Position numbers and translations under genes: made by a program
Assembly: GCA_001724275.1 (NCBI GenBank)
Contig: MEDZ01000009.1
Span: 1-64,000 of the forward strand
Reading direction: 5' to 3'
Origin: Gemmatimonadetes bacterium SCN 70-22
Lineage (GTDB): Bacteria; Gemmatimonadota; Gemmatimonadetes; Gemmatimonadales; Gemmatimonadaceae
DNA length: 64,000 nt
Shown here: piece by piece, positions 1 through 64,000 of the stretch
Numbering within the stretch: position 1 is the stretch's first letter
Layout of the letters: each line of letters opens with the position of its first letter
Notes under the pieces: model-generated
The model's database searches: none
What the model was told of the DNA's origin: nothing
What the model saw: only the letters and a program-made list of their open reading frames with translations

Positions 1-1242
1 ACCCCCACCCCCACCCCCTCGGCGGACTGCTGCCTCGAGACCGGCCGTCAGGTCGCCGAGCGCCACCAAGTCGCCGCCATCACCTCGCGCCGCTTCACCC
101 ATGCCGAGCTCTGGGCGGCGCTCGACCCGATCGTCCGATCCAGCGCCTTCCGCGTGACCCCGATCGGCGCCTCCATCCAGGGGCGACCGATCCGCGCCAT
201 CACCTTCGGCCGCGGCCCCACGACGGTCCTCCTCTGGTCGCAGATGCACGGCGACGAGTCCACGGCCACGATGTCGCTGGCCGACATCCTCAGCTGGCTC
301 TCGCGCGCGGGCGCCGAGCGCGATCCGCTGCGCGACCTCATCGCCGAGCGCCTCACGGTCGTCATGGTCCCGATGCTCAACCCCGACGGCGCCGAGCTCT
401 TCCAGCGGCAGAACGCCCTCGGCGTCGACGTCAACCGCGACGCGCGGCGCCTCTCGACCCCCGAGGCGCGCGCCCTCAAGGCGCTGCGCGACTCCATCGC
501 CCCCGCCTTCGGCTTCAACCTGCACGACCAGAACGCCCGCACGTTAGGCGGCCCGAACGGGCGCCAGGTGGGGATCGCCCTCCTGGCCCCGGCGGCCGAT
601 GCCGAGAAATCGTATGGTCCGGTGCGCGCCACCGCCCGCCTGGTCGCGGCGCGGATACGCACCGTCCTCGAGCGCGACATCCCCGGGCGCATCGCCAAGT
701 ACGACGACGCCTTCAACCCCCGCGCCTTCGGCGACCTGATCCAGCAGTGGGGGACGAGCACGGTCCTCATCGAGAGCGGCGCCCTCCCAAACGATCCGGA
801 GAAGCAGCGCCTGCGCCGCACCAACGTCATCGCGATCCTCACCGCGCTCGAGGCAATCGCCACCGGCGGCTATCGCGCCGCCGACCCCGAGGCGTACGAA
901 TCCCTCCCCACCAATGACGGCCCGGCGGTCGATATCCTCGTAACCGGCGCCAGCGTCGTCCTTCCGGGCAAGGAGCCGATGCGGGCCGACATCGCGATGA
1001 ACTACGACGACGCCCTCCTCGGCGGCCGGGCGCGCGTGCGTGAGGTGGGCGACCTCTCGGCGGTCGCCGCCCTCGATACGGTGGACGCGACGGGGCTCTT
1101 CCTCCACCCCGGACCGTCGATGCTCACCGAGCGCGGCGGCGGCCACTGGCTACGCATCAACGCCCCGGTCCACCTCTACATCCGGCGCGGGCGCGAGGCG
1201 TGGAGCGCGCTGGTGCGCGAGATCGGGAGCGATGCGCGGTAG
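1..1242 (+). CDS. M14-family zinc carboxypeptidase (5' end outside the window)
   Basis: Metallocarboxypeptidase of the M14 family, which removes residues from peptide C-termini or trims cell-wall peptides using one zinc ion. The reading frame is open from base 1, and the residues before the first candidate start (GTG at 154) are coding-like and continue the family fold, so the gene begins upstream of the window. Counting from that GTG, the zinc motif HxxE is H32-G-D-E35, followed by NPDG and DVNRD motifs around residues 75-95 and a later NLHDQ histidine. A conserved VLIESG segment lies near residue 206. The signal peptide, if any, is missing with the N-terminus. The gene runs convergently to the acyl-CoA operon downstream. 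The family call is confident; the substrate is unknown. Confidence 0.85.
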   Translation, partial: TPTPTPSADCCLETGRQVAERHQVAAITSRRFTHAELWAALDPIVRSSAFRVTPIGASIQGRPIRAITFGRGPTTVLLWSQMHGDESTATMSLADILSWLSRAGAERDPLRDLIAERLTVVMVPMLNPDGAELFQRQNALGVDVNRDARRLSTPEARALKALRDSIAPAFGFNLHDQNARTLGGPNGRQVGIALLAPAADAEKSYGPVRATARLVAARIRTVLERDIPGRIAKYDDAFNPRAFGDLIQQWGTSTVLIESGALPNDPEKQRLRRTNVIAILTALEAIATGGYRAADPEAYESLPTNDGPAVDILVTGASVVLPGKEPMRADIAMNYDDALLGGRARVREVGDLSAVAALDTVDATGLFLHPGPSMLTERGGGHWLRINAPVHLYIRRGREAWSALVREIGSDAR

Positions 1243-1317
1243 AGTGGCGCGAGTGCGTGCAACGCCAGGTCGCGCGACGCAGATGTACCTCTGCGAGAGG
1301 AGCTGCGACGCGCCGTA

Positions 1318-1336
1318 GCGCCTCGCCGGCAGGCGC
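1318..1336. terminator. possible terminator hairpin between convergent genes
   Basis: GCGCCT at 1318-1323 pairs with AGGCGC at 1331-1336 across a 7-nt loop. It lies in the 139-bp gap between the convergent carboxypeptidase and MaoC genes. There is no T-run, so the role is inferred from position only. Confidence 0.3.
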
Positions 1337-1381
1337 CGAATCGCACCGCGCCATGCAGCTGGCGGCGCAGGCGCGGGCGCC

Positions 1382-1870
1382 CTACCCCCTGGCGACCGGG
1401 TTGGGCCGCTCGGGGATGTGCCCCCGCTTGTACACCATCACCGTCCGCCGGAACTCGATCACCACCGTCCCATCCTGCGTGTAGCCGCGTGACCGCACCT
1501 CCACGATCCCCATGGCCGGGCGCGACCTGGACTCGCGCATCGACAGTACCTCGGACTCGGCATAAATGGTGTCCCCCTCGAACACCGGCGCCGGGAGCGT
1601 GACCTCGCTCCACCCCAGGTTGATGGCGTGCCGCGAGATGTCGCTCACCGACAGCCCCACCACCAGCGCCAGCGTGAACGTCGAGTTCACCAGCGGCCGG
1701 CCGAACTCGGTCTGCGCCGAGTAGTGGCGGTCGAAGTGGATGGGGTTGGAGTTGTTGCTCAGGAGCGAGAACCAGATGTTGTCGGCGGTGGTGACGGTGC
1801 GCCCCACCGGGTGGCGCATCACCAGCCCGACCGTGAAGTCCTCGTAACAGCGTCCTGACTCGTTGCTCAT
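1382..1870 (-). CDS. MaoC-like enoyl-CoA hydratase/dehydratase
   Basis: A 162-residue single hot-dog protein of the MaoC dehydratase family, which adds or removes water at the double bond of an enoyl-CoA thioester in the cytoplasm. An NPIHFD segment near residue 43 gives the hydratase-2 type Asp/His catalytic pair. The start at 1870 overlaps the stop of the upstream lyase gene by 4 bp, so the two are translationally coupled, and the acyl-CoA dehydrogenase precedes them. In family terms the nearest described role for this trio is C4/C5 acyl-CoA chemistry such as mesaconyl-CoA hydration. That assignment is inference; a generic enoyl-CoA hydratase is equally compatible with the sequence. Confidence 0.8.
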   Translation of the reverse strand: MSNESGRCYEDFTVGLVMRHPVGRTVTTADNIWFSLLSNNSNPIHFDRHYSAQTEFGRPLVNSTFTLALVVGLSVSDISRHAINLGWSEVTLPAPVFEGDTIYAESEVLSMRESRSRPAMGIVEVRSRGYTQDGTVVIEFRRTVMVYKRGHIPERPNPVARG

Positions 1871-2805
1871 GCCTCGGGTCCTCCGGGTTGCAGCTGTCCG
1901 GCCACGCGCAGCGTGCTGCGGGCCATGCGGATGTTGGCGGCGTCGATCATCATCCCGTCGCTCCCCACCGCGCCGCGCCCCTCGGCCACCGCCGCCTCGT
2001 ACGTCTCGATCACGCGCCGAGCCCACGCGATTTCCTCGGCCGAGGGGGCGAAGGCGGCGTTGACGGTGGCCAGTTGCGACGGGTGGATGCACTGCTTGCC
2101 GTCGAACCCCAAGGCACGGGCTGTGGCGCACGCCCTGGCCAGCCCGGCGGCATCCTTGTAGTTGGCGTATGGCCCATCCATGCAGCGCAGCCCGTTGGCG
2201 CGGGCATGGGCCACGATGGCGTGCATCACGGCGTGCCAGCGGTGGGCGCCGTACGCGGCGTCGTGCGCATCCTCGGCGCCGATGCTGGCCAGCGGCATGT
2301 GCATGCTCGCCGCGTAGTCGCCCATCCCGAAGATGAGCGCCTCGAGGCGCGGCGACGCCGCCGCGATCTCGCGCAGGTTGGCGAAGCCCGAGGCCGTTTC
2401 GATCTGCGCCTCGATCCCGATGCGGTGCGGGATGCCGGTGCGCGCCTCGACCTGGGTGAGCAACTGGTCGATGAACTGGACGTCGGCGGCGCCACGCGCC
2501 TTGGGGAGCATCACGAGGTCGACGCTCCGCCCGGCCGCCTCCACCACCTCGATCACGTCGCGATACGTCCACTTCGTGTCGAGCGCGTTGACCCGCACGA
2601 TGCGCGTGCGCCCCGCGAAGTCGAGCGTGCCGAGCGCCTGCATCACCAGGGCGCGGCTCCGCTCCTTCTCGTCAGCGGCAACGGCGTCCTCGAGGTCGAT
2701 GCACACGGCGTCGGCCTCGCTCCGCGTCGCCTTGGCGATCATGTCCGGTCGCGAGGCCGGAACGAAGAGCATGCTGCGCGACAGGCGCGCGATTCGAGTG
2801 TGCAT
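1867..2805 (-). CDS. HpcH/HpaI (CitE-like) malyl-/citramalyl-CoA lyase
   Basis: A 312-residue TIM-barrel protein of the HpcH/HpaI aldolase or citrate-lyase-beta family. These Mg2+-dependent enzymes cleave or form C-C bonds in beta-hydroxyacyl-CoA thioesters such as malyl-CoA, beta-methylmalyl-CoA or citramalyl-CoA. Visible landmarks are the N-terminal LFVPASRPDM segment, the CIDLEDAV motif near residue 35, a GIEAQIET stretch (metal-binding Glu) near residue 130, and the KQCIHPSQ motif near residue 240. Length matches stand-alone CitE-like enzymes. It sits 7 bp after the acyl-CoA dehydrogenase and overlaps the MaoC gene by 4 bp. The order dehydrogenase, lyase, hydratase suggests a catabolic acyl-CoA route ending in acetyl- or propionyl-CoA plus a keto acid. 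Confidence 0.83.
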   Translation of the reverse strand: MHTRIARLSRSMLFVPASRPDMIAKATRSEADAVCIDLEDAVAADEKERSRALVMQALGTLDFAGRTRIVRVNALDTKWTYRDVIEVVEAAGRSVDLVMLPKARGAADVQFIDQLLTQVEARTGIPHRIGIEAQIETASGFANLREIAAASPRLEALIFGMGDYAASMHMPLASIGAEDAHDAAYGAHRWHAVMHAIVAHARANGLRCMDGPYANYKDAAGLARACATARALGFDGKQCIHPSQLATVNAAFAPSAEEIAWARRVIETYEAAVAEGRGAVGSDGMMIDAANIRMARSTLRVAGQLQPGGPEA

Positions 2806-2812
2806 GACGGTC

Positions 2813-3982
2813 TCAGAAGGAACGAGGCATCCCGAGCAGGTGCTCGCCGATGTACGACAGGATGAGGTTGGTGGAAACCGGTGCCACCTGGTAGAGCCGC
2901 GTCTCGCGGAACTTGCGCTCCACGTCGTACTCGGCGGCGAAGCCGAAGCCGCCGTGAACCTGCAGGCAGGTGTTGGCGGCCGCCCACGACGCCTCGGCCG
3001 CGAGGTACTTGGCCATGTTGGCCTCGGCGCCGCACGGGCGCTCGGCGTCGAACAGTGATGCCGCCTCGTACCGCATCAGGTCGGCTGCCCGCACGCCGGC
3101 GTACGCCTGCGCAATGGGGAACTGCACCCCCTGGTTCTGCCCGATGGGGCGGTCGAAGACGGTGCGCTCCGATGCATAACGACGGGCGCGGTCGACGAAC
3201 CAGAAGCCGTCGCCGATGCACTCGGCGGCGATCAGGATCCGCTCGGCGTTCATCCCGTCCAGGATGTAGCGGAACCCCATCCCCTCCTCGCCGATGAGGT
3301 TCTCCGCCGGGACCTCGAAGTCGTCGAAGAAGAGCTCGTTGGTCTCGTGGTTCACCATGTTGTCGATGGGACGCACGCGCAGCCCGCGCGACTCGGCGCC
3401 GCGGAGATCGACGAGGAAGACCGAGAGGCCGAGCGTGCGCTTGGCGACCTGCTCCAGCGGCGTGGTGCGGGCCAGGAGGAGCATGAGGTCGGAGTGCTGC
3501 ACGCGCGAGATCCAGACCTTCTGCCCATTCACGACGTAGCGGTCGCCACGACGCGCCGCCGTGGTGCGTGTGCGCGTGGTGTCGGTCCCCGTGGCCGGCT
3601 CGGTGACGGCGAAGGATTGCAGCCGTAGCTCTCCGGCGGCGATGGCCGGGAGGTAGCGCCCCTTCTGCTCGGTCGAACCGTGCCGGAGTAGCGTCCCCAT
3701 GGTGTACATCTGCGCGTGACAGGCCCCGGCGTTGGCCCCCGAGCGGTTGATCTCCTCGAGGATCACCGAGGCCTCGGTGAGTGAGAGGCCGCCCCCGCCG
3801 TACTCGGCGGGAATGAGGGCGGCGAGCCATCCGGCCTCCGTGAGCGCGCGAACGAACGCCTCGGGATAACCCCTCTCTCGCTCGACGCGCTGCCAGTAGG
3901 CGCCGTCGAACGGGGCGCAGGCGGCGCGCACTCCCTCGCGGATGGCGGCGTGCTCGCTGGCGCGGGGGTTGATGTCGGGCAT
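2813..3982 (-). CDS. acyl-CoA dehydrogenase
   Basis: A 389-residue FAD-dependent acyl-CoA dehydrogenase, which introduces the alpha-beta double bond into an acyl-CoA and passes electrons to ETF. The frame is open to 4021, but the ATG at 3982 begins the conserved N-terminal helix region and is preferred. An SFAVTEPATGTD stretch near residue 130 is the classic flavin-binding signature, followed by a VNGQKVWIS motif. The C-terminal half carries the QVHGGFGFAAEYDVER segment typical of the family. It is the first gene of a three-gene minus-strand operon with CitE-like lyase and MaoC hydratase genes. Substrate chain length or branching cannot be read from the sequence; methylsuccinyl-CoA is one possibility suggested by the partners. 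Confidence 0.88.
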   Translation of the reverse strand: MPDINPRASEHAAIREGVRAACAPFDGAYWQRVERERGYPEAFVRALTEAGWLAALIPAEYGGGGLSLTEASVILEEINRSGANAGACHAQMYTMGTLLRHGSTEQKGRYLPAIAAGELRLQSFAVTEPATGTDTTRTRTTAARRGDRYVVNGQKVWISRVQHSDLMLLLARTTPLEQVAKRTLGLSVFLVDLRGAESRGLRVRPIDNMVNHETNELFFDDFEVPAENLIGEEGMGFRYILDGMNAERILIAAECIGDGFWFVDRARRYASERTVFDRPIGQNQGVQFPIAQAYAGVRAADLMRYEAASLFDAERPCGAEANMAKYLAAEASWAAANTCLQVHGGFGFAAEYDVERKFRETRLYQVAPVSTNLILSYIGEHLLGMPRSF

Positions 3983-4147
3983 GGACCGTGGGGAAGGAAA
4001 GCGGGGCGTGGGCACGGGCACGCAGCGTGGCCAAGGTACCGCGCGGGACCGGCTGCGTCTAAGGTGCCCCCGTGGTGGGGACGGCGAGCCGAGGCGCGAA
4101 GTCGCCCCCCCGTCCGGCAGCGGCGAGCCGGCGCGCGAGGAAAATTG

Positions 4148-4153
4148 TATACT
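4148..4153 (+). promoter_or_regulatory. possible -10 box upstream of the serine hydrolase
   Basis: TATACT sits in the only AT-rich patch (about 4140-4158) of an otherwise GC-rich 200-bp divergent intergenic region, 30 bp before the ATG at 4183. No convincing -35 box is visible at 16-18 bp spacing. Confidence 0.35.
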
Positions 4154-4182
4154 AAAGTGTCTCCAACACGCGCCCCCCGCTC

Positions 4183-5754
4183 ATGACTTCCTCCGTCCCC
4201 GCCCTCAGGCGTCGCGCCGCGACACTGGCCATCATCGCCAGCGCCGCGCTCACCCTCCCCGCCGCCGCGCAGCCGGCCAGCACGCGCGCCATCCTCGCCG
4301 ACCTCGATCGCTACATCCCAAGGGCACTGGCCGAGTGGAACGGCGCCGGCGTCGCCGTCGGGATCGTGAAGGACGACTCGCTCGTCTATGCCAAGGGGTT
4401 CGGTGTGCGCGCGGTGGGGAAGCCCGACGCGGTCGACGACCGCACGCTCTTCGCCATTGGCTCCAACACCAAGTTCTTCACCGCCGTCGCCGCCGGCATG
4501 CTCGCCGACGACGGCAAGCTCTCGCTCGACGACAAGGTCACGCGCTTCCTCCCATGGTTCCAGCTCCACGATCCATGGGTCACGCGCGAGTTCACGCTCC
4601 GCGACGCCATGTCGCACCGGAGCGGGCTGGGGCGGCGGGGCGACGCCCTCTGGTACGGGACGCCCTTCTCGCGCGATGAAATCATCCGGCGCGTGCGCTA
4701 CCTGGTCCCGAACACGTCGTTCCGCTCCGAGTTCGGCTACCAGAACATCATGTTCCTGACCGCGGGACAGGCCATCGCCGCGGCCGCCGGCAGGAGCTGG
4801 GACGACGTCGTGCGCGAACGCATCTTCGAGCCGCTGGGGATGACCGCGTCCAGCACGAGCGCCAAGTCGCTCGCGACCGCCTCCAACCTGGCGTCGCCGC
4901 ATTCGCTGGAGGGGGACCAGGCGCGTCCCTCCCCGATCCCGTACCGCGACATCGACAACGTCGCGCCCGCAGGGTCGATCAACTCGAACGTGCAGGACAT
5001 GGCGCGGTGGATGCGCTTCATCCTCGCCGGCGGGAGCTACGGGGGGCGCACCCTCCTCAAGCCTGCCACGCTCGCCGACATCACGTCGCCGCACACGATC
5101 GCCACGCGCATCGTCAACGACACTCTCAACCCCACCCGCCACTTCTCGCTCTACGCTCTCGGCATCGGCCTGTCCGACCTGCACGGCGTGAAGGTCCTGC
5201 AGCACACGGGGGGGATCGACGGGATGCTCTCGTTCGTGGCGATGGTTCCCGAGCGCAAGCTGGGGATCGTGGTCCTCACCAACGTGTCCGGGCACAACGC
5301 CCTGTACACCGCCCTGGGGAACCGCATCCTCGACGCCTTCCTGGGAGGGCCGACGCGCGACTGGAGTGCCATTGCGCTGGCGCAGACGAAGCGCGCCGAG
5401 CAGGCGGCCGCCGAACGCATGCGCACGCGGATGGCGCAGCGCGTCCAGGACTCCCGGCCGTCGCGCCCGCTGGCCGAGTACGCGGGCACCTACCGCAACG
5501 AGATGTATGGGGACCTCACCGTCTCCCTCGAGGAGGGGGCGCTCGTGTTACGCTATCCCACGGCGACGGTGCTGCACCTCCACCACTTCACCTTCGACAC
5601 CTTCATGGGGACGGCGACGGCGGTGAGCGCGCTCGCGTCGGACGCTTCGACCGTGCGCTTCGAGCTCGACCCCCAGGGGCGAGTGGCCTCGGTCGACCTG
5701 GAGCAGGTGGGGACGTTCACCCGCGCGGACGGGAGGCCACACATCACGAAATGA
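4183..5754 (+). CDS. exported class C beta-lactamase-like serine hydrolase with DUF3471-like tail
   Basis: A 523-residue member of the serine hydrolase family that includes class C beta-lactamases, DD-peptidases and esterases. A signal peptide spans about residues 1-30, ending near AAAQ. The catalytic set is complete: S94-N-T-K97 (SxxK), Y184-Q-N186 (YxN) and H339-T-G-G (KTG-like). Residues after about 420 look like the beta-rich DUF3471-type C-terminal domain common in this family, so peptidase or esterase activity is more likely than true beta-lactamase activity. It is a single gene, divergent from the acyl-CoA operon. It acts in the periplasm or outside; the natural substrate is unknown. 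Confidence 0.87.
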   Translation: MTSSVPALRRRAATLAIIASAALTLPAAAQPASTRAILADLDRYIPRALAEWNGAGVAVGIVKDDSLVYAKGFGVRAVGKPDAVDDRTLFAIGSNTKFFTAVAAGMLADDGKLSLDDKVTRFLPWFQLHDPWVTREFTLRDAMSHRSGLGRRGDALWYGTPFSRDEIIRRVRYLVPNTSFRSEFGYQNIMFLTAGQAIAAAAGRSWDDVVRERIFEPLGMTASSTSAKSLATASNLASPHSLEGDQARPSPIPYRDIDNVAPAGSINSNVQDMARWMRFILAGGSYGGRTLLKPATLADITSPHTIATRIVNDTLNPTRHFSLYALGIGLSDLHGVKVLQHTGGIDGMLSFVAMVPERKLGIVVLTNVSGHNALYTALGNRILDAFLGGPTRDWSAIALAQTKRAEQAAAERMRTRMAQRVQDSRPSRPLAEYAGTYRNEMYGDLTVSLEEGALVLRYPTATVLHLHHFTFDTFMGTATAVSALASDASTVRFELDPQGRVASVDLEQVGTFTRADGRPHITK

Positions 5755-6069
5755 CACAGGCGGCATTTATTGCCGTTCATTCTCTCGGCACCGTTACGAT
5801 CTCATCCGGTCCCAAGTCATTGCCCCTGAGCGCATTGGGGAGGGCTAACCAGGAGGCGGAAGATTCGTCCGCCGAGGCGATCCCCGGCGCGAGGACCTCT
5901 TCCGGTGCTGCGGCGGCGCGCGCGTGGCATCGGCATGCGCCCGGATGCCACACGTCGAAGGCCGAACTCCACCGTCGATTCACGCCTCGCCCAAACACCG
6001 ACATGCATGTCGGCCGCGGCCGCACGCGCGCGATGGTGTAGGCCCCGCCCTCGAGCCGAGGAGGGACGC
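5755..6069 (+). other. 315-bp structured leader/intergenic region before the signalling operon
   Basis: No convincing gene. The open frame continuing upstream of the 6070 gene here is probably incidental, because a good ribosome binding site marks 6070. The region holds several short inverted repeats: 5761-5775 (CGGCA/TGCCG, 5-nt loop), 5855-5873 (GGCGGA/TCCGCC), 5924-5951 (GTGGCATC/GATGCCAC, 12-nt loop) and the perfect palindrome at 5998-6013. It may be a 5' leader with regulatory structure or contain operators. I recognise no known riboswitch. Confidence 0.5.
5998..6013. promoter_or_regulatory. perfect 16-bp palindrome, candidate operator
   Basis: CCGACATGCATGTCGG reads identically on both strands and lies 57 bp upstream of the GTG start of the signalling gene. 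Size and position fit a dimeric repressor or activator site for the exopolysaccharide operon. No regulator can be named. Confidence 0.5.
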
Positions 6070-8085
6070 GTGATCGCCTTCGCGTCGCTCGATGCCGCGA
6101 TGCGGGGGCAGCATGCCGCCGAGGTGTGGGCGCGCCTGCGCGACCGCCACCTGCAACGCGTGGAAGTGCTCGAGGGTGCCGTCCTCGCGCTGATGGATGG
6201 CGCCCTCGACGAGGAGCTGCGCGGGCGCGCGGAGGCGGAGGCGCATGCGCTGGCGGGATCGGTGGGGACCTTCGGGCTGCGCGGCGGGGCGCGCCTCGCG
6301 CGTGCGCTGGAGCAATCGTTCGCCGCGCGCTACACGCTGGGACGTCCCATGGCGGCCCGCCTCGCCGATCAGGTCACGGCGCTGCGGCGTGAACTGGAGC
6401 GCCCGAGGGTCGCCGCCGGCGCTGCTGCCGATATGGATGGGGGGCGGCGCGTCCTGGTCCTGACTGACGATGGGCGCGGCGACCAGTTCGTGACCGAAGG
6501 AGTGACGGCCGGGCTCGAGGTGATGGTGCGCCCGCTGCACGGGGGCCACGTCGCGGTCTTCGAGGAGGCGCCGGACGCGATCGTGGTCGAGGCGGGCGAC
6601 GCCTCGGTCGACGCCGTGGTGTCGCTCCTTGGCTCCCTCGCCGGTCGTGCGACGGGCCCCGTCCTCGTCACCGCGGTCGACGATGACATGGCCATCCGCC
6701 TTGCGATCGCCCGGAGCGGGGCCATCGGTCCGCTCATGGCCGGTCACCCCCCGTCGGCGATCCTCGAGCGTGCCCTCGCGGCCATGCAGGGGCGCGAGGG
6801 CGCCACCGCCTCGCTCCTCGTGGTGGACATCGATCCGTACTCCCTGCAGTCGGTGACGCTCGTCCTGGAACAGGCGGGGCACCGGGTCCACGCTCTCGAC
6901 GCCCCCGCCGGCTTCTGGGAGACGCTGGAGTCGGTCACGCCCGATCTCGTCGTCCTCGGCGCCGAATTGAACGAGGTGACGGGGCTCGACCTCTGCCGGG
7001 CGCTGCGCGCCGATCCGCGCTGGCGCGACCTCCCGGTGATCTTCATGGCTTCGGCCGACGAGGCGCCGCTGGTGAAGGGGGCGTACCATGCCGGAGCAGA
7101 CGATGTGGTCCGGAAGCCGCTGCAGCGCGAGGAGCTCATTGCCCGGGTGGAGAACCGGCTGCACCGCTCGCGCCAGCTGCGCCGGCAGGGGGAGGCCGAC
7201 GCGCTCACCGGGCTCCCCGGACGGCCGAAGGCCGAACGCGAGATCGAGCGCTTCATTCAACTGGCTCGCCGGCACCGGCACGAGGTCACGCTCGTGACCC
7301 TGCGCCTCGACCGCCACGCGGACGTGGTGCAGCGGGCGGGGCAGGGAGCGATGGACGCCGCCGTGCTGGCCTTCAGCCAGGTGCTGCGGCACTCGTTCCG
7401 CTCCGAGGACGTCATCTCGCAGTGGGGGCCTAACGAGTTCGTGGTGGCGCTCTTCGACTCGAACGGCGCCAACGCGGCAGTGCGCGTGCGCGAGGTGATG
7501 GCGGCGCTCCGGTCCCGGCGCTTCCCGGCACCGCCCGGTGAGGCGTTCTCGCTGACCTGCAGCGCGGGCATCGCCTCGTATCCCGAGGACGGCGCCGACG
7601 TGCGCGAGCTGCACGAGGCCGCCGACGCCGCGCTCATGGCGGCGGGGAACGCGGGTATCGACGAGGCGCTCGGCGTCGCCTGCGACCCCAACCGCCCCGC
7701 CACCGGGCGCGCCGACATCCTGCTCGTCGAGGACGATGCGGCGGTGGCCCGGCTCCTGGTGCACGCGCTGGAGAGCCGGCAGTACCAGGTGCAATGGATG
7801 CGCAGCGGACAGGCGGCAGCCGACGCCCTGCTCGGGGCGAAGCCGGCGCTGCGCGCGCGCCTGATCCTCCTCGAGGTCAACCTCCCCGAGCTCGACGGCC
7901 TCGCCCTCCTTCGCAGCCTGGCGGAGCAGGACGTCCTGCGCCACACCCGCGTCATCGTGCTGAGCTCGCGGACCACCGAGGCCGAGACGGTGCAGGCGTT
8001 CGAGCTCGGCGCCTTCGACTACGTCGCCAAGCCGTTCAGCGTCGCGGTCCTGACCGAGCGCATCCGGAGGGCGCTGCGCGCATGA
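6070..8085 (+). CDS. degenerate signalling protein: Hpt, three receiver-like domains and a GGDEF-like domain
   Basis: A 671-residue cytoplasmic protein starting at GTG 6070, preceded by GAGGAGGG at 6058-6065. The N-terminal ~115 residues form an Hpt-like helical domain with an AHALAGS motif (candidate phospho-His 59). Residues ~124-235 form a weak receiver-like domain, ~245-375 a clearer receiver, ~375-530 a GGDEF fold and ~545-671 a C-terminal receiver. The expected phospho-Asp positions read E174, G297 and E602, and the GGDEF signature is GPNEF (453-457), so phosphotransfer and cyclic-di-GMP synthesis look impaired. The switch lysines (about 349 and 654) remain. It overlaps the HEAT-repeat gene by 4 bp. 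It probably acts as a scaffold or constitutive regulator of the downstream polysaccharide machinery; that role is inference. Confidence 0.8.
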   Translation: MIAFASLDAAMRGQHAAEVWARLRDRHLQRVEVLEGAVLALMDGALDEELRGRAEAEAHALAGSVGTFGLRGGARLARALEQSFAARYTLGRPMAARLADQVTALRRELERPRVAAGAAADMDGGRRVLVLTDDGRGDQFVTEGVTAGLEVMVRPLHGGHVAVFEEAPDAIVVEAGDASVDAVVSLLGSLAGRATGPVLVTAVDDDMAIRLAIARSGAIGPLMAGHPPSAILERALAAMQGREGATASLLVVDIDPYSLQSVTLVLEQAGHRVHALDAPAGFWETLESVTPDLVVLGAELNEVTGLDLCRALRADPRWRDLPVIFMASADEAPLVKGAYHAGADDVVRKPLQREELIARVENRLHRSRQLRRQGEADALTGLPGRPKAEREIERFIQLARRHRHEVTLVTLRLDRHADVVQRAGQGAMDAAVLAFSQVLRHSFRSEDVISQWGPNEFVVALFDSNGANAAVRVREVMAALRSRRFPAPPGEAFSLTCSAGIASYPEDGADVRELHEAADAALMAAGNAGIDEALGVACDPNRPATGRADILLVEDDAAVARLLVHALESRQYQVQWMRSGQAAADALLGAKPALRARLILLEVNLPELDGLALLRSLAEQDVLRHTRVIVLSSRTTEAETVQAFELGAFDYVAKPFSVAVLTERIRRALRA

Positions 8086-9146
8086 GGCAGTCCCTCCTCT
8101 ACCTGGCGTCGTACTACCTCGTGTATCTCGAGTTCACGATCGCCCTCGTGCTCATGCTGGCGCTGGCGCTGAGTGCGGCGCTGGCGCGCTGGCGCCGCGA
8201 GCGGCATGAGTCGCAGGGCGCCGCGGGGCGCGAGGTGCTGGCCCGCGCCATTGCCCAGGGGATGGAGCATCCGCACGACGTGGCGCGCTTCGCGCGCCTG
8301 CCGTGGACGGTGCAGCAGGAGTTGATGCACGAATTCGGCGCCTCGCTCACCGGAAGCGGACGCGAGCGCCTGACGAGCCTCGGCGTGCGCACCGGGGTGG
8401 CCCGGCGCGCGGAGCGGATGTGCGCGAGCCCGTGGTGGTGGAGGCGCCTCGCGGGGGCGCGCGTGCTCACGGCGCTCGACCACGACTGCGCCGCAATGCG
8501 TCCCCTGCTGCGGGACCGCAGCGCGGTGGTGCGTGCCCAGGCCTTCGTCTGGGCGGCGGGGCGGGTGGACGAGGCGGTGATCGAGGACCTCGTCGCGAGC
8601 CTCGCCGACCCCGAACGGCTGTGTCGCTTCACCGTCCAGGATTCACTCCTTCGCCTGGGGCGCCCGTCGGCGCAGGCGCTGCGCCGCTTCCTGGCCGATC
8701 CCGACTGTCCCGGGTTGCACGACGCCCTCGTGGTGGCGCGAGGGTTGGCCCTCCCCGAGCTGCTCGACCCTGCGCTCGAGCTCGTGCAGCACCCGTCGGC
8801 GGAGGTGCGTGCGCGCGCCGCCGCGGTGCTCGGAGTGCTGGGGGGCGACCAGGCGGTGGAGTCGCTCGTCAGGCACCTCGACGACGACGCCTGGGTGGTG
8901 CGGGCCGCGGCCGCCCGCGCCCTGGGCGACCTCGGGGCGTGGATGTCGAGCTCGTCGCTGATGCGGTTGCTGGGCGACACCAGCTGGCCCGTCAGGCGCG
9001 AGAGCGCCCTTGCCCTGCGCCGCCTGGGCGGCGTCGGCTTGCTGGCGCTTCGCCGCGCGCTGCGCTCGGAGAATCCGTTTGCCGCCGACATGGCGCGCCA
9101 GGTGCTCGACCTTCCCGAGGCCGTCTGCCAGCGGGCCACCGCATGA
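8082..9146 (+). CDS. membrane-anchored HEAT-repeat protein
   Basis: A 354-residue protein with one N-terminal transmembrane helix (about residues 12-35) followed by a basic stretch and a cytoplasmic array of HEAT-like helical repeats (about 110-340). Recurrent patterns such as VRARAAAVLGVLG and VVRAAAARALGDLG are typical of PBS-lyase/HEAT units. HEAT arrays bind proteins and have no catalysis of their own. The ATG at 8082 overlaps the stop of the signalling gene, and its own stop overlaps the start of the glycosyltransferase, so all three are translationally coupled. A plausible job is to dock the signalling protein onto the membrane glycosyltransferase. The longer open frame upstream of 8082 is a shadow of the signalling gene. 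Confidence 0.8.
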   Translation: MRQSLLYLASYYLVYLEFTIALVLMLALALSAALARWRRERHESQGAAGREVLARAIAQGMEHPHDVARFARLPWTVQQELMHEFGASLTGSGRERLTSLGVRTGVARRAERMCASPWWWRRLAGARVLTALDHDCAAMRPLLRDRSAVVRAQAFVWAAGRVDEAVIEDLVASLADPERLCRFTVQDSLLRLGRPSAQALRRFLADPDCPGLHDALVVARGLALPELLDPALELVQHPSAEVRARAAAVLGVLGGDQAVESLVRHLDDDAWVVRAAAARALGDLGAWMSSSSLMRLLGDTSWPVRRESALALRRLGGVGLLALRRALRSENPFAADMARQVLDLPEAVCQRATA

Positions 9147-10774
9147 TGGCCGCGCTCTCCACCGCGCTTGCCCCCATCCTGGCGGGGCTCGACGCCTCGA
9201 TCCTCCTGTACTTCGTCTGCATCAATGCGGCATACCTGACGCTGGTTGCCTGCTCCACGTGGGAGCTGGTGATCCACATCCTCAGCATCCGCGGCGAGAG
9301 TCGTGCTCGCGTCCTGGGTTCGGCTGTCACCCCGTCCATCAGCATCCTGGCCCCTGCCTACAACGAGGAAGCGACGATCGCCGAGAGCGTGACCGCCCTC
9401 CTGGCGCTGCACTATGCCAACCTCGAGCTGGTCGTGGTCAACGACGGGTCGCCGGACCGGACGCTGGACGTACTGAAGCAGCGCTTCGCGCTCGTCCCCA
9501 TCCACTCCATCGTCTGGCGTCGCATCGACACCAGGGCGGTGCGGGGGCTGTACCGCTCGCGCACGCATCCCAACCTGCTCGTGGTGGACAAGGAGAACGG
9601 GGGAAAGGCCGATGCCCTCAACGCGGGGCTCAACCTGGCCACGGGCGACCTGGTCTGCGTCATCGACGCCGACACCATCGTCGACGCCGACGCCCTGCAG
9701 CGCCTGGCGCGCCCCTTCCTGAGCCACCATGACGTGCTTGCGGCTGGCGGCACGATCCGCATCGCCAACGGGTCGGCGATCTCGGCCGGGCGGGTGACCG
9801 ACGCCTGCGCCCCACGCAACTTCGTGGCCGGCGTGCAGGTGGTCGAGTACTTCCGCGCCTTCATCTTCGGACGGCTCGGGTGGAACCGCCTGGGCGGGAA
9901 CCTGATCATCTCCGGCGCCTTCGGCCTCTTCCGCCGCGACGCCATGATCGCGGTCGGCGGCTACACGCATGACACCGTGGGCGAGGACATGGAGCTCGTC
10001 CTCAAGCTGCGCCGCCAGGCGTACGAAGCGGGGCGCAAGCACCGCATCCTGTTCGTCCCCGATGCCGTGGCCTGGACCGAGTGCCCCGAGTCGCTGCGCG
10101 TGCTGGGGCGCCAGCGCGACCGCTGGCACCGGGGGCTCACCGACGTGCTCTGGCGCCACCGGACCATGTTCCTCAACCCGCGATACGGCGTGGTGGGGCT
10201 CTGGTGCTACCCGTACTTCGTCTTCGTCGAGCTCCTGGCCCCGGTGCTGGAGCTGCTGGGGTGGGTCGGGCTCACGTTAGGCATGGCGGCCGGCCTCCTC
10301 GACGCCTCGTTCGCCGCGCTCTTCTTCCTCCTGGCCTACGGCATCGGGGCCGTGCTCAGCGCCTACTCGCTCCTGCTGGAGGAATGGAGCTTCAACCGCT
10401 TCACGCGCTTCGGCGACCGCGTCCGCCTCCTGCTCTACCTGGTCCTCGAATCCTTCGGCTACCGGCAGCTCACCGTGGTCTGGCGACTGCGAGGGATCTG
10501 GAAGTTCCTGCGCGGGCGGACCGACTGGGGGCGCATGGAACGGCGTGGCTTTGCGGCGGCGGCGGCTCCCGTCTCGGCCACTCACCACGCGACCTCTGCC
10601 TCCGCGACATCCGCCCCCGCGCCCAGCGCCCATGCGGGATCCGGCCGCGCGCCCGCCACGCACCCCGCATTCACCCGTGTCCCATCGCCCCATTCCGCCG
10701 CCGCCCTCCCCGTGACGCCAGGCGTCGTTTCGACCTCCGACTCTCATCCGGGCCGCCCACCGGCTGCCGCCTGA
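9143..10774 (+). CDS. GT2 membrane glycosyltransferase (PgaC/IcaA-like polysaccharide synthase)
   Basis: A 543-residue processive family-2 glycosyltransferase that polymerises an activated sugar and probably moves the chain across the inner membrane. There is an N-terminal membrane segment (~17-48) and a catalytic GT-A domain with PAYNEE (71-76), D101 in NDGSPD, DAD (175-177), an E-D pair (281-282) and QRDRW (324-328). At least two C-terminal membrane helices follow (~356-412). The architecture matches poly-N-acetylglucosamine synthases of the PgaC/IcaA type. Residues ~470-543 form an Ala/Ser/Pro/His-rich tail not usual for the family and probably disordered. The start overlaps the HEAT gene; a YaiO-like barrel follows 6 bp later. 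The sugar polymer is unknown. Confidence 0.85.
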   Translation: MMAALSTALAPILAGLDASILLYFVCINAAYLTLVACSTWELVIHILSIRGESRARVLGSAVTPSISILAPAYNEEATIAESVTALLALHYANLELVVVNDGSPDRTLDVLKQRFALVPIHSIVWRRIDTRAVRGLYRSRTHPNLLVVDKENGGKADALNAGLNLATGDLVCVIDADTIVDADALQRLARPFLSHHDVLAAGGTIRIANGSAISAGRVTDACAPRNFVAGVQVVEYFRAFIFGRLGWNRLGGNLIISGAFGLFRRDAMIAVGGYTHDTVGEDMELVLKLRRQAYEAGRKHRILFVPDAVAWTECPESLRVLGRQRDRWHRGLTDVLWRHRTMFLNPRYGVVGLWCYPYFVFVELLAPVLELLGWVGLTLGMAAGLLDASFAALFFLLAYGIGAVLSAYSLLLEEWSFNRFTRFGDRVRLLLYLVLESFGYRQLTVVWRLRGIWKFLRGRTDWGRMERRGFAAAAAPVSATHHATSASATSAPAPSAHAGSGRAPATHPAFTRVPSPHSAAALPVTPGVVSTSDSHPGRPPAAA

Positions 10775-10780
10775 CCTGAC

Positions 10781-11587
10781 ATGCCCCCACTCCGCTTCGC
10801 CATGCGCCATGCCTCGTTGTTCCTGCCGGCGTTGCTCCCGCCGGCGTTGCTCCTGGCGGCACCCCCCGCCCTCGCGCAGGAGGGGACGGGGACGCGCCTC
10901 ACCAGTCTCGAGGTGCGCGCCGGGCGCGACGCCCTCACCAACGGCGCGGCCCCGTGGCAGGAGCAGGCCATCGCGCTCCGCTACCGCCACTCGGCGCGCA
11001 CCGGCGTCGGTGTCGCGGCCGAGCGGCTCGAGCGATTCGGGATGGAGGACCGGCGCCTCGTGGCGGACTGGTCGACCGCCGTGGCGCGCTGGCTCACCGT
11101 CGGCGCCGAGGGCGAGGTGAGCGCGACGCACCGGGTGGCGGCGCGGCAGGGCGGGGCGGCGTTCGTGCACCTGGCGATCCCCGCCGGTTGGGGGATCGAC
11201 CTGCGCGGGATGGCGCGCTCGTACGACTCGGCCACGGTGCAGGGGGCCACGGCGTCGCTGGAGAAGTACTGGGGGAGCCAGATGGCGTCGTACAGCGTGT
11301 CGCCGGTGCGGATGGCGGGGCACCCGGTGGCGACGACGCAGCGCGTCCGGGTTACGCGGTACCTCGCCACACGCGGGTCGCTCAGCGTGATGGCGTCGGC
11401 CGGGCGCGAGGTGGAGACGCTCTCGGCGGCCGGCCCCCTCGTGGCCCCCGTGCGTGCCGTCGGGGTGTGGGGGGTGCTCCCGGTGTCACCGCATCTCTCA
11501 CTGACCTATGCCGCTGACGTGTCGCGCCACGAGGGGCTCTTCACGCGGCGGCACGCGTCGCTGGGGGTGCGGATCGACAGTCGTTAG
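10781..11587 (+). CDS. YaiO-like outer-membrane beta-barrel
   Basis: A 268-residue exported protein with a signal peptide of about 32 residues ending near ALAQ. The rest alternates hydrophobic and polar residues in many short strands, ending in a strand that closes SLGVRIDSR, as expected for an outer-membrane barrel. The overall pattern resembles the YaiO family, found beside exopolysaccharide synthases. It follows the GT2 gene by 6 bp and ends the operon; a strong hairpin starts 2 bp after the stop. A likely role is export or modification of the polymer made by the upstream synthase, inferred from context. The stop codon lies inside a GTTAGGC word. Confidence 0.65.
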   Translation: MPPLRFAMRHASLFLPALLPPALLLAAPPALAQEGTGTRLTSLEVRAGRDALTNGAAPWQEQAIALRYRHSARTGVGVAAERLERFGMEDRRLVADWSTAVARWLTVGAEGEVSATHRVAARQGGAAFVHLAIPAGWGIDLRGMARSYDSATVQGATASLEKYWGSQMASYSVSPVRMAGHPVATTQRVRVTRYLATRGSLSVMASAGREVETLSAAGPLVAPVRAVGVWGVLPVSPHLSLTYAADVSRHEGLFTRRHASLGVRIDSR

Positions 11588-11589
11588 GC

Positions 11590-11624
11590 GCGAGGGGCCC
11601 CCGGCCGTGGCGGGAGCCCCTCGC
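11590..11624. terminator. terminator hairpin after the exopolysaccharide operon
   Basis: GCGAGGGGC (11590-11598) pairs perfectly with GCCCCTCGC (11616-11624), a 9-bp stem, followed by TTGCTTC. It lies between the convergent barrel and DPP-IV genes and could serve both strands. Confidence 0.6.
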
Positions 11625-11708
11625 TTGCTTCATGCGGTTGGCAGGCGCCGCGTGCCGAGCGGCGGGTGCCCGCGCGTCGCGCGCCCCGACGCCGCGGGGC
11701 GCGCACCG

Positions 11709-14045
11709 TCAGGGGACCACGCGCGGCTTCCCGATCTGGTACTCCTTCGGCGGGAGGTTCCCCTGCAGGTTGGTGATGAAGTAATCCCACCGGCGGCGCA
11801 TGATGTACGGCGCGTCGGCGCCGAAGCCGTGGCGCGCGTGCGGGAGCATGATCTGGTCGAAGTCCTTCCCCGCCTTCATGAGCGCGTCGGCCACCAGCTG
11901 CGTGTTGTAGGGGGGGACGTTGTCGTCCATCATCCCGTGGATCAGGAAGAGCTTCCCCTTGAGGTTCCTGGCGTGGGTCTGGTTGGCTTCGTCGGCGTAG
12001 TTGTCGCTGCCGTTGCTGCGCACCAGGAGCCCCTGGTACCGCTCGCCCCAGTCGTCCTCGTAGTTGCGGTTGTCGTGATTGCCCGACTCCGAGATCCCGA
12101 CCTTGAAGAAGTCCGGATGGCGGAACATCGCCGCCGCGGTCGCGAAGCCGCCCCCCGAGTGTCCCCAGATGCCCACGTTGTCGATGTCGATGAACCGGTA
12201 GCGCTGGGCCAGCTCCTTCATCCCCGCGATCTGGTCGGGGAGCGTGTTGTCGCCCATCCGTCCGTAGTAATAGTCGTGTAACGCCTTCGAGCGTCCGGGC
12301 GTCCCCATCCCGTCGATCTCCACCACCACGAACCCCAGCTCGGCGAGTGCCTGGTTGTCACCGCGCGCCGGGATGAACGAGCGCGGTCCCACGCTCCCGG
12401 ATTGCGGCCCGGGATAGATGTGGTTGATGATCGGGTACTTCTTCGCCGAGTCGAGCTTCGACGGGAGGTACATCAACCCGTAGATGTCGGTGGCGCCGTC
12501 GCGTGCCTTCATCCGCACCGGAACCGGCGCGCGCCACCCGGAGGCGACGAGGCGCGAGACGTCGGCGCGCTCGAGCACCTGCAACGCCTTCCCGTTGCGG
12601 TCGCGGAGGACGGTGACCGGCGGCGTGTCGGGGGTGGAGTACGTGTCGACGATGTACTTCCCGTCAGGTGAAACATTCACCGTGTGGTTCGCCGCCTCGG
12701 GAGTCAGGAGGACCTGTCCCTTGCCGTCGAAGCCGATGCGGTAGAGGTGCTGGAAGTACGGGTCGCGCCCCGGCTCCTTCCCGTTGGCGGTGAACCAGAC
12801 CTGCCGTGCCTTCTCGTCGATGCGGACGACCTCGGAGACGTTCCCCTCGCCGGTCGTGATGCGGTTCTTGAGCGTCCCGGTCGTGAGGTCGTAGAGGTAC
12901 AGGTGGATCCAGTTGTCGCGCTGCGACCACCAGATCAGCTCGTTGGTCGCGGGGAGGACTCGCCAGAGGTTCTCCGGGAGCGAGGCGTCGCCCAGCTGCG
13001 TGGCGCTCTGCTCGTGCAGGACCTCGCGCACCTCGCCCGTGCCGGCGTTGGCCACCCGCAACCAGGCGTGCTTGTGGTCGCGCGAGCTCGAGATGAAGGC
13101 CAGGTGCGAGCCGTCGGGATACCACTGGGTGTCGCAGATTTCCGAACCGCAGGCAATGTGGTCGGAGACGGTCGAGCGATGCGCATCGGGGGGCATCTGC
13201 AGGCGCACCACGCGCGGCTTGCCGTCGGCGCCGGCGTTGATGATCACCCGAGAGATGCGGAAGACGATGCTGTCGCCGGGGAGCGGGTACTTCCACGCCT
13301 GGAGCGTCGGGCTCCCCACGTTGGTGCTGACGAGGTACATGTCGCGCACCCCGCGCCCGTCGTGCTGGAACGTCGCGATCTGCCGCGAGTCGGGCGACCA
13401 GGTGACGATGGGATTGTCGCCGTGTACCCACCCGGCGTTGTTCGTGGCGTAGCCGAAGTCCTTGACCCCGTCGGTGGTGAGCTGCGTCTCGGTCCCGCTG
13501 GCCAGCTCCCTGACCCAGAGGTTGTCGTCCCGGATGAACGCCGCCCACTTCCCGTCGGGGGAGGTGCTGGAGTTGGCCGGCGCCTGCGGGGGCGGCGTTC
13601 CGCGCGTGCAGGCGTACTGGGCGAGGTCGCAGGTGTACGGGACGTTGCGCACCGTCACCGTCACCGCCTTGCCGTCAGCCGCAAGCTCGAACGAACTGAA
13701 CGGAAGCCGGTCCCCCTCGATGGTGCTCCCCGTCGCCGCGCCGAGCCCGGCCGCCAGCCGCTGCTGGTCGAACGCGGCGGTGCGGGTGCGGCGCGCCGGG
13801 TTCACGATGTAGAAGGCGCTCCCGCTGGAGGTCGAGGCCCGGTACCAGAAGCGGCCGTCGGCCAGCCACGTCGGGCGCCCGGCTGCTCCGCTCACCAGCG
13901 GATTGGCGGTCGGCGCCAGGAATCGCTCGGCGCGCGCGTAGTCCTCGATGGTGAACTGGTACGGCTTGGGAGCCGGTGCCTGTGCCGCCAGCACCGCTGG
14001 AACGGCGAGGGCGAAGAGCATGCGTGAGGGGTGGAGCGGGCGCAT
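11709..14045 (-). CDS. exported DPP-IV-type prolyl oligopeptidase (S9)
   Basis: A 778-residue serine peptidase of family S9 (dipeptidyl peptidase IV subtype), which removes N-terminal dipeptides from peptides, usually after proline. The ATG at 14045 begins a signal peptide of about 21 residues ending LAAQ; the frame stays open further upstream but that part is not protein-like. The N-terminal half is the beta-propeller DPPIV_N domain. The C-terminal alpha/beta hydrolase carries the nucleophile in WGHSGGGF, an HGMMDDNVP segment (acid residue) and the catalytic His in PHARHGFG. It is divergent from a peroxiredoxin gene across 217 bp. It is probably periplasmic and used for peptide feeding. Confidence 0.9.
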   Translation of the reverse strand: MRPLHPSRMLFALAVPAVLAAQAPAPKPYQFTIEDYARAERFLAPTANPLVSGAAGRPTWLADGRFWYRASTSSGSAFYIVNPARRTRTAAFDQQRLAAGLGAATGSTIEGDRLPFSSFELAADGKAVTVTVRNVPYTCDLAQYACTRGTPPPQAPANSSTSPDGKWAAFIRDDNLWVRELASGTETQLTTDGVKDFGYATNNAGWVHGDNPIVTWSPDSRQIATFQHDGRGVRDMYLVSTNVGSPTLQAWKYPLPGDSIVFRISRVIINAGADGKPRVVRLQMPPDAHRSTVSDHIACGSEICDTQWYPDGSHLAFISSSRDHKHAWLRVANAGTGEVREVLHEQSATQLGDASLPENLWRVLPATNELIWWSQRDNWIHLYLYDLTTGTLKNRITTGEGNVSEVVRIDEKARQVWFTANGKEPGRDPYFQHLYRIGFDGKGQVLLTPEAANHTVNVSPDGKYIVDTYSTPDTPPVTVLRDRNGKALQVLERADVSRLVASGWRAPVPVRMKARDGATDIYGLMYLPSKLDSAKKYPIINHIYPGPQSGSVGPRSFIPARGDNQALAELGFVVVEIDGMGTPGRSKALHDYYYGRMGDNTLPDQIAGMKELAQRYRFIDIDNVGIWGHSGGGFATAAAMFRHPDFFKVGISESGNHDNRNYEDDWGERYQGLLVRSNGSDNYADEANQTHARNLKGKLFLIHGMMDDNVPPYNTQLVADALMKAGKDFDQIMLPHARHGFGADAPYIMRRRWDYFITNLQGNLPPKEYQIGKPRVVP

Positions 14046-14262
14046 CGTCTGTTCAGCCTCGGAAGTCGGTCGAATGGTCGCGCGGAAGCCCCCGGAAGCT
14101 ACAGGCGGGGAGCGACCCCACGCCACACGCGGTGCCGGTGCAGAGGAGGGGCGGGGCGAACCGTTCGGACGGCCGCAGCGTTGAGGGGGAGTGCTCCCTC
14201 GCTCCGGCGACGGCTCGAGCTTTGTCGCCCCCTCCATCACAGTTGGTTCCACCCCCACGTCG

Positions 14263-14871
14263 ATGTCCACCGTTCGATTCACCGGCCTCGTCGCCCTCCC
14301 CGGCCATCTCGCTCGGACCACCCGCGCCGCCGCCCTCGTGGCCTCGATCGCGCTGGCCGGATGCGTCGGCGCTGGGAACGCACGCCCCGCCCCGACGGTC
14401 GGCTCCACCGCGCCCGACTTCACCGTGCGCGCGATCACCCGCGAAGGCCCCATGCCTGCGCCGATCACGCTTTCCGGGTTGCGGGGGAAGACCGTCGTCA
14501 TCGCCTTCTTTCCCAAGGCGCGCACCCCGGGGTGCACCACGCAGCTGACGGCCTATCGCGACCGGTACGCGGCGCTGTTCCACGGGGGAAAGAACGTGGT
14601 CCTGCTCGCCGTGAGCACCGATTCCGAGGGCGCCCTGCTCGATTGGGCGCGGGAGGCGGGCTTCCCGTTCGCGCTCGTGAGCGACGCCGATGGCTCGCTG
14701 GGGAAGGCGTACGGCGCCCTCACCCCCGGTGGGCTCAAGTTCGCCAAGCGGCTGCTTTTCGTGGTTGGACCAGACGGGCGCGTGGCCTACGAGGCCAAGC
14801 CGTTCCGCCAGAACGCGGAGGAGGCCTACACCGAGCTGGCGGCGGCGATCGACCGCGTGGCGGCGCGATAG
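14263..14871 (+). CDS. lipoprotein peroxiredoxin (BCP/AhpC-TSA type)
   Basis: A 202-residue thioredoxin-fold peroxidase that reduces peroxides with a reactive cysteine. The preferred start is ATG 14263; the 24 codons upstream in frame lack family similarity. The N-terminus ends in a lipobox, LAGC (C34), so the protein is probably a membrane-anchored lipoprotein, whereas most BCP-type enzymes are cytosolic. The peroxidatic Cys is C91 in KARTPGCTT. The resolving Cys found five residues later in many BCP proteins is absent (Thr), suggesting a 1-Cys mechanism or an external partner. It is divergent from the DPP-IV gene and convergent with the amidohydrolase. Confidence 0.8.
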   Translation: MSTVRFTGLVALPGHLARTTRAAALVASIALAGCVGAGNARPAPTVGSTAPDFTVRAITREGPMPAPITLSGLRGKTVVIAFFPKARTPGCTTQLTAYRDRYAALFHGGKNVVLLAVSTDSEGALLDWAREAGFPFALVSDADGSLGKAYGALTPGGLKFAKRLLFVVGPDGRVAYEAKPFRQNAEEAYTELAAAIDRVAAR

Positions 14872-14905
14872 GGCCGCCTGGGGAGGGTGCGTGGGCGCGC
14901 GTTGC

Positions 14906-16333
14906 CTATCGCACCCCCACCAGCGCGTGCGCTGCCGCCCGCAGTTTGGCGGAATCGTACCCCAGGCCTGCGCGGAAGACCGTCGTCACGTTGTAGAGAT
15001 CCTTCGCGTCGGTCGCCGGATCGCCCTTCACCACCACCAGGTCGGCCTGGCGCCCAGGGGCCACCGCGCCGATGTCCTGCTCCATCCCCAGGATCCGCGC
15101 CCCGTTGTACGTCAGGACCTGGATCGCCTGCTCGGGGGAGAAGCCGGCCTCGCGAAGCATTTCATAGTTGCGGATGTTCCCGAACCCCGGGAGGAACCCC
15201 GTCCCCCACGGGTCGGAGCCGGCACCGAGGAGGCCGCCAGCCGCAACGAAGTCGCGCTCCCAGCGCATCATCTTCGCCAGGAGCCCGGGGGTCACGACCA
15301 GCCCTCCTTCGGCGAGGCTGGCATGATTCCGCTCCACCTCGCGCCGCACCTCCGGGTCGAGCATCGCCATCGCCGCCGTGTCGAGCCGGAAGCGCTGGGG
15401 CGAGAACGTCTCGTACACCGCCAAGGTCGAGACGACGGCCGACTTCGTCTGCGCCAGTGCCTTGATCGACGCCTGAACCTGGGCGCTCCCCACGTCCACG
15501 TCCGTCTGGACGTGCATGTTCTCGGGCGGGCACGTGTCGGGCTGCTTGCCGGGGACGTAGTCGCTGGCCGTGATGAAACCGTGCTGCAGCGCGTCGATCC
15601 CCAGCGCGGCCGCCTCGGCGAAGGTCACCGAGCAGAGGTGCCCCGTCACCTTCATCCCGCGCGCGTGCGCCTCGCGGATCACGTGCCCCAGCATGGCGCG
15701 CGAGATGCGCCCCTGCACCTTCACCCAACGCACCCCCTCGGCGTGCCAGAAGGCGAGCGATCGCGTTGCCTCGTCAGGCGTCGCCAGCGCCTTGGCGTTG
15801 GCGCTGGTGGAGGCTGCGCCGTCGAGGTAGGGGCCGGTGATGAGGAAGCGGGGGCCGGGGATGCGCCCCTCGTTGACCGCGCGCGCCATGTTCAGCTCCT
15901 GGTACGGGAGCATGCTCCCCGCCGTCATCGCCGTCGTGACCCCAAAGGCGAGATACAGGAGCGGCGCCGAGGTGCTCATCTGCGTGATGCGCTTGACACC
16001 GCCGAAGTAGGTGTGCTCGTGCAACCCTACCAGCCCGGGGATGACCGTGTGCCCGGTGAGGTCGATCGTGCGCGCGGCGGCCGGGATCGCCGTGCTCGCG
16101 GTCGGCCCCACGGCCGTGATGCGCGTCCCGTCGATGATGACCGTCTGGTCGTCGCGGGGGGCGGCACCCGTCCCATCGATGAGACGGACGTGGGTGAGGG
16201 CGACGACGGGGGCGTCGACACTGACGTAGCGGCGCGCCGCGTCGCTCAGCGGCGGGCGACTCTGTGCCGATGCGATGGATCCCGGGAGGGCGAGTGCGGC
16301 AAGCAGGAGCGTGGGGAGGCGACGGGGTGGCAT
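14906..16333 (-). CDS. exported amidohydrolase
   Basis: A 475-residue metal-dependent hydrolase of the amidohydrolase superfamily (imidazolonepropionase/prolidase-like branch). The ATG at 16333 starts a signal peptide of about 23 residues ending IASAQ. The first metal motif is GLHEHT near residue 115, matching the HxH of the family. Further His residues occur in the GHLCSV and LQHGF regions, and the catalytic Asp is in GAGSDPWGTG. It acts outside the cytoplasm on an amide or peptide bond; substrate unknown. It is divergent from the respiratory operon, whose 26-bp palindrome lies 132 bp upstream of this start, so shared regulation is possible. Confidence 0.83.
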   Translation of the reverse strand: MPPRRLPTLLLAALALPGSIASAQSRPPLSDAARRYVSVDAPVVALTHVRLIDGTGAAPRDDQTVIIDGTRITAVGPTASTAIPAAARTIDLTGHTVIPGLVGLHEHTYFGGVKRITQMSTSAPLLYLAFGVTTAMTAGSMLPYQELNMARAVNEGRIPGPRFLITGPYLDGAASTSANAKALATPDEATRSLAFWHAEGVRWVKVQGRISRAMLGHVIREAHARGMKVTGHLCSVTFAEAAALGIDALQHGFITASDYVPGKQPDTCPPENMHVQTDVDVGSAQVQASIKALAQTKSAVVSTLAVYETFSPQRFRLDTAAMAMLDPEVRREVERNHASLAEGGLVVTPGLLAKMMRWERDFVAAGGLLGAGSDPWGTGFLPGFGNIRNYEMLREAGFSPEQAIQVLTYNGARILGMEQDIGAVAPGRQADLVVVKGDPATDAKDLYNVTTVFRAGLGYDSAKLRAAAHALVGVR

Positions 16334-16464
16334 GCGGGAGCGGGACGATATGGGGGCGGCGTAGGGGCGACCGGGGGTCGCGACCAGGAGTCGCGGCGTA
16401 ACCCCTGCGACTCCCCGAAGCTTGGGAGCCGGTACGGGCACATGGTAGAGGGTGCGGGCGAGGG

Positions 16465-16490
16465 ATTGTCAAGGCACTTGCCTTGACAAT
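16465..16490. promoter_or_regulatory. perfect 26-bp palindrome, candidate operator of the oxidase/DUF2249 operon
   Basis: ATTGTCAAGGCA (16465-16476), a CT spacer, then TGCCTTGACAAT (16479-16490): two perfect 12-bp arms. Both strands contain TTGACA, so divergent -35 boxes could be buried in the operator. It lies between the amidohydrolase and ccoN. The regulator encoded at 19649 is the natural candidate to bind here. A TTG at 16483 that could nominally start ccoN falls inside the right arm, which argues for a later start. Confidence 0.7.
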
Positions 16491-16575
16491 TCAACGCCCT
16501 CGAATCATCCTTCGCGCGCCGCAGCGGGACCGTCCCGCCCGCGGCTCCAGGCTCCCATCGTTCGAGAAGCTGCAA

Positions 16576-18027
16576 GTGGCAACGCTGGCAACCCCCGCCC
16601 CCGTCGCGCGTCCCCTTACCGTGGCGAAGAGTCGCGTGGAGGAGCGTTTCGACACCGACGCGCGGCTCACCCGTCTCGTGTACGCCTACCTGGCGACCTC
16701 TGCCGTATGGCTCCTGGTGGGGACGCTGGTCGGGTCGTACCTGTCGCTCAAGTTCATCTGGCCCGACCTGGGGGTGGCGCCGGCGCTCTCGTTCGGACGT
16801 CTCCGCCCCGTGCACGTGAACATCGTCTTCTGGGGTTTTGCCTCGCCGGGGATGCTCGGGCTCGCGCTCTGGGTGGTGCCGCGCACCTGCCGCACCGCGC
16901 TCGCCAGCTACAAGCTGGCCTGGGTCGCCCTGGCCCTCATCAACGCCTCGGTGGTGGCCGGCGCGTTGCAGCTGCTGCTGGGCGTCACCAACGGTTCGGG
17001 CGAGTTCCGCGAGTTCACCTGGCCGGTCATGTCGCTCTTCGCCGCGGCGCTCGTGCTGCTGGCCATCACGCTCTACCGCACCATCGCCCAGCGCGCCACG
17101 CAGGAGATCTACATCTCCAACTGGTACATCCTCGCGGCGCTCCTCTGGACCATCGTCCTGGCGACCATCGCCTACGTCCCCTGGATCCAGAGCGGGCTGG
17201 CCGACACCGTGGTGCAGGGCTACTACATGCACCAGGGGGTGGGGATGTGGTTCACCCCCATGTCGCTGGGGCTCGCCTACTACTTCATCCCCAAGCTCCT
17301 CAACAAGCCGATCTACTCGTACTCGCTCGGCGTGCTGGCCTTCTGGACCCAGCTCCTGTTCTACACGATGATCGGCGGGCACCACTTCGTCTTCAGCCCC
17401 GTGCCGTGGTTGCTGCAGACGGTGGCCATCATCTTCAGCGTCGGGATGCTCGTCCCGGTGGTGGCGGGGACGGGGAACTTCCTCCTGACCATCCGCGGGA
17501 GCACCCGCCCCATCGGCCGCAGCTACTCGCTCCCCTTCATCTTCGTCGGCGTCCTGCTCTACTTCGCCGGCTCGATGCAGGGGACGTTCGAGGCGCTGCG
17601 CTCGCTCAACGAGATGTGGCACTTCACCGACTTCACGGTCGGGCACGCCCACTTCACGATGTACGGCTTCGTCGCCTTCGTCATCTGGGGGGGCGTCTAT
17701 GCCCTCGTCCCGCGCCTGAGCGGGCGCGAGCCGTCGCACGGCGCCATCGGGCTCCACTTCTGGCTGTCGATCGTCGGGCTCGCCGTGTATGTCGGCGCGC
17801 TGTCGATCGGCGGGACGCTGCGGGGGTTGAGCTGGATGTCGGGGGCCCCCTTCATCGAGTCGGTCACGCTCATGGCCCCCTTCTGGCTCGGGCGCGCCGT
17901 GGGGGGGACGCTGATGCTGGCGTCGCACTTCGTCTTTGCCTGGAACCTGTGGCAGATGCGTCCGGCCGCTGCCCGTGAAGTGCAACTGGCGGGGCCCCGC
18001 CGCGCCGCGGAGGCCAGCGTCGCATGA
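16576..18027 (+). CDS. ccoN: cbb3-type cytochrome c oxidase subunit I
   Basis: Catalytic subunit of a cbb3-type heme-copper oxidase, which reduces O2 to water (some relatives also reduce NO) and pumps protons in the inner membrane. About 12 transmembrane helices are visible. The metal ligands are all present: LRPVHVN for low-spin heme b, YYMHQGVG for the first CuB His, GGHHFVF for the CuB His pair, and TVGHAHFT for the heme b3 and heme b histidines. The frame is open back to TTG 16483, but that codon sits inside the palindrome; GTG 16576 (483 residues) is preferred, with GTG 16621 also possible. The stop overlaps the next gene by 4 bp. Confidence 0.88.
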   Translation: MATLATPAPVARPLTVAKSRVEERFDTDARLTRLVYAYLATSAVWLLVGTLVGSYLSLKFIWPDLGVAPALSFGRLRPVHVNIVFWGFASPGMLGLALWVVPRTCRTALASYKLAWVALALINASVVAGALQLLLGVTNGSGEFREFTWPVMSLFAAALVLLAITLYRTIAQRATQEIYISNWYILAALLWTIVLATIAYVPWIQSGLADTVVQGYYMHQGVGMWFTPMSLGLAYYFIPKLLNKPIYSYSLGVLAFWTQLLFYTMIGGHHFVFSPVPWLLQTVAIIFSVGMLVPVVAGTGNFLLTIRGSTRPIGRSYSLPFIFVGVLLYFAGSMQGTFEALRSLNEMWHFTDFTVGHAHFTMYGFVAFVIWGGVYALVPRLSGREPSHGAIGLHFWLSIVGLAVYVGALSIGGTLRGLSWMSGAPFIESVTLMAPFWLGRAVGGTLMLASHFVFAWNLWQMRPAAAREVQLAGPRRAAEASVA

Positions 18028-19055
18028 GGCTCGACTTCCACGAGAACCACCGCCTCCTGTTCGGGACGGTGATCGGCGGCTTCATCGCGCTGAGTGTCGT
18101 CGTCGCCGTCGCTCCCGCCGCCTGGCTCCAGCGCGCGGCGTCGCCCACGCCGGGGTCGCGCCCGCTGACCGCGCTCGAGCAGCGTGGGCTCCAGGTGTAC
18201 CTGTCGGAGGGGTGCGCCTACTGCCACACGCAGCAGGTGCGGGCGCTGACGCAAGACACGACGCGCTACGGCCGCGCCTCGGTGGCGGGCGACTATGCGT
18301 ACCTCGCCCCCGCGGGGGCGTTCCGTCCCACGCCGCGCGTCCTCGGGACGGAGCGCACCGGGCCGGACCTCACCAACATCGCGGCGCGGCAGCCGAGTGC
18401 GGTCTGGCATTACCTCCACCTGTACCAGCCGCGCGCCGTGGTCCCCGCCTCCATCATGCCGTCGTTCCCCTGGCTGTTCGAGGTGCGTGACAGCGCCAGC
18501 GCCGGCGACTCGGCGATCGCGGTCCCGGCGCCGCACGGACCGAGGCACGGGGTCGTGGTGCCGCGGGAGGAGGCGCGGGCGCTGGTGGCGTATCTGCTCT
18601 CGTTGCAGAGCGCCCCGCTGCCAGGTGCAGCGCGCCCCGCCGCCGGGACGCCGGCCGCTCCGCCGTCGGGTGGCGCCGCCGCCTCCCCCACCGCCAGCGG
18701 CAACGCGGACTGGGCGGCCCGAGGGGCGCAGGTCTATTCGGCGAACTGCTCGGCGTGTCACCAGGCGGCGGGGACCGGGCTCCCGGGGACCTTCCCGCCG
18801 CTGGCGGGCGACCCGGTGGTGACGGCGGAGGACCAGACGCGCCACATCGAGATCGTCCTCTTCGGCGCCAGCGGGAGCGAGATCGGCGGGGTGCGCTACT
18901 CGAGCCCGATGCCGGCCTGGGGGGCCACGCTTTCCGACGACGACATTGCCGCCGTCATCAACCATGAACGCAGCAGCTGGGGGAACCGCGCGCCGCTGGT
19001 GACCGCGGCCGATGTCGCTGCCATCCGCGCCAAGGGAGACCATCGTGTCAAGTGA
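18024..19055 (+). CDS. CcoO-type cytochrome c with a fused second cytochrome c domain
   Basis: A 343-residue membrane-anchored diheme cytochrome c. Residues ~11-35 form the N-terminal anchor. Residues ~50-195 match CcoO/FixO: heme motif C64-A-Y-C67-H68, the TERTGPDL segment and an ASIMPSF methionine ligand. A Pro/Ala-rich linker (~197-226) joins a second class I cytochrome c domain with C242-S-A-C245-H246 and a PMPAWG methionine. The fusion could combine the roles of CcoO and one heme of CcoP, feeding electrons to CcoN; no separate CcoP is seen in the operon. It is coupled to ccoN by an ATGA overlap. The domain calls are secure; the CcoP-replacement role is inference. Confidence 0.83.
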   Translation: MRLDFHENHRLLFGTVIGGFIALSVVVAVAPAAWLQRAASPTPGSRPLTALEQRGLQVYLSEGCAYCHTQQVRALTQDTTRYGRASVAGDYAYLAPAGAFRPTPRVLGTERTGPDLTNIAARQPSAVWHYLHLYQPRAVVPASIMPSFPWLFEVRDSASAGDSAIAVPAPHGPRHGVVVPREEARALVAYLLSLQSAPLPGAARPAAGTPAAPPSGGAAASPTASGNADWAARGAQVYSANCSACHQAAGTGLPGTFPPLAGDPVVTAEDQTRHIEIVLFGASGSEIGGVRYSSPMPAWGATLSDDDIAAVINHERSSWGNRAPLVTAADVAAIRAKGDHRVK

Positions 19056-19638
19056 GCGCCACCCGGAGCATTCGCTGGTCGAGGTCTACCTCGACGGCGG
19101 GAGCGAGCCGTTCGCCATGCACGTCCCCCCCGCGCGCTTCGAGCTGGACACGACGCAGCTGGAGGACGGCGTCCACACGCTGCGCTTCGTCGCGCGCGAC
19201 GGCTCGGGGCGGCGCGGCGTGCGCTCGGTCTCGTTCACGGTGCGCAACGGGCCGGGGATTGCCATCGACGGCGTCCGCGAGGGCGACGTGGTGGACGGGC
19301 GGCTGGCGCTCCTGGTCAACGCCTATGGCGCCGGCTACGAGGAACACTGGGAGCCGGCACGGGCCGAGACGCCGGCCCCGATCCCGACCGCGACGTGGGT
19401 CCTGCTGCTGCTCGTCGTGGCGTGGTCGCTCTTCTACCTCGTGCGCAACTGGGCGCCGCGCGGTGGGTGGGACGGCGCCGCACACCACGCGACCGCCCCG
19501 TCCGGCGGGGTCGTCCCCGCGCTGGTGGTGGGGGGGGCGGTGGTCCTGGTCGTCGTCGTCTTTGCGTTAGGCATCTGGTACACCCTGCGTCCCGGCGAGC
19601 AGGGGGCGGATCACATCAAGCGGCGGGTCCTCGAATGA
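19045..19638 (+). CDS. Ig-like domain membrane protein of the oxidase operon, function unknown
   Basis: A 197-residue protein not assigned to a known family. GTG 19045 is chosen because AAGGGA lies about 7 bp upstream; it overlaps the end of the cytochrome gene by 11 bp. Residues ~10-85 look like a beta-rich Ig-like domain of the kind that describes 'DGVHTLRFVARDGSG' strands. Two transmembrane helices follow, about 110-130 and 155-180, separated by a short loop. Its position after CcoN and CcoO suggests an accessory subunit or assembly factor comparable to CcoH/FixH, but the topology differs (soluble domain first). A GTTAGGC word lies at 19566-19572 within the second helix. Confidence 0.6.
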   Translation: MSSERHPEHSLVEVYLDGGSEPFAMHVPPARFELDTTQLEDGVHTLRFVARDGSGRRGVRSVSFTVRNGPGIAIDGVREGDVVDGRLALLVNAYGAGYEEHWEPARAETPAPIPTATWVLLLLVVAWSLFYLVRNWAPRGGWDGAAHHATAPSGGVVPALVVGGAVVLVVVVFALGIWYTLRPGEQGADHIKRRVLE

Positions 19639-19648
19639 GGGAGGCGCG

Positions 19649-20278
19649 ATGCAGCCGACACGCATGACCCCCAGCCATCGTGGCCTCCTCGATGCCCTCA
19701 AGCGCCGCGGGCGCGCCAGCGTCCCGCAGCTGGCAGAGGAGCTCGGGCTCAACATCGAGACGATTCGCGACCACCTCAAGACGCTGGTCGCGCGCGAGCT
19801 GGTGCGGCGCGAGGGGGCGGTGCGCAGCGGCCCCGGGCGCCCGGAGATCGTGTACGCGCTGACCGAATCGGCCGAGGCGCTCTTTCCCCGGCGCGAGGGG
19901 GAGATCCTGCGCGAGCTGGGGGCCTACCTGGTGAAGCACAGGCACGAGCGGCTCCTGCGCGACTTCTTCACCGAGTACATCGACCGGCGACGCGCCGAGG
20001 CGGCGTCGCGCGTGGCGCACCTCGAGGGGCGCGCGCGGCTCGAGGAGGTGGCGCAGATCTTTTCCGAGTTGGGGTTCATGCTGGTCATCGAGGAGCGGGA
20101 CCACACGCCGCGGCTGCGCCTGTGTCACTGCCCGCTGCGCGACCTGGTCGACGCGACGAACATCCCCTGTCGTGCCGAGATCGGCTTCCTGACGGAGCTG
20201 CTGGACGAGACCCTCACCCGCGTGAGCTACATCCCCGAGGGCGACGCCAGCTGCTCGTACGAACCCACGGAGGGATGA
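19649..20278 (+). CDS. SufR-like winged-helix regulator with Fe-S type cysteines
   Basis: A 209-residue DNA-binding regulator. Residues ~8-75 form a winged helix of the ArsR/DeoR type (SVPQLAEELGLNIETIRDHLKTL is the HTH region). The C-terminal half resembles SufR, a repressor that holds an Fe-S cluster and reports Fe-S status or oxidative/NO stress. Its cysteines are C159, C161, C174 and C202; C161 and C174 keep the SufR C-x12-C spacing, but the third SufR ligand position is not Cys, so ligation may differ. GAGGGAGG precedes the ATG. It sits mid-operon with Fe-S carrier genes and an upstream palindrome, so autoregulation is likely by inference. Confidence 0.77.
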   Translation: MQPTRMTPSHRGLLDALKRRGRASVPQLAEELGLNIETIRDHLKTLVARELVRREGAVRSGPGRPEIVYALTESAEALFPRREGEILRELGAYLVKHRHERLLRDFFTEYIDRRRAEAASRVAHLEGRARLEEVAQIFSELGFMLVIEERDHTPRLRLCHCPLRDLVDATNIPCRAEIGFLTELLDETLTRVSYIPEGDASCSYEPTEG

Positions 20279-21366
20279 TGCTGACCGAGGCATTGGTGCG
20301 TGAGGCGCTGGCGGATGTCCCGTACCCGGGGCTTCGCAGCGACATCGTCAAGCTCGGGTTGGTGCGCAGCATCGCGGTGCACAACGATCGCGTGCACGTG
20401 TCGCTGACCTTGTCGACCGAGCGCGAGGACGTTCCCGGGCTGCTGCGCGACGCCATCACGGCGCGACTCGCGCAGGCGGGTGCGGTACGGACGGAGATCC
20501 AGTTGCTCACCCCCGAGCGCAAGCCGGTGGAGCGCGACCCGTGGGCGCGCCAGGGGCGGCTGCCGGGGGCGCGGCGCATCGTGGCCGTGGGGGCGGGGAA
20601 GGGAGGGGTGGGGAAAAGCACCGTCGCGGTGAACCTGGCGCTGGCGCTGCAGGAGTCGGGGCTCAAGGTCGGGCTCCTCGACGCCGACATCTACGGTCCC
20701 TCGGTCCCGGTGCTGCTGGGGCTCGAGGACGGCGCGGCCCGCGCGCGGATGACCGACGACAAGCAGATCGTCCCGCTCGAGGCGCACGGACTCTCGGTGG
20801 TCTCGTTCGGCTTCTTCCTCGGCGCCGAGTCGCCGGCGGTGTGGCGGGGGCCGATGGTCGGGAAGGCGGTGACGCAGTTCTCGCGCGGGGTCGCCTGGCC
20901 GGACCTGGACGTCCTCGTCGTGGACCTCCCGCCGGGGACCGGCGACGTGCCGCTGTCGCTGGCCCAGTCGGTGGTCGTGGATGGCGCCGTCGTCGTGACC
21001 ACCCCGCAGCGCCTGGCCTCGCTCGAGGCGGCGAAGGCCATCGAGATGTTCCGGACGCTGGAGGTCCCGCTGATCGGCGTGGTCGAGAACATGAGCCACG
21101 CCACGTGCGCGTGCGGCAGGCGCTCGCACCCGTTCGGGCGTGGTGGCGGCGAAGCACTCGGGCGCACGTCGAACGTGTCGCTGCTGGGACAACTCCCCTT
21201 CGAGGAGGAGGTCGTCTCGGACGGCGATGGTGGCGTGCCGTCGATGCTCCGGGCGCCGCGCTCGGAGCTGGCGGTGGCGATGCGGGCGATCGCCGCCACG
21301 GTGCGCGAGGTGTTGCAGCTGGACGGGAGCGCGGTCGGCGCCGCCGCAGCGGGAGGGTGCGGGTGA
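20275..21366 (+). CDS. Mrp/ApbC-type Fe-S carrier P-loop ATPase
   Basis: A 363-residue member of the Mrp/NBP35 family, cytosolic ATPases that carry and transfer Fe-S clusters. Residues ~1-80 form the MIP18-like N-terminal domain common in bacterial Mrp. The deviant Walker A is GKGGVGKST (108-116), and switch segments [10 protein letters not shown] and [10 protein letters not shown] follow. The usual C-terminal CxxC cluster motif is here C278-A-C280, one residue shorter, followed by the conserved FGRGGG. The start overlaps the regulator stop (ATGATG). With the MIP18 protein and SufR-like regulator this points to Fe-S delivery for this operon, perhaps for the oxidase or DUF2249 proteins; that link is inferred. 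Confidence 0.87.
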
Positions 21367-22592
21367 GCGCACCGCCGCTTCGGCTCCCCGGCGAGCACTT
21401 CATCGCCGCGATGTCGTTCCTGCTGGTGGGGGCGGGCGGCGTCGTGTGGGTGGCGCCCGCGCTGGCGCTGGGGGCGTATCCCTCGCCCCACGTGGTCGGG
21501 GTGGCGCACCTCTTCACGCTCGGCTGGCTCACGACCTCCATCATGGGGGCGCTGTACCAGTTCCTCCCCGTCGCGCTGGGGCAGCCGATCGCCTCGGAGC
21601 GCGTGGCGCACCTCTCGTTCGCGTTGCACGTGACGGGCGTCGCGGTGTTCGTCCCCGGCGTCGTGCTCGGGCGCGGGGCGCTGCTGCTGTCGGGCATCAC
21701 CGTGCTGGGGACCGGGATCGTCCTGTTCCTCGCCAACCTGGGCGTGACGCTGCGCCGGGCGCAGCGCCGGGACGTGACCTGGTGGGCGATCGCGTGCGCG
21801 GCCGCGTTCCTCGCGGTCACGCTGGTGCTGGGATCGGCGCTCGGCGTCAACCTGCGCACCGGCTTCCTGGGCGGCGTGCGTCCGCTGGCGCTGGGGACGC
21901 ACCTGCACATCGCCCTCGCCGGATGGGTCCTGATGGTGATGGTGGGCGTGTCGCAGCGCCTGCTGCCCATGTTCCTCCTGAGCCACGGGGGCCGCGAGCA
22001 CTTCGCCCGCTGGGCGGTGGCGCTGCTGGCGAGCGGGGCGGCGATGCTGTCGTTCCTGCACCACGTCCCGGTGCTCGGGCGCGAGGTGCCGGCGCTCTGC
22101 CTGGCGGCCGGCGTGGTGGCCTACCTGCTCCAGGCGCGCGAGTTCTATCGGAAGCGGCACCGCCCGGCCCTGGACCCCGGATTGCGGCTGGCGGCAGTGG
22201 CCCTCGCCCTGCTGGCGGTCGCCCTCCCGCTCGGGGGCCTGGTGCTCACGGCCCGGGTGTCGCCGAACGTGAGCACCGCCTACGTGATGGTGATCGTGCT
22301 GGCGTGCGCGCTGTTCGTCGCCGCGCACTACTACAAGATCGTCCCGTTCCTGGTGTGGAACCGGCACTTCGGGCCGCTGGCCGGGACGCGGCCGCTCCCG
22401 CGCGTGGGCGACCTGTACTCGCAACCCGTGGCGAACGGGGCGGTGGGGCTCCTCGTGGCCGGCGTGGCCACGCTCATCGCCTCGGTGGCAGGCGGGAGCG
22501 CCATCGGCGTGCGGTCGGGGGGGGTGCTGCTGGCGGGAGGGGTCGCCATCGAAGCGTTCCAGATGATCGCCATCGCGAGGAGGAGGCCATGA
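21363..22592 (+). CDS. 12-helix membrane protein resembling NnrS / heme-copper oxidase subunit I
   Basis: A 409-residue polytopic protein with about 12 hydrophobic helices and no extra domains. Histidines occur within or beside helices: GVAHLF in helix 2, FALHVTG in helix 3, THLHIAL in helix 6, FLHHV after helix 7 and AAHYYKIV in helix 10. That distribution recalls the metal-ligand positions of heme-copper oxidase subunit I and of the heme-binding NnrS family linked to NO metabolism. The loop signatures of CcoN itself are not present, so I do not call it an oxidase. GTG 21363 overlaps the Mrp stop, and its own stop overlaps the MIP18 gene. A heme-binding or NO-related role is inference. Confidence 0.55.
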
Positions 22593-22900
22593 GTGCGTCC
22601 ATGAGTGCGCCGTCCCCGGCGCCGACAGAAGCGGTCGTGCGCGATGCGCTGCGCACGGTGATCGACCCCGAGATCGGTCTCGACATCGTGACCGTGGGGC
22701 TCGTGTACGAGGTGGAGGTGGTGGAGGGGACGGCCAGGGTCACCTTCACGCTCACCACGCGCGGGTGCCCGATGGAGCGGCACATCACCAACGGCATCGT
22801 GCAGGCCGTGTCGTACGTCCCTGGCATCACGCACGTCGAACCGATCCTGACCTGGGACCCTGCGTGGCACCCCGGGATGATCAAGGAGGGCACATGGTAA
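22589..22900 (+). CDS. MIP18/PaaD-family (DUF59) metal-sulfur cluster assembly protein
   Basis: A 103-residue single-domain DUF59 protein. Family members (SufT, PaaD, CIA2) act in Fe-S cluster maturation of target enzymes. The hallmark segments are [17 protein letters not shown] (residues ~24-40) and TTRGCP, with the conserved C60. AGGAGG lies immediately upstream; the ATG overlaps the preceding stop and the TAA overlaps the following ATG by 7 bp, so translation is coupled on both sides. A full-length Mrp is two genes upstream, so the operon carries two DUF59-type domains. Confidence 0.88.
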
Positions 22901-23412
22901 GTCCGCTGGAGGAGTCGTTCCCGCTCGCGTTGCAGGTGGTGGACGCGGCGAAGGTGGTGGAAGCCGACGTGCGCGAGGACCTGCGCGCGGGGCGCGAGCC
23001 CTTCGCCCGCATCATGGCGGCGCGGCGCGAGGTTCCCGACGGGGGCGCGCTCGTGGTGCGCGCCATCTTCGAGCCGGCGCCGCTGTACAAGGTGATGGAG
23101 AAGCAGGGCCTCGCCCATCACACCGAGCGGCTCGCCGACGACGATTGGCGCGTCTGGTTCTACCCCGAGGTGCCGGTGCTCGACGTGCGCGGGATGGAGC
23201 CTCCCGAGCCGTTGTCCCACACCCTGAACGCCGTCGCGACGCTCCCGGAGGGCGGGGTGTTGGTGCAGGTCAACGTCCGCGTCCCCCAGTTCCTGCTCCC
23301 GAAGCTCGCGGAGCAGGGGTGCACGCACGAGGTGCGCGAGGTGGCGCCCGATCGCGTGCACGTGTTCATCCGCCGGGCGTCTCCGGCAGTTGCAACTTCC
23401 CTTTCAGCCTAG
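22894..23412 (+). CDS. tandem DUF2249 protein
   Basis: A 172-residue protein made of two DUF2249 domains. The first (~13-92) begins VVDAAKVV and includes a [10 protein letters not shown] helix; the second (~96-163) begins [12 protein letters not shown] and ends with a HVFIRR strand. DUF2249 is a small alpha/beta fold, often annotated SirA-like, found beside hemerythrin, cbb3 oxidase and NO-stress genes; its biochemical role is unknown. Only one cysteine is visible (QGCTHE, about residue 150). The ATG overlaps the MIP18 stop by 7 bp. Domain 2 resembles the neighbouring stand-alone copies, so duplication within the operon is likely. Confidence 0.78.
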
Positions 23413-23424
23413 GAATTCCCGATC

Positions 23425-23661
23425 ATGTCCGAGTCCCGTACCCTCGATGTCCGCGTCATCCCCCCGCGCGAGAAGCACCCGACGATCTTCCAGACGTTCG
23501 CCTCGCTCAAGCCCGGCGAGTCGTTCATCCTCCTGAACGACCACGACCCGCGCCCGCTGCGCTACCAGTTCGAGTACGAGCACCCGGGGCAGTTCGGCTG
23601 GAACTACCTGGAGCAGGGGCCCGCCGTGTGGCGGGTGGAGATTTCCCGGGTGCCGGCGTGA
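23425..23661 (+). CDS. single-domain DUF2249 protein
   Basis: A 78-residue DUF2249 domain starting LDVRVIPPREKHPTIF and ending WRVEISRV. Characteristic features are the central FILLNDHDPRPL strand-turn and the EQGPAVW segment shared with the copy at 24401. No Cys is present and no signal is seen, so it is cytosolic. It follows the tandem protein by 12 bp and overlaps the next gene by one base. In family terms the HDPRPL turn suggests a metal- or anion-binding site, but nothing is proven. Confidence 0.8.
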   Translation: MSESRTLDVRVIPPREKHPTIFQTFASLKPGESFILLNDHDPRPLRYQFEYEHPGQFGWNYLEQGPAVWRVEISRVPA

Positions 23662-24404
23662 TGCGGAGCGGGCTGTCGTCGGCGGCCGCCCCGGATGCCC
23701 CGCTCGAGGCGCTGATCTCGGGCGCGCTGCGCCACGGGCTCGCCGCCCTCGAGCTGCGTGCCGGCGATGCGCACGGGGTCTCGGGGGTGCTCGCGGCGCG
23801 TCATGGCGCCGCGCGGGAGGCGGTACAGCTGGCGGAGGCCGCGCGCGTGGCCATCGCCGGATATCGCGACACGGGCCGCGACGACGAGGAAGCCCTCGTG
23901 GGGCTGTCGCGCGAGCTGGGGAGCCCGCTCCTGGTGGATGCGTCGACCGACCTCGAGGAGCGGCTGGCCCGGGCGGTGCGCCTGCGAGAGTCGGGGGCAG
24001 CGGTCGCGGTGGTGGTGCGTGGCTCGACGGCTGCGGCCGACGCCGTCGTGGTCGCGCACCGCGGCCTGAGCGTCGCGTGGGACGCCGATCCGGCGCAGGG
24101 CCCGCTGGGGGCGACGGCGTCGCAGCTGCTCGCCCACTGCAGCGCGGCGCTCACCCATGTGCGCCTGCTGGGCGGGGGGCCCGAGAGCGTAATGCACGAG
24201 GGGCGCGGCGTGGGGGAGCTGATGGCGCGGCTGGCGCTGTCGGGATTCGGGGGTGCGGTGATCCTCGCCCCCAGCTCCACGCGCTTCCATGTGGCGTGGG
24301 CCACGTGGCTCGGGCGGCGCGGAGGGTGGGGGTGCGGGAGCCACGCCTCGGACCCGTCACTGGTCTCACTCGACTCACCACCAGTGGCAGGAGACGCAGC
24401 ATGA
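23661..24404 (+). CDS. TIM-barrel-like protein of the DUF2249 operon, unknown function
   Basis: A 247-residue soluble protein. The order of segments suggests the xylose-isomerase/AP-endonuclease-2 type TIM barrel: GLAALELRAGD near residue 30, LLVDASTDLEER near 93, LSVAWDADP near 138, LTHVRLLGGG near 165 and the GEG-like EGRGVGELMARL followed by GFGGAVILAPSS. It is shorter than typical sugar-phosphate isomerases and lacks the usual strings of metal-binding Glu/His residues, so it may bind rather than isomerise. It starts on the last base of the preceding stop and ends overlapping the last DUF2249 gene by 4 bp. Function unknown. Confidence 0.5.
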   Translation: MRSGLSSAAAPDAPLEALISGALRHGLAALELRAGDAHGVSGVLAARHGAAREAVQLAEAARVAIAGYRDTGRDDEEALVGLSRELGSPLLVDASTDLEERLARAVRLRESGAAVAVVVRGSTAAADAVVVAHRGLSVAWDADPAQGPLGATASQLLAHCSAALTHVRLLGGGPESVMHEGRGVGELMARLALSGFGGAVILAPSSTRFHVAWATWLGRRGGWGCGSHASDPSLVSLDSPPVAGDAA

Positions 24405-24634
24405 GCGAGACGCATCGCCTCGACGTCCGCCCCGTCGAGCCGAAGGATCGGTTCGAGTGCATCATGGGGGCATACGAAGGGCTCGTGGACGGCGGGGTCC
24501 TCGAATTGACCGTGGACCACGACCCCAAGTGCATGTACTACACGCTGCGCGCAACGCGCGGCGACGACGCCTTCACCTTCGACTACCTCGAGGAGGGACC
24601 CGAGACCTGGCGCGTCCTGGTGCGCAAGCGGTGA
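24401..24634 (+). CDS. single-domain DUF2249 protein, last gene of the operon
   Basis: A 77-residue DUF2249 domain beginning RLDVRPVEPKDRFECI and ending WRVLVRKR. It shares with the 23425 copy the central VDHDPKCM turn and the LEEGPETW segment, and adds two cysteines, one in FECI and one in PKCMYY (about residues 20 and 46), that the other single copy lacks. The ATG overlaps the TIM-barrel stop. Nothing coding follows on this strand for 193 bp, so the operon probably ends here. Confidence 0.8.
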   Translation: MSETHRLDVRPVEPKDRFECIMGAYEGLVDGGVLELTVDHDPKCMYYTLRATRGDDAFTFDYLEEGPETWRVLVRKR

Positions 24635-24777
24635 TCGCGCGTTAGCAGGGTCGTCGGTGGCGAACGTGGCCGAGTCCGCTTGCCGCCGCGCCCGGCGTGC
24701 CGTGCGACATTGACGCCGCGTGCCGCGCCCCCGATGATTTCGCCCGCCCGCCGGAGTCCAACCCGCGGGCCGGTCGA

Positions 24778-24798
24778 CCCGCCGGATTCACCGGCGGG
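24778..24798 (+). promoter_or_regulatory. strong hairpin in the leader of the beta-propeller gene
   Basis: CCCGCCGG (24778-24785) pairs perfectly with CCGGCGGG (24791-24798) across a 5-nt loop, 29 bp before the ATG at 24828. It could terminate the DUF2249 operon or shape the 5' leader of the next gene. There is no T-run. Confidence 0.45.
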
Positions 24799-24827
24799 CC
24801 CCAGGCGGTCCTGCCAGGGAGGGCGAG

Positions 24828-25943
24828 ATGAGCGGTGTGCGCGTGCTGGTCGGAACGAGGAAGGGCGCCTTCATCCTCGAAGCGGATGGAAGGCGCGACA
24901 CGTGGACGGTGAGCGGTCCCCACTTCGGCGGGTGGGAGATCTACCACATGAAGGGCTCACCGGCCAATCCCGACCGCATCTATGCGTCCCAGACCAGCGG
25001 GTGGTTCGGGCAGGTGCTGCAGCGCTCCGACGACGGCGGCAAGACCTGGGAGGCGGTGGGGAACGAGTTCGCCTACGACGGGACGACGGGGACGCACCAG
25101 TGGTACGACGGGACGCCGCACCCGTGGGAGTTCAAGCGCGTCTGGCACATCGAGCCGTCGCTGCACGATCCCGACACCGCGTATGCCGGCGTCGAGGACG
25201 CGGCGCTCTTCCGTACCACCGACGGCGGGAAGAGCTGGCACGAGCTGCCGGGGCTCCGTCGCCACGCCACGGGGGATCGTTGGCAGCCCGGGGCCGGCGG
25301 GATGGGGTTGCACACGATCCTCATCGACCCCGGCAATCCGCAGCGACTCTACGTCGCCATCTCGGCGGCGGGCGCGTTCCGGTCGGATGATGGCGGGGCC
25401 AGCTGGAAGCCGGTGAACCGCGGCCTCCAGTCGAAGTACCTCCCCGACCCGAACGTCGAGGTGGGGTTCTGCGTCCACCGCCTGGCGATGCCGGCCGCAC
25501 GCCCGGAGCGCCTCTACATGCAGCTGCACTGGAACGTGATGCGGACCGACGACGCCGCCGAGTCGTGGCAGCTCGTCAGCGGGAACCTGCCGAGCGATTT
25601 CGGGTTTCCCATCGAGGTGCACGCGCACGACCCGGAGACGGTCTACGTCGTCCCCATCAAGAGCGACTCGGAGCACTACCCGCCAGATGCAAGACTGCGG
25701 GTATACCGCAGCCGGAGCGGGGGGACGGAGTGGGAGGCGCTCGGCAATGGGCTCCCGCAGGAGCACTGCTACGTGAACGTCCTGCGCGACGCGATGTCGA
25801 AGGACACGCTCGACGAGTGCGGGATCTACTTCGGGACGACCGGGGGGCAGGTGTACATGTCGCCCGATGGCGGCGACCATTGGACCGCGATCGTGCGCGA
25901 CCTCCCGTCGGTGCTCTCGGTGGAGGTGCAGACGCTGTCATGA
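24828..25943 (+). CDS. BNR/sialidase-like beta-propeller protein
   Basis: A 371-residue cytosolic protein (no signal peptide) with the repeated Asp-box motif of sialidase-type propellers: SDDGGKTW near residue 67, TTDGGKSW near 131, SDDGGASW near 188 and SPDGGDHW near 348. Asp boxes are structural and do not by themselves imply glycosidase activity; I see no complete sialidase catalytic set. Such proteins are often labelled glycosyl hydrolase or VPS10-like. Its stop overlaps the ATG of a MoaD/ThiS-like gene by 4 bp, a coupling that suggests the two products work together. Function unknown. Confidence 0.75.
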
Positions 25944-26236
25944 TCCAGGTGATCATTCCCTTCCACCTGCAGACGCTGGCCAGGGTTGGCGCGGAGGTGG
26001 CGCTGGACGTGAAGGGGGAGGTGACCCAGCGCGCGGTGCTGGATGCGCTGGAGGCGCGGTATCCCGTGCTGCGCGGGACGGTGCGCGACCATGGCACGCA
26101 GCGCCGCCGCCCCTTCCTCCGTTTCTTCGCGTGCGGCGCCGATCTCTCGCACGATTCGCCGGACGCGCCGCTCCCGGCGGCGGTGGCCGAGGGGCGGGAG
26201 CCGTTCATGATCGTGGGGGCGATCGCGGGGGGGTGA
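25940..26236 (+). CDS. MoaD/ThiS-family ubiquitin-like protein ending in Gly-Gly
   Basis: A 98-residue beta-grasp protein. The [14 protein letters not shown] helix near residue 35 and the C-terminal VGAIAGG are typical of MoaD/ThiS sulfur carriers, whose terminal diglycine is adenylated by an E1-like enzyme and then thiocarboxylated or conjugated. No MoeB/ThiF-type E1, MoaE or ThiG is encoded anywhere in the window, so partners must be elsewhere. The ATG overlaps the propeller-gene stop by 4 bp. It could be a sulfur carrier or a protein modifier; pairing with a beta-propeller rather than cofactor genes makes the classical cofactor role less certain. Confidence 0.8.
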
Positions 26237-26369
26237 GCGGGCGCGCCGCGAATGGGCGCGCCGATGCGACGCGCGCCACGCGCGTATTGACAGAACGTGG
26301 TGGCGGGGCAGTTTGTCCCGTTCCGCCAGCTGCCAAGAGCAGCACAGTGCCACTCCCACGCCTCCACGG

Positions 26370-26945
26370 ATGCCGACGAGCCGCAGGTCCTTCCTCGCCA
26401 CAAGCACGCTCGCGGGCGCGACGTGGCTGCTCGCCGACTGGGGACGGGTGCGTCCGGCGCTGGCGCACGCGGCGTGGGCGATGGCGCAGCGCCCGGCCCC
26501 CCCGTTCCGGGTCCTGACGCCGGCGGAGGCCGCCGAGCTCGCCGCCGTCGCCGAGCGCATCATGCCGACGACCGACACGCCGGGGGCGCGCGAGGCGGGG
26601 GTCATCTACTTCATCGACCAGGCGCTGGCGACGTTCGACAAGGCGCAGCTCCCCGACGTGAAGCGGGGCATCGCCGAGCTGCGCCGCCGAGCCGCCAGGC
26701 GCAATCCCGGGGCGACGTCGTTCGCCGGGCTCGCCCCCGCCGACCAGGACGCGATCCTCGTCGAGATGGAGAAGGGCGACTTCTTCCAGGGGATGCGCTT
26801 CGCGACGATGGTGGGGATGTTCGCCGACCCCAGGTATGGGGGGAACCGCGATGCCGTGGGGTGGAAGCTCCTCGGCTTCGACCACCAGCCCACGTATGCC
26901 CCCCCGTTCGGCCACTACGACGCGGAAGCAGCGGGAGGGCGATAG
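26370..26945 (+). CDS. gluconate 2-dehydrogenase subunit 3-like Tat protein
   Basis: A 191-residue small subunit of a membrane-associated GMC dehydrogenase. ATG 26370 begins MPTSRRSFLA, a twin-arginine signal; a TTG at 26313 is possible but adds no signal features. The mature part (~45-191) has the subunit-3 pattern: LTPAEAAELAAVAERIMP near residue 52, a central FIDQAL helix and a C-terminal GWKLLGF region. In known systems this subunit carries the folded flavoprotein through the Tat pathway. The GMC oxidoreductase follows 3 bp later. Confidence 0.8.
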   Translation: MPTSRRSFLATSTLAGATWLLADWGRVRPALAHAAWAMAQRPAPPFRVLTPAEAAELAAVAERIMPTTDTPGAREAGVIYFIDQALATFDKAQLPDVKRGIAELRRRAARRNPGATSFAGLAPADQDAILVEMEKGDFFQGMRFATMVGMFADPRYGGNRDAVGWKLLGFDHQPTYAPPFGHYDAEAAGGR

Positions 26946-26948
26946 GCC

Positions 26949-28601
26949 ATGCAGCAACGCCGTGGCGTGCGCTACGCACTCGCGTCGCCCGTGGATTTCG
27001 TGGTCGTGGGTTCCGGTGCAGCTGGCGGAATCATCGCGAAGGAGCTGTCGGTGGCGGGGTTCGCCGTCGTCGTGCTGGAGAAGGGGCCGCGCCTCGAGCC
27101 GGCGCAGTTCGAGCATGACGAGTTCAAGTACTTCTTCCGGAACGAGCTCGCCAGCAAGACGCCGGTCACCTGGCGGCAGCGCGCCGGCGAAGTGGCCAAG
27201 CCGCGCCCCGGCGGCATCTGGAGCGCGAGCCTGGTCGGTGGGAGCAGCGTGCACTTCACCGCCAACTTCTGGCGCTTTCGCCCCACCGACTTCAACGAGC
27301 GCAGCACCCTGGGCGCGATCCCGGGCGCCGACCTCCAGGACTGGCCCATCACCTACGACGAGCTGGAGCCCTACTACACCAAGGTCGACTGGGATGTCGG
27401 GGTGTCGGGCGAGGCGGGGGCGTGGGGGGAGCCGAGGCGGTCGCGCCCGTATCCGGTCCCTCCCCTCCCGGTGAAGTCGTCGGGGATCCTCTTCGAGCGG
27501 GGGGCCCGGAAGCTGGGATGGCACCCCTTTCCGGCGCCGATGGCGATCCTCTCGCGCCCGCACAACGGGCGCATGGCGTGCCAGAACTGCGGCTTCTGCC
27601 AGGGGTACGGGTGCGAGTTCGGCGCCAAGAGCTCGACGCTCGCATCGATGATTCCGCTGGCCGAGGGGAGCGGGCGGTGCGAAGTGCGCCCCAACTGCCA
27701 CGTGCGCAAGGTGGAGGTCGACGCCCGCGGGCGCGCCTCGGCGGTCATCTACTACGATGCCGAGGGGAAGGAGCAGCGCCAGCGTGCCCGCGCGGTCGTG
27801 CTCAGCTGCAACGGCGCCGAGACCCCCCGCCTGCTCCTGATGTCGCGGAGCAACCGCTTCCCCCAGGGGCTGGCCAACTCCTCAGGGGCGGTCGGGCGCC
27901 ACCTGATGTTCAACGGCGCGACGATCACGCCGGGCACCTACGAGCACCCGCTCAACGAGTACAAGGGCGTCCAGGTGACGCGCATCGCACTCGACTGGTA
28001 CGACTCGGACCCGAAGCGCGGCTTCTATGGTGGGGGCGGGCTCGATGCCCGCGCCGACATCACGCTCCCCATCTTCTTCGCGCTCAATGCCGCCGAGCCC
28101 GGGCGCCGCAACTGGGGGGCGGACTACAAGCGCATGCTCGCCCACGATTTCACGCGGCAGATGACGGTCTTCGGCCACACCACCTCGTTGCCGGTGGCCT
28201 CCAATAGCATCACCCTCGATCCCACGCACAAGGACGAACGCGGACTCCCCGCCATCCGCGTCACCTATCGCGACCACGAGGACGACCTGAAGATGATGCG
28301 CTTCCTGGCCGAGCGCTCGAAGGAATTGCACGTGGCGGCGGGGGCGGTGTCGCACTTCGCCCTCCCGGTGGAGGTGTCGGGCGGGACCGCGCACCTGCTG
28401 GGGACGTGCCGGATGGGGAACGACCCGCGGACGAGCGTGGTGGACCGGAACCACCGCGCACACGATGTCCCCAACCTCTTCATCTGCGACGGGAGCAGTC
28501 TCGTCACCTCGGGGCGGGGGCAGCCGACCATGACGATCATGGCGCTGGCGTTCCGCGCCGCCGAGAAGATGGCGCAGTTCGCCGGGCGTGGGGAGATCTG
28601 A
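26949..28601 (+). CDS. GMC-family flavin dehydrogenase (gluconate/glucose dehydrogenase-like)
   Basis: A 550-residue FAD-dependent GMC oxidoreductase that oxidises a sugar or polyol alcohol and passes electrons to a respiratory acceptor. The dinucleotide-binding motif is GSGAAGG (21-27), followed by the GGSSVHF segment (~98) and the C-terminal RMGNDP and LFICDGSS motifs with GQPTMTIMAL. A cysteine cluster C211-x2-C214-x2-C217-x4-C222 resembles the Fe-S ligand region of FAD-glucose dehydrogenases. It has no signal of its own and probably rides on the Tat subunit upstream (3-bp gap). A dedicated cytochrome subunit is not adjacent. The sugar substrate is unknown. Confidence 0.87.
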   Translation: MQQRRGVRYALASPVDFVVVGSGAAGGIIAKELSVAGFAVVVLEKGPRLEPAQFEHDEFKYFFRNELASKTPVTWRQRAGEVAKPRPGGIWSASLVGGSSVHFTANFWRFRPTDFNERSTLGAIPGADLQDWPITYDELEPYYTKVDWDVGVSGEAGAWGEPRRSRPYPVPPLPVKSSGILFERGARKLGWHPFPAPMAILSRPHNGRMACQNCGFCQGYGCEFGAKSSTLASMIPLAEGSGRCEVRPNCHVRKVEVDARGRASAVIYYDAEGKEQRQRARAVVLSCNGAETPRLLLMSRSNRFPQGLANSSGAVGRHLMFNGATITPGTYEHPLNEYKGVQVTRIALDWYDSDPKRGFYGGGGLDARADITLPIFFALNAAEPGRRNWGADYKRMLAHDFTRQMTVFGHTTSLPVASNSITLDPTHKDERGLPAIRVTYRDHEDDLKMMRFLAERSKELHVAAGAVSHFALPVEVSGGTAHLLGTCRMGNDPRTSVVDRNHRAHDVPNLFICDGSSLVTSGRGQPTMTIMALAFRAAEKMAQFAGRGEI

Positions 28602-28622
28602 GCGTCGGGCGACGTCGGACGC

Positions 28623-29471
28623 CTAACGCCCCTTCTTCGGCGCCTCGAGCTGCTTCACCCGGTCGCGGAACTCCTGGAATCGGGGCGTGTCGATGGCGAG
28701 CCGGGCGACGCGCGCCGGGTCGAGCCGGGCAATGAGGGCGCTGGTGTACTGGATGCGATCCTCTTCGTAGGGATGGGTGCTGAACCAGGCGTCGAGCGCC
28801 CCCGGCTTCGCCTTCCGCTCATCCAGGAGCCGTTGCAGGAGCCTGGGGATTCCCTCGGGATCGATGCCGGCGCGTGTCACGAGGAGAACGCCGTCCTCGT
28901 CGGCCTGGCGCTCGTCATCGCGGCTGTACTTCGCGAAGAGGGCAGCGCCACCCAGCTCGATCCCGACGCGGGTCGCCGTGCTCTCGCAGATACCCGTGAG
29001 GACGCAGGCGAGCGAGACGCCCACGTTGGCGCGCTGCGCGGCCTCCATCTGCTTGACGGCGTGCCGCCGCGTCACGTGCGAGAGCTCGTGCGCCATGGCC
29101 CCCGCGAGCTGGTCCATCGTGGCCGTGCGCTCCACCAGGCCACGCGTGACGTAGATGAAGCCGCCCGGGAGGGCGAAGGCGTTCACGTCGGCGAAGTTGA
29201 CCAGCGTGAAGCGCCACTCCACATCTTTCGTGCCGGTGACGCTGGCGAGCGAGTCGCCGAGCAGGGTGAGGTAGCCCGCGATCTCCGGTGCGCGTACCAC
29301 GGGCCAGTCGGCGTCGATCTGCTTCGCGTACAGCTGGCCCATCTCGGTCTCCTGACGACGCGAGATCGAACAGGCGATGGCGAGAACCGATGCGGCCACG
29401 AGCGCATTGACCCCCCAGCGCGCGTGTGACGTACGTCGCCTTTGGCGCATCCCCCCCGCAGCATCGTTCAT
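28623..29471 (-). CDS. M48 metallopeptidase, probable lipoprotein
   Basis: A 282-residue zinc peptidase of family M48, the group of BepA/LoiP-like periplasmic quality-control proteases. The ATG at 29471 gives an N-terminal basic region, hydrophobic stretch and lipobox LAIAC (C34). The zinc motif is H128-E-L-S-H132, with the downstream DERQADEDG segment supplying the third ligand. A THPYEEDRIQ segment, also typical of the family, lies near residue 235. It is convergent with the GMC gene (21-bp gap) and divergent from the sulfatase-like gene across 286 bp. The stop lies inside a GTTAGGC word. Confidence 0.87.
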   Translation of the reverse strand: MNDAAGGMRQRRRTSHARWGVNALVAASVLAIACSISRRQETEMGQLYAKQIDADWPVVRAPEIAGYLTLLGDSLASVTGTKDVEWRFTLVNFADVNAFALPGGFIYVTRGLVERTATMDQLAGAMAHELSHVTRRHAVKQMEAAQRANVGVSLACVLTGICESTATRVGIELGGAALFAKYSRDDERQADEDGVLLVTRAGIDPEGIPRLLQRLLDERKAKPGALDAWFSTHPYEEDRIQYTSALIARLDPARVARLAIDTPRFQEFRDRVKQLEAPKKGR

Positions 29472-29757
29472 GCGAATCCTCCGGCCGGACAGTGCCTGCA
29501 CGGTCGGCCGAGCCGGGGCCAAGGGGTATCGGGTGACCGGGCTGGGAGGCGTAGGGGGATCGCGGGCGACGGCATCCTCCCGCCGACGATCGTTTGGCAC
29601 CTTGATTGCGGGAGGCGTACCGGGCGCGACAATTTTCCCGACGGTTCTCCGACACCTCTGGCGGCGGAAGGGTGCGTGACGAGAGTGGGCGACTGCGGCT
29701 GCGCAGGGCTCGAGGGCGACGGGAGCGCAGGCCACGAATCTCCCCCGAACCACCTCG

Positions 29758-31584
29758 ATGCGCGACTCCATCTTTCGACCGGCTCCTCACCGCGTGACGG
29801 ACGCCCTCGTCCTGGTCGTCGCTGCCGCGATGATCGCCTGCTGGGGACACCTTGGGGTCGTCGCGGCGATGCGCCACGTCTTCGGGGTCTTCTCGTGGAA
29901 GTGGTGGCTGCGTGACCAGGTGCTGCTGACCTCCGCCGGCTACCTGCTGGTCGTGGGTTCGCTCTCTGCTCTCCCCGCGGCGCTGCACGTGCTCTGGCCT
30001 CGTCGCGCGACGTTCGCGCTCCTCACCGCGTTCGTGGGGGGCATCGTGGCGTTCGCGATCCTCCTGCTCTTCCAGCGCATCTCACCCTGGGCGCTCGCCA
30101 CCCTGGCGCTGGGTTGCGCGGTGCAGCTGCATGCCCTGGCGCGGAAGCGAGAAGGCTTGCTGCGACGCGCGAGCCGGATGCTGGCGGTAGCGGGGGTGCT
30201 GGCGAGCGTGCTCGTGGCGTCGTCGACCAAGCTGCTGCGCGCGCGGGGCGAGTCGCGCGCCCTGGCCTCGCTCGCCGCCGTGCCGGAGGGGACGCCGAAC
30301 GTCCTGCTCATCATCCTCGACACCGTGCGGGCGAGCAGCATGGGGATGTTCGGGGGGCCGTACGACAACACGCCGAGGCTGGCGGAGTGGGGGCGCCGCG
30401 GTGTCGTCTTCGATCGGGCCTTCAGCTCGTCATCGTGGACACTGCCGTCACATGCCTCGATGTTCACCGGCGCATACGCCAGCATCGCCGGGGCCGACTG
30501 GAAGGTTCCGCTGGGCGAGGCTCGCGTGACGCTGACGGAGGTGATGCGCGCGCATGGCCTCGCCACCGGGGGGTTCGCGGCGAACTCGGTGGCGGCCTGG
30601 TACCGGACCGGCCTGGCGCAGGGGTTCCTGCGCTACGAGGACACGAAGTATTCCCTCGCCGAGTACGCCCTGTCGACGACGCTGACGCAGACGCGGTCGG
30701 TGGTGAATGCCTACTACGAGTGGGAGAAGTCCCACTGGCTTCGCGGCGCGGTGAAGGGGGCGCTGCCGCTCTCGCTGGTCGCGCACGGCAACTACGTGGC
30801 GCACGACTTCATCCCGGCGGGCGAGATCGCCGACGGCTTCCTGCGCTGGCAGGGAGGACTCGAGGGGCGTCCGTTCTTCGCCTTCCTCAACTTCTTCGAC
30901 GCGCACGCGCCGTACGTGCCCCCCACGCGGTACCGCACGATGTACGGCAAGGAGGGGCTCGACATCGACCGCTATCACGGGGCGATCCGCTACATGGACG
31001 CGGAGGTCGACCGTGTGCTGCGCACCCTCGAGCGGCGCGGGGTGTTGCGCAACACCATCGTGATCATCACCTCGGACCACGGCGAACTGTTCGGCGAGCA
31101 CGGTCTCGTGGGACATGGGAACGGGCTCTACCTCGACCAGCTGCACGTTCCGCTGGTGATCCTGAACGCCCCGGGGGTCCCGGCCGGCCAGCGCATCGGC
31201 GAACTGGTGTCGTTGCGCGACCTGGCGGCGACGATCGTGGACCTGGCGCTCGGGACGCGCGACCGCGCACTCGGCGGCACCTCACTGCGCCCCGTGATGA
31301 CCGGTGAGGTGGGGAGCGCGGTGAGCCCGGTGATCGCCGAGGTGAACAAGGGGATCAACGTCAGCCCCGCCACGCTGGCGGGACGCGCCGACCAGAAGTC
31401 GGTGGTCACCGACACGGTGCACGTCATCCAGAGCAACGTGAACACGCTTGGCGTATATGAGCACGCGCGCGACCCGCGTGAGGAGCACGACCTGTCGGCC
31501 GATCCCGCGACGCGCGCGGGGGCGCTCGCCCTCATGCAGCAGGTGCTCGACGCGCACGGGATCCGCTGGCGCGCGCCGGAATAG
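29758..31584 (+). CDS. membrane sulfatase-fold hydrolase/transferase
   Basis: A 608-residue alkaline-phosphatase superfamily protein. Residues ~12-160 hold about four or five membrane helices; the periplasmic sulfatase-like domain begins at about 180 with VLLIILDTVRASSMG (metal-binding Asp). At the nucleophile position, where sulfatases have C/S-x-P-S-R, this protein has T-L-P-S-H (~226-230), so Thr is the likely nucleophile, as in LTA synthases and phosphoethanolamine transferases. The ITSDHGELFGEHG block (metal ligands) lies near residue 440. It could be a lipid- or glycan-modifying transferase rather than a sulfatase. It is convergent with the second GMC gene. Confidence 0.8.
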   Translation: MRDSIFRPAPHRVTDALVLVVAAAMIACWGHLGVVAAMRHVFGVFSWKWWLRDQVLLTSAGYLLVVGSLSALPAALHVLWPRRATFALLTAFVGGIVAFAILLLFQRISPWALATLALGCAVQLHALARKREGLLRRASRMLAVAGVLASVLVASSTKLLRARGESRALASLAAVPEGTPNVLLIILDTVRASSMGMFGGPYDNTPRLAEWGRRGVVFDRAFSSSSWTLPSHASMFTGAYASIAGADWKVPLGEARVTLTEVMRAHGLATGGFAANSVAAWYRTGLAQGFLRYEDTKYSLAEYALSTTLTQTRSVVNAYYEWEKSHWLRGAVKGALPLSLVAHGNYVAHDFIPAGEIADGFLRWQGGLEGRPFFAFLNFFDAHAPYVPPTRYRTMYGKEGLDIDRYHGAIRYMDAEVDRVLRTLERRGVLRNTIVIITSDHGELFGEHGLVGHGNGLYLDQLHVPLVILNAPGVPAGQRIGELVSLRDLAATIVDLALGTRDRALGGTSLRPVMTGEVGSAVSPVIAEVNKGINVSPATLAGRADQKSVVTDTVHVIQSNVNTLGVYEHARDPREEHDLSADPATRAGALALMQQVLDAHGIRWRAPE

Positions 31585-31588
31585 CGCC

Positions 31589-31607
31589 CGGCGTCCGGGG
31601 GACGCCG
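31589..31607. terminator. terminator hairpin between convergent genes
   Basis: CGGCGTCC (31589-31596) pairs with GGACGCCG (31600-31607) across a GGG loop, directly between the stops of the sulfatase-like gene and the second GMC gene. It can serve both strands. Confidence 0.55.
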
Positions 31608-31608
31608 T

Positions 31609-33168
31609 TCACCCCCGAGGGGGGGCGGCGAGCTGCTGCAGGAGATGGTCCGCGAGCCGCAACGAGAGGGCCGCGATGGTCAGCGTCGGGTTGACGGCCC
31701 CGCCGGTGGGGAAGAGCGCGCTGCCGGCGAGGTAGAGGTTGCGCGTGCCGTGCACGCGCGCGTCGGGGTCGGCCACGCCCTCTTCCTCGCGCCGCGACAT
31801 CCGGCAGGTCCCCATCAGGTGCGCGCCGCCGTAGAAGGCATCGCCGATGCGCACGTCGCCGAGGCGCGCGGCGTCCATCATGGCTCGCAGGGCCGATCGC
31901 CCTGCCTCGAGCGTCCGGTGGTCGCGATCACCAAGCACGAATTGCAGGCGCGGCGCGGGATCGCCGAAGCAGTCCTGGACGGCCGGATCGAGCGTCACCC
32001 GGCTGTCGGGGTTGGGGAGGTGCTCGACGCTGACCTCGACCCGGCGCAAGTGGCCGAACCGCTCGCAATCGCGGCGGGCCATGGCTCGTCCCCAGAGCCC
32101 CGGCTCACGGCCCAGCGACTCCAGCGGATCGTCGGGGTCCGGGAAGAGCATGCGCACGGCGCCGCGCTCGCCGCGTCCTTCTCCCTCGTAGGCATGGTAG
32201 GCGGTCAGCGTCGGGAAGCCGATGCGGCGCGGGTAGTCGCGCTCTTCGGACACGCCGCTCGCCGCCACCTTCCAGTGCTCCATGAGGTGCCGGCCGGCCA
32301 TGTCCTGGTTCCCAACTCTCGACAGCAGCAGCAGGCGGGCCGTCTCGACGGCACTCGCGGCGAGGACCACGACGCGTGCGCGAATCTCGTGCGGAGTGCC
32401 GTCGCGCGCCGAGGCGTGCACCACCCGCACGCGCCCGGAGGCGTCCAGCTCGATGCGCCGTGCCGTGGTGCCGGGGAGGATCTCGCAATGTCCCGATCGC
32501 TCCGCCTTGAAGGCGTGCCAGTCGGCGGAGTACTGCGCCCCGCCGGGACAGATGGGACACGTCGCGAAGGTCGTGCACGGCGGGCGCCCGTCGTAGGTGC
32601 GGGCGTTGTTCTTCGCGACCGGCATGGTCGAGAGTTCCACCCCCAGCGCCGCTGCGGCGCGGCGCCACAGTCCGTCGCTGAAGCTGTCCGGGAACGGCTC
32701 CATGGGATATGGGGCGCTGCGCCACGGATCGTGTGGCCCCTGCGCCCCCGAGACTCCCATCTCGCGCTCCGCCCGGACGTAGTACGGCTCGAGCTCCGCG
32801 TATTGCAGCGGCCAGTCCATCCCCAGGCCGAACTGCGTGGCGGTGCGGAAGTCGGACTCGCGCAGGCGCGGCGTCATGCCGATCCAGTGGAGCGTCGTGC
32901 CGCCGACCGCGCGTACCCGGTTGATGTTGAGCGAATACCCGAACGACGACGCGTTGGTGAAGACGTCGCGCGCGGGGTCGCGCGGCCAGGCGCTCTCGCC
33001 GAGCGTGAGGAATCGACGCTGTTGCCTGGGGCGGTCGGCGCGATCGAGTCGCGGGCCCGACTCCACGAGGAGCGTGTGCACGCCGCGGGCGGCACAGGCG
33101 TCGGCGAGGAGTGCCCCGGCCGGTCCGGCGCCGATGACGCAGAGGTCGACGTCGTGACCGGTCAGCAT
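31609..33168 (-). CDS. second GMC-family flavin dehydrogenase
   Basis: A 519-residue FAD-dependent GMC oxidoreductase, only distantly similar to the one at 26949. ATG 33168 directly precedes the flavin-binding motif GAGPAG (13-18); AVGGTTLHW (88-95) follows. The C-terminal part has HLMGTCRMS and LYLAGSALFPTGGAVNPTLTI, the conserved His/Asn active-site region. The cysteine cluster is C198, C204 and C207 (three, versus four in the first copy). Its start overlaps the upstream Tat-protein gene by 7 bp, so the pair forms one module. Substrate unknown. Confidence 0.85.
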   Translation of the reverse strand: MLTGHDVDLCVIGAGPAGALLADACAARGVHTLLVESGPRLDRADRPRQQRRFLTLGESAWPRDPARDVFTNASSFGYSLNINRVRAVGGTTLHWIGMTPRLRESDFRTATQFGLGMDWPLQYAELEPYYVRAEREMGVSGAQGPHDPWRSAPYPMEPFPDSFSDGLWRRAAAALGVELSTMPVAKNNARTYDGRPPCTTFATCPICPGGAQYSADWHAFKAERSGHCEILPGTTARRIELDASGRVRVVHASARDGTPHEIRARVVVLAASAVETARLLLLSRVGNQDMAGRHLMEHWKVAASGVSEERDYPRRIGFPTLTAYHAYEGEGRGERGAVRMLFPDPDDPLESLGREPGLWGRAMARRDCERFGHLRRVEVSVEHLPNPDSRVTLDPAVQDCFGDPAPRLQFVLGDRDHRTLEAGRSALRAMMDAARLGDVRIGDAFYGGAHLMGTCRMSRREEEGVADPDARVHGTRNLYLAGSALFPTGGAVNPTLTIAALSLRLADHLLQQLAAPPRG

Positions 33169-33806
33169 GTGGTGGCCGTCCCGGCTCTGGTGTACTCGCG
33201 CGGGTCGCCGGCCTGACCCGGGATGCGGGTGTAGCCACGCCTGCGCCATGCGGGGGCAGAGGCGCCGTAGGCGGTGGCCAGGCGGTCGACGAGCTCGGTC
33301 CGCATTCGGCGCCGCACCCGTTCGTTGCGGGAGATCACCGCGAGCGCCTTCGAGCGTCTCGACGTGATCGACGGTCGCATGATGTCGTCGACGATGGCGT
33401 CACGCGCGTCGTCCGAGGCGTCGGCGAAGGAGCGCATCCCCGCGGCGCGCGCGAGGCGGTCGATGTAGTCGCCGGTCTCGACGAACTCCGCGCGCCACCC
33501 GCCATCGCGCTGCACGAGGAGGGCAAGGTCGTCGCCAAGCTCGCGCGTGTCACGTGCGTCGAGCCGATGGCCGAAGAGTGCTCCGGCCAGCGTCGCCATG
33601 CGCCGGAGCAAGGTGGGGTCGACGGACGTGGGATCGGGCGGGAGGGCGCGGTGTTGGTTGCTGCGCAGCCCCGCCGTCAGTCGGCGCGCGATGGGGAGGG
33701 CGGCGGCCAGGGCTGCAACTCCGGCCGCGAGCACGACGATGGCGCGCCGCCGCGTCGTGGGGGCCGCGTCACGCTCGTCATTCCGCTCCGGATGTTGCGG
33801 ACTCAT
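33162..33806 (-). CDS. Tat-exported small subunit-like protein of the second GMC module
   Basis: A 214-residue protein. The ATG at 33806 gives an N-terminus with TTRRRAIVVLAAGVAALAAA, a twin-arginine-type signal. The mature helical part (~50-214) ends RRRGYTRIPGQAGDP. It does not clearly match the gluconate dehydrogenase subunit-3 family by eye, but its size, its Tat signal and the 7-bp overlap with the GMC gene imply the same escort role. The open frame extends upstream to 33986 without protein-like features. Confidence 0.6.
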   Translation of the reverse strand: MSPQHPERNDERDAAPTTRRRAIVVLAAGVAALAAALPIARRLTAGLRSNQHRALPPDPTSVDPTLLRRMATLAGALFGHRLDARDTRELGDDLALLVQRDGGWRAEFVETGDYIDRLARAAGMRSFADASDDARDAIVDDIMRPSITSRRSKALAVISRNERVRRRMRTELVDRLATAYGASAPAWRRRGYTRIPGQAGDPREYTRAGTATTC

Positions 33807-34142
33807 GGATGCTATACCGACCGGCTGGTCCGTTCCGATACCCTCGGCCAACTCGAGGCAGCGCCATCGCGAGGGACGCGGACAAGTGGAGCACGCCCTG
33901 GCGCGCCATGCGATAGACCCCCGTAGGCCGCGGAGAAAGTGGCGCGACGGCTGGGGCGTCGCAATGCTCGAGCTTTCCCCTTCCATTCATTCGGACGGCA
34001 GAACCGAGCCGGGGCGCAATGCCCCCGGGGGATACCTCACGTCCCCGACGGCGTCCGCCGACAGACGAGGTGCTCGACGGGGGGCATGTTGAATGGGGAG
34101 AGGATCGACGGTTCCATCTTCCGCAGCCGAAGGGAGGTTACA
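33807..34142. other. 336-bp divergent intergenic region
   Basis: It separates the second GMC module (minus) from the CBS/RtcB operon (plus). I see no gene. The frame continuing upstream of the CBS gene is not protein-like, and a clear GGGAGG site before ATG 34143 marks the true start. CCCCCGGGGG at 34022-34031 is the only conspicuous palindrome. Promoters for both directions must lie here, but none is recognisable. Confidence 0.5.
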
Positions 34143-34748
34143 ATGCTGCGCATTTCCCGCATCATGACCCCTGAGGTCGTCTCCGTCTCGCCCGACCTGG
34201 GGGTGCGCGATGCCATGGAGCTCTTCGTGCGCCAGCACGTGTCGGGGGCTCCGGTGATCGAAGGGAGCAAGGTCGTCGGGGTCGTGACCCTGAGCGACCT
34301 GGTGACGGCGGCGGCATCGACCCCGGGCGCACCGACCCTCCGTCCAGAGGTCGCCGAGCCGGGAGGGGGGGAGCCGCCCGAGCCCTATGTCGAGGGAGAC
34401 GAAGCGGTGGCGGCCTTCTTCACGGAGTACTGGGACGACGCCGGCGCCGACGTGGCGGCACGGACCCAGTCTCCCGACGCACCGGAGTGGAACGCGCTCG
34501 AGGAGCTGACGGTGCGCGACGCGATGACCGAGGGCGTGTTGCACCTGTCGCCCGACACCGACGTGACACGGGCCGCGGCGTTCATGCAGCAACACCGCGT
34601 CCACCGCGTGCTGGTGATGGATGGCGACAAGCTCGAGGGGATCGTCACGACCAGCGACATTGCGCGAGCCGTGGCCGACCACAAGCTGTCGAACCGACGT
34701 TTCGTCTTCGGCACCCCGCAGCGGCGCGACGACGGCTCGTGGTGGTAA
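34143..34748 (+). CDS. CBS-domain pair protein
   Basis: A 201-residue cytosolic protein with two CBS motifs, ~1-58 (IMTPEVVSVSPDLGVRDAMELF) and ~125-185 (AMTEGVLHLSPDTDVTRAAAFM), separated by a long acidic, Pro-rich insert of about 65 residues. CBS pairs bind adenine nucleotides and regulate partners. The start is supported by GGGAGG upstream. Only 13 bp separate it from the archease gene, so it probably belongs to the RNA-ligase operon, possibly sensing adenylate charge; that role is inferred. The tail ends DGSWW. Confidence 0.82.
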   Translation: MLRISRIMTPEVVSVSPDLGVRDAMELFVRQHVSGAPVIEGSKVVGVVTLSDLVTAAASTPGAPTLRPEVAEPGGGEPPEPYVEGDEAVAAFFTEYWDDAGADVAARTQSPDAPEWNALEELTVRDAMTEGVLHLSPDTDVTRAAAFMQQHRVHRVLVMDGDKLEGIVTTSDIARAVADHKLSNRRFVFGTPQRRDDGSWW

Positions 34749-34761
34749 GGTCGCGTGGCCG

Positions 34762-35184
34762 ATGACGCCGCCCACGTCTCGCACCGAGGAGCACATCGGC
34801 GAGTGGAGGGTGTCGATCGTGGCCGACACCCTCGAGGGAGTGTTCGGGGAGTTGGCGCGCGTCATCGCGCACGCGGCAGGGGATCCGGAAGGTGAAGGCG
34901 TGGCGTGGGAATCGCTGGAGGTCAGTGCGCGCGACCCCGCCACGCTCCTGGTGGATGCGGCCAACGAGCTCATCGGACGCGGCGAGGCGAACGGGGTGGC
35001 GTATGACGAGTTGGCCAACGTGTCGCTGGTCGGGGGCGAGGGAGGCGAGGTCGCGCTGCATGCGCAGGTACGGGGGCGGCGAGTCGCGCACTGGACCTCC
35101 CCGCTGAAGGCGGCGACGTACCACGCCCTCGCCCTCGAGGAGCGCAACGGACGGTGGCGGGCGCAGGTCCTGTTCGACGTATGA
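34762..35184 (+). CDS. archease, RtcB activator
   Basis: A 140-residue archease, the small protein that helps RtcB turn over and become guanylylated. The C-terminal KAATYHALALEERNGRWRAQ region and final FDV match the family well. The N-terminal HTAD metal-binding motif is altered: the aligned residues read EHIGE, so the first metal-ligand Asp is replaced by Glu. Length is normal. The ATG is at 34762, and the stop overlaps the rtcB start by 4 bp, the usual archease-RtcB coupling. Overall identification is confident despite the divergent motif. Confidence 0.82.
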   Translation: MTPPTSRTEEHIGEWRVSIVADTLEGVFGELARVIAHAAGDPEGEGVAWESLEVSARDPATLLVDAANELIGRGEANGVAYDELANVSLVGGEGGEVALHAQVRGRRVAHWTSPLKAATYHALALEERNGRWRAQVLFDV

Positions 35185-36662
35185 CGGACGCGACGGGAGG
35201 GGGAGCGGCGCCGCCGGCAGAGGGACTGCCGGCGGGGTTCGTGCGTTCGGGAGCGACGGAGGTCGACATCCCGGCCACCTATCGCGCGGACATGCGGGTC
35301 CCGGCGCGCATATTCGCCGACGAGGTCCTGATGGAAGGGATCCTCGACGGTGACGCGATCGCGCAGCTGGTGAACGTCACGACGCTGCCCGGGGTCGTGG
35401 ACCGCGTGTACGGGATGCCCGACATGCACGAGGGATATGGCTTCCCGGTCGGAGGCGTGGCGGCAACGCTCCTCCCCGACGGCGTGATCTCGCCAGGGGG
35501 GGTCGGCTTCGACATCAACTGCGGGGTGCGCCTGCTGGCGTTGCCGCTGACGGTGCGTGACATCGGGAGGCTGCGCGAGAACCTGGTGCACGAGATCTCG
35601 CGCCGTATCCCCTCGGGCACCGGGCACGGCGGGCGGTGGCGCATGACCGACGGCGAGCTCATGGGAGTATTGCGGGGGGGCGCGCAGTACGTCGTGCGGG
35701 AGCGCGGCTACGGGGTGGAGGCCGACCTGGAGCATGCGGAGTCGAACGGGTGCCTGGAGGACGCCGACCCGGCCACGGTGTCGGTCCGCGCCCGCGAGCG
35801 TGGGCGGGGGCAGCTCGGGTCGATGGGGTCGGGGAACCACTTCGTGGAGTTGCAGCTGGTGGAGCAGGTGGTCGACGCCGGGGCGGCGGCGGCGATGGGG
35901 CTCGAGCCCGGCCAGGCGACGGTCCTCATCCACACCGGGTCGCGCGGGCTGGGACACCAGGTGTGCACCGACTACGTCCGCCTGATGGATGCTCGGTTGG
36001 CCAGCCGCGGGATCTCCCTCCCGGATCGGCAGTTGTCGTGCGCTCCCGCGTCGTCGCCGGAGGGGATGGCCTACCTTGACGCGATGAGCGCGGCGGCCAA
36101 TTTCGCGTGGGCGAACCGGCAGATGATCACGCACTACGTGCGCGACGTCGTCGGACGCCTCTTTGGCGGGGTGAACCCGGGCGAGGTGCGCGTGATCTAC
36201 GACGTGGCCCACAACATCGCGAAGCGGGAGCGGCACGGCGGCCGCATGCTCTGCGTGCACCGCAAGGGGGCGACGCGATCGTTCGGGCCGGGGAACCCCG
36301 AGATTCCCGCGCGATACCGGCACGTCGGACAACCGGTCTTCATTCCCGGGAGCATGGGGACGGCGACCTGGGTGATGGCGGGGACGCACGCGGCGGAGGA
36401 GCGCTCGTTCGGGAGCGCCTGTCATGGGGCCGGGCGGCGCCTGAGCCGCAGCGGGGCGAAGCGGCTCGTGACCGGGAGCGAGATGCGCGCCCAGCTCGAG
36501 GCCCTTGGCATCGTCGTACGCTGTCCGGCCCCTGCCGGGCTGGCCGAGGAGGCGCCCATGGCCTACAAGGACGTCGAGCGGGTGGCCGAGGTGGTGGAGC
36601 ACGCCGGACTGGCCCGACGCGTGGCGCGCCTGCGGCCGATCGGCGTGGTGAAGGGAGGCTAG
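35181..36662 (+). CDS. rtcB: RNA-splicing ligase RtcB
   Basis: A 493-residue GTP- and Mn2+-dependent RNA ligase that joins 2',3'-cyclic phosphate (or 3'-phosphate) and 5'-OH RNA ends, acting in RNA repair. Metal-site motifs are DMHEGYGFPVGG (~81-92) and GGVGFDINCG with C114. HTGSRGLGHQ, the NFAWANRQ helix and DVAHNIAKRE follow in the expected order. GSMGT and the ACHGAGRRLSR segment carry the histidine that becomes guanylylated. The first ~18 residues are a Gly/Pro-rich extension. It is coupled to archease (ATGA overlap), and a flap-type nuclease follows after 7 bp. Confidence 0.95.
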   Translation: MTDATGGGAAPPAEGLPAGFVRSGATEVDIPATYRADMRVPARIFADEVLMEGILDGDAIAQLVNVTTLPGVVDRVYGMPDMHEGYGFPVGGVAATLLPDGVISPGGVGFDINCGVRLLALPLTVRDIGRLRENLVHEISRRIPSGTGHGGRWRMTDGELMGVLRGGAQYVVRERGYGVEADLEHAESNGCLEDADPATVSVRARERGRGQLGSMGSGNHFVELQLVEQVVDAGAAAAMGLEPGQATVLIHTGSRGLGHQVCTDYVRLMDARLASRGISLPDRQLSCAPASSPEGMAYLDAMSAAANFAWANRQMITHYVRDVVGRLFGGVNPGEVRVIYDVAHNIAKRERHGGRMLCVHRKGATRSFGPGNPEIPARYRHVGQPVFIPGSMGTATWVMAGTHAAEERSFGSACHGAGRRLSRSGAKRLVTGSEMRAQLEALGIVVRCPAPAGLAEEAPMAYKDVERVAEVVEHAGLARRVARLRPIGVVKGG

Positions 36663-36669
36663 CGCTCGC

Positions 36670-37545
36670 GTGCGCATCCACCTGGTCGATGGGACCTTCG
36701 AGCTCTTCCGGGCCCACTTCGGGGCCCCGGGGGCGATTGCGCCTGACGGACGTGAGGTCGGCGCCACACGGGGGCTGCTGCGCTCGCTGCACGCCCTGCT
36801 GCGCGAGGACGGCGTGACGCACGTCGCCGTCGCCTTCGACCACGTCATCGAGTCGTTCCGCAACCGCCTCTTCCCCGGCTACAAGTCGGGCGAGGGGCTC
36901 CCGCCAGAGCTGGTCGCGCAGTTTCCGCTCGCCGAGGACGCCGCGCGCGCGCTCGGCGTCGTGGTGTGGCCGATGGTCGAGTTCGAGGCCGATGACGCGA
37001 TCGCCACCGCCGCGGCGCGATGGCACGATGCCCCGGGCGTCGAACAGGTCGTGATCTGCTCGCCCGACAAGGACCTGCTGCAGTGCGTGCGCGGGAACAA
37101 GGTCGTCGCGCTCGACCGCATCAGGCGCAAGGTGACCGACGAGGCGGGGGTGGTGGAGCGGTTCGGGGTCTCTCCGTCGTCCATCCCCGACCTGCTGGCC
37201 CTCGTGGGAGACGATGCCGACGGGATCCCGGGCGTCCCACGCTGGGGGGCCAAGTCGGCGTCGGCCGTGCTCGCGCGATATGCAACGCTCGACGCGATCC
37301 CGGACGACGCCGCGGCCTGGGAGGTGCCGGTGCGCGGTGCGGCGGCGCTGGCGGGGCAGCTGCGGGAGCATCGCGACGATGCCCGCCTCTACAAGGTGCT
37401 CGCCACGCTGCGCATCGACGTGCCGTTGTCCGAGGACGTCGATGCGCTGCGCTGGCAAGGGGCGCTTCGTGGTGAACTGCCCTCGTTATGTGCGTCGCTC
37501 GGCGAAGCCAGCCTTCCCGATCGCGTGCAGCGGTGGCGGGACTGA
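36670..37545 (+). CDS. 5'-3' exonuclease (Pol I N-domain/FEN-like), stand-alone
   Basis: A 291-residue structure-specific nuclease corresponding to the 5'-nuclease domain of DNA polymerase I without the polymerase. Metal-binding acidic motifs are visible: LVDGTFELFRAHF at the N-terminus, EADDAIATAAA (~107), SPDKDLLQC (~130) and LVGDDADGIPGVPRWG (~177), the last in the helix-hairpin-helix region. The GTG at 36670 lies 7 bp after rtcB, so the genes are probably co-transcribed. Stand-alone copies usually process DNA flaps or RNA primers. Its position in an RNA-ligase operon suggests end trimming before ligation, an inference. Confidence 0.85.
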   Translation: MRIHLVDGTFELFRAHFGAPGAIAPDGREVGATRGLLRSLHALLREDGVTHVAVAFDHVIESFRNRLFPGYKSGEGLPPELVAQFPLAEDAARALGVVVWPMVEFEADDAIATAAARWHDAPGVEQVVICSPDKDLLQCVRGNKVVALDRIRRKVTDEAGVVERFGVSPSSIPDLLALVGDDADGIPGVPRWGAKSASAVLARYATLDAIPDDAAAWEVPVRGAAALAGQLREHRDDARLYKVLATLRIDVPLSEDVDALRWQGALRGELPSLCASLGEASLPDRVQRWRD

Positions 37546-37562
37546 GGCACGGCACCTGACGC

Positions 37563-37579
37563 GGCGCAACGGGTGCGCC
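37563..37579. terminator. possible terminator hairpin
   Basis: GGCGCA (37563-37568) pairs with TGCGCC (37574-37579) across a 5-nt loop, in the gap between the convergent exonuclease and M20 hydrolase genes. There is no T-run. Confidence 0.35.
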
Positions 37580-37655
37580 ACGCGTTGGCCCCCGATGTGC
37601 GTGGCGACGAGCCAGCTGGAGCGTGCGTCATCCCGCGGACGCGCACGCCCCACGT

Positions 37656-38978
37656 TCACTGCACTGGGCTCTTCGGTGCGATGGCCCCGCCGCGCAGGTA
37701 GTCGACGGCGAGGTTGGCCAGCGCACGCACGCCGGTGGGGAGTGCCGCTTCATCGGCAAAGAAGAGCGGTGAGTGATTGGCCGGCGCCTTCCTCGGGTCC
37801 TCCCCCTTGGGGGTGATGCCCAGGAAGAAGAAGAGCCCCGGGATGTCCTTCGTGTACACGGGGAAGTCCTCGGAGCCGGTGATCGGGTTGATCACCTTCA
37901 CCCCACCATCGCCCGCCGATCGCTGCAGGGTGGGGAGCATCCGCTCGGTGAGCGCCGGGTCGTTGACCGTCACCAACCCGCCCTTCGCGATCGAGACCTT
38001 CGCGGTGGCGCCGGCCGAGTGTGCGATGTCCTCGACGGTGCGGGTGACGCGCGTGTGGATGTCGGCGCGCATCGCCTCGTCGAAGGTACGGATCGTTCCC
38101 TGCATCACGACGCTGTCGGGAATGATGTTGCCGCGGTTGCCGCCCATGATCATCCCGATCGTGATGACCGAGGGGGCGGAGGTGACCTCGACCTGGCGGC
38201 TGGCGATGGTCTGCAGGCCGAGGATGATCTGCGAGGAGACGACGATCGGGTCGACCCCCGACCACGGCGCCGAGCCGTGCGTCTGCCGTCCCTTGACGAC
38301 GATGTCGAGCCCGTCAGCTGCAGCCATGAACCCTCCCGGCCGGTAGTTCAGCGTCCCGACCTCGGCCGGCCAGACGTGCAGGCCGAAGATGGCCGACGGG
38401 CGAGGGTTCTCGAGGGCGCCGTCGTTCACCATCGCGATCGCCCCGCCGAGCCCTTCCTCGGCCGGCTGGAAGAGGAACTTCACCGTTCCCGGGATCTTCG
38501 CCTTCATGCCGGCCAGCACCTCGGCGACACCCATGAGGATCGCGACGTGATTGTCGTGTCCGCAGGCGTGCATCACGCCGACATCCATTCCCTGCCACGT
38601 CGCGCGGACCTTGCTCTTGAAGGGGAGGTCGACGAGTTCGGTGACCGGAAGGGCGTCCATGTCGGCGCGCAGGGCAACGACAGGGCCCGGCTTGCCGCCA
38701 CGCAGGATGCCGACGACGCCGGTCTTGCCGACGTTCTCCTGCACCTCGAGCCCGATGGCGCGCAGGTGCCTGGCGACGAGGGCCGCCGTGCGCGTCTCGG
38801 CGAACGAGAGCTCCGGGTGCTCGTGGATGTCGCGGCGCCAGGCGACGACCTTGGGCATCACCGCCTCGAGGCGGGCGTCGATCTCCCTGGCGAGCTCTGA
38901 CGACGCCCCCTTCTGCTGTGCGGCAGCCGGGAGCGAGAAGAGAAGGGCAAGCGCGGCGATGGACAGGGGGCGAGACAC
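37656..38978 (-). CDS. exported M20D amidohydrolase/aminoacylase
   Basis: A 440-residue M20D peptidase family member, the group of N-acyl amino acid and IAA-amide hydrolases. GTG 38978 begins a signal peptide of about 21 residues ending PAAAQQ; no Met occurs nearby upstream and the earlier frame is not protein-like. Metal-binding motifs are HACGHDNH (~140), QPAEEG (~174) and ITGSEDFP (~390), with the family Cys in the first motif. The RRDIHEHPELSFAET opening is typical. It acts in the periplasm to free amino acids from acylated forms. The globin gene lies 65 bp upstream on the same strand. Confidence 0.88.
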   Translation of the reverse strand: MSRPLSIAALALLFSLPAAAQQKGASSELAREIDARLEAVMPKVVAWRRDIHEHPELSFAETRTAALVARHLRAIGLEVQENVGKTGVVGILRGGKPGPVVALRADMDALPVTELVDLPFKSKVRATWQGMDVGVMHACGHDNHVAILMGVAEVLAGMKAKIPGTVKFLFQPAEEGLGGAIAMVNDGALENPRPSAIFGLHVWPAEVGTLNYRPGGFMAAADGLDIVVKGRQTHGSAPWSGVDPIVVSSQIILGLQTIASRQVEVTSAPSVITIGMIMGGNRGNIIPDSVVMQGTIRTFDEAMRADIHTRVTRTVEDIAHSAGATAKVSIAKGGLVTVNDPALTERMLPTLQRSAGDGGVKVINPITGSEDFPVYTKDIPGLFFFLGITPKGEDPRKAPANHSPLFFADEAALPTGVRALANLAVDYLRGGAIAPKSPVQ

Positions 38979-39043
38979 GATGAGGATCGGGAAGGGGTGG
39001 GACGTGCGCGTGGGGTGGGTGACGGGGATGCGGCTGGCGAAGC

Positions 39044-39439
39044 CTACAGTTCGTCGATGTTGCGCATGTGGTCGGCCAACTGCCGCAGCCGTTGGCGAAG
39101 GTGCACGCGCAGCTCGGCCGGCATCTCGTGCTCGTCGAGCGCCTGCTCCATGCACCAGAGCCACTCGTCGCGCTCGCGCTTGCCGATGGTGAAGGGGAGG
39201 TGTCGCATCCGAAGGCGCGGATGGCCGTACTGCGACTCGTAGAGGGGGGGGCCGCCGGTCCATCCGCTCAGGTACATGAACAGCTTCTCGCGCGATCGCT
39301 TGAGCGAGGTGGCGTGAAGCGCTCGGACGTTGGCGGCCTCGGGCGAATCGTCCATCAGGTCGTAGAAACGGTCGACGAGGCGACGGATCCCCTCCTCGCC
39401 GCCCATCAGGTCGTACGGTGTGACTGGCGAGCTGGTCAT
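39044..39439 (-). CDS. group 2 truncated hemoglobin
   Basis: A 131-residue truncated globin, a small heme protein binding O2 or NO. The GGEEGIRRLVDRFYDLMD start is the A/B helix with the B10 Tyr. The PPLYESQYGHPRLRMRHLPF stretch precedes the F helix, with the proximal His in RMRHLPF. Group 2 (trHbO-like) is supported by the short AB region and the DEWLWCMEQAL G helix. It is cytosolic. Expression with the downstream M20 hydrolase (65-bp gap) is possible but functionally unclear. Confidence 0.87.
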   Translation of the reverse strand: MTSSPVTPYDLMGGEEGIRRLVDRFYDLMDDSPEAANVRALHATSLKRSREKLFMYLSGWTGGPPLYESQYGHPRLRMRHLPFTIGKRERDEWLWCMEQALDEHEMPAELRVHLRQRLRQLADHMRNIDEL

Positions 39440-39706
39440 GTGGTGAATGGTAGCGCCTCGTGGTCGGGGCGTCAGGCACCGGTATCGTCGCCTCCTCCAT
39501 TCCGCATTTGCCGTCGCGCCCCCCCTGCACCCCGGCGAGCGACCGCCCGTGCGGCGGAGGGTGCGTTCCGCAACCGGGCGCGCCCGCGCACGCTGGCGGG
39601 GGGCCCCAACCGCACTCATACTGGAGGGTGCGGACAACGCCGGCAGGGGCGAGCGCGCGTCTGGGGGAGAGCGGTGCCGCCTGGCTCACCACGCGGGAGG
39701 GGTGCG

Positions 39707-40474
39707 ATGCCGAATGCCTCACCGATCACCGTCGAGCGCATGATGCGGCGATGGCCCGTCGCGCTCTTGCTGCTGGCGGCTTCGGCCGCGCCGCTCCGGG
39801 GGCAGGACACCACCGCCGCCCAGGGGACGCCCCTCGCCCCCGAGCGGCGTGTCCGGCTCATCGTGTCGGGTGGGCTCAACGTTCCCACGGGCGGCTTTTC
39901 CGACTATCACGACCTTGGCGTGCAGGCGAGCGGATCGGCGCTCATCCGGGTCGTCGGGCGCAAGTTCCGGCTCCGCCCCGAGGTGGCGTATGCGCGATTC
40001 GGCGTGCTGGAGGACAAGGTGCGCCGGCTCGCGCAGTCGGCCGGAATTGCCAGCGTAACGCACGATGCGCGCGCGCCTGGTCGGGCGCGCCTCGCGCAGG
40101 GCACGGTCGCGGGCGCGAGCGCGCGAGTGGCCGGTGGCCCCAAGCTTCCGGACCTCGGCAAGTTGCGCGATGGGGCCATCTCGTCGGTGCTGGGAACGTT
40201 CGCCAACATCGAGATCCCCCTGGGGCCGCGCGGCTTCCAGCCCTACCTCATCGGGGGCGTCGGCGCCGTCTCGTTCCGCACCGACGTCACGACCGTCGGT
40301 GAGGCGATCAACGGCGTACAGTGGGCCTACAACGCCGGTGCCGGGCTGCGCTTCCGCCTGGGGCCGATCGGCGGCGGTCTCGAGGCGCGCTTCCGGGGGA
40401 TCCCGGTCGACGAGGCGAAGACATTCTTCCACAACGTCGCGGCGATTCCGGTCGCCTTCAGCCTGGTGTTCTGA
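39707..40474 (+). CDS. outer-membrane beta-barrel protein
   Basis: A 255-residue exported protein. ATG 39707 follows a GGGAGGGG site; the signal peptide runs to about residue 32 (ending LRGQ). The mature part is a small barrel of the OmpA/opacity-like type: repeated amphipathic strands, a GGLNVPTGGFSDYHDLG opening, a long hydrophilic loop (~110-150) and a final strand ending FSLVF, the aromatic C-terminus recognised by the BAM machinery. No functional motif is visible. It is convergent with the ATP-grasp gene. Confidence 0.75.
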   Translation: MPNASPITVERMMRRWPVALLLLAASAAPLRGQDTTAAQGTPLAPERRVRLIVSGGLNVPTGGFSDYHDLGVQASGSALIRVVGRKFRLRPEVAYARFGVLEDKVRRLAQSAGIASVTHDARAPGRARLAQGTVAGASARVAGGPKLPDLGKLRDGAISSVLGTFANIEIPLGPRGFQPYLIGGVGAVSFRTDVTTVGEAINGVQWAYNAGAGLRFRLGPIGGGLEARFRGIPVDEAKTFFHNVAAIPVAFSLVF

Positions 40475-40495
40475 GCGGCGCGCCCCCGCGTCACC

Positions 40496-40513
40496 CGCCG
40501 CCACATGGCGGCG
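40496..40513. terminator. terminator hairpin between convergent genes
   Basis: CGCCGCC (40496-40502) pairs with GGCGGCG (40507-40513) around an ACAT loop, 21 bp after the barrel gene and 21 bp from the stop of the convergent ATP-grasp gene. Confidence 0.5.
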
Positions 40514-40534
40514 CGCCCTCGTTCGACCCGCCGC

Positions 40535-41560
40535 TCACATGGCGCCGCGCAGCAAGCCGAGCGAGACGATTCGCAACAGCAGCTGCTCGTAGCTGATTCC
40601 CGCCTCGAGCGCCGACGAGGCGAACTCCTCGCTCTCGGCCACCTCGGGATTCGGGTTGGCTTCGATGAAGAACGCGATCCCGTCGGCGCGCAGGCGGAAG
40701 TCGAGGCGCGCGTAGCCGTCGAGCGAGAGGAGGCGATAGATGCGCCGCGCCGTCGAGACGAGGCGCTCATGCAACGCCGGCGGAAGCTCGGCCGGCCCCT
40801 GGAAGATCCCGTGCCGTTCCTGGTGATCGGGGTCGTGCTTCACGCGGGAGGTGGCGATGAAGCGTGTCCCCGGGGGGGCGTTCTCGATGTAGAGCTCCCA
40901 CGGCGGAAGGACGGTGAGCCGCGTGTTTCCCAGGATCCCGACGTAGATCTCGCGTCCGTCGATGAACTCCTCGACGATCGCGTCGCTCGCGATGCTGCGG
41001 TGAATGAACTGGACGCGTGCCTCCAGCTCGGACGCGTTGCGCACGACCGACGCCTGGGCGATGCCGACCGAGCCCTCCTCGGTCAGGCTCTTCACGATGA
41101 GCGGGTAGGTGAGCGAGCGCGAGACCCGGGCGCGGCGTCCCCGGCGGACGACGTCGAAGTGCGGGACCGCAATCCGATGATAGGCCAGGATCTTCTTGGA
41201 GAGTGCCTTGTCGCGGGCGAGCACCAGCCCACGCGGGTTGCACCCCGTGTAGGGGACGCGCATCAGCTCGAGGAGGCTCACCACGTGGTGGTCGAACTCA
41301 CGCAGCCCGAAGAAGTCCTCCAGGAGGTTGAAGACGATGTGGGGCTTCCATCCCTCCACCGCCTCGCGGATGGGGAGGAGCTCGTCGCGAACGCCCAGTG
41401 CGCGCACGTCGTGCCCCAGCGCGCGGAGGGTTCGCAGGACGTCGTACTCGGTCTTGATCTCGTACATCTCGCGCTCGCTGAGCCCGGCCACCGACTCGGG
41501 GGGGATGAGCGAGGGCTGCATGAGCACGAGGATGCGCAGGCGGCGGCGCGGACGGCTCAT
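40535..41560 (-). CDS. ATP-grasp ligase, D-Ala-D-Ala ligase-like
   Basis: A 341-residue ATP-grasp enzyme, a superfamily that activates a carboxylate with ATP and couples it to an amine or thiol. The N-terminal pre-ATP domain (FNLLEDFFG near residue 78) resembles D-Ala-D-Ala ligase. The ATP-binding core has PLIVKSLTEEGSVGI (~152) and AIVEEFIDGREIYVGI (~196), and the metal-binding C-terminal part is ARLDFRLR...FFIEANPNPEV (~290-312). The substrate side is not that of a housekeeping Ddl, and there is no cell-wall gene nearby. Its ATG overlaps the zinc-peptidase stop by 4 bp, so the two act together. Product unknown. Confidence 0.83.
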   Translation of the reverse strand: MSRPRRRLRILVLMQPSLIPPESVAGLSEREMYEIKTEYDVLRTLRALGHDVRALGVRDELLPIREAVEGWKPHIVFNLLEDFFGLREFDHHVVSLLELMRVPYTGCNPRGLVLARDKALSKKILAYHRIAVPHFDVVRRGRRARVSRSLTYPLIVKSLTEEGSVGIAQASVVRNASELEARVQFIHRSIASDAIVEEFIDGREIYVGILGNTRLTVLPPWELYIENAPPGTRFIATSRVKHDPDHQERHGIFQGPAELPPALHERLVSTARRIYRLLSLDGYARLDFRLRADGIAFFIEANPNPEVAESEEFASSALEAGISYEQLLLRIVSLGLLRGAM

Positions 41561-42594
41561 AGGGCGATGGAAATGCGGCGGCTATACAGGAAGTGCACGG
41601 TGCGCACCGCGAGCATGCCGGCGAAGTCGAGGAGGACGCGACGCTGCGGCCCCGCAACGCGGAGCTTCAGCTCGCGGCAGCGGCCGATCATGTCGCGGAG
41701 GACCTGGTCCAGGGTGAACTCGTACTCGCCCGTCCAGCGGGCGACCGTGCGGCGAATCTCGGAACGATGGCCCTGGATGAACGCCGAGGCGAGCTCGCGA
41801 CCGTCGTGCCGGGGCGAGTCGGAGAAGACCTTGCGCAACTCGCGGTCGTAGGTCGTGGGGTAATGCACCGAGTACTGCGCGCGCTTGGCTTCGTAGTACT
41901 CGCGCAGCGTCGCCGTGAGCGCGGACACCGGCTCCACGCGCTCGCGCTCGAGGCGTAGCGGGCGCTTGCCGCGCAGCTCGTCCATCAGCTGGTCGACGTA
42001 TTGGAGCTTCTCGAGGGCGCGCCACCCCTGGTAGCGCCGCTGCCACTTGGCGCGCGGCCCCATCCAGACGGCGAAGGTCTCGGCGAAGTCCTCGTCGGGG
42101 TGTGCCTGGGCATAGTAGAGCCGCAGGTGCTGCACATAGTTGCGACTGGCGGGGTTGGGGCGGTAGGACTCCGGATACCTGGTGCTCGATCGCCCGAACA
42201 GCTCGCGCCAGCGCTTGCGCCGGTTCAGGGCGAAGGCGTGCTGGATGGCGTGCCCCGTCTCATGGCGCAGGATGCGCATGCACTCGGCGCGAGAGCCGCC
42301 CTCCACCTCCAGCATCATGCTGCGCTCCAGGCGGATGAGGCGCGGATGCGCCAGGTAGAACGGGATCCCGATCCCGGGGATCCCCGCCGGCGAAAACCAC
42401 TCGCCCGACAGCCAGCAGTGCGGACGGAGCGTGAGGCCGCGCTCGGCAAGCTCGTCATACAACTCCTCGATGCACTCCTCGATCCAGGTTCCCTCGAGAC
42501 GTACCCCGAGGTCCTTGATTCGGACGGACAGCAGCTCCTCGCGCGCGAGCGTCTCCCAGCGGCGGCGCGCGCGACGCCTACGCGATGCTGTCAT
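41557..42594 (-). CDS. putative zinc-binding metallopeptidase coupled to the ATP-grasp ligase
   Basis: A 345-residue cytosolic protein with the motif H111-E-T-G-H115-x3-H119 and a downstream HPDEDFAETFAVWM segment (Glu ~172), a gluzincin-like arrangement. The N-terminus is very basic (RRRRARRRW). No signal peptide is seen. The C-terminal half (~190-345) is rich in Arg and Glu and of no known fold. It is upstream of, and overlaps, the ATP-grasp gene, forming a two-gene operon. A peptidase paired with a ligase suggests making and breaking a peptide or isopeptide bond, but no substrate is evident. Confidence 0.77.
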   Translation of the reverse strand: MTASRRRRARRRWETLAREELLSVRIKDLGVRLEGTWIEECIEELYDELAERGLTLRPHCWLSGEWFSPAGIPGIGIPFYLAHPRLIRLERSMMLEVEGGSRAECMRILRHETGHAIQHAFALNRRKRWRELFGRSSTRYPESYRPNPASRNYVQHLRLYYAQAHPDEDFAETFAVWMGPRAKWQRRYQGWRALEKLQYVDQLMDELRGKRPLRLERERVEPVSALTATLREYYEAKRAQYSVHYPTTYDRELRKVFSDSPRHDGRELASAFIQGHRSEIRRTVARWTGEYEFTLDQVLRDMIGRCRELKLRVAGPQRRVLLDFAGMLAVRTVHFLYSRRISIAL

Positions 42595-42861
42595 GCCGGT
42601 TCATGCGGGGCATCCTGGCTGGTGGGGCGACCGGGTCGAGGGGGGATCGCGGCGTCGCCCGGGACGCCGCGGCCATCACCAGCCAACCTCGCGCCCCGGC
42701 GCTGCGCGGGCAAGCGGTCGCCGCCCGCTCGCCCCCTCGCTCCACGGGTGCGCGGGAGGTTGGCGCCGCCGGCTGAGGGGGTGGTCCCCGGCCGGGAACC
42801 CCGCTCTGGACGATTGGCGCGGGGCCATTAGCGTAGCAGCATCCCCCAGCGGACGATCCGC

Positions 42862-44496
42862 GTGCTCTCCTACGTCCACGGCACCTCCACCGTCCCCCTC
42901 CTCGGCGAGACGATCGGCGAGAACCTGCGCCGAACCGTGGAGGCCCATGGCGACCGCGAGGCGCTCGTCGTGCGCAGCCAGTGGTACCGCGCCACGTACC
43001 GGCAGCTCTGGGACGCCACGACGGCGTTGGCGCGCGCGCTCATGGCCGTGGGGGTCCAGGCCGGCGATCGTGTCGGGATCTGGTCGCCCAACCGCTGGGA
43101 GTGGGTCGTGACGCAGTTCGCCACCGCGCGCATGGGTGCGGTGCTGGTCAACATCAACCCGGCGTACAGGACGGCCGAGCTGGCGTACGCACTCCACCAG
43201 TCGGGGACGAAGCTCCTCTTCCTGGCGCGGCACTTCCGCTCGGCGAGCTACGTGGAGATGCTCGACGCGGTGCGCGCCGGCTGCCCGCAGCTCGAGCACA
43301 CCATCATCCTCGACGGCGAATGGGATGCACTCCTCGAGCGCGGGCAGGAGGTGTCGGAACAGGCGCTGGCCGAGCGCGAGGCGAGTCTCCAGTTCGACGA
43401 CCCGATCAACATACAGTACACGTCGGGGACGACGGGCTTCCCCAAGGGAGCGACGCTCTCGCACCACAACATCCTCAACAACGGCTTCTTCATCGGCGAG
43501 GCCCTGCAGTACTCGTCGTCGGACCGTGTCTGCATTCCGGTCCCGTTCTATCATTGCTTCGGGATGGTGCTGGGCAACCTGGCGTGCACGACGCACGGCG
43601 CGTGCATGGTGATTCCCGGCGAGGCCTTCGACCCGACCCTTGCCCTGGAGGCGGTGCAGGCCGAGCGGTGCACGGCGCTCTACGGCGTGCCGAGCATGTT
43701 CATCGCCGAGCTGGCGCTCCCCGACTTCGTCACCTTCGACCTCTCCACCTTGCGGACGGGGATCATGGCCGGCTCTCCCTGCCCGGTCGAGGTGATGAAG
43801 CGCGTGCAGTCGGAAATGCACATGCAGGAGGTCACGATCTGCTATGGGATGACGGAGACCTCGCCGGTCTCGACGCAGAGTGCGATCGACGACCCGCTGG
43901 AGAAGCGCGTGGGGACGGTGGGGCGCGTGCATCCGCACGTGGAGGTGAAGATCGTCGACCCCGACACCGGGGCGATCGTGCCGCGCGGCGAGAAGGGCGA
44001 GCTGTGCACGCGCGGCTACTCCGTCATGCTCGGCTACTGGAACGACGAGTCGGCGACCGCGGCGGCCGTCGACGCCGCGGGGTGGATGCACACGGGCGAC
44101 CTGGCGACCATGGACGCGGAGGGCTACGTCAACATCGTCGGACGCATCAAGGACATGATCATCCGTGGCGGCGAGAACATCTACCCGCGCGAGATCGAGG
44201 AATTCCTGTACACGCATCCGTCGGTGCAGGACGCGCAGGTGATCGGCGTCCCGAGCGAACACTACGGCGAGGAAGTCATGGCGTGGATCGTCCCTCGCCC
44301 GGGGAGCGCGCCCACGGCGGAGGACATCATCAGCTACTGCCGCGGCCGCATCTCGTCGTACAAGATTCCCCGCTTCGTGAAGTTCGTGGAGAGCTTCCCG
44401 ATGACCGTCACGGGGAAGATCCAGAAGTTCCGGATGCGGGAGATGGCCGTCGAGGAGCTGGGGTTGCAGGCGGCGGCAGGGGCGAGGACGGCATAG
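42862..44496 (+). CDS. fatty-acyl-CoA synthetase (AMP-binding)
   Basis: A 544-residue adenylate-forming enzyme that activates a carboxylic acid to acyl-AMP and then acyl-CoA. The P-loop [11 protein letters not shown] is at 186-196, GMTETSPVS near 335 and the hinge [22 protein letters not shown] near 414. The C-terminal catalytic Lys is in TVTGKIQKF. Sequence style is that of medium- to long-chain FadD-like enzymes acting at the inner face of the membrane. The start is GTG 42862. It stands alone, divergent from the zinc-peptidase/ATP-grasp operon across 267 bp that contains no gene. Confidence 0.9.
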
Positions 44497-44595
44497 GGAG
44501 GGAGGGCGGCGAGCGGCGGGAACCGGTGTCGCGTCGCCTCCAACGAGTTCAGCGCCATTCGCGTAACGCCCAACGTCTACCCCAGCCTCGGCGCG

Positions 44596-46533
44596 GTGGG
44601 CGCATTCACCCGTGGTATCGACGCCGTGATCACCAGGAAATTCCAGCTGACGCAGATCCGGCGGCCCGGGGCGCTGGCCGCGTTCGGCAAGTTCACGCCG
44701 CGTGCGCTGCTCACGCGGCTCACGCGGCTCACGCCGCTCATGCTGCTCGGACTGCTGGCGCTGCTCGCGCTCGCGTGTGGCACCGCGCGCGAGGGGGCGC
44801 GTGTCGCCGTCGCGAGTGACTCGGCGGGCGCCGCCGCGGGGCGGCAGGCATACGGCACGTCGTCGCCGGCGTCGCGCGAGTTCGTCGCGCTGGTGGACGA
44901 GTACCTCGACGGATGGGCGGCGTTCTATCCCTCGATCGCCGCGGGCAACGGCCTGCACATGCACGACGGCGAGCTCGAGGACTTTTCCGCCGGGAACATC
45001 GCCCGCCAAGTCGCCTGGTTCCGCCAGATGCACGAACGGCTCGACCGCATCCCGACCGCCGGCCTGACCCTCGACGAGCGCGTCGACCACCGCATCCTCG
45101 CCGGGGTGATCGACGGCTGGCTGCTCGACCTCGAGGTGGCGCGCAGCTGGGAACGCAACCCGATGATCTATGCGTCGGCCATCACCGACGGCGTGCACAA
45201 CCTGATGACGATGGAGAGCGCGCCCCCCCTGGTGCGCATCCAGCGGGTGCGTGAGAAGCTGCGCGGCGTTCCCAGGGTGCTGGATGCGGCGCGGGCCAAC
45301 CTCAGGAACCCGCCGCGCATCCTGGCGGAGCGCGGCCTCTCGATGTTCCGCGGTGCGAGCGCGATGCTGGCCCATGACCTTCCCGTGGCGCTGGATGGGC
45401 CGCGAGGGGAGGCGTGGAGCGCCATGATGGTGGAGGCGCGGAGCGCGCGCGAGGCGCTGGATGCCTTCATCGCCGAGTACGAGCGGACGATCCTCCCCCG
45501 CGCCACGGGCAAGGTGGCGCTGGGGCGGGCGTACGTCGAGGCGCGGTACCGGGCGGAGGAGCTGATCGACGTCCCGGCGCCGCGCCTCCTCGAGATCGCC
45601 GAGCGTGAGCTCGCGCTGGAGCAGGCGCTGTTCGTGGAGAAGGCGCGGGCGATCGACTCGTCCCGGTCGGCGATGGCGGTGTGGCGCGAGGTCCTGGCCG
45701 ATCACCCCAGGCGCGGCGAGCTGGTCGAGGCGACGCGGCGCGTGGTGGACGAGCTGCAACAGTTCGTCACCAGTCGCGGGCTCGTGCAGCTGCCGGGCGA
45801 CGACCGGGTGATCGTGCAGCCGTCCAAGCCGTTCGACATCGGGCTGGCGTCGATGCACGCCTCGCCCCCGCTCGAGCCGGCGCCGGTGAAGTCGATCTAC
45901 TACGTCACCGATGCCGACTCCACCTGGGACCAGGCGCGCCAGGACAAGTGGCTCGAGCGCTTCAACTATCCCTCGCTGGCCATCACGTCGGCGCACGAGG
46001 CGATGCCCGGGCACTTCGTGCACGCGCTGTTCATGCGCGGCACGCCGGGCAAGATCCGACGCATCTGGATCGGGCTGAACCCGTTCCCGCAACCGTCGAG
46101 CGGGCAGGATGGTTGGGCGCATTACGCCGAGCACCTCGTCATCGAACAGGGGTTCAAGCGCGACGATCCGCGCTACGCGATGGCCCAGCTCACGGAGTCC
46201 ATGACGCGCATCTGCCGCTTGATCGTGAGCCTCAACGTGCACGCGAACGGATGGACCATCGAGCAGGGGGCGAAGTTCTTCGAGGAGCAGGCGCACATTC
46301 CCGCGCCGGCGGCGATGCAGGAGGCGTCGCGCGTGGCGTACGATCCCACCAACGGCGGTTACTTCCTGGGGAAGCGTGCCCTGCTCGCGCTGCGTGAGGA
46401 CTACCGCGCGCGGGCCGGGGGGACGTTCGACCTGCGCGCTTTCCACGAGCGCGTCATGCGCAACGGGATCGCGCCGTGGTGGGCGCACCGGCAGCTCCTG
46501 CTTCCGGGCGACACGGGACCGGTGGTGCGGTAG
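44596..46533 (+). CDS. DUF885 lipoprotein, probable metallopeptidase
   Basis: A 645-residue (from GTG 44596) DUF885 protein. The family is predicted zinc peptidases with the motif HExxxGH, here in TSAHEAMPGHFVHALF (~470-485), and a later AHYAEHLVIEQGF region. The N-terminus is uncertain: a lipobox LALAC lies near residue 61, preceded by a hydrophobic stretch and a basic segment, so export as a lipoprotein is likely. GTG 44626 or ATG 44740 are alternative starts. The leader codes a short direct repeat (LTRLTRLTPL, around 44710-44738). The tandem repeat immediately after the stop is listed separately. Confidence 0.8.
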   Translation: MGAFTRGIDAVITRKFQLTQIRRPGALAAFGKFTPRALLTRLTRLTPLMLLGLLALLALACGTAREGARVAVASDSAGAAAGRQAYGTSSPASREFVALVDEYLDGWAAFYPSIAAGNGLHMHDGELEDFSAGNIARQVAWFRQMHERLDRIPTAGLTLDERVDHRILAGVIDGWLLDLEVARSWERNPMIYASAITDGVHNLMTMESAPPLVRIQRVREKLRGVPRVLDAARANLRNPPRILAERGLSMFRGASAMLAHDLPVALDGPRGEAWSAMMVEARSAREALDAFIAEYERTILPRATGKVALGRAYVEARYRAEELIDVPAPRLLEIAERELALEQALFVEKARAIDSSRSAMAVWREVLADHPRRGELVEATRRVVDELQQFVTSRGLVQLPGDDRVIVQPSKPFDIGLASMHASPPLEPAPVKSIYYVTDADSTWDQARQDKWLERFNYPSLAITSAHEAMPGHFVHALFMRGTPGKIRRIWIGLNPFPQPSSGQDGWAHYAEHLVIEQGFKRDDPRYAMAQLTESMTRICRLIVSLNVHANGWTIEQGAKFFEEQAHIPAPAAMQEASRVAYDPTNGGYFLGKRALLALREDYRARAGGTFDLRAFHERVMRNGIAPWWAHRQLLLPGDTGPVVR

Positions 46534-46566
46534 GGCGAGCGCGGCCGCAGGGCGAGCGCGGCCGCA
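46533..46566. repeat. two perfect 17-bp tandem repeats
   Basis: The unit GGGCGAGCGCGGCCGCA occurs at 46533-46549 and 46550-46566, with the first bases of a third copy following. It begins on the last base of the DUF885 stop codon. Probably a replication-slippage product. Confidence 0.75.
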
Positions 46567-46705
46567 GGGCGCGCCAGCGTCCGCGCGGCGAGCGATCCTC
46601 CCGGGCTCTGGTTGGGGGCGGGTCCGGATGGTAGAATCGCCATGGTCCCCCCGCGGCCGGCGGCCCGCCGTCCCTCCAGTGGCCGAACCCTGCACCTCCC
46701 CCGCC

Positions 46706-47461
46706 ATGTTCGCCTTCGTCCGTCGTTCGGTTGCCGGCGCGTGTCTCGTGGTCCCCGTCCTGGCCGCTGCGCAGCAGCCCGAGGGGTTCAAGAACCTCCA
46801 GGTCCTTCCCAAGGACATCCCGCGCGCCGAGCTGCTGGGGTTGATGCGCCGGTTCAACGCGTCGTTAGGCGTGCAGTGCAGCCACTGCCACGTCGTCAAG
46901 AACCCGGGGCAGGTGCCCGAGCAGCTCGACCCGTCGCTCGACGACAAGGAGGTGAAGCGCGTCGCCCGCCAGATGCTGCAGATGACGATGGACATCAACG
47001 GCACGTACCTGGCCAGGACGGGACGCACCTTCACGCCGCGCACGCGCGTCAGCTGCGAGACGTGCCACCGGGGGGCAACCCTGCCGCGCACGCTCGCGGC
47101 CGAGGTGCTGGGGGCGCTCGAGGCCAGGGATGCCGACAGCGCCGTGGCCCGCTACCGCGAGTTGCGGGAGAAGGCCTACGGCCGGGCCATGTTCGACTTC
47201 GGCGAGGGATCGCTCCCCGCCATGGCCGACGAGCTCACGCGCTCGCGCCGCGCGGACGACGCCATGAAGCTGCTGCGACTCAACCTCGAGTACTTCCCGA
47301 AGTCGGGGATGACGTATGCCGCCATCGCGATGGGAGAGGCCCAGCGCGGCGACACGACGGCGGCGCTCGCGACGATCGAGCAGGGGCTGGCGGCGGCGCC
47401 CGACCATCCGCAGCTGAAGCAGTTGCTGGCTCGCCTGAAGGGGGAGCGGCCGCAACGATAG
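46706..47461 (+). CDS. diheme cytochrome c, reaction-centre cytochrome-like, with TPR-like tail
   Basis: A 251-residue exported protein with a signal peptide (~1-22, ending LAAAQQ). Residues ~28-130 resemble the repeat of photosynthetic reaction-centre cytochromes: LQVLPKDIPRAELLGLMRRFN, then heme motif CSHCH (~58) and later CETCH (~118), with Met residues in helices before each as possible axial ligands. Only two of the four hemes of the classical subunit are present. Residues ~150-250 look like two or three TPR units. No photosynthesis gene is visible, so it is probably a periplasmic electron carrier. A GTTAGGC word lies at 46864-46870. Confidence 0.77.
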   Translation: MFAFVRRSVAGACLVVPVLAAAQQPEGFKNLQVLPKDIPRAELLGLMRRFNASLGVQCSHCHVVKNPGQVPEQLDPSLDDKEVKRVARQMLQMTMDINGTYLARTGRTFTPRTRVSCETCHRGATLPRTLAAEVLGALEARDADSAVARYRELREKAYGRAMFDFGEGSLPAMADELTRSRRADDAMKLLRLNLEYFPKSGMTYAAIAMGEAQRGDTTAALATIEQGLAAAPDHPQLKQLLARLKGERPQR

Positions 47462-47519
47462 GGCACACGGCACGTTGTCCGCGCCCCTCGACGCCTCTCA
47501 TCACGCCCGGAGTCAGACC

Positions 47520-48392
47520 GTGTCCTCACGCAGGGAAGCCCTCAAGCGCCTCACGCAGCTGTCGGCACTGGGTCTCGCCGCGTCGCCCATCGCGCGCGGG
47601 CTCCTGGCACAGGGGGCGACGCCGGAGGACGACCCCGGCGGGTCAGGCGGCGCCATGGTCCGGAACTGCGGGGTGCAGCTGTACACCGTGCGCGCGGAGA
47701 TGCAGAAGAGCGTGGAGGCGACGCTGGCCAGGGTGGCGAGCATCGGCTACAAGGAAGTGGAGTTCGCCGGCTACTTCGGGCGCACGCCCAGGCAGGTGGC
47801 CGATGCGCTCAAGGCGAATGGGTTGACCGCCCCCTCGGTGCACATCGCGCTGGGCGAGATTGCCGAGCACACCGGCAAGGTGCTGGACGCCATGGGCGTG
47901 ATGGGGCACAGGTACGCCGTGGTCCCGTCGATCGAGGCGAGGGAGCGGACGTCGCTCGACAGCTACCGGCGCATCGCCGACCAGTTCAACGCGCTGGGCG
48001 CGGCGACGAAGCAGCGTGGGATCCAGTTTGCCTACCACAACCACGACTTCGAGTTCGCCAGCATCGACGGGGGGGTGCCCTACGACGTGCTCCTGTCGCG
48101 CTGCGATCGGGCGCTCGTGATGTTCGAGATGGATCTCTACTGGATCAACAAGGCGGGCCGGAACCCCCTGGACTACTTTGCCCGGCACCAGGGGCGCTTT
48201 CCGCTGGTGCATGTGAAGGACATGCAGCGTGATGGCACCATGACCGAGGTCGGCGCGGGGACGCTTCCCTTCGCGAAGTACGTGTCCAAGGGGCCGCTGG
48301 CCGGGATCGCGCACTACTTCGTGGAGCACGACAACCCCACCGACGCCTTTGCCTCGATCGCGGCGTCGTACAAGGCGCTGAGCGCCCTGTGA
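47520..48392 (+). CDS. Tat-exported TIM-barrel sugar-phosphate isomerase/epimerase-like protein
   Basis: A 290-residue protein. GTG 47520 starts SSRREALKRLTQLS, a twin-arginine signal ending near LLAQ; TTG 47475 is an alternative. The mature part is a xylose-isomerase-like TIM barrel: VQLYTVRAEM, GYKEVEFAGYFG, YHNHDFEF, MFEMDLYWINKAG, LVHVKDMQRDG and the C-terminal VEHDNPTDA. The Glu/Asp/His residues on these strands fit a metal-dependent isomerase, epimerase or dehydratase acting on sugars outside the cytoplasm. It is coupled to the next gene (GTGA overlap). Confidence 0.82.
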   Translation: MSSRREALKRLTQLSALGLAASPIARGLLAQGATPEDDPGGSGGAMVRNCGVQLYTVRAEMQKSVEATLARVASIGYKEVEFAGYFGRTPRQVADALKANGLTAPSVHIALGEIAEHTGKVLDAMGVMGHRYAVVPSIEARERTSLDSYRRIADQFNALGAATKQRGIQFAYHNHDFEFASIDGGVPYDVLLSRCDRALVMFEMDLYWINKAGRNPLDYFARHQGRFPLVHVKDMQRDGTMTEVGAGTLPFAKYVSKGPLAGIAHYFVEHDNPTDAFASIAASYKALSAL

Positions 48393-49273
48393 GCCGGACG
48401 CGGCGCGAGGCGCTCAAGGCACTGGGCGGCGTGGCGGTCGCCGGCGCCGCGATGGCGGGGACGCCGCTGGCCGGGCGCGCGGCGCCCGCGCTGGACGCGT
48501 TGCAGCCGCTCCCGGGCGCGGGACGCCTCAAGCAGAGCGTATGCCAGTGGTGCTATGGCAAGATGCCGCTGGACGAGCTGTGCGCCGCGGCCAGGCGCAT
48601 CGGCCTCCTCTCGGTCGAGCTGCTGGGCGAGAAGGACTGGCCGGTGGTACGGCGGCACGGACTCACCTGCGCCATGGCCAACGGGCCGTCGACCATCCCC
48701 GTCGGCTTCAATCGCCCCGACCAGCACGATCGCCTGGTCGCGGAATCGGCCCGCCTCCTCCCGCTCGTTGCGGCTGCCGGCCTGCCGAACATGATCGTCT
48801 TCTCGGGAAACCGCGGGGGGATGTCGGACGGCGAAGGGCTCGCCAATTGCGTGGCGGGACTCCAGCGCGTCACCCCGCTCGCCGAGCAGCTCGGGGTGAC
48901 GGTGTGCATGGAGTTGCTCAATTCCAGGGTGGACCACCAGGACTACATGTGCGACCACACCGCCTGGGGGGCCGAGCTCGTCAGGCAGGTGGGGAGCCCG
49001 CGCTTCAAGCTGCTGTACGACATCTACCACATGCAGATCATGGAAGGCGACGTGATTCGCAACATCCGCGATCACTTCGATGCCATCGGGCACTTCCACA
49101 CCGCCGGGGTCCCGGGACGCCACGAGATCGATGAATCGCAGGAACTGAACTACCCGGCCATCATGCGGGCCATCGCCGACCTCGGCTACACCGGCTACAT
49201 CGGGCAGGAGTTCGTCCCCGTGCGTGACCCGATGGCGTCGCTGGAGCAGGGGGTGCGGACCTGCGACGTGTGA
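48389..49273 (+). CDS. Tat-exported hydroxypyruvate isomerase-like TIM-barrel protein
   Basis: A 294-residue protein starting at GTG 48389. TRREALKALGGVAVAG is a twin-arginine signal. The barrel resembles Hyi-type isomerases: QSVCQWCYGKM, VELLGEKDW, MELLNSRVDH, LLYDIYHMQIMEG, GHFHTAGVPGRHE and YTGYIGQEFVP. Metal ligands expected for the family (Glu, Asp, His, Glu) are present on these strands. It overlaps the preceding TIM-barrel gene by 4 bp and is convergent with the GH109 gene. The substrate may be a keto-sugar intermediate; not certain. Confidence 0.82.
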   Translation: MSRTRREALKALGGVAVAGAAMAGTPLAGRAAPALDALQPLPGAGRLKQSVCQWCYGKMPLDELCAAARRIGLLSVELLGEKDWPVVRRHGLTCAMANGPSTIPVGFNRPDQHDRLVAESARLLPLVAAAGLPNMIVFSGNRGGMSDGEGLANCVAGLQRVTPLAEQLGVTVCMELLNSRVDHQDYMCDHTAWGAELVRQVGSPRFKLLYDIYHMQIMEGDVIRNIRDHFDAIGHFHTAGVPGRHEIDESQELNYPAIMRAIADLGYTGYIGQEFVPVRDPMASLEQGVRTCDV

Positions 49274-49281
49274 GAACTGCA

Positions 49282-49313
49282 GAAGACGGGAAGACGAGAA
49301 GACGGGAAGACGA
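49282..49313. repeat. 16-bp tandem repeat, purine-rich
   Basis: The unit GAAGACGGGAAGACGA occurs twice perfectly (49282-49297, 49298-49313), followed by GACGACGACGGGG, in the gap between the convergent isomerase and GH109 genes. Related sequence recurs at 55671-55706. Confidence 0.8.
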
Positions 49314-49349
49314 GACGACGACGGGGCGTGGTGCGGAGTCCGCTCTCGC

Positions 49350-50726
49350 CTAGATCGTCGCCCGTGCCTTCCGCCACTCCCCTCGGGTGAAGTCCGGGAA
49401 CGGCATCGGCGCGCTTCCCTTGGCCACCGACAGCTCGCTCAACGGCCCCGGCGCCGACCAGGCGGCGGCATCGTAGACATCGAAGTCGGGCGCCAGCCCC
49501 TCGCGCATGCATTGCACCAGGCGGTACGCCATCACGTAGTCCATCCCGCCATGGCCGCCGCTGCGGGCCCTGTCGCCCAGCTCGCGCCACAGCGCATGCT
49601 CGTAGCGTGCCTTGTAGCCGTCGATCGCCGCCCACCGGTGCTCCGCCCCCTCGCCCTCGATATAGATGCGCGGCGGGTAGTCCTCGAAGATCCCGTTCGT
49701 CCCCTGGATCGAATTGATGCGCGAGTACGGGCGAGGTGACGAGACGTCGTGCTCGAGCCGGATCGTGCGCCCCTTGGCCGTCTTGATGAGCGAGATGTTG
49801 AGGTCACCGGTCACGTAGCGCTCCTTCCACTTGGGCGAGCCGGCGGCTTCGTGGTCCTTGCGCCACTTGGTGAGCCCGAACTCCGGGGTGCTCATCGACA
49901 CGAGGTAGTCGAAGGCGTCGCCGCGATTGATCCCGAGCATGAACGCCACCGGCCCGAGCCCGTGTGTCGGGTACAGGTTGGCGTTCCGCAGCGTGTGATG
50001 GCGGCGCCGCCACAGGCCTTCGTCGCGGTCCTCGAAGACGATGCCACGCAGGTCGTGGTTGTACGCGGCCCCCGCGTGCTTGAGGTCACCGAAGACCCCC
50101 GCCTTCACCATGTTGAGCACCAGCAACTCGTTGTAGCCGTAGTTGCAGTTCTCCATCATCAGGCAGTGGCGCCGCGTGCGCTCCGACGCATCGACGAGCG
50201 CCCAGCAGTCGTCGAGCGTGTAGGCAGCGGGGACCTCGGTGGCCGCATGCTTTCCCGCCTCCATCGCCGCCAGCACCACCGGGACGTGGAATTCCCACGG
50301 CGTTGCCGTATAGACGATGTCGATGTCGTCGCGCTGGACCAGCTCGCGAAACGCCTCGGGGCCGCCGGTGAAGCGCGCCGGCTCGTAGTCGTGCCCGGCC
50401 TTCCGCATCTGTTGCACCGCCATCTCGACCTTCTCGGGGACGGTGTCGCACAGCGCGGTGATCCGGACGTTGGGGACGCCAAGCCACTCGTGCAGGACCG
50501 ACCGGCCGCGCAGCCCCGTCCCGACGATGGCGATGCGCACGACGTCGTGTCGCTCGAACGGCACGCCGGCCATGGTGGCCGCGGTGGAGGGCGGCGCAAG
50601 CGTGGACGACTGCGCCGCGTCGGCGCCGGTATCCTGCGCCCCGAGCGCGTGCCCGCCGAGCGCCAGCCCGGCCCCGGCGATCGCCGCGCCCTTCAGGAGG
50701 TCGCGACGAGAGGTGTGTCGATCCAT
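49350..50726 (-). CDS. GH109-type / Gfo-Idh-MocA oxidoreductase-fold glycosidase, Tat-exported
   Basis: A 458-residue Rossmann-fold protein of the Gfo/Idh/MocA superfamily, most like glycoside hydrolase family 109 (NAD-dependent alpha-N-acetylgalactosaminidases). TSRRDLLKGAAIAG is a twin-arginine signal. The NAD-binding motif is IVGTGLRGRS (~68), followed by DIVYTATPWEFH, ATEVPAAY and the catalytic-region segments THGLGPVAFMLGINRGD and HGGMDYVM. It is preceded on the same strand by the galactokinase-like gene, 29 bp upstream. Release of GalNAc or related sugars is likely by family; other sugar dehydrogenases share the fold. Confidence 0.83.
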   Translation of the reverse strand: MDRHTSRRDLLKGAAIAGAGLALGGHALGAQDTGADAAQSSTLAPPSTAATMAGVPFERHDVVRIAIVGTGLRGRSVLHEWLGVPNVRITALCDTVPEKVEMAVQQMRKAGHDYEPARFTGGPEAFRELVQRDDIDIVYTATPWEFHVPVVLAAMEAGKHAATEVPAAYTLDDCWALVDASERTRRHCLMMENCNYGYNELLVLNMVKAGVFGDLKHAGAAYNHDLRGIVFEDRDEGLWRRRHHTLRNANLYPTHGLGPVAFMLGINRGDAFDYLVSMSTPEFGLTKWRKDHEAAGSPKWKERYVTGDLNISLIKTAKGRTIRLEHDVSSPRPYSRINSIQGTNGIFEDYPPRIYIEGEGAEHRWAAIDGYKARYEHALWRELGDRARSGGHGGMDYVMAYRLVQCMREGLAPDFDVYDAAAWSAPGPLSELSVAKGSAPMPFPDFTRGEWRKARATI

Positions 50727-50755
50727 GGGAGTCTCTGAAGGCGAGAAGTCGAGCG

Positions 50756-52093
50756 CTAGAATTGCTGTGCCCCGGGGCCCGCGGGCGACACGAAGAACAT
50801 CGCGCGTTCCGCCGCGCGTGGGAACTCGCCCTCGTAGCGCCGGGACCACGACACCATGAAGTCGTGGGCGTCGCCGACCGGGACCAGCGCCCAGACGGAG
50901 CCCCCGAATCCCGCGCCGAAGGCCGACGCCGCGGTCGCTCCCGCTTGCCGGGCCAGGCGGGCCAGGGCGATGGTCTCGGGAACCTGGTTCCCCAGCCACC
51001 GTTCCGCCCCCTCCTGGGACCGCTCTGCCACGACCCCGAGCTCCTGCACCGAACCGCGCGCCAGGGCGGCAGCCGCTGCCGGGATCAGCTCGAAGTTCTC
51101 CAGGAGGAACTGCTCGAGCCGGTTGCCTAACGCTTCGGCGGGGAACTCCGCGGTCGCCGTCACGCGCGCGATGCGCCGGAGCCGGTCGGCGGCGTCGGAG
51201 CCGCTCCGCACGGCCTCGGCGAGCGACGTGTCGGCACGGCCGGTCTCCGCATTCCACGCATGCAGGAGGTGTCGCACCAGGAGCGCCGCACGGTTGTACG
51301 CCTCACGCGCCCCCGACGCCTTCTCGGCCAGCACCCCACTCGCCCCCACCACGAAGGTGTGCGTCGGGGGGAGCGCGAAGGCCGCCTCACGCCGCACCGG
51401 GGAGAACGAGTATTGCACGATGTGCCCGGTCTCCGCGCACATGATCGCCGTGTGATCCTGGCTTCCCCCGAAGGTTCCCACGCCGGCGTCGCCCTGCAGC
51501 GTGCGGAACGATTCCCCGCTCTCCACCGCGCCGAGGTACGCCGCGAGTTCCTCGCGGGAGAAGATCGCGCGCCGGAACTCCTCGGAGCTGCGCAGGTCGT
51601 TCGACTTGGCGAGCGCGATGAAGACGGCGATCATCAGCGCGCTCGACGAGCTCAATCCTGCCGCGACCGGAAGGTCCGACGCGAAGGCGAGGTCGACGCC
51701 GTGGCGCGCGGTGGAGAAGTTGCGGGCCAGCCGGCGGGCGACGGTCGCGACGTAGTTGGGCCATGTCCCCGGCGGGCCGTGTGCCGACACATCGAGCGCG
51801 GTCTCGCAGGCGGAACCGGTCGCCACGTCGAGGGCGCGGATCCGCGCGTCGGTACGGAGCGCCACCCGCACGGCGAAGCCGCGCTCGACGGCGCAGAGGA
51901 GCGAGCGGCCGCCACAATAGTCCGTGTGCTTTCCGAACACCTCGATCCGCCCCGGGACCCACGCCGACCAGCGGTGGGCGGAGGCGCCTAACGATTCCAG
52001 CGCCCCGTCGCAGCGCTCGAGCATCGCCGCCTTGGACGTCGCATGGTGTGGCGACATCCCCAGGCGGGCCAGGTCATCACGGAAGTGCGACAT
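50756..52093 (-). CDS. galactokinase-like GHMP sugar kinase
   Basis: A 445-residue GHMP kinase that phosphorylates a sugar, usually at C1. The sugar-binding signature is PGRIEVFGKHTDYCGG (47-62); the canonical galactokinase GEHTDYN reads GKHTDYC, so the Glu that contacts the sugar is Lys. The ATP motif GLSSSSAL (~145) and C-terminal GAGFGGSVW follow. The altered specificity loop argues for a sugar other than galactose, perhaps an amino sugar or heptose. It lies between the nucleotidylyltransferase and GH109 genes on one strand. Two GTTAGGC words fall inside (51125 and 51986). Confidence 0.82.
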   Translation of the reverse strand: MSHFRDDLARLGMSPHHATSKAAMLERCDGALESLGASAHRWSAWVPGRIEVFGKHTDYCGGRSLLCAVERGFAVRVALRTDARIRALDVATGSACETALDVSAHGPPGTWPNYVATVARRLARNFSTARHGVDLAFASDLPVAAGLSSSSALMIAVFIALAKSNDLRSSEEFRRAIFSREELAAYLGAVESGESFRTLQGDAGVGTFGGSQDHTAIMCAETGHIVQYSFSPVRREAAFALPPTHTFVVGASGVLAEKASGAREAYNRAALLVRHLLHAWNAETGRADTSLAEAVRSGSDAADRLRRIARVTATAEFPAEALGNRLEQFLLENFELIPAAAAALARGSVQELGVVAERSQEGAERWLGNQVPETIALARLARQAGATAASAFGAGFGGSVWALVPVGDAHDFMVSWSRRYEGEFPRAAERAMFFVSPAGPGAQQF

Positions 52094-52138
52094 GACCCAA
52101 AGCTACATCTCGCCCGCGGCCGCGCCCATGCCGCCGGC

Positions 52139-52954
52139 CTAGAGGCGAACCACGGTGCCGGCCAGGTGCCGTGCCACTGCCGCCACGTCGCGCCGGCTGG
52201 AGAGGTCCAGCACGCCCCCGGAGAAGGGGATGACCGCGAAGCGCTCCCCCAACTCGCGCATGGCAATGCGCACGGCATCCTGCACTTCCAGTTCGCCTCG
52301 CACCGATGGCCTCACGCGTGCACACGCCTCGAACATCACGGGCGAGAACGACCAGAGGTTCATGCTCACCAGCGCGTGCGCCGCCATGCGCGCATAGGCC
52401 GCCTCGTCCGGCTTCTCGACGATGGACGTCATGAAGCCGGCGGCGTCGCACTCGACGAGCGCGAACTTCCGGATGCGATCCTCGGGGATGTTGCCGTCGG
52501 CCACCAACCCCGCGCGGTCGAATCCCACCAGCCCCGAGGCGCCGAGCGTCGCCAGGAGGCGATACGCCTCGACCGGGTAATAGTTGTCGGAGTTGAGGAC
52601 GAGGAACGTCGCGTCGCCGGCGAAGTCGCGCGCCGCGGCCACCGCATCGGCGGTGCCGCGGGGTTCGCGCTGCACCGCGAAGTGAATGCGCACGCGATGG
52701 GTCTCGAGCGCGCCGTAGTAGTCGCGCACCGCCTGGTGCTCGGGACCGATCACGAGACAGGCGTCCGTCAGCCCGGCGTCGGCGAGGGCGCTGATGACGT
52801 AGTCGAGGAACGGGCGGCCGATGGGCATCATCCCCTTCATCCCGGCGTCGGCCACCGCCGCCTGCGCCGCGTCGAGGGCGGCCCCGGCATCACCCTGGCG
52901 CATGCGGGTGCCGAGTCCGCGGGCAAGGATGACGGCGCGAGTGGTGGGCGACAT
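52139..52954 (-). CDS. sugar-1-phosphate nucleotidylyltransferase
   Basis: A 271-residue nucleotidyltransferase that joins a sugar-1-phosphate to an NTP. The N-terminal signature reads VILARGLGTRM (the usual GGxGTR with one Gly replaced by Arg). Further landmarks are MMPIGRPFLDYVISAL (~42), QREPRGTADAV (~95), VLNSDNYYP (~118, metal Asp) and VEKPDE (~180). Length is at the short end of the family, without a beta-helix domain. It lies 45 bp upstream of the kinase start, so kinase and transferase could act in sequence to make an NDP-sugar. Confidence 0.83.
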   Translation of the reverse strand: MSPTTRAVILARGLGTRMRQGDAGAALDAAQAAVADAGMKGMMPIGRPFLDYVISALADAGLTDACLVIGPEHQAVRDYYGALETHRVRIHFAVQREPRGTADAVAAARDFAGDATFLVLNSDNYYPVEAYRLLATLGASGLVGFDRAGLVADGNIPEDRIRKFALVECDAAGFMTSIVEKPDEAAYARMAAHALVSMNLWSFSPVMFEACARVRPSVRGELEVQDAVRIAMRELGERFAVIPFSGGVLDLSSRRDVAAVARHLAGTVVRL

Positions 52955-52972
52955 GGGGCGTGGGGCGTCCAG

Positions 52973-53854
52973 TCAGCGCGATGACGTTGCCGTCGCCGGC
53001 GGCGGCGTGGCCGGCATCCGCATCAGGTAGTCATAGATGTCGGCGATCTCGTCCTTCGTGAAGCGGACGAATCGTGCGCGCGCCGTCCTCCCCATCAACG
53101 GAAGGTCGCGCCCGTCACGGGAGCGACCATCGAGCATCAGCGAGACGAACTGGGGCCGGGAATAGCCACTGGCCCGCAGGAGCGGCGGCGCCTCCAGGGC
53201 GCCGAGGAGCGCGGGGCCGTGGCACTCGCCGCAGATGGTGCGCGCGAGGTACTCCCCGCGCCAGGCACGGGTGGTATCCCCCCGGTCGCTGCGCGTCCCC
53301 AGCCGTGGCGCGGCATGGTCCATCGTCGCGGCCTCCGGGAGGAGCTGGCCGTCGAGCACCGCGAGCTCTCCCAGCAGGTGCAACTCGCTGGTGGGGAGGA
53401 CGCGCTCGGCCATCGGAGTGGCGCGCAGGTGCGCGATGATGCGCCCCACATCGGCGTCGCTCATCTGGTAGAAGGTCGAGACCGGCATTGCCAGCACCCC
53501 GGTGCCGTCGCGGCGGATGCCATGACGGATGAGCCGGGCCAGCTCCGCATCGCTGTAGGCGGCGATGCGCTCGGTGACGTTAGGCGCCACCACGCGCATC
53601 ACCCGCGGCTCGTTCACGAAGACCTTTCCCTGCAGTTGCGCGTCGTGGCAGCCGTGGCAGCCATGGAGCCACGCCTGCCGCTCGCCCTCGGCAATGCTGA
53701 GCGAGTCGGTCGGCACCCTGATCGGCGTGAGCGGGACGTCGTAGCGGCGTGCCAGGATCTCCCGCACGTGACGCTCCAGCCACCATCGTCCCCCCAGGAG
53801 CGCAAGGACGACGATTACCAGCCCGGCCGCAACTCCCGTCAGCAGCGCGCGCAT
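52973..53854 (-). CDS. membrane-anchored diheme cytochrome c
   Basis: A 293-residue protein with an uncleaved N-terminal helix (~4-22) anchoring two class I cytochrome c domains. The heme motifs are CHGCH (~66) and CGECH (~208), with Met residues such as VLAMPVST and LPLMGRTARAR as possible sixth ligands. The layout resembles the cytochrome subunits of periplasmic alcohol or sugar dehydrogenases. It lies between the sugar nucleotidylyltransferase and the symporter on the same strand, and could accept electrons from the GMC dehydrogenases elsewhere in the window; that is inference. Confidence 0.82.
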   Translation of the reverse strand: MRALLTGVAAGLVIVVLALLGGRWWLERHVREILARRYDVPLTPIRVPTDSLSIAEGERQAWLHGCHGCHDAQLQGKVFVNEPRVMRVVAPNVTERIAAYSDAELARLIRHGIRRDGTGVLAMPVSTFYQMSDADVGRIIAHLRATPMAERVLPTSELHLLGELAVLDGQLLPEAATMDHAAPRLGTRSDRGDTTRAWRGEYLARTICGECHGPALLGALEAPPLLRASGYSRPQFVSLMLDGRSRDGRDLPLMGRTARARFVRFTKDEIADIYDYLMRMPATPPPATATSSR

Positions 53855-53891
53855 GCCTGCCCGACGCGACTGCCCGGCGTCGTACCCGCCA

Positions 53892-55661
53892 TCACGACTC
53901 CGACGTGCGCCACATGCGCGGGAGGAGGCGTACCAGCCCGGCGCCGCTCGCCAGGAAGACGGCGAGGAACACCATCCCCTGCGCCCTGTTGCCATAGAGG
54001 AAGCTCCCGGCGCCGAACAGCGCGGAGTACACGAAGGCGCATCCGAGGACCCACCCGAGCATCGCCATCGGAAGCGAGTCGGTCGATGCCGGGAGCCCGG
54101 TGCGCGTGCGCACGACGTTCCACCCCGGGCCCGCCGGGCGCACGAGCCGGTAGAACGACTCGAGCTTGGACGGGTCGGTGGCAGGGGCGAGGTAGGCCGT
54201 CGCGATCCACACGACCGTCGTGATCGCGACCCCGACGATGAGCGCGATGTGCGACGGCGTCGTCATCCCGGCCTTCCCGGCGACGAAGAACGACACCGCG
54301 ACGATGAACGAGGTGACCATCGCCGCGATCTCGCTCCAGGCGCTCACCCGCCACCAGAACCAGCGCAGGAGATAGAGCAATCCGGTCCCCGCGCCGATCG
54401 ACATGAGGAGCTCGAACGACTGCCGCGCCGAGTCGAGGACGAAGGTGAGCCCGGCGGCGAGCACCATCAGGAGGGCCGTCACCAGCCGCCCGGTCATGAC
54501 GTAGTGCGCCTCGGTCGCGCCGGGCTTCACGAAGCGGCGATACACGTCGTGCACCAGGTACGACGTCCCCCAGTTGAGGTGGGTGGAGATGGTCGAGACG
54601 TAGGCGGCCAGCATTCCCGCGATCATCAATCCCATGAAGCCGGCCGGGAGGAACTTGAGCATGGCCGGGTAGGCCATGTCGTGCCCGATGAGCTTCGGGT
54701 CGACGTAGGGGAAGGTCCTCGCGATGTCGCCCAACTCGGGGAAGACGAGCATCGAACAGAGGCCGGTGATGATCCACGGCCACGGGCGCAGGGCGTAGTG
54801 CGCGAAGTTGAAGAACAGCGTCCCCGCCAGGGCGTCGTTCTCACTCTTGGATGCCAGCATGCGCTGCGCGATGTAGCTCCCGCCCCCGGGCTCGGCGCCC
54901 GGGTACCAGACCGACCACCACTGCACGGTGAGGGGGATGATGAGGACCGAGAGCGTCAGCCCCCAGTCGCTGAAGTCGGGGAGGAGGTGCAACGTCTGCG
55001 GGGGGATCTTGCTGAAGAGTCCCGACAGCCCGCCGACCTCCGGCTGCTGCAGCGAAAAGTACGCGGCCGCGAACGCGCCGGTCATCGCGATGCCGAACTG
55101 GATGAAGTCGGTGACCAGTACCCCCCAGAGTCCCGAGGTGGCGGCGAAGGCCACGTTGAGCACCGCGCAGACCAGGAGCGTCTGCCACATGGGCCAGCCG
55201 AGCATGACGTTGGCGATCTTGGCCGCCGCCAGGTTCACGCTGGCCATGATGACGCAATTGAAGAAGAGCCCCAGGTACACCGCGCGGAATCCGCGCACGA
55301 AGGTCGCGGCCTTCCCCGAGTAACGGATCTCGTAGAACTCCAGGTCCGTCAGCACGTTCGACCGCCGCCAGAGCCGCGCGTAGAAGAAGACGGTCATCAT
55401 CCCCGTCAGGAGGAACGACCACCACGCCCAGTTGTTGGCCACCCCCTTCTCGCGCACGAGGTTGGTCACGAGGTTCGGCGTGTCGGTGGAGAAGGTGGTC
55501 GCCACCATGCTCACCCCCACCAGCCACCACGGGGCGCTGCGCCCCGAGGTGAAGAACTCGGCCGTGCTCGACCCCGCCCGCCGCGCCAGGATGACGGCCG
55601 GGGCGAACGACACGACGATCGACAGGACGACGATGAGCCAGTCGAGGGAGGTGAGGGACAT
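53892..55661 (-). CDS. SSS-family sodium:solute symporter
   Basis: A 589-residue inner-membrane transporter with about 14 helices of the sodium:solute symporter family (SGLT/PutP fold), taking up a sugar, amino acid or related solute with Na+. The start at 55661 precedes LDWLIVVLSIVVSFAP (first helix). Family landmarks are a FTSGRSAPWWLVGVSMVATTFS segment (~38), SGLWGVLVTDFIQFG (~160) and GFMGLMIAGMLAAYVSTISTHLNWG (~343), which bears the Na+-site Ser/Thr. A neighbouring divergent GH20 hexosaminidase suggests the cargo is an amino sugar or chitobiose-type product. Confidence 0.87.
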   Translation of the reverse strand: MSLTSLDWLIVVLSIVVSFAPAVILARRAGSSTAEFFTSGRSAPWWLVGVSMVATTFSTDTPNLVTNLVREKGVANNWAWWSFLLTGMMTVFFYARLWRRSNVLTDLEFYEIRYSGKAATFVRGFRAVYLGLFFNCVIMASVNLAAAKIANVMLGWPMWQTLLVCAVLNVAFAATSGLWGVLVTDFIQFGIAMTGAFAAAYFSLQQPEVGGLSGLFSKIPPQTLHLLPDFSDWGLTLSVLIIPLTVQWWSVWYPGAEPGGGSYIAQRMLASKSENDALAGTLFFNFAHYALRPWPWIITGLCSMLVFPELGDIARTFPYVDPKLIGHDMAYPAMLKFLPAGFMGLMIAGMLAAYVSTISTHLNWGTSYLVHDVYRRFVKPGATEAHYVMTGRLVTALLMVLAAGLTFVLDSARQSFELLMSIGAGTGLLYLLRWFWWRVSAWSEIAAMVTSFIVAVSFFVAGKAGMTTPSHIALIVGVAITTVVWIATAYLAPATDPSKLESFYRLVRPAGPGWNVVRTRTGLPASTDSLPMAMLGWVLGCAFVYSALFGAGSFLYGNRAQGMVFLAVFLASGAGLVRLLPRMWRTSES

Positions 55662-55670
55662 GGAATTCGA

Positions 55671-55706
55671 GAGGACGGGAAGACGGGACGACGAGAAGAC
55701 GAGAAA
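55671..55706. repeat. purine-rich repeat related to that at 49282
   Basis: A run of GACGGGA/GACGAGA units between the divergent symporter and GH20 genes. It shares the 12-mer GACGGGAAGACG with the repeat at 49282-49313. Confidence 0.65.
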
Positions 55707-55790
55707 GTACCTGTGGCTTGGCGGGGGCGATACCATCGGGGGCGATGGAGGGCACTGGCTGCGCGGGAGCCGCGCTGGCACATTCGCCCC

Positions 55791-57851
55791 ATGACGACCC
55801 GACGGTTCCTCCTCCCCCTCTCCCTCCTGGCCGCCGCCCGCGCGCTCCCGCTCGCGGCGCAGCCCTCGACGCTCCTCCCCGTCCCGGCGTCGGTGCGGTT
55901 GGGAGTGGGGCGGATGGCGATCGACAGCACGACGCCCTTCGCCGTCACCGCCTTTTCCGACGACCGCCTCGAGCGGGCGCTCGACCGCTTCCGGGGACGA
56001 CTGGCCCGGCGCATGTCGCAGCCGGTGTCGCGCTCCGTCAGCCGCACCGCCACCCGGGGCGCCATCGCCGTCGATGTGTCGTCGGCAGGGATGGCGATCC
56101 AGGGGGTGGAGGAGGTCGAGCGCTACACCATCGCGATCTCTCCCGATGGGGCGACGCTGCAGGCCGCCACGGTCGTCGGCGCGCTGCGCGGGCTCGAGAC
56201 GCTGTTGCAGCTGGTGGACGGCGACAGCGCGGGCTTCTTCCTCCCCGCGGCCTCCATTGCCGACGAGCCGCGCTTCCCGTGGCGCGGCCTCCTGGTCGAC
56301 GTCTCGCGCCACTTCATGCCGGTCGAGCAGCTGGAGCGGACGCTCGACGCCATGGCGCTGGTCAAGCTCGATGTCTTCCACTGGCACCTGAGCGACGACC
56401 AGGGCTTTCGCGTCGAGAGCAAGCGGTTCCCCCGCCTCCACCAGCTGGGGAGCGACGGGCTCTATTACACGCAGGACCAGGTGCGCCACATCGTGCGCTA
56501 CGCGCGCGACCGCGGCATCCGTGTCGTCCCGGAGTTCGACGTCCCGGGACACTCCACCGCCTGGTTCGTCGGCTATCCGCAATACAGCGCCCAGTCGCCA
56601 CCGATCGCCATCCGCCGCGAGTGGGGCGGGGCCGACGCGATCTTCGATCCGACGCGCGAGGCGACCTACACCTTCCTTGCCCGCTTCATCGACGAGATGG
56701 TCCCCCTCTTTCCCGACCCCTACTGGCACATCGGGGGCGATGAGGTGGAGTCGAAGCACTGGGATTCCGTCCCTCGCATCGTCGCCTGGCGCAAGCGCCA
56801 CGGCTTCAAGGACAACGCCGCGCTGCAGGCGCACTTCAACCGGCGCCTCAGCACCATCCTCGCCAGGCACGGCAAGCGGATGGTCGGGTGGGACGAGATC
56901 CTGCACGACGACCTCCCCAGGAAGACCGTCGTGCAGTCGTGGCGGGGGACGCAGTACCTGGCCAACAGCGTGAAGGCAGGGTTCAACGGGATCCTCTCGG
57001 CCCCGTGGTACCTCGACCACATCAAGCCCGCCACCGACTACTACACGGTCGAGCCCGTGCCGCAGTTCGACGGACTGACTCCCGCGCAGCAACGGCTCAT
57101 CCTCGGTGGCGAGGGCGCGATCTGGGCCGAGTTCATCACCGCCGAGAGCGCCGACTCACGAATCTGGCCGCGCCTGGGGGCGGTGGCCGAACGCCTCTGG
57201 TCGCCGCGCGAGGTGGCCGACGTGGCCGACATGTACCGGCGGCTGGGAATCCTGTCCGATCGACTGGAAGGGATGGGGCTGCGCGTCCGTTCTCACTCGC
57301 GGCGGATGCTGGCCACCATCGCGCCGGGGGTCGACGTCGCCCCCCTCGAATCGCTCTTCACCGCGGTGCAGCCGCCGGGCTTCGGGCAGCGGATGAACGG
57401 GAGCGGCCAGGGGACAAACCAATTCCACCCACTCACCCGGCTCGTCGATGCCGCACCCCCGGATCCCGCGGGGCGATGGGCGACCGAGCGGCTGGTGCGA
57501 CGGCTCGCCCTCGACGCCGGCGACGTGGCGGCGCGCGATACGCTCCTCCAGCTGTTCGAGGGGTGGAGTCTCCTGCTCCCGAGGGTGGAGCGTCTCGCGA
57601 CGAGGTCACCGACGCTGGCGGCGGCCCTTCCGGCGGCCCGGGCTCTCGCGCGGTCGGCCGTGATCGGGACGGAGGCGATCGGCTTCGTGGCCGCCGGGCG
57701 GAGGCCCCCCGAGGATTGGGCCTCGGCCGCCAAGGAGGAACTCGAGCGCTACGACAGGCCGCAGGGGGTGCTGCGGGTGGCGATCGTGGGAGAGGTGAGG
57801 AAGCTGCTGTCGCTGGCCACCGGCGCGGGGAGTTCGGGACGCAGTCCTTAA
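55791..57851 (+). CDS. exported GH20 beta-N-acetylhexosaminidase
   Basis: A 686-residue glycoside hydrolase of family 20, which removes terminal beta-linked GlcNAc or GalNAc by substrate-assisted catalysis. The signal peptide runs ~1-23 (ending LAAQ). The N-terminal GH20b domain spans ~25-155, then the TIM barrel has RGLLVDVSRHFMP (~165), HWHLSDDQGFR (~200), PEFDVPGHSTAW (~246) and the catalytic Asp-Glu pair in HIGGDEVESKHW (~313). The last ~150 residues are a helical extension. It is divergent from the SSS symporter. It acts in the periplasm or outside on chitin, peptidoglycan or glycan fragments. Confidence 0.92.
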   Translation: MTTRRFLLPLSLLAAARALPLAAQPSTLLPVPASVRLGVGRMAIDSTTPFAVTAFSDDRLERALDRFRGRLARRMSQPVSRSVSRTATRGAIAVDVSSAGMAIQGVEEVERYTIAISPDGATLQAATVVGALRGLETLLQLVDGDSAGFFLPAASIADEPRFPWRGLLVDVSRHFMPVEQLERTLDAMALVKLDVFHWHLSDDQGFRVESKRFPRLHQLGSDGLYYTQDQVRHIVRYARDRGIRVVPEFDVPGHSTAWFVGYPQYSAQSPPIAIRREWGGADAIFDPTREATYTFLARFIDEMVPLFPDPYWHIGGDEVESKHWDSVPRIVAWRKRHGFKDNAALQAHFNRRLSTILARHGKRMVGWDEILHDDLPRKTVVQSWRGTQYLANSVKAGFNGILSAPWYLDHIKPATDYYTVEPVPQFDGLTPAQQRLILGGEGAIWAEFITAESADSRIWPRLGAVAERLWSPREVADVADMYRRLGILSDRLEGMGLRVRSHSRRMLATIAPGVDVAPLESLFTAVQPPGFGQRMNGSGQGTNQFHPLTRLVDAAPPDPAGRWATERLVRRLALDAGDVAARDTLLQLFEGWSLLLPRVERLATRSPTLAAALPAARALARSAVIGTEAIGFVAAGRRPPEDWASAAKEELERYDRPQGVLRVAIVGEVRKLLSLATGAGSSGRSP

Positions 57852-57886
57852 CGTTCGGCCGGTCGCGACGGTCTATCTTCATTCAG

Positions 57887-57916
57887 GGGCGGCGGAGCCT
57901 GGCTTCCGCCGCCCCA
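57887..57916 (+). terminator. strong terminator-type hairpin after GH20
   Basis: GGGGCGGCGGA (57887-57897) pairs perfectly with TCCGCCGCCCC (57906-57916), an 11-bp stem with an 8-nt loop, 36 bp after the GH20 stop. There is no long T-run. Confidence 0.65.
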
Positions 57917-57920
57917 CTTC

Positions 57921-57942
57921 GTCCGGCCGCGTCGCCGGACGG
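57921..57942 (+). promoter_or_regulatory. second hairpin in the efflux-operon leader
   Basis: CGTCCGG (57921-57927) pairs with CCGGACG (57936-57942), 4 bp after the preceding hairpin and 59 bp before the TolC-like start. The pair may terminate GH20 transcription or control entry into the efflux operon. Confidence 0.4.
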
Positions 57943-58001
57943 CTCGTCCCGGGCCCGACAATCTGGTGAACGACTGTGTCTCGATACGCGTACGTTGGTG
58001 G

Positions 58002-59438
58002 ATGATTTACCGAATCTCATTCAGGACAGCCCTGGTGACGGCGGCCGCCGTGCTGGCCACCCCGTTCGCCATTTCCGCCCAGGGGGCGGTTTCGCAGGCG
58101 AGTGACACCGTGCGACTGGCGATCGGTGACGCGGTGACGCGCGCCCTTCGCGAGTCGGACGAGTCGCGCCTGGCGTCTGCGCAGGTGGAGATTGCCGATG
58201 CGCAGGTGACGTCGGCCCGGGCGACCGGGCTGCCGCAGATGCGCCTGGCGGGGAACTACTCGCAGGTGCTGCGGAACGCCCGTGCCGAGATCGTGGGCTC
58301 GATCTTCGGCCAGAACTTCAATTACAGCTCGAACATCAACATCTCGCAGACCCTGTTCCAGGGGGGGCGGGTGTGGGCCGGCGCGCGTGCGGCGTCGGAC
58401 GTGCGCGGTTCGGCGCGCTTGAACGTCGCGGAGACGCACGCGCAGCTGTCGGTCGACGTGCAGCGAGCGTACCTGAGCGCGCTGCTGCAGCGCGAACTCG
58501 AGGCGATCCAGGCGCGCAATCTCGAGCTGGCGGACCAGCGGATCGCCCTGGTCGAGCAGCTGCAAGGCGCCGGGCGCGCGTCGCGGTACGAGGTGCTGCG
58601 GGCCAGGGTGGAGCGCGCCAACCTCGAGCCGGCGCTCCTGCAGGCCCGTGCCGGGCGCGAGCTGGCCGACATCGAGCTGCGACGCCTCCTCAACATTCCC
58701 GGCGCGCGCCCCATCGCGCTCACGAGCGAGATCGACACGGCGGCGCTGCGCGGCGTGGTGCGCGCGGTGGCGCACGACTCCGAACCCGACCCCGTGCGCG
58801 CATCGGAGCGGGCGGCGCTGCTGACGGTCAATGCCCGGCGCGAGGGGATTCGCGTGGCGCGCGCCGACCTGATGCCGACGATCTCGACCTTCTTCCAGAC
58901 GGGGTATACGGCGCTCCCGTCCAACAACGGCTTCCCCACCATCTGGGGGAACACGTCCAACGCCAACTGCCCGCCGGGGTCGCCGGCGACGCGGGTGTGC
59001 CAGAACAACGGCTGGTTCCCGGACCGCAGCTTCGGTGTGCAGGTGCAATGGCCGCTCTTCGACGGGCTGCGGGCCAAGGGGAACATCGACCTCGCGCAGG
59101 CGCAGGAGCGGGTGGCGCGCCTGCAGCTGGCGCAGGAGCGCGAGGCGGTGGCGGTCGAGCGAGCCCGTGCCCGCGCCGAGTTCACCCGCGCCGAGGCGGC
59201 CTTCGAGGCGCAGCGGCAGAACGTGGCCGAGGCCGACGAGGCCTTCCGCATCGCCTCGCTGCGCTTCGAGCGCGGGCTCGCGACGCAGCTCGAGGTGTCC
59301 GACGCCCAGCTGCTCCTCCTGACGGCGCGCACCAACGCGGCACGCGCCACGATCGACTACTACCTGGCGGCGGCCGAGCTGGCCCGCGCCCGCGGCGTGG
59401 ACATCCCGCTCCCGCCGACCCGACCGACGACTCGATAG
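58002..59438 (+). CDS. TolC-family outer-membrane efflux protein
   Basis: A 478-residue outer-membrane channel protein. ATG 58002 is preferred (signal peptide ~1-27 ending ISAQG); GTG 57966 is possible. Two repeats of long coiled-coil helices typical of TolC/OEP proteins are visible, with TLFQGGRVWAGARAA in the first and WPLFDGLRAKGNIDLAQAQERV in the second, each preceding a helical hairpin. There is a short Cys-containing loop (NCPPGSPATRVC, ~315-326) at what should be an extracellular turn, possibly a disulfide. First gene of a three-gene efflux operon; the fusion lipoprotein follows 8 bp later. Confidence 0.9.
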   Translation: MIYRISFRTALVTAAAVLATPFAISAQGAVSQASDTVRLAIGDAVTRALRESDESRLASAQVEIADAQVTSARATGLPQMRLAGNYSQVLRNARAEIVGSIFGQNFNYSSNINISQTLFQGGRVWAGARAASDVRGSARLNVAETHAQLSVDVQRAYLSALLQRELEAIQARNLELADQRIALVEQLQGAGRASRYEVLRARVERANLEPALLQARAGRELADIELRRLLNIPGARPIALTSEIDTAALRGVVRAVAHDSEPDPVRASERAALLTVNARREGIRVARADLMPTISTFFQTGYTALPSNNGFPTIWGNTSNANCPPGSPATRVCQNNGWFPDRSFGVQVQWPLFDGLRAKGNIDLAQAQERVARLQLAQEREAVAVERARARAEFTRAEAAFEAQRQNVAEADEAFRIASLRFERGLATQLEVSDAQLLLLTARTNAARATIDYYLAAAELARARGVDIPLPPTRPTTR

Positions 59439-59446
59439 GAACTCCT

Positions 59447-60700
59447 GTGCGATATTCGACTCCCGTGCTGGCGTTAGGCGCGCTGGCCCTGCTTTCCCTC
59501 GGCGCCTGCAAGAAGACGGGCGAGGCGGCGACCGCCGGTGCGGCCGGCGATGCCAAGGGTGCCGCCGCCCCCGGGGCGACCGCCGCCCCCGGCGCGGGCG
59601 CTCGCGGCGCCCCTTCGGCGATGGTCCTCGGCCCGGGCGACGTGGCCGAAGTGAAGCCCGGCACCATCGAGGCGAGCATCCTCATCAGCGGCGACCTCAA
59701 GCCGATCGAGGAGATCGCCGTCCGCTCGCGCGTGGAAGGCGACGTGGTGCAGGTGCTGGCGCGTGAGGGCGATCGCGTGACGACGGGGCAGCTGATGGCG
59801 CGCTTCGAGAGCTCCGTGCAGGAGGGGGAGCGCGCCTCGGCGCTGGCGGACCGCGAGTCGGCCAAGGCCGATGTCGCCAACGCCCAGTGGAACGCCGACC
59901 AGTCCGAGGAGCTGTTCAAGGCGGGGGCGATCGCCGAGCGTGACCTGCGCACCGCGCAGCAGACGCTGGCGGCGGCCAAGGCCAGGCTCGCTGCGGCCGA
60001 GGCGCGGCTCAAGGCGTCGGCACAGACCGCGCAGGACACGCGCGTCCTGGCGCCGACCACCGGCATCATCGCCGATCGCACGGTGGAGCCGGGCGAGCAC
60101 GTCTCCCGTGGCGCCACGCTCTTCACCGTGGTGCGCAACGACGTCCTCGAGCTCGAGGCGGCCGTCCCCGCGCGGCAGGCGGGCGAGCTCGCCGTGGGAC
60201 AGGTCGTCCGCTTCGCCTCGTCCGGGCTTCAGATGGAAGGGAAGGTGGCCCGCATCTCGCCCACCATCAACCCGGCCAACCGTTCCATCACCGTGTACAT
60301 GCAGGTCCCCAACCGCAACGGCGCCATCAAGGGCAACGCCTTCGCCACCGGACGCATCGTGGGACAGTCGATCCGCAATGCGCTGCTGGTCCCGACGGCC
60401 GCCGTGCGCCAGTCGGCCCGCAGCGGCGACAAGCCGTTCGTGTACCGCATCGAGGGCGGCAAGGTGCAGCATGCCGAGGTCGAGCTGGGGATCGTGGACG
60501 AGACGATCAACATGACGCAGGTCCTGAGCGGGCTCGCGGTCGGCGACCAGATCATCGTCGGCAACGTGGGGGCGCTCGGGCGCGGCATGTCGGTGCGCGT
60601 GATGTCCAGCGAGACGCAGCCGGGGCGTCCGGCCGGCGGCGCGGGCGAGTCGGCCGGGGCGCCTGGCGCCGCACGCCGCGACACCACCAGGGCGCGTTAG
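59447..60700 (+). CDS. RND periplasmic adaptor (membrane fusion) lipoprotein
   Basis: A 417-residue membrane fusion protein. GTG 59447 gives a lipoprotein signal with LGAC (Cys ~21), then an Ala/Gly-rich linker to about 55. The body has the usual order: barrel-sandwich half (SRVEGDVVQVLAREGDRVTTG), alpha-hairpin (~130-195), second lipoyl half (DTRVLAPTTGIIADRTVEPGEHV) and beta-barrel and membrane-proximal domains. The C-terminal tail is Gly/Ala-rich. It bridges the TolC-like channel and the RND pump. The stop codon lies inside a GTTAGGC word at 60696-60702. Confidence 0.92.
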   Translation: MRYSTPVLALGALALLSLGACKKTGEAATAGAAGDAKGAAAPGATAAPGAGARGAPSAMVLGPGDVAEVKPGTIEASILISGDLKPIEEIAVRSRVEGDVVQVLAREGDRVTTGQLMARFESSVQEGERASALADRESAKADVANAQWNADQSEELFKAGAIAERDLRTAQQTLAAAKARLAAAEARLKASAQTAQDTRVLAPTTGIIADRTVEPGEHVSRGATLFTVVRNDVLELEAAVPARQAGELAVGQVVRFASSGLQMEGKVARISPTINPANRSITVYMQVPNRNGAIKGNAFATGRIVGQSIRNALLVPTAAVRQSARSGDKPFVYRIEGGKVQHAEVELGIVDETINMTQVLSGLAVGDQIIVGNVGALGRGMSVRVMSSETQPGRPAGGAGESAGAPGAARRDTTRAR

Positions 60701-60718
60701 GCGCGAGGGAGCCACCCG

Positions 60719-63700
60719 ATGTTCCTGTCCGACGTCTCCATCAAGCGTCCCGTCTTCGCCACCATGATGATGGTGGCGCTGATGGTGTTCGGGATCGTGG
60801 CGCTGAAGCGCCTCGCCGTGGACGAGTATCCCGACATCACCTACCCCGTCGTCATCGCCTCCACCAGCTATCCCGGGGCGAGCCCGGAGGTGATGGAACG
60901 CGACGTCTCGCGCCCCATCGAGGAGTCGCTCAACACCGTCAGCGGCATCCGCGAGATCACCTCCACCTCGTCGGAAGGGAACTCCAGCGTCCGCCTCATG
61001 CTGCAGCTCGGCATGGACCCGATCGAGGCGCAGCAGGAGGTGATCGCCAAGATCGCCCGCCTGCGTCGCACGCTGCCGCCGGACATCGACGATCCGATCG
61101 TCATGCGCTTCGACCCGAACGATCGTCCGATCATGTCGGTGGCGATGCAGAGCGACGAGCGTCCGATCCGCGAGCTGACGGACCTGGCGGAGCAGACCAT
61201 CAAGCCGCGCTTCGAGAGCGTCCCGGGCGTCGGCGGCGTCAACGTCAACGGCGGCGCGACGCGCCAGATCCGGGTGCAGCTCAACGCCGATGCGCTCGTC
61301 GCCTATGGCATCTCGCCGGCGCAGGTGTCGCAGGCGCTCTCGCGCGAGAACCAGGAGACCCCCGCCGGTCGGGTCTTCCGCGGCGAGACCGAGCGCCTGG
61401 TCCGCGTGACGGGCCGCATCCGCGATCCGATGGCCTTCAACGACGTGGTCGTCACCGTGCGCAACGGCACCCCGGTGCGGGTGCGCGACGTCGCAACCGT
61501 CGTCGACGGCTTCGCCGACCGCCGATCGGCCACGTTCATCTCCACGGCCGACGGCCAGAACGTCCCCGCCGTCTCGCTCGAGGTCCTCAAGATCACCGGC
61601 TCCAACACCGTCGCCGTCTCCGACGGGGTGAACAAGGTCATCCAGGAGATCCAGCGCAGCCTCCCGGCGGACATCAAGCTCACGCTGATCCGCGACGACT
61701 CCATCAAGATCCGCGAGTCCCTGGCCGACGTGGAACTGTCGATCATCCTCGGCGCCGTCCTCACGATCGCGATCATCTACCTCTTCCTGAATTCCTGGCG
61801 CTCGACCGTCATCACCGGCCTCACCCTCCCGGTGTCGATCATCTCGGCGTTCTTCGTGATGTGGCTCTTCAACTTCACGCTGAACACCATGACGCTCCTG
61901 GCGTTGTCGCTGGCGATCGGGCTCCTGATCGACGACGCCATCGTGGTGCGCGAGAACATCGTGCGCCACCTGGAGATGGGGAAGGATCACTATCGCGCCG
62001 CCAAGGAAGGGACCGACGAGATCGGGCTGGCGGTGCTCTCCACCACCCTGGCGGTCGTGGCGGTCTTCGTCCCCGTCGCCTTCATGGGCGGGCAGATCGG
62101 GAAGATCTTCTTCCAGTTCGGCGTGACGGTGGCGTTCGCGGTGCTCGTCTCGCTGTTCGTCTCGTTCACCCTCGACCCGATGCTGTCGAGCATTTGGCCA
62201 GACCCCGAGGTGGAGCACGGCGGGCACGACGCGACGCGCCGGAAGACGAAGAACCCCATCCGGAAGCTCGCCTTCGCGTTCGACGCCTGGTTCGAGCGCA
62301 TGTCGGAGCGGTACCGCAGCGCGCTGGGATGGGCGCTCGACCGTCCGTGGACGATGGTGGGGCTTGCCGCGGCATCGATCGTTGCGGCCTTCCTCCTCTT
62401 CCCCGTCCTCGGCTTCACCTGGCTTCCGGAGTATGACGCCGGCGAGTTCAACGTCTCCTTCCGCACCCCGCCCGGGTCGCGGCTCGAGTACACCGTCGGC
62501 AAGGGGAACGAGATCGCCGCGTTCCTCCGCCAGCAGCCCGAGGTGAACTTCACCTCGCTGTCGGTCGGCGGCGGCGGTGGGATGTCGCGCGGGACCAACG
62601 GCGGGCAGATCTTCGTTCGCCTCAAGCCCAGGCACGAACGAGACAAGTCGATGTTCGAGGTCCAGGGCGAACTGCGGAAGAAGCTGGCCGGGATCCCGGG
62701 GGTGCGCCCGTCCATCACCGGATCGTCGTCGATCTTCGGCGGCTATCGGCAGCCGATCCAGATCTACGTGCAGGGCCCCGAACCCACACGCCTCAAGCTC
62801 GCCGCCGAGCAGGTGCTGCAGACCGTTCGCAGCGTTCCGGGGGTGGCCGAGCCGCAGTCGAGCGACGAGGGGGAGATCCCCCAGCTCGACGTGCGCGTCG
62901 ACCGGCAGCAGGCGTGGGCCGCCGGGCTCGCCATGCAGACGATCGGCGGGACGTTGCAGCCGCTGTTCCAGGGGCAGCGCGCCACCCGCTGGGAGGATCC
63001 CAACGGCTATTCCCACGACGTCATGGTCGTGTACCCGGACTCCTCGCGCGTCTCGCCCGAGGACGTGGCCCGGATCCCGCTGCTGAGCACCAACATCGAC
63101 ACGCGCAACGGACAGCCGATCACCATTCCGCTGTCGCAAGTGGCGGAGATCCGCCCGGGGGTCGGGCCGCAACAGATCGAGCGCGGCTACCTCGAGCGGC
63201 GCGTCACGATCTCGGCCGGCGTCCTCCCGGGGTACAGCATGGGGACCGTCGCCGACCAGGCGCGCGAGGCGCTGAACTCGATCGGCCTGCCGACCGGGTA
63301 TCGCACGATCTTCGGCGGCGACGTCCAGAACCTGAACGAGACCAAGGGCTACGTCCTCGAGGCGCTCCTCCTGGCCGTGGTCTTCATCTACCTCATCATC
63401 GCCTCGATCTTCGGTTCCTTCATCCAGCCGCTTTCCATCATGCTGGCCCTCCCGCTCTCCTTCCTGGGGGTGGCGCTCGGCCTCCTCGTCACCGGGGGGT
63501 CGCTGAACGTGATGTCGATGATCGGGATCATCATGCTGATGGGACTCGTGACGAAGAACGGAATCCTCCTCATCGACTTCGTGAACAAGGAGCGCGAGGC
63601 GGGGCGCGATCGCCGCACGGCCATCCTCAACTCCGCCCGCATCCGCGTCCGCCCCATCATCATGACCACGGCGGCGATGATCTTCGGCATGCTCCCGCTG

Positions 63701-63904
63701 GCGCTGGCCCTGGGCGAGGGGGCCGAGCAGCGCGCCCCCATGGCGCACGCCGTCATTGGCGGGCTGATCACCTCCACCGTGCTGACGCTATTCGTCGTGC
63801 CGGTGGTCTACACCCTGCTCGACGACCTCACGGCGAAGGTCCTGGGACGCAAGAGTTCAACGCTTTCGATACCGTTAGGCGTACACACAGAGGCAGGCGA
63901 CTGA
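60719..63904 (+). CDS. RND efflux permease (HAE1/AcrB-type)
   Basis: A 1061-residue inner-membrane proton-driven pump, complete. The N-terminus FLSDVSIKRPVFATMMM and the two six-helix bundles with large periplasmic loops are typical. The HAE1 signature is LAIGLLIDDAIVVRENIVRH (~399-418) with the proton-relay Asp pair. The second half repeats with GLVTKNGILLIDFVNKERE (~941) near the end. Substrates (drugs, lipids, metabolites) cannot be told from sequence; the hydrophobic HAE family is more likely than the metal-pumping CzcA family. A GTTAGGC word lies at 63874-63880, just before the stop. The last 96 bp of the window hold nothing recognisable. Confidence 0.94.
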   Translation: MFLSDVSIKRPVFATMMMVALMVFGIVALKRLAVDEYPDITYPVVIASTSYPGASPEVMERDVSRPIEESLNTVSGIREITSTSSEGNSSVRLMLQLGMDPIEAQQEVIAKIARLRRTLPPDIDDPIVMRFDPNDRPIMSVAMQSDERPIRELTDLAEQTIKPRFESVPGVGGVNVNGGATRQIRVQLNADALVAYGISPAQVSQALSRENQETPAGRVFRGETERLVRVTGRIRDPMAFNDVVVTVRNGTPVRVRDVATVVDGFADRRSATFISTADGQNVPAVSLEVLKITGSNTVAVSDGVNKVIQEIQRSLPADIKLTLIRDDSIKIRESLADVELSIILGAVLTIAIIYLFLNSWRSTVITGLTLPVSIISAFFVMWLFNFTLNTMTLLALSLAIGLLIDDAIVVRENIVRHLEMGKDHYRAAKEGTDEIGLAVLSTTLAVVAVFVPVAFMGGQIGKIFFQFGVTVAFAVLVSLFVSFTLDPMLSSIWPDPEVEHGGHDATRRKTKNPIRKLAFAFDAWFERMSERYRSALGWALDRPWTMVGLAAASIVAAFLLFPVLGFTWLPEYDAGEFNVSFRTPPGSRLEYTVGKGNEIAAFLRQQPEVNFTSLSVGGGGGMSRGTNGGQIFVRLKPRHERDKSMFEVQGELRKKLAGIPGVRPSITGSSSIFGGYRQPIQIYVQGPEPTRLKLAAEQVLQTVRSVPGVAEPQSSDEGEIPQLDVRVDRQQAWAAGLAMQTIGGTLQPLFQGQRATRWEDPNGYSHDVMVVYPDSSRVSPEDVARIPLLSTNIDTRNGQPITIPLSQVAEIRPGVGPQQIERGYLERRVTISAGVLPGYSMGTVADQAREALNSIGLPTGYRTIFGGDVQNLNETKGYVLEALLLAVVFIYLIIASIFGSFIQPLSIMLALPLSFLGVALGLLVTGGSLNVMSMIGIIMLMGLVTKNGILLIDFVNKEREAGRDRRTAILNSARIRVRPIIMTTAAMIFGMLPLALALGEGAEQRAPMAHAVIGGLITSTVLTLFVVPVVYTLLDDLTAKVLGRKSSTLSIPLGVHTEAGD

Positions 63905-64000
63905 GGCGAAACCCGAGGGAACACCATCCCGCACGCGGGTATACACGCAGCAGCCAATCGATGTGTGGTTGGGAAGGGCTGGGGGTTTACAGACGGGGCG

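Follow-up and report, generated by a model that had tools for sequence, protein, structure and literature searches.

The window, i.e. the whole 64,000-nt stretch of DNA that was analysed, carries on its forward strand a gene coding for a multidomain signalling protein, hereafter the regulator, followed by genes for a HEAT-repeat protein, a GT2 synthase and an outer-membrane beta-barrel. The features of the locus are the following:

6059..6064, forward: Shine-Dalgarno sequence AGGAGG, read from the sequence, 5 bp upstream of the GTG start at 6070
6070..8085, forward: regulator gene, 671 aa, Hpt-REC-REC-GGDEF-REC (open reading frame, Pfam; top Foldseek match PleD)
6112..6399, forward: Hpt domain, phospho-acceptor H59 intact (codon 6244-6246), HxLxG (Pfam PF01627, 29.3 bits, cut-off 24.6)
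6445..6789, forward: pseudo-receiver REC1, E174 at the phospho-site (6589-6591), without the conserved Lys (alignment, fold model)
6808..7167, forward: pseudo-receiver REC2, G297 at the phospho-site (6958-6960), acidic pair D253-I254, K349 kept (alignment)
7183..7668, forward: degenerate GGDEF domain, GPNEF at 7426-7440, R412 in place of the metal Asp (Pfam PF00990, 80.5 bits)
7399..7410, forward: RxxD (R444-S-E-D447), aligned with the PleD I-site R359xxD362 (HMMER alignment; 6 of 6 in the clade)
7708..8082, forward: pseudo-receiver REC3, E602 at the phospho-site (7873-7875), acidic pair E554/D555, S632 and K654 kept
8082..9146, forward: membrane-anchored HEAT-repeat protein (Pfam HEAT_2, 70.3 bits; N-terminal hydrophobic segment 5-38)
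9143..10774, forward: processive GT2 polysaccharide synthase, PgaC/IcaA-like, with DAD, GED and QRDRW
10781..11587, forward: YaiO-family outer-membrane beta-barrel, putative export part (TIGR04390, 66.4 bits, above the cut-off of 32)

The Hpt-REC-REC-GGDEF-REC architecture proposed in an earlier note on this DNA was recovered by Pfam, alignment and the fold model. For 6070-8082, Response_reg scored 147.7 bits over the whole protein, with its best stretch at residues 550-666, and the GGDEF and Hpt domains spanned residues 376-529 and 39-107. An AlphaFold model (three sequences) displayed secondary structure for all five domains, the Hpt helices lying within residues 7-110; its mean pLDDT was 69.5 and its pTM 0.29, so that the relative placement of the domains in it is unreliable. 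PleD was the best PDB sequence match (E 4e-26), the top Foldseek match and the best NCBIfam match, and the PleD-type REC-REC-GGDEF core fold was recognized by Pfam, HMMER, AlphaFold and Foldseek. The score against the NCBIfam PleD equivalog, 157.9 bits, lies below its cut-off of 474.

The same note had read Glu, Gly and Glu at the receiver phospho-sites and GPNEF for GGDEF, which is what the alignments gave (E174, G297 and E602; G453-P454-N455-E456-F457). The phospho-Asp is missing in all three receivers, two stretches pass Pfam and the fold is modelled, compatible with pseudo-receivers. The claim that every visible phospho-site is altered is correct for receivers and cyclase but not for the Hpt domain, since H59 is intact within HALAGSVGTFGL and agrees with HxLxG in the sequence alignment, as the note itself had reported for this histidine. 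Of the switch lysines said to be retained, K349 of REC2 and K654 of REC3 are present, whereas REC1 reads GPLMAGHP and has none.

The GG(D/E)EF active site is not found in the window protein. In the HMMER alignment to PleD, residues D327, K332, N335 and E370 were aligned with R412, A417, V420 and N455, respectively; the numbering and roles of these PleD residues, with D327 and E370 as metal ligands, are assumed here. An active variant cyclase of the AGDEF kind is unlikely because the metal Asp and N335 are lost too. A fully conserved I-site was ruled out, as the same alignment retained the RxxD alone: R313 and R390, which we take to be the other I-site Arg residues of PleD, correspond to L398 and to a gap beside V476.

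The ATG of the HEAT gene overlaps the regulator stop by 4 bp (ATGA) and the ATG of the GT2 gene overlaps the HEAT stop likewise. Against TIGR03937 (PgaC), the GT2 protein scored 147.7 bits, under the cut-off of 422.3. In relatives, the GT2 gene is followed by a YaiO protein (L049) or by TPR proteins (L045, L046 and, with a BCSC_C match, L051). This gene set is the predicted anatomy of a synthase-dependent polysaccharide exporter. Upstream, 4183-5754 (forward) codes for a serine hydrolase of the beta-lactamase family (Pfam). Downstream lies a long open reading frame (11709-14540, reverse), conserved in L014 as well and presumably, by eye, resembling a dipeptidyl peptidase. No tRNAs or Rfam RNAs were found in the 64,000-nt window.

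Conservation and selection in the window clade

Orthologues were compared after rows derived from the same contig stretches had been merged and counted once (L009 = L014, L020 = L013; L010 within L041, L021 within L044, L075 within L122); L040 (partial), L036 and L028 were aligned with the regulators and left out of the operon counts. Six members, forming one starred group in the HEAT+GT2 tree, make up the window clade. Their identity to the window protein is 80% (L014), 67% (L010/L041), 65% (L013) and 53% (L021/L044), and 49% over residues 192-669 for L075/L122. In L122 the regulator is split between two frames, and a full GGDEF-EAL gene (L122:8641-10962, forward), divergent from it, adjoins this degenerate regulator.

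A dead GGDEF, a dead REC2 and the REC3 Glu are common to all six members, so the conservation of the substitutions that the earlier note had asked about is found throughout the clade. The GGDEF motif reads GPNEF in the window, L014 and L013, GPNQY in L010, GAGEL in L021 and GPAEL in L122, and the REC2 phospho-site is Gly in five members and Ala in one. E602 is kept in 6/6 members down to 53% identity, its codon being GAG in five and GAA in one. At the REC1 site, among five members compared, Glu occurs in the window, L014, L010 and L021 and Asp in L013. The Hpt histidine with HxLxG is present in the five members that cover the site, the L122 stretch not covering it. RxxD is invariant in all six, versus 47 invariant columns of 162 in the GGDEF domain as a whole.

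Between the window and L014, dN/dS amounted to 0.119 for Hpt, 0.294 for REC1, 0.162 for REC2, 0.218 for GGDEF and 0.117 for REC3, and with three more distant clade members it did not exceed 0.48 in any domain. Hpt was lowest or near-lowest in all four comparisons; the ranking of REC3 against REC2 changes among the more distant pairs. REC1 and GGDEF evolve fastest, REC1 being the least conserved domain (34-75% identity, dN/dS up to 0.48). These values point to a regulator under selection, strongest at its two ends, Hpt and REC3. The earlier idea of a folded, selected, non-catalytic protein is supported by the clade-wide pattern, by purifying selection in all five domains and by the modelled fold. 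A recent local loss was rejected because the degeneracy is shared by six distinct loci, intact orthologues occurring only outside the clade. Judged from sequence, the loss of the catalytic and phospho-sites is old and selected, not decay.

Operon relatives and linked histidine kinases in Gemmatimonadota

The regulator was matched in 24 of 395 genomes of the phylum and in 18 of 179 of its own family (E <= 1e-45), the HEAT protein in 31 of the 395 (E <= 1e-20). HEAT and GT2 genes stand side by side in 37 rows including the window, and a regulator precedes HEAT in 36, the remaining row (L112) giving no regulator match. In one contig scan, all the full-length relatives (2 of 7 loci) came from Gemmatimonadetes records; the scan relied on short peptide patterns, and other phyla may also hold relatives.

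A C-terminal REC is present in 36/36 operon regulators. Those close to the window protein are Hpt-REC-REC-GGDEF-REC proteins, and the distant ones keep the C-terminal REC, mostly with Hpt. The GGDEF domain is catalytic in 6, degenerate in 17, ghost in 6 (L110, L111, L113, L115, L116, L120) and absent in 7 (L108, L109, L114, L117, L118, L119, L121), the last two classes being read by eye from the sequences. In the ghost regulators, a GGDEF-sized middle without recognisable motif lies between receivers with Asp. The L114 regulator is scarcely more than Hpt and REC, and in L117 (4808-6499) and L121 (2924-4447) a very long Pro/Ala-rich linker joins Hpt to the C-terminal REC in place of REC-REC-GGDEF. 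RxxD is kept in 15 of the 17 regulators with a degenerate GGDEF. At the phospho-site of the C-terminal REC, 23 of the 36 have Asp, 7 Glu, 5 Gly and 1 Ala, which requires 7 or more changes on the HEAT+GT2 tree, and L108 carries a second, separate Glu there; catalytic and non-catalytic GGDEF are separated by at least 3 changes. That tree is unrooted, and loss rather than gain is what we argue for.

The g5 group comprises eight loci (L042, L058-L061, L123-L125); L052 (G117) has the genus code g5 too, but with a kinase and live sites, and was counted with the live ones. REC3 carries Gly in 5/8 of the group, and the Hpt histidine is replaced in the 7/7 covering it, the region being kept. Several changes of the REC3 state occurred in this group, and L123 has Gly where its near-sister L124 has Asp (GGT/GAC), so the loss of the phospho-site looks recent and recurrent there.

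For kinase linkage, a match of at least 30 bits within 4 kb of the operon was required, labels were set by hand, and a regulator was called live when it had the REC3 Asp plus, where Hpt is present, its His. The count covers 33 of the 37 rows, L056, L121 and L125 (short upstream) and L112 (no regulator) being left out; L118 offers only 3.1 kb upstream and the L109 kinase is cut by the contig end. A CHASE3-PAS-HisKA-HATPase kinase, mostly with a receiver, flanks the operon in L045, L046, L047, L049, L052 and L057 (Pfam), and the same type adjoins that of L050 by a phmmer match of 1379 bits. All seven regulators have the Hpt His, the REC2 Asp and the REC3 Asp. No kinase was found beside the operon in the window clade (6 loci) or in the g5 group (7 loci with enough sequence).

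In the close clade, an adjacent histidine kinase accompanies 7/9 live-site loci versus 0/13 dead-site loci (live with kinase 7, dead with kinase 0, live without 2, dead without 13; Fisher p 0.0002, uncorrected for kinship). For all rows the corresponding numbers are 10, 1, 8 and 14 (p 0.004). Only 4 independent pairs are available over the tree, on average 2.5 in the same direction, 0.5 opposite and 1 not differing, so that a sign test cannot reach 0.05; the correlation is phylogenetically weak and rests on few independent events. The counter-cases are six distant-clade loci with live REC3 and Hpt and, in the close clade, L051 and L118 with live sites, all having no kinase in the stretch covered, and L119, with a dead REC3 yet a kinase 3 kb away. 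Against the CHASE3 kinases, far lower scores (119-198 bits) were obtained for the kinases next to L109, L115, L116 and L119, and no CHASE3 match was found by Pfam in those of L109 and L119. Outside the operon, the GGEEF members L043, L053, L054 and L055 all have an adjacent kinase (L043 alone checked by Pfam), and L048 (L028; TGGQF; no HEAT/GT2 found) has none in 2.8 kb upstream.

The window genome gave no CHASE3 match, and 22 of the 29 genomes examined gave one, including G001, G002 and most g5 genomes. A genome-wide loss of the CHASE3 kinase is not supported as the cause for all dead lineages; since G001, G002 and most g5 genomes have CHASE3 proteins elsewhere, unlinking is better supported than loss. 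In L049, L050 and L052 the cyclase is dead, the relay live and the kinase present, highlighting that GGDEF degeneration is separate from relay loss. L049 (GPEEL) and L050 (GAEEL) have also lost the I-site Arg, with kinase and receiver Asp intact.

Proposed role of the regulator

The regulator is most likely a phosphorylation-independent regulatory subunit of a polysaccharide machine, derived from a kinase-driven cyclase uncoupled from its kinase, a reading held with moderate confidence on the sequence evidence. The protein was probably once phosphorylated through a partner kinase and synthesised a messenger molecule, and both abilities appear long lost. Its ancestor would probably have been a diguanylate cyclase under phosphorelay control, driven by a CHASE3-PAS hybrid histidine kinase encoded next to it; in the window lineage the locus no longer has this kinase, the receivers would all three have turned into pseudo-receivers and the cyclase would have lost its active site. 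The present protein should be the cytosolic subunit of a synthase-dependent exopolysaccharide machine made of the HEAT protein, the PgaC-like GT2 and the outer-membrane barrel. We propose that it was retained because the Hpt bundle and the Glu-fixed C-terminal receiver, the conserved parts at its two ends, still dock on the HEAT/GT2 complex and set its activity without phosphorylation. Through the RxxD that it has kept, the dead GGDEF may be able to sense c-di-GMP.

Degenerate GGDEF receptors, pseudo-receivers and receiver control of polysaccharide enzymes are each already known; the literature is cited here from excerpts of the papers. PleD of Caulobacter has the same REC-REC-GGDEF core with an aligned RxxD, but the window protein lacks the active site and metal Asp, has both core receivers dead and possesses an extra Hpt and C-terminal REC. 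It can be likened by description to PopA, a REC-REC-GGDEF protein, and to PelD, of a polysaccharide synthesis system, both having a dead GGDEF with RxxD (PMC10333796); R444/D447 follow this pattern of lost active site and retained RxxD. In contrast to these two, the window protein has no predicted transmembrane or GAF part, has Hpt and REC3 in addition, and its c-di-GMP binding is only putative. CbrR of Campylobacter jejuni is likewise an orphan REC-REC-GGDEF protein, its active site being a variant one and its I-site competent for binding; it differs from the window protein in that both its phospho-Asp are predicted present, that it controls motility and that low c-di-GMP production was reported for it in E. 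coli (PMC8779298). The pseudo-receivers ChxR, FrzS and RitR keep the fold and miss the phospho-Asp, as do the window receivers (PMC12632262, PMC4395418), and characterised pseudo-receivers are mostly orphans (PMC12632262). Here, in contrast, three are found in one protein and are traced across orthologues with and without a linked kinase. In Myxococcus xanthus, a receiver (EpsW) directly stimulates a polysaccharide enzyme (EpsZ), which provides a precedent; EpsW, however, is single-domain, phosphorylation-dependent and needs its Asp, where REC3 has E602, and EpsZ is a phosphoglycosyl transferase, where the window operon has a GT2 synthase (PMC12802240). With the PgaC/IcaA and BcsA-BcsC systems the operon shares a GT2 resembling PgaC (147.7 bits) and, in one relative, a BcsC-like TPR/barrel protein, but here a membrane HEAT protein and an Hpt-REC regulator adjoin the synthase.

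It is possible, if doubtful, that the dead GGDEF is mainly a c-di-GMP receptor, c-di-GMP from elsewhere binding RxxD and turning the synthase on. The persistence of RxxD in the clade and in the degenerate operon regulators, the GGDEF-EAL gene divergent from the L122 regulator and the precedents of PopA and PelD (PMC10333796, excerpt) and CbrR (PMC8779298, excerpt) are consistent with such a role. In addition, the window genome holds 12 GGDEF matches (6 GG[DE]EF and 1 GSDEF) and EAL proteins, and no PilZ domain was found in it; as c-di-GMP should be made by gene content, PopA/PelD-like sensing is possible. However, no Arg of the window protein aligns with the remaining PleD I-site positions, RxxD is lost in L049/L050, the operon persists in the part of the distant clade that has lost the whole GGDEF, and the GGDEF constraint is weaker than that of Hpt and REC3. 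Rather more doubtful is a lock in which E602 imitates phospho-Asp and holds REC3 permanently active, control being left to gene expression or substrate. The mimicry suggested by the earlier note could apply to REC3 only, where Glu is fixed and its partners S632 and K654 are kept; it is unlikely at REC1, where Glu is not fixed (Asp in L013) and the lysine absent, and at REC2, which carries Gly or Ala. The separate Glu of L108 also favours the lock, and according to the excerpts Glu can activate some receivers (PMC12632262) and, in receivers without the Asp, replaces it more often than any other residue (26%; PMC4395418). On the other hand, Asp-to-Glu alone is often insufficient (CheY, PhoB, Spo0A) and the ChxR Glu is dispensable (PMC4395418, excerpt), and the Gly of the parallel g5 group (5/8) mimics nothing.

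We consider it quite unlikely that H59 receives phosphate from a hybrid kinase encoded elsewhere, serving in trans as sink or donor while the dead receivers act only as scaffold. Neither a partner receiver nor a kinase turned up at the window locus, and the g5 group, keeping its Hpt region with the histidine replaced in 7/7, suggests that the fold can matter without the histidine, against the conservation of H59 and HxLxG in 5/5 covering members and the low Hpt dN/dS in four comparisons. Very improbable, finally, is a decaying signalling gene carried as a passenger by the operon: the fast evolution of REC1 and GGDEF and the split L122 regulator would agree with it, but the window frame is open, purifying selection acts in every domain in every comparison, E602 is kept down to 53% identity and the predicted model has five folded domains.

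Significance for the family and the phylum

In the excerpts of the literature consulted, no account was found of an Hpt-PsR-PsR-dGGDEF-PsR protein before HEAT-GT2-YaiO, nor an orthologue series tying kinase proximity to receiver state, and the Gemmatimonadota papers on diguanylate cyclase/exopolysaccharide and c-di-GMP contained, in those excerpts, nothing on a regulator-HEAT-GT2 locus. A 2025 review calls the on/off switching of pseudo-receivers a mystery (PMC12632262).

Extending the subunit reading to the whole phylum seems unlikely to be right as it stands: the cytosolic Hpt...REC protein and the membrane HEAT adaptor would form the control head of a phylum-wide synthase machine, and in several lineages unlinking of the kinase would have led to pseudo-receivers and an RxxD sensor. 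If this were true, c-di-GMP or constitutive docking would have taken over control from phosphate, and one orthologous gene would exist in wired and unwired versions.

Within the regulator family, some orthologues have a linked kinase and others do not, one receiver site is occupied by Asp, Glu, Gly or Ala, and the cyclase ranges from intact through dead and ghostly to missing, always ahead of the same two genes (HEAT, GT2), so that the effect of each loss is testable by swapping. The family is thus a helpful series for studying how signalling domains that are 'dead' can still function, and it names a candidate control head for a Gemmatimonadota exopolysaccharide operon so far uncharacterised.

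Follow-up and report, generated by a model that had tools for sequence, protein, structure and literature searches.

A conserved palindrome as the probable operator of a SufR-like regulator heading an oxidase/DUF2249 operon in Gemmatimonadota

A perfect palindrome at positions 16465–16490 of the 64,000-nucleotide stretch of DNA analysed here (the window) very probably serves as operator for the SufR-like regulator whose gene lies at 19649–20278. The right arm would include the −35 box of the promoter that drives the operon; with the regulator bound, the operon would be repressed. Sequence comparison with relatives shows that the site is real and conserved, that it accompanies the regulator gene and that it overlaps a promoter. 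The features concerned are:

16465–16490, no strand: predicted operator, perfect 12-2-12 palindrome ATTGTCAAGGCA-CT-TGCCTTGACAAT (left arm 16465–16476, spacer CT 16477–16478, right arm 16479–16490), from sequence and conservation in relatives
16466–16489: conserved core TTGTCAAGG-N6-CCTTGACAA, inside the palindrome
16483–16488, plus: TTGACA, predicted −35 box of the promoter, in the right arm; relatives have TTGACN with a −10 kept 17 bp downstream
16506–16511, plus: predicted −10 box CATCCT, 17 bp downstream of the −35 box; CATTCT in both sister species
14906–16333, minus: divergently oriented gene of an exported amidohydrolase, unlikely to be a target
16576–18027, plus: cbb3-type (C-family) cytochrome oxidase subunit I, ccoN-like (Pfam COX1, 1.3e-81; below the ccoN equivalog cut-off)
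18024–19055, plus: FixO/ccoO-like subunit fused to a cytochrome c (ccoP-like) subunit
19012–19638, plus: oxidase-cassette membrane protein, no family match; its start may be 19045 or later
19649–20278, plus: SufR-like winged-HTH regulator with C-X12-C-X27-C, the proposed ligand of the palindrome
20275–21366, plus: Mrp/ApbC-type Fe-S carrier ATPase with an FeS_assembly_P domain
21363–22592, plus: membrane protein with weak COX1 similarity only, below the Pfam cut-off
22589–22900, plus: DUF59/FeS_assembly_P (SufT-like) protein
22897–23412, plus: DUF2249 protein (a)
23425–23661, plus: DUF2249 protein (b)
23658–24404, plus: 248-aa protein conserved in these operons, without a Pfam match
24401–24634, plus: DUF2249 protein (c)

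The palindrome is kept within the genus

The palindrome lies between the divergent amidohydrolase gene and the cbb3-type oxidase gene. An earlier note on this DNA had described it as a perfect 12-2-12 repeat carrying TTGACA on both strands inside the arms. Sequence and coordinates proved exact, and TTGACA is found at 16483–16488 on the plus strand and 16472–16467 on the minus strand. It is the sole perfect inverted repeat in the window with an arm of at least 12 and a spacer of at most 8, where chance predicts 0.2 such repeats and 0.05 that are exactly 12-2-12 (40 first-order Markov randomisations of the window, which keep its dinucleotide make-up). Taken alone, the symmetry is only moderately unusual. 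No further copy occurs in the window, nor in the 4.70-Mb genome at up to three mismatches.

Orthologues of ccoN and of the amidohydrolase are present in both other genomes of the genus, G001 and G002. The palindrome is kept at the same place in all three (TTGTCAAGGCACTTGCCTTGACAA in the genome studied here, TTATCAAGGAATATCCCTTGACAA in G001 and TTGTCAAGGGATTTTCCTTGACAA in G002), and the surrounding intergenic DNA, the flanks and the spacer have diverged. The six inner bases of the core vary across the three species; variable inner bases between conserved half-sites are as expected for an operator bound by a dimer. The −35 box alone could account for part of the arm conservation but not for the left arm.

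The site follows the regulator across genera

Orthologues of the regulator, at 40–78% identity, were found in about 19 of the 395 Gemmatimonadota genomes sampled, a phylum assignment that was inferred from the named records; related loci also occur in records labelled Acidobacteria, Thermoanaerobaculia and Thermoleophilia. The scan of named genomes for the regulator used a 12-sequence subset of a 21-sequence alignment. In G215, G302, G181, G247, G013, G041 and G333, the core TCAAGG-N6-CCTTGA stands upstream of the regulator or its operon with at most one mismatch (G013 has one core mismatch). All seven loci lack the ccoN head, and a site that stays upstream of the regulator even without ccoN indicates that it follows the regulator and not the oxidase. 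This pattern favours the 19649 regulator as the ligand of the palindrome, as the earlier note had supposed.

Counts of sites agree with this association. At up to three mismatches, the 12 regulator-bearing genomes hold 11 sites, 10 of them at the regulator locus. In a held-out test, a matrix derived solely from core sites was applied upstream of 18 further regulator genes, Acidobacteria records among them; 14 scored above the 95% shuffle level, where about one is expected by chance. No clear site directly adjoins the orthologues in G281 and G203 or one of the G145 copies on their upstream side. Across relatives the site adjoins the regulator gene or its operon and overlaps a promoter, the arrangement of an autoregulatory operator, and the conservation of position and sequence beside the same regulator in other genera is judged to be far beyond chance.

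Candidates for a wider regulon were sought by pattern search. At two mismatches, the 395 genomes gave mostly isolated matches fitting chance, and a mirror-image control pattern was similar in number; only near-perfect sites from this search were therefore used. Near-matches in the orthologue-free genomes G018 (near groEL), G198 and G122 share no operon genes and were treated as chance. The G018 near-copy, TTGTCAAGGTATTGTCCTAGACAA (L091:5001–5035), is overlapped by a further repeat, and no orthologous regulator was found there.

The right arm overlaps a conserved promoter

The −10 box lies exactly 17 bp past the operon-facing TTGACN. It reads CATCCT in the genome studied here, CATTCT in G001, G002 and G181, CATCAT and CATGAT in G215, CATACT in G247, TATTGT in G041 and TAAGCT in G302; CATNCT agrees with TATAAT at only three of six positions. 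The opposite, amidohydrolase-facing arm has no such conserved −10. Since the right arm contains the operon −35 box, a bound protein should repress both the operon and the regulator itself. The conserved footprint and the −35/−10 geometry thus support the role of operon operator that had been proposed for the site.

The palindrome also contains a TTG at 16483, the nominal start pointed out previously, but only in this genome is it in the reading frame of ccoN. Upstream of the GTG, the frame is free of stops in G001 and G002 no further than to the right end of the palindrome, which makes a ccoN start inside the palindrome impossible in both. All three species of the genus share GTG 16576 and the codons after it. 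We accordingly assign the ccoN start to GTG 16576 on comparative grounds; the stops between palindrome and GTG in the sister species also uphold the warning that ccoN starts annotated upstream of 16576 would be wrong.

Other readings of the site

It is unlikely that the symmetric site is, in addition, a divergent promoter/operator controlling the amidohydrolase, a role that would add to the best explanation rather than compete with it. The genome studied here does have a minus-strand TTGACA with a possible −10, TACCAT, at 19-bp spacing, and in other genera the site precedes divergent genes, fumC in G041 and ScdA_N in G215 and G181, which it could co-control. However, G001 and G002 lack a conserved −10 on that side, the amidohydrolase adjoins the site within the genus only, other genera having the site without it, and the function of the gene is unrelated. 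The earlier suggestion of divergent control of the amidohydrolase is for these reasons not sustained.

FNR and HcpR boxes have the form TTGA(T/C)-N4-(A/G)TCAA, and the GTCAA and TTGAC words of the palindrome resemble parts of such FNR-family boxes. Yet the half-site order here, GTCAAGG-N6-CCTTGAC, is the opposite one, and the site tracks the SufR-like gene and is nearly confined to its locus, which would be expected for autoregulation but not for a global regulator. We therefore consider it improbable that some other dimeric regulator with its gene elsewhere, such as one of CRP/FNR or HcpR type, binds the palindrome as its operator and also controls the operon. Action as RNA, in a hairpin terminator or attenuator, is highly improbable: the 12-bp stem is perfect, but the loop is only 2 nt with no T-run, the position at or upstream of the −35 box places the palindrome outside the operon transcript, and a variable spacer between conserved positions suits a protein-binding site. 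That the palindrome arose by chance around a −35 box, as the 0.2 equally perfect repeats expected per window might allow, is refuted to near certainty by the retention of both arms in the genus and seven further genomes.

The regulator resembles SufR but is distinct from it

The candidate ligand of the operator, the 19649 regulator, has Pfam matches to HTH_24, HTH_20 and HTH_5 and thus the N-terminal ArsR/DeoR-type winged HTH of SufR. Its structural model (mean pLDDT 89) has a winged HTH at the N terminus and an alpha/beta domain at the C terminus. Residues 1–75 resemble MarR/ArsR winged HTHs (Z about 12), and Foldseek and VIA-align returned matches to the winged HTH only, the C-terminal domain having been searched as part of the whole. 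Three cysteines, C161, C174 and C202 when numbered from the 19649 start, are invariant in 21 orthologues with the SufR ligand spacing C-X12-C-X27-C; the extra cysteine of the published C-X12-C-X13-C-X14-C motif is absent. Against TIGR02702, the NCBIfam SufR equivalog, the regulator scores 47.8 bits, under the cut-off of 178.8, but the model is cyanobacterial and failing its cut-off is by itself weak evidence against SufR identity. The operon of the regulator contains no suf genes.

Cyanobacterial SufR shares with the predicted system an N-terminal winged HTH, C-terminal cysteines as [4Fe-4S] ligands, a palindromic operator and autorepression of its own operon (PMC8593673). It differs in that its operator is CAAC-N6-GTTG (PMC8593673), in place of TTGTCAAGG-N6-CCTTGACAA, and in that its target is suf instead of an oxidase/Mrp/DUF59/DUF2249 operon; the present regulator also falls far under the SufR equivalog cut-off. 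The cysteine spacing is identical to that of C203, C216 and C244 in Mycobacterium tuberculosis SufR (Rv1460), all of which are needed for function (PMC6034842). Holo-SufR of M. tuberculosis represses, and nitric oxide destroys its cluster and causes derepression (PMC10848736), an inactivation that fits the gene content of the present operon. Rv1460 controls suf genes, whereas here a separate SufR homologue stands at the suf operon. By analogy, the 19649 regulator likely binds a cluster and represses in the cluster-bound form.

Paralogous SufR-type regulators, at 31–35% identity, provide a control. The operator core is present at none of 12, and a CAAC-N6-GTTG-like box lies upstream of 6 of these 12 (1.5 expected) versus 2 of 25 orthologues (1.6 expected), an excess that is suggestive, not strong. 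The paralogue in the genome studied here (G000, contig C71) heads a SufB/SufC/SufD/NifU-type operon and scores 112 bits against TIGR02702. Being suf-linked and the better fit to SufR (112 versus 47.8 bits), it indicates that two separate regulators coexist in the genome, a SufR homologue linked to suf and the one at 19649. The earlier label 'SufR-like' thus holds as to resemblance, and needs the qualification that the protein is a paralogue, with another homologue at the head of the sufBCD-type genes. In our reading the 19649 protein would be a SufR-like paralogue that uses a separate operator and governs a regulon of iron-sulfur/nitric oxide type; its binding, cluster and signal are predictions. 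In another genome, G005, a SufR-type paralogue is preceded at about 60 bp by a perfect SufR box, CAACAGTTTTGTTG (L039:1404–1417), which suggests canonical SufR control in Gemmatimonadota.

Operon content

The operon common to relatives comprises the regulator, the Mrp-type carrier, the COX1-like membrane protein, DUF59, three DUF2249 proteins and the 248-aa protein, and often adjoins ScdA_N, the N-terminal domain of the RIC repair protein. In the present genus the operator is separated from the regulator gene by the ccoN-ccoO-19012 cassette. G373 has a related oxidase cassette on a contig in which the regulator was not found, which argues that the cassette was probably inserted into an existing operon downstream of its operator. 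A homologue of the 19012–19638 product, which has no Pfam or NCBIfam match, recurs after ccoN-ccoO in G373. The 248-aa protein (23658–24404) lies between two DUF2249 genes in most related operons. For 21363–22592, an NnrS-like name taken from gene context found no Pfam support and was dropped.

Proposed mechanism and relation to known systems

We infer physical binding, repression as the direction of control, the type of cluster and the signal as follows. A regulator dimer would bind the two TTGTCAAGG half-sites through its N-terminal winged helices and, lying over the −35 box in the right half-site, would exclude RNA polymerase. Repression would cover the oxidase genes and the Mrp-DUF59-DUF2249 genes further down the operon, and the regulator would also repress its own gene. 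Loss of, or damage to, a [4Fe-4S]-type cluster would release the regulator and allow the operon to be expressed; that the cluster-bound form is the repressing one is carried over from SufR. The damaging signal is most likely nitric oxide, and could also be oxidants or iron shortage; whether nitric oxide is the main signal we regard as an even call.

NsrR and other nitrosative-stress regulons include ScdA_N, Fe-S repair and respiratory proteins. The target genes here are of that nitrosative-stress type, but the regulator is outside the Rrf2 family and its operator is unrelated. Fumarase C is an iron-sulfur-free enzyme. In M. tuberculosis the DUF59 protein SufT interacts with SufR (PMC9045647). 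DUF2249 genes of Thermus (DrpA/DrpB, PMC6282519) and haloarchaea (PMC11218638) are associated with nitrate respiration or denitrification and, as here, with an iron-sulfur carrier P-loop NTPase, but no SufR-like regulator with the present operator has been described for those systems. The operon content, the SufT–SufR and DUF2249–denitrification links and fumC at the G041 site all fit a response to nitric oxide or iron-sulfur damage. We lean towards a separate Gemmatimonadota/Acidobacteriota branch of SufR-like repressors that would have its own operator, sense nitric oxide or Fe-S damage and control Mrp/DUF59/DUF2249/ScdA_N genes, the genus having added an oxidase cassette under iron-sulfur control.

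What is apparently new is not the principle but the sequence that a SufR-like paralogue would recognise and the genes that it would control; neither the regulator nor the operator was found described in the open-licence literature, which is weak evidence of novelty. For a SufR-like regulator, and in phyla whose gene regulation is poorly charted, the analysis offers an operator, a promoter and a short list of candidate targets; it also opens a way to the DUF2249 proteins. Two SufR-type paralogues with distinct predicted operators in one genome also make a clean system for the separation of paralogous repressors.

Three related loci have features of their own. In G041 (L079:7552–9066), a perfect operator core lies between the regulator and the divergent class II fumarase gene fumC. 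G215 has a second operator copy 2.7 kb from the first, the operator and the following ScdA_N reading frame being duplicated together (L072:6263–9196); the ScdA_N copy at 6299 runs into a folate dehydrogenase-like domain and appears fused or broken. Finally, L096, labelled Thermoleophilia, carries a 66% identical regulator with the whole DUF2249 operon, reflecting either recent transfer or a mis-binned contig.
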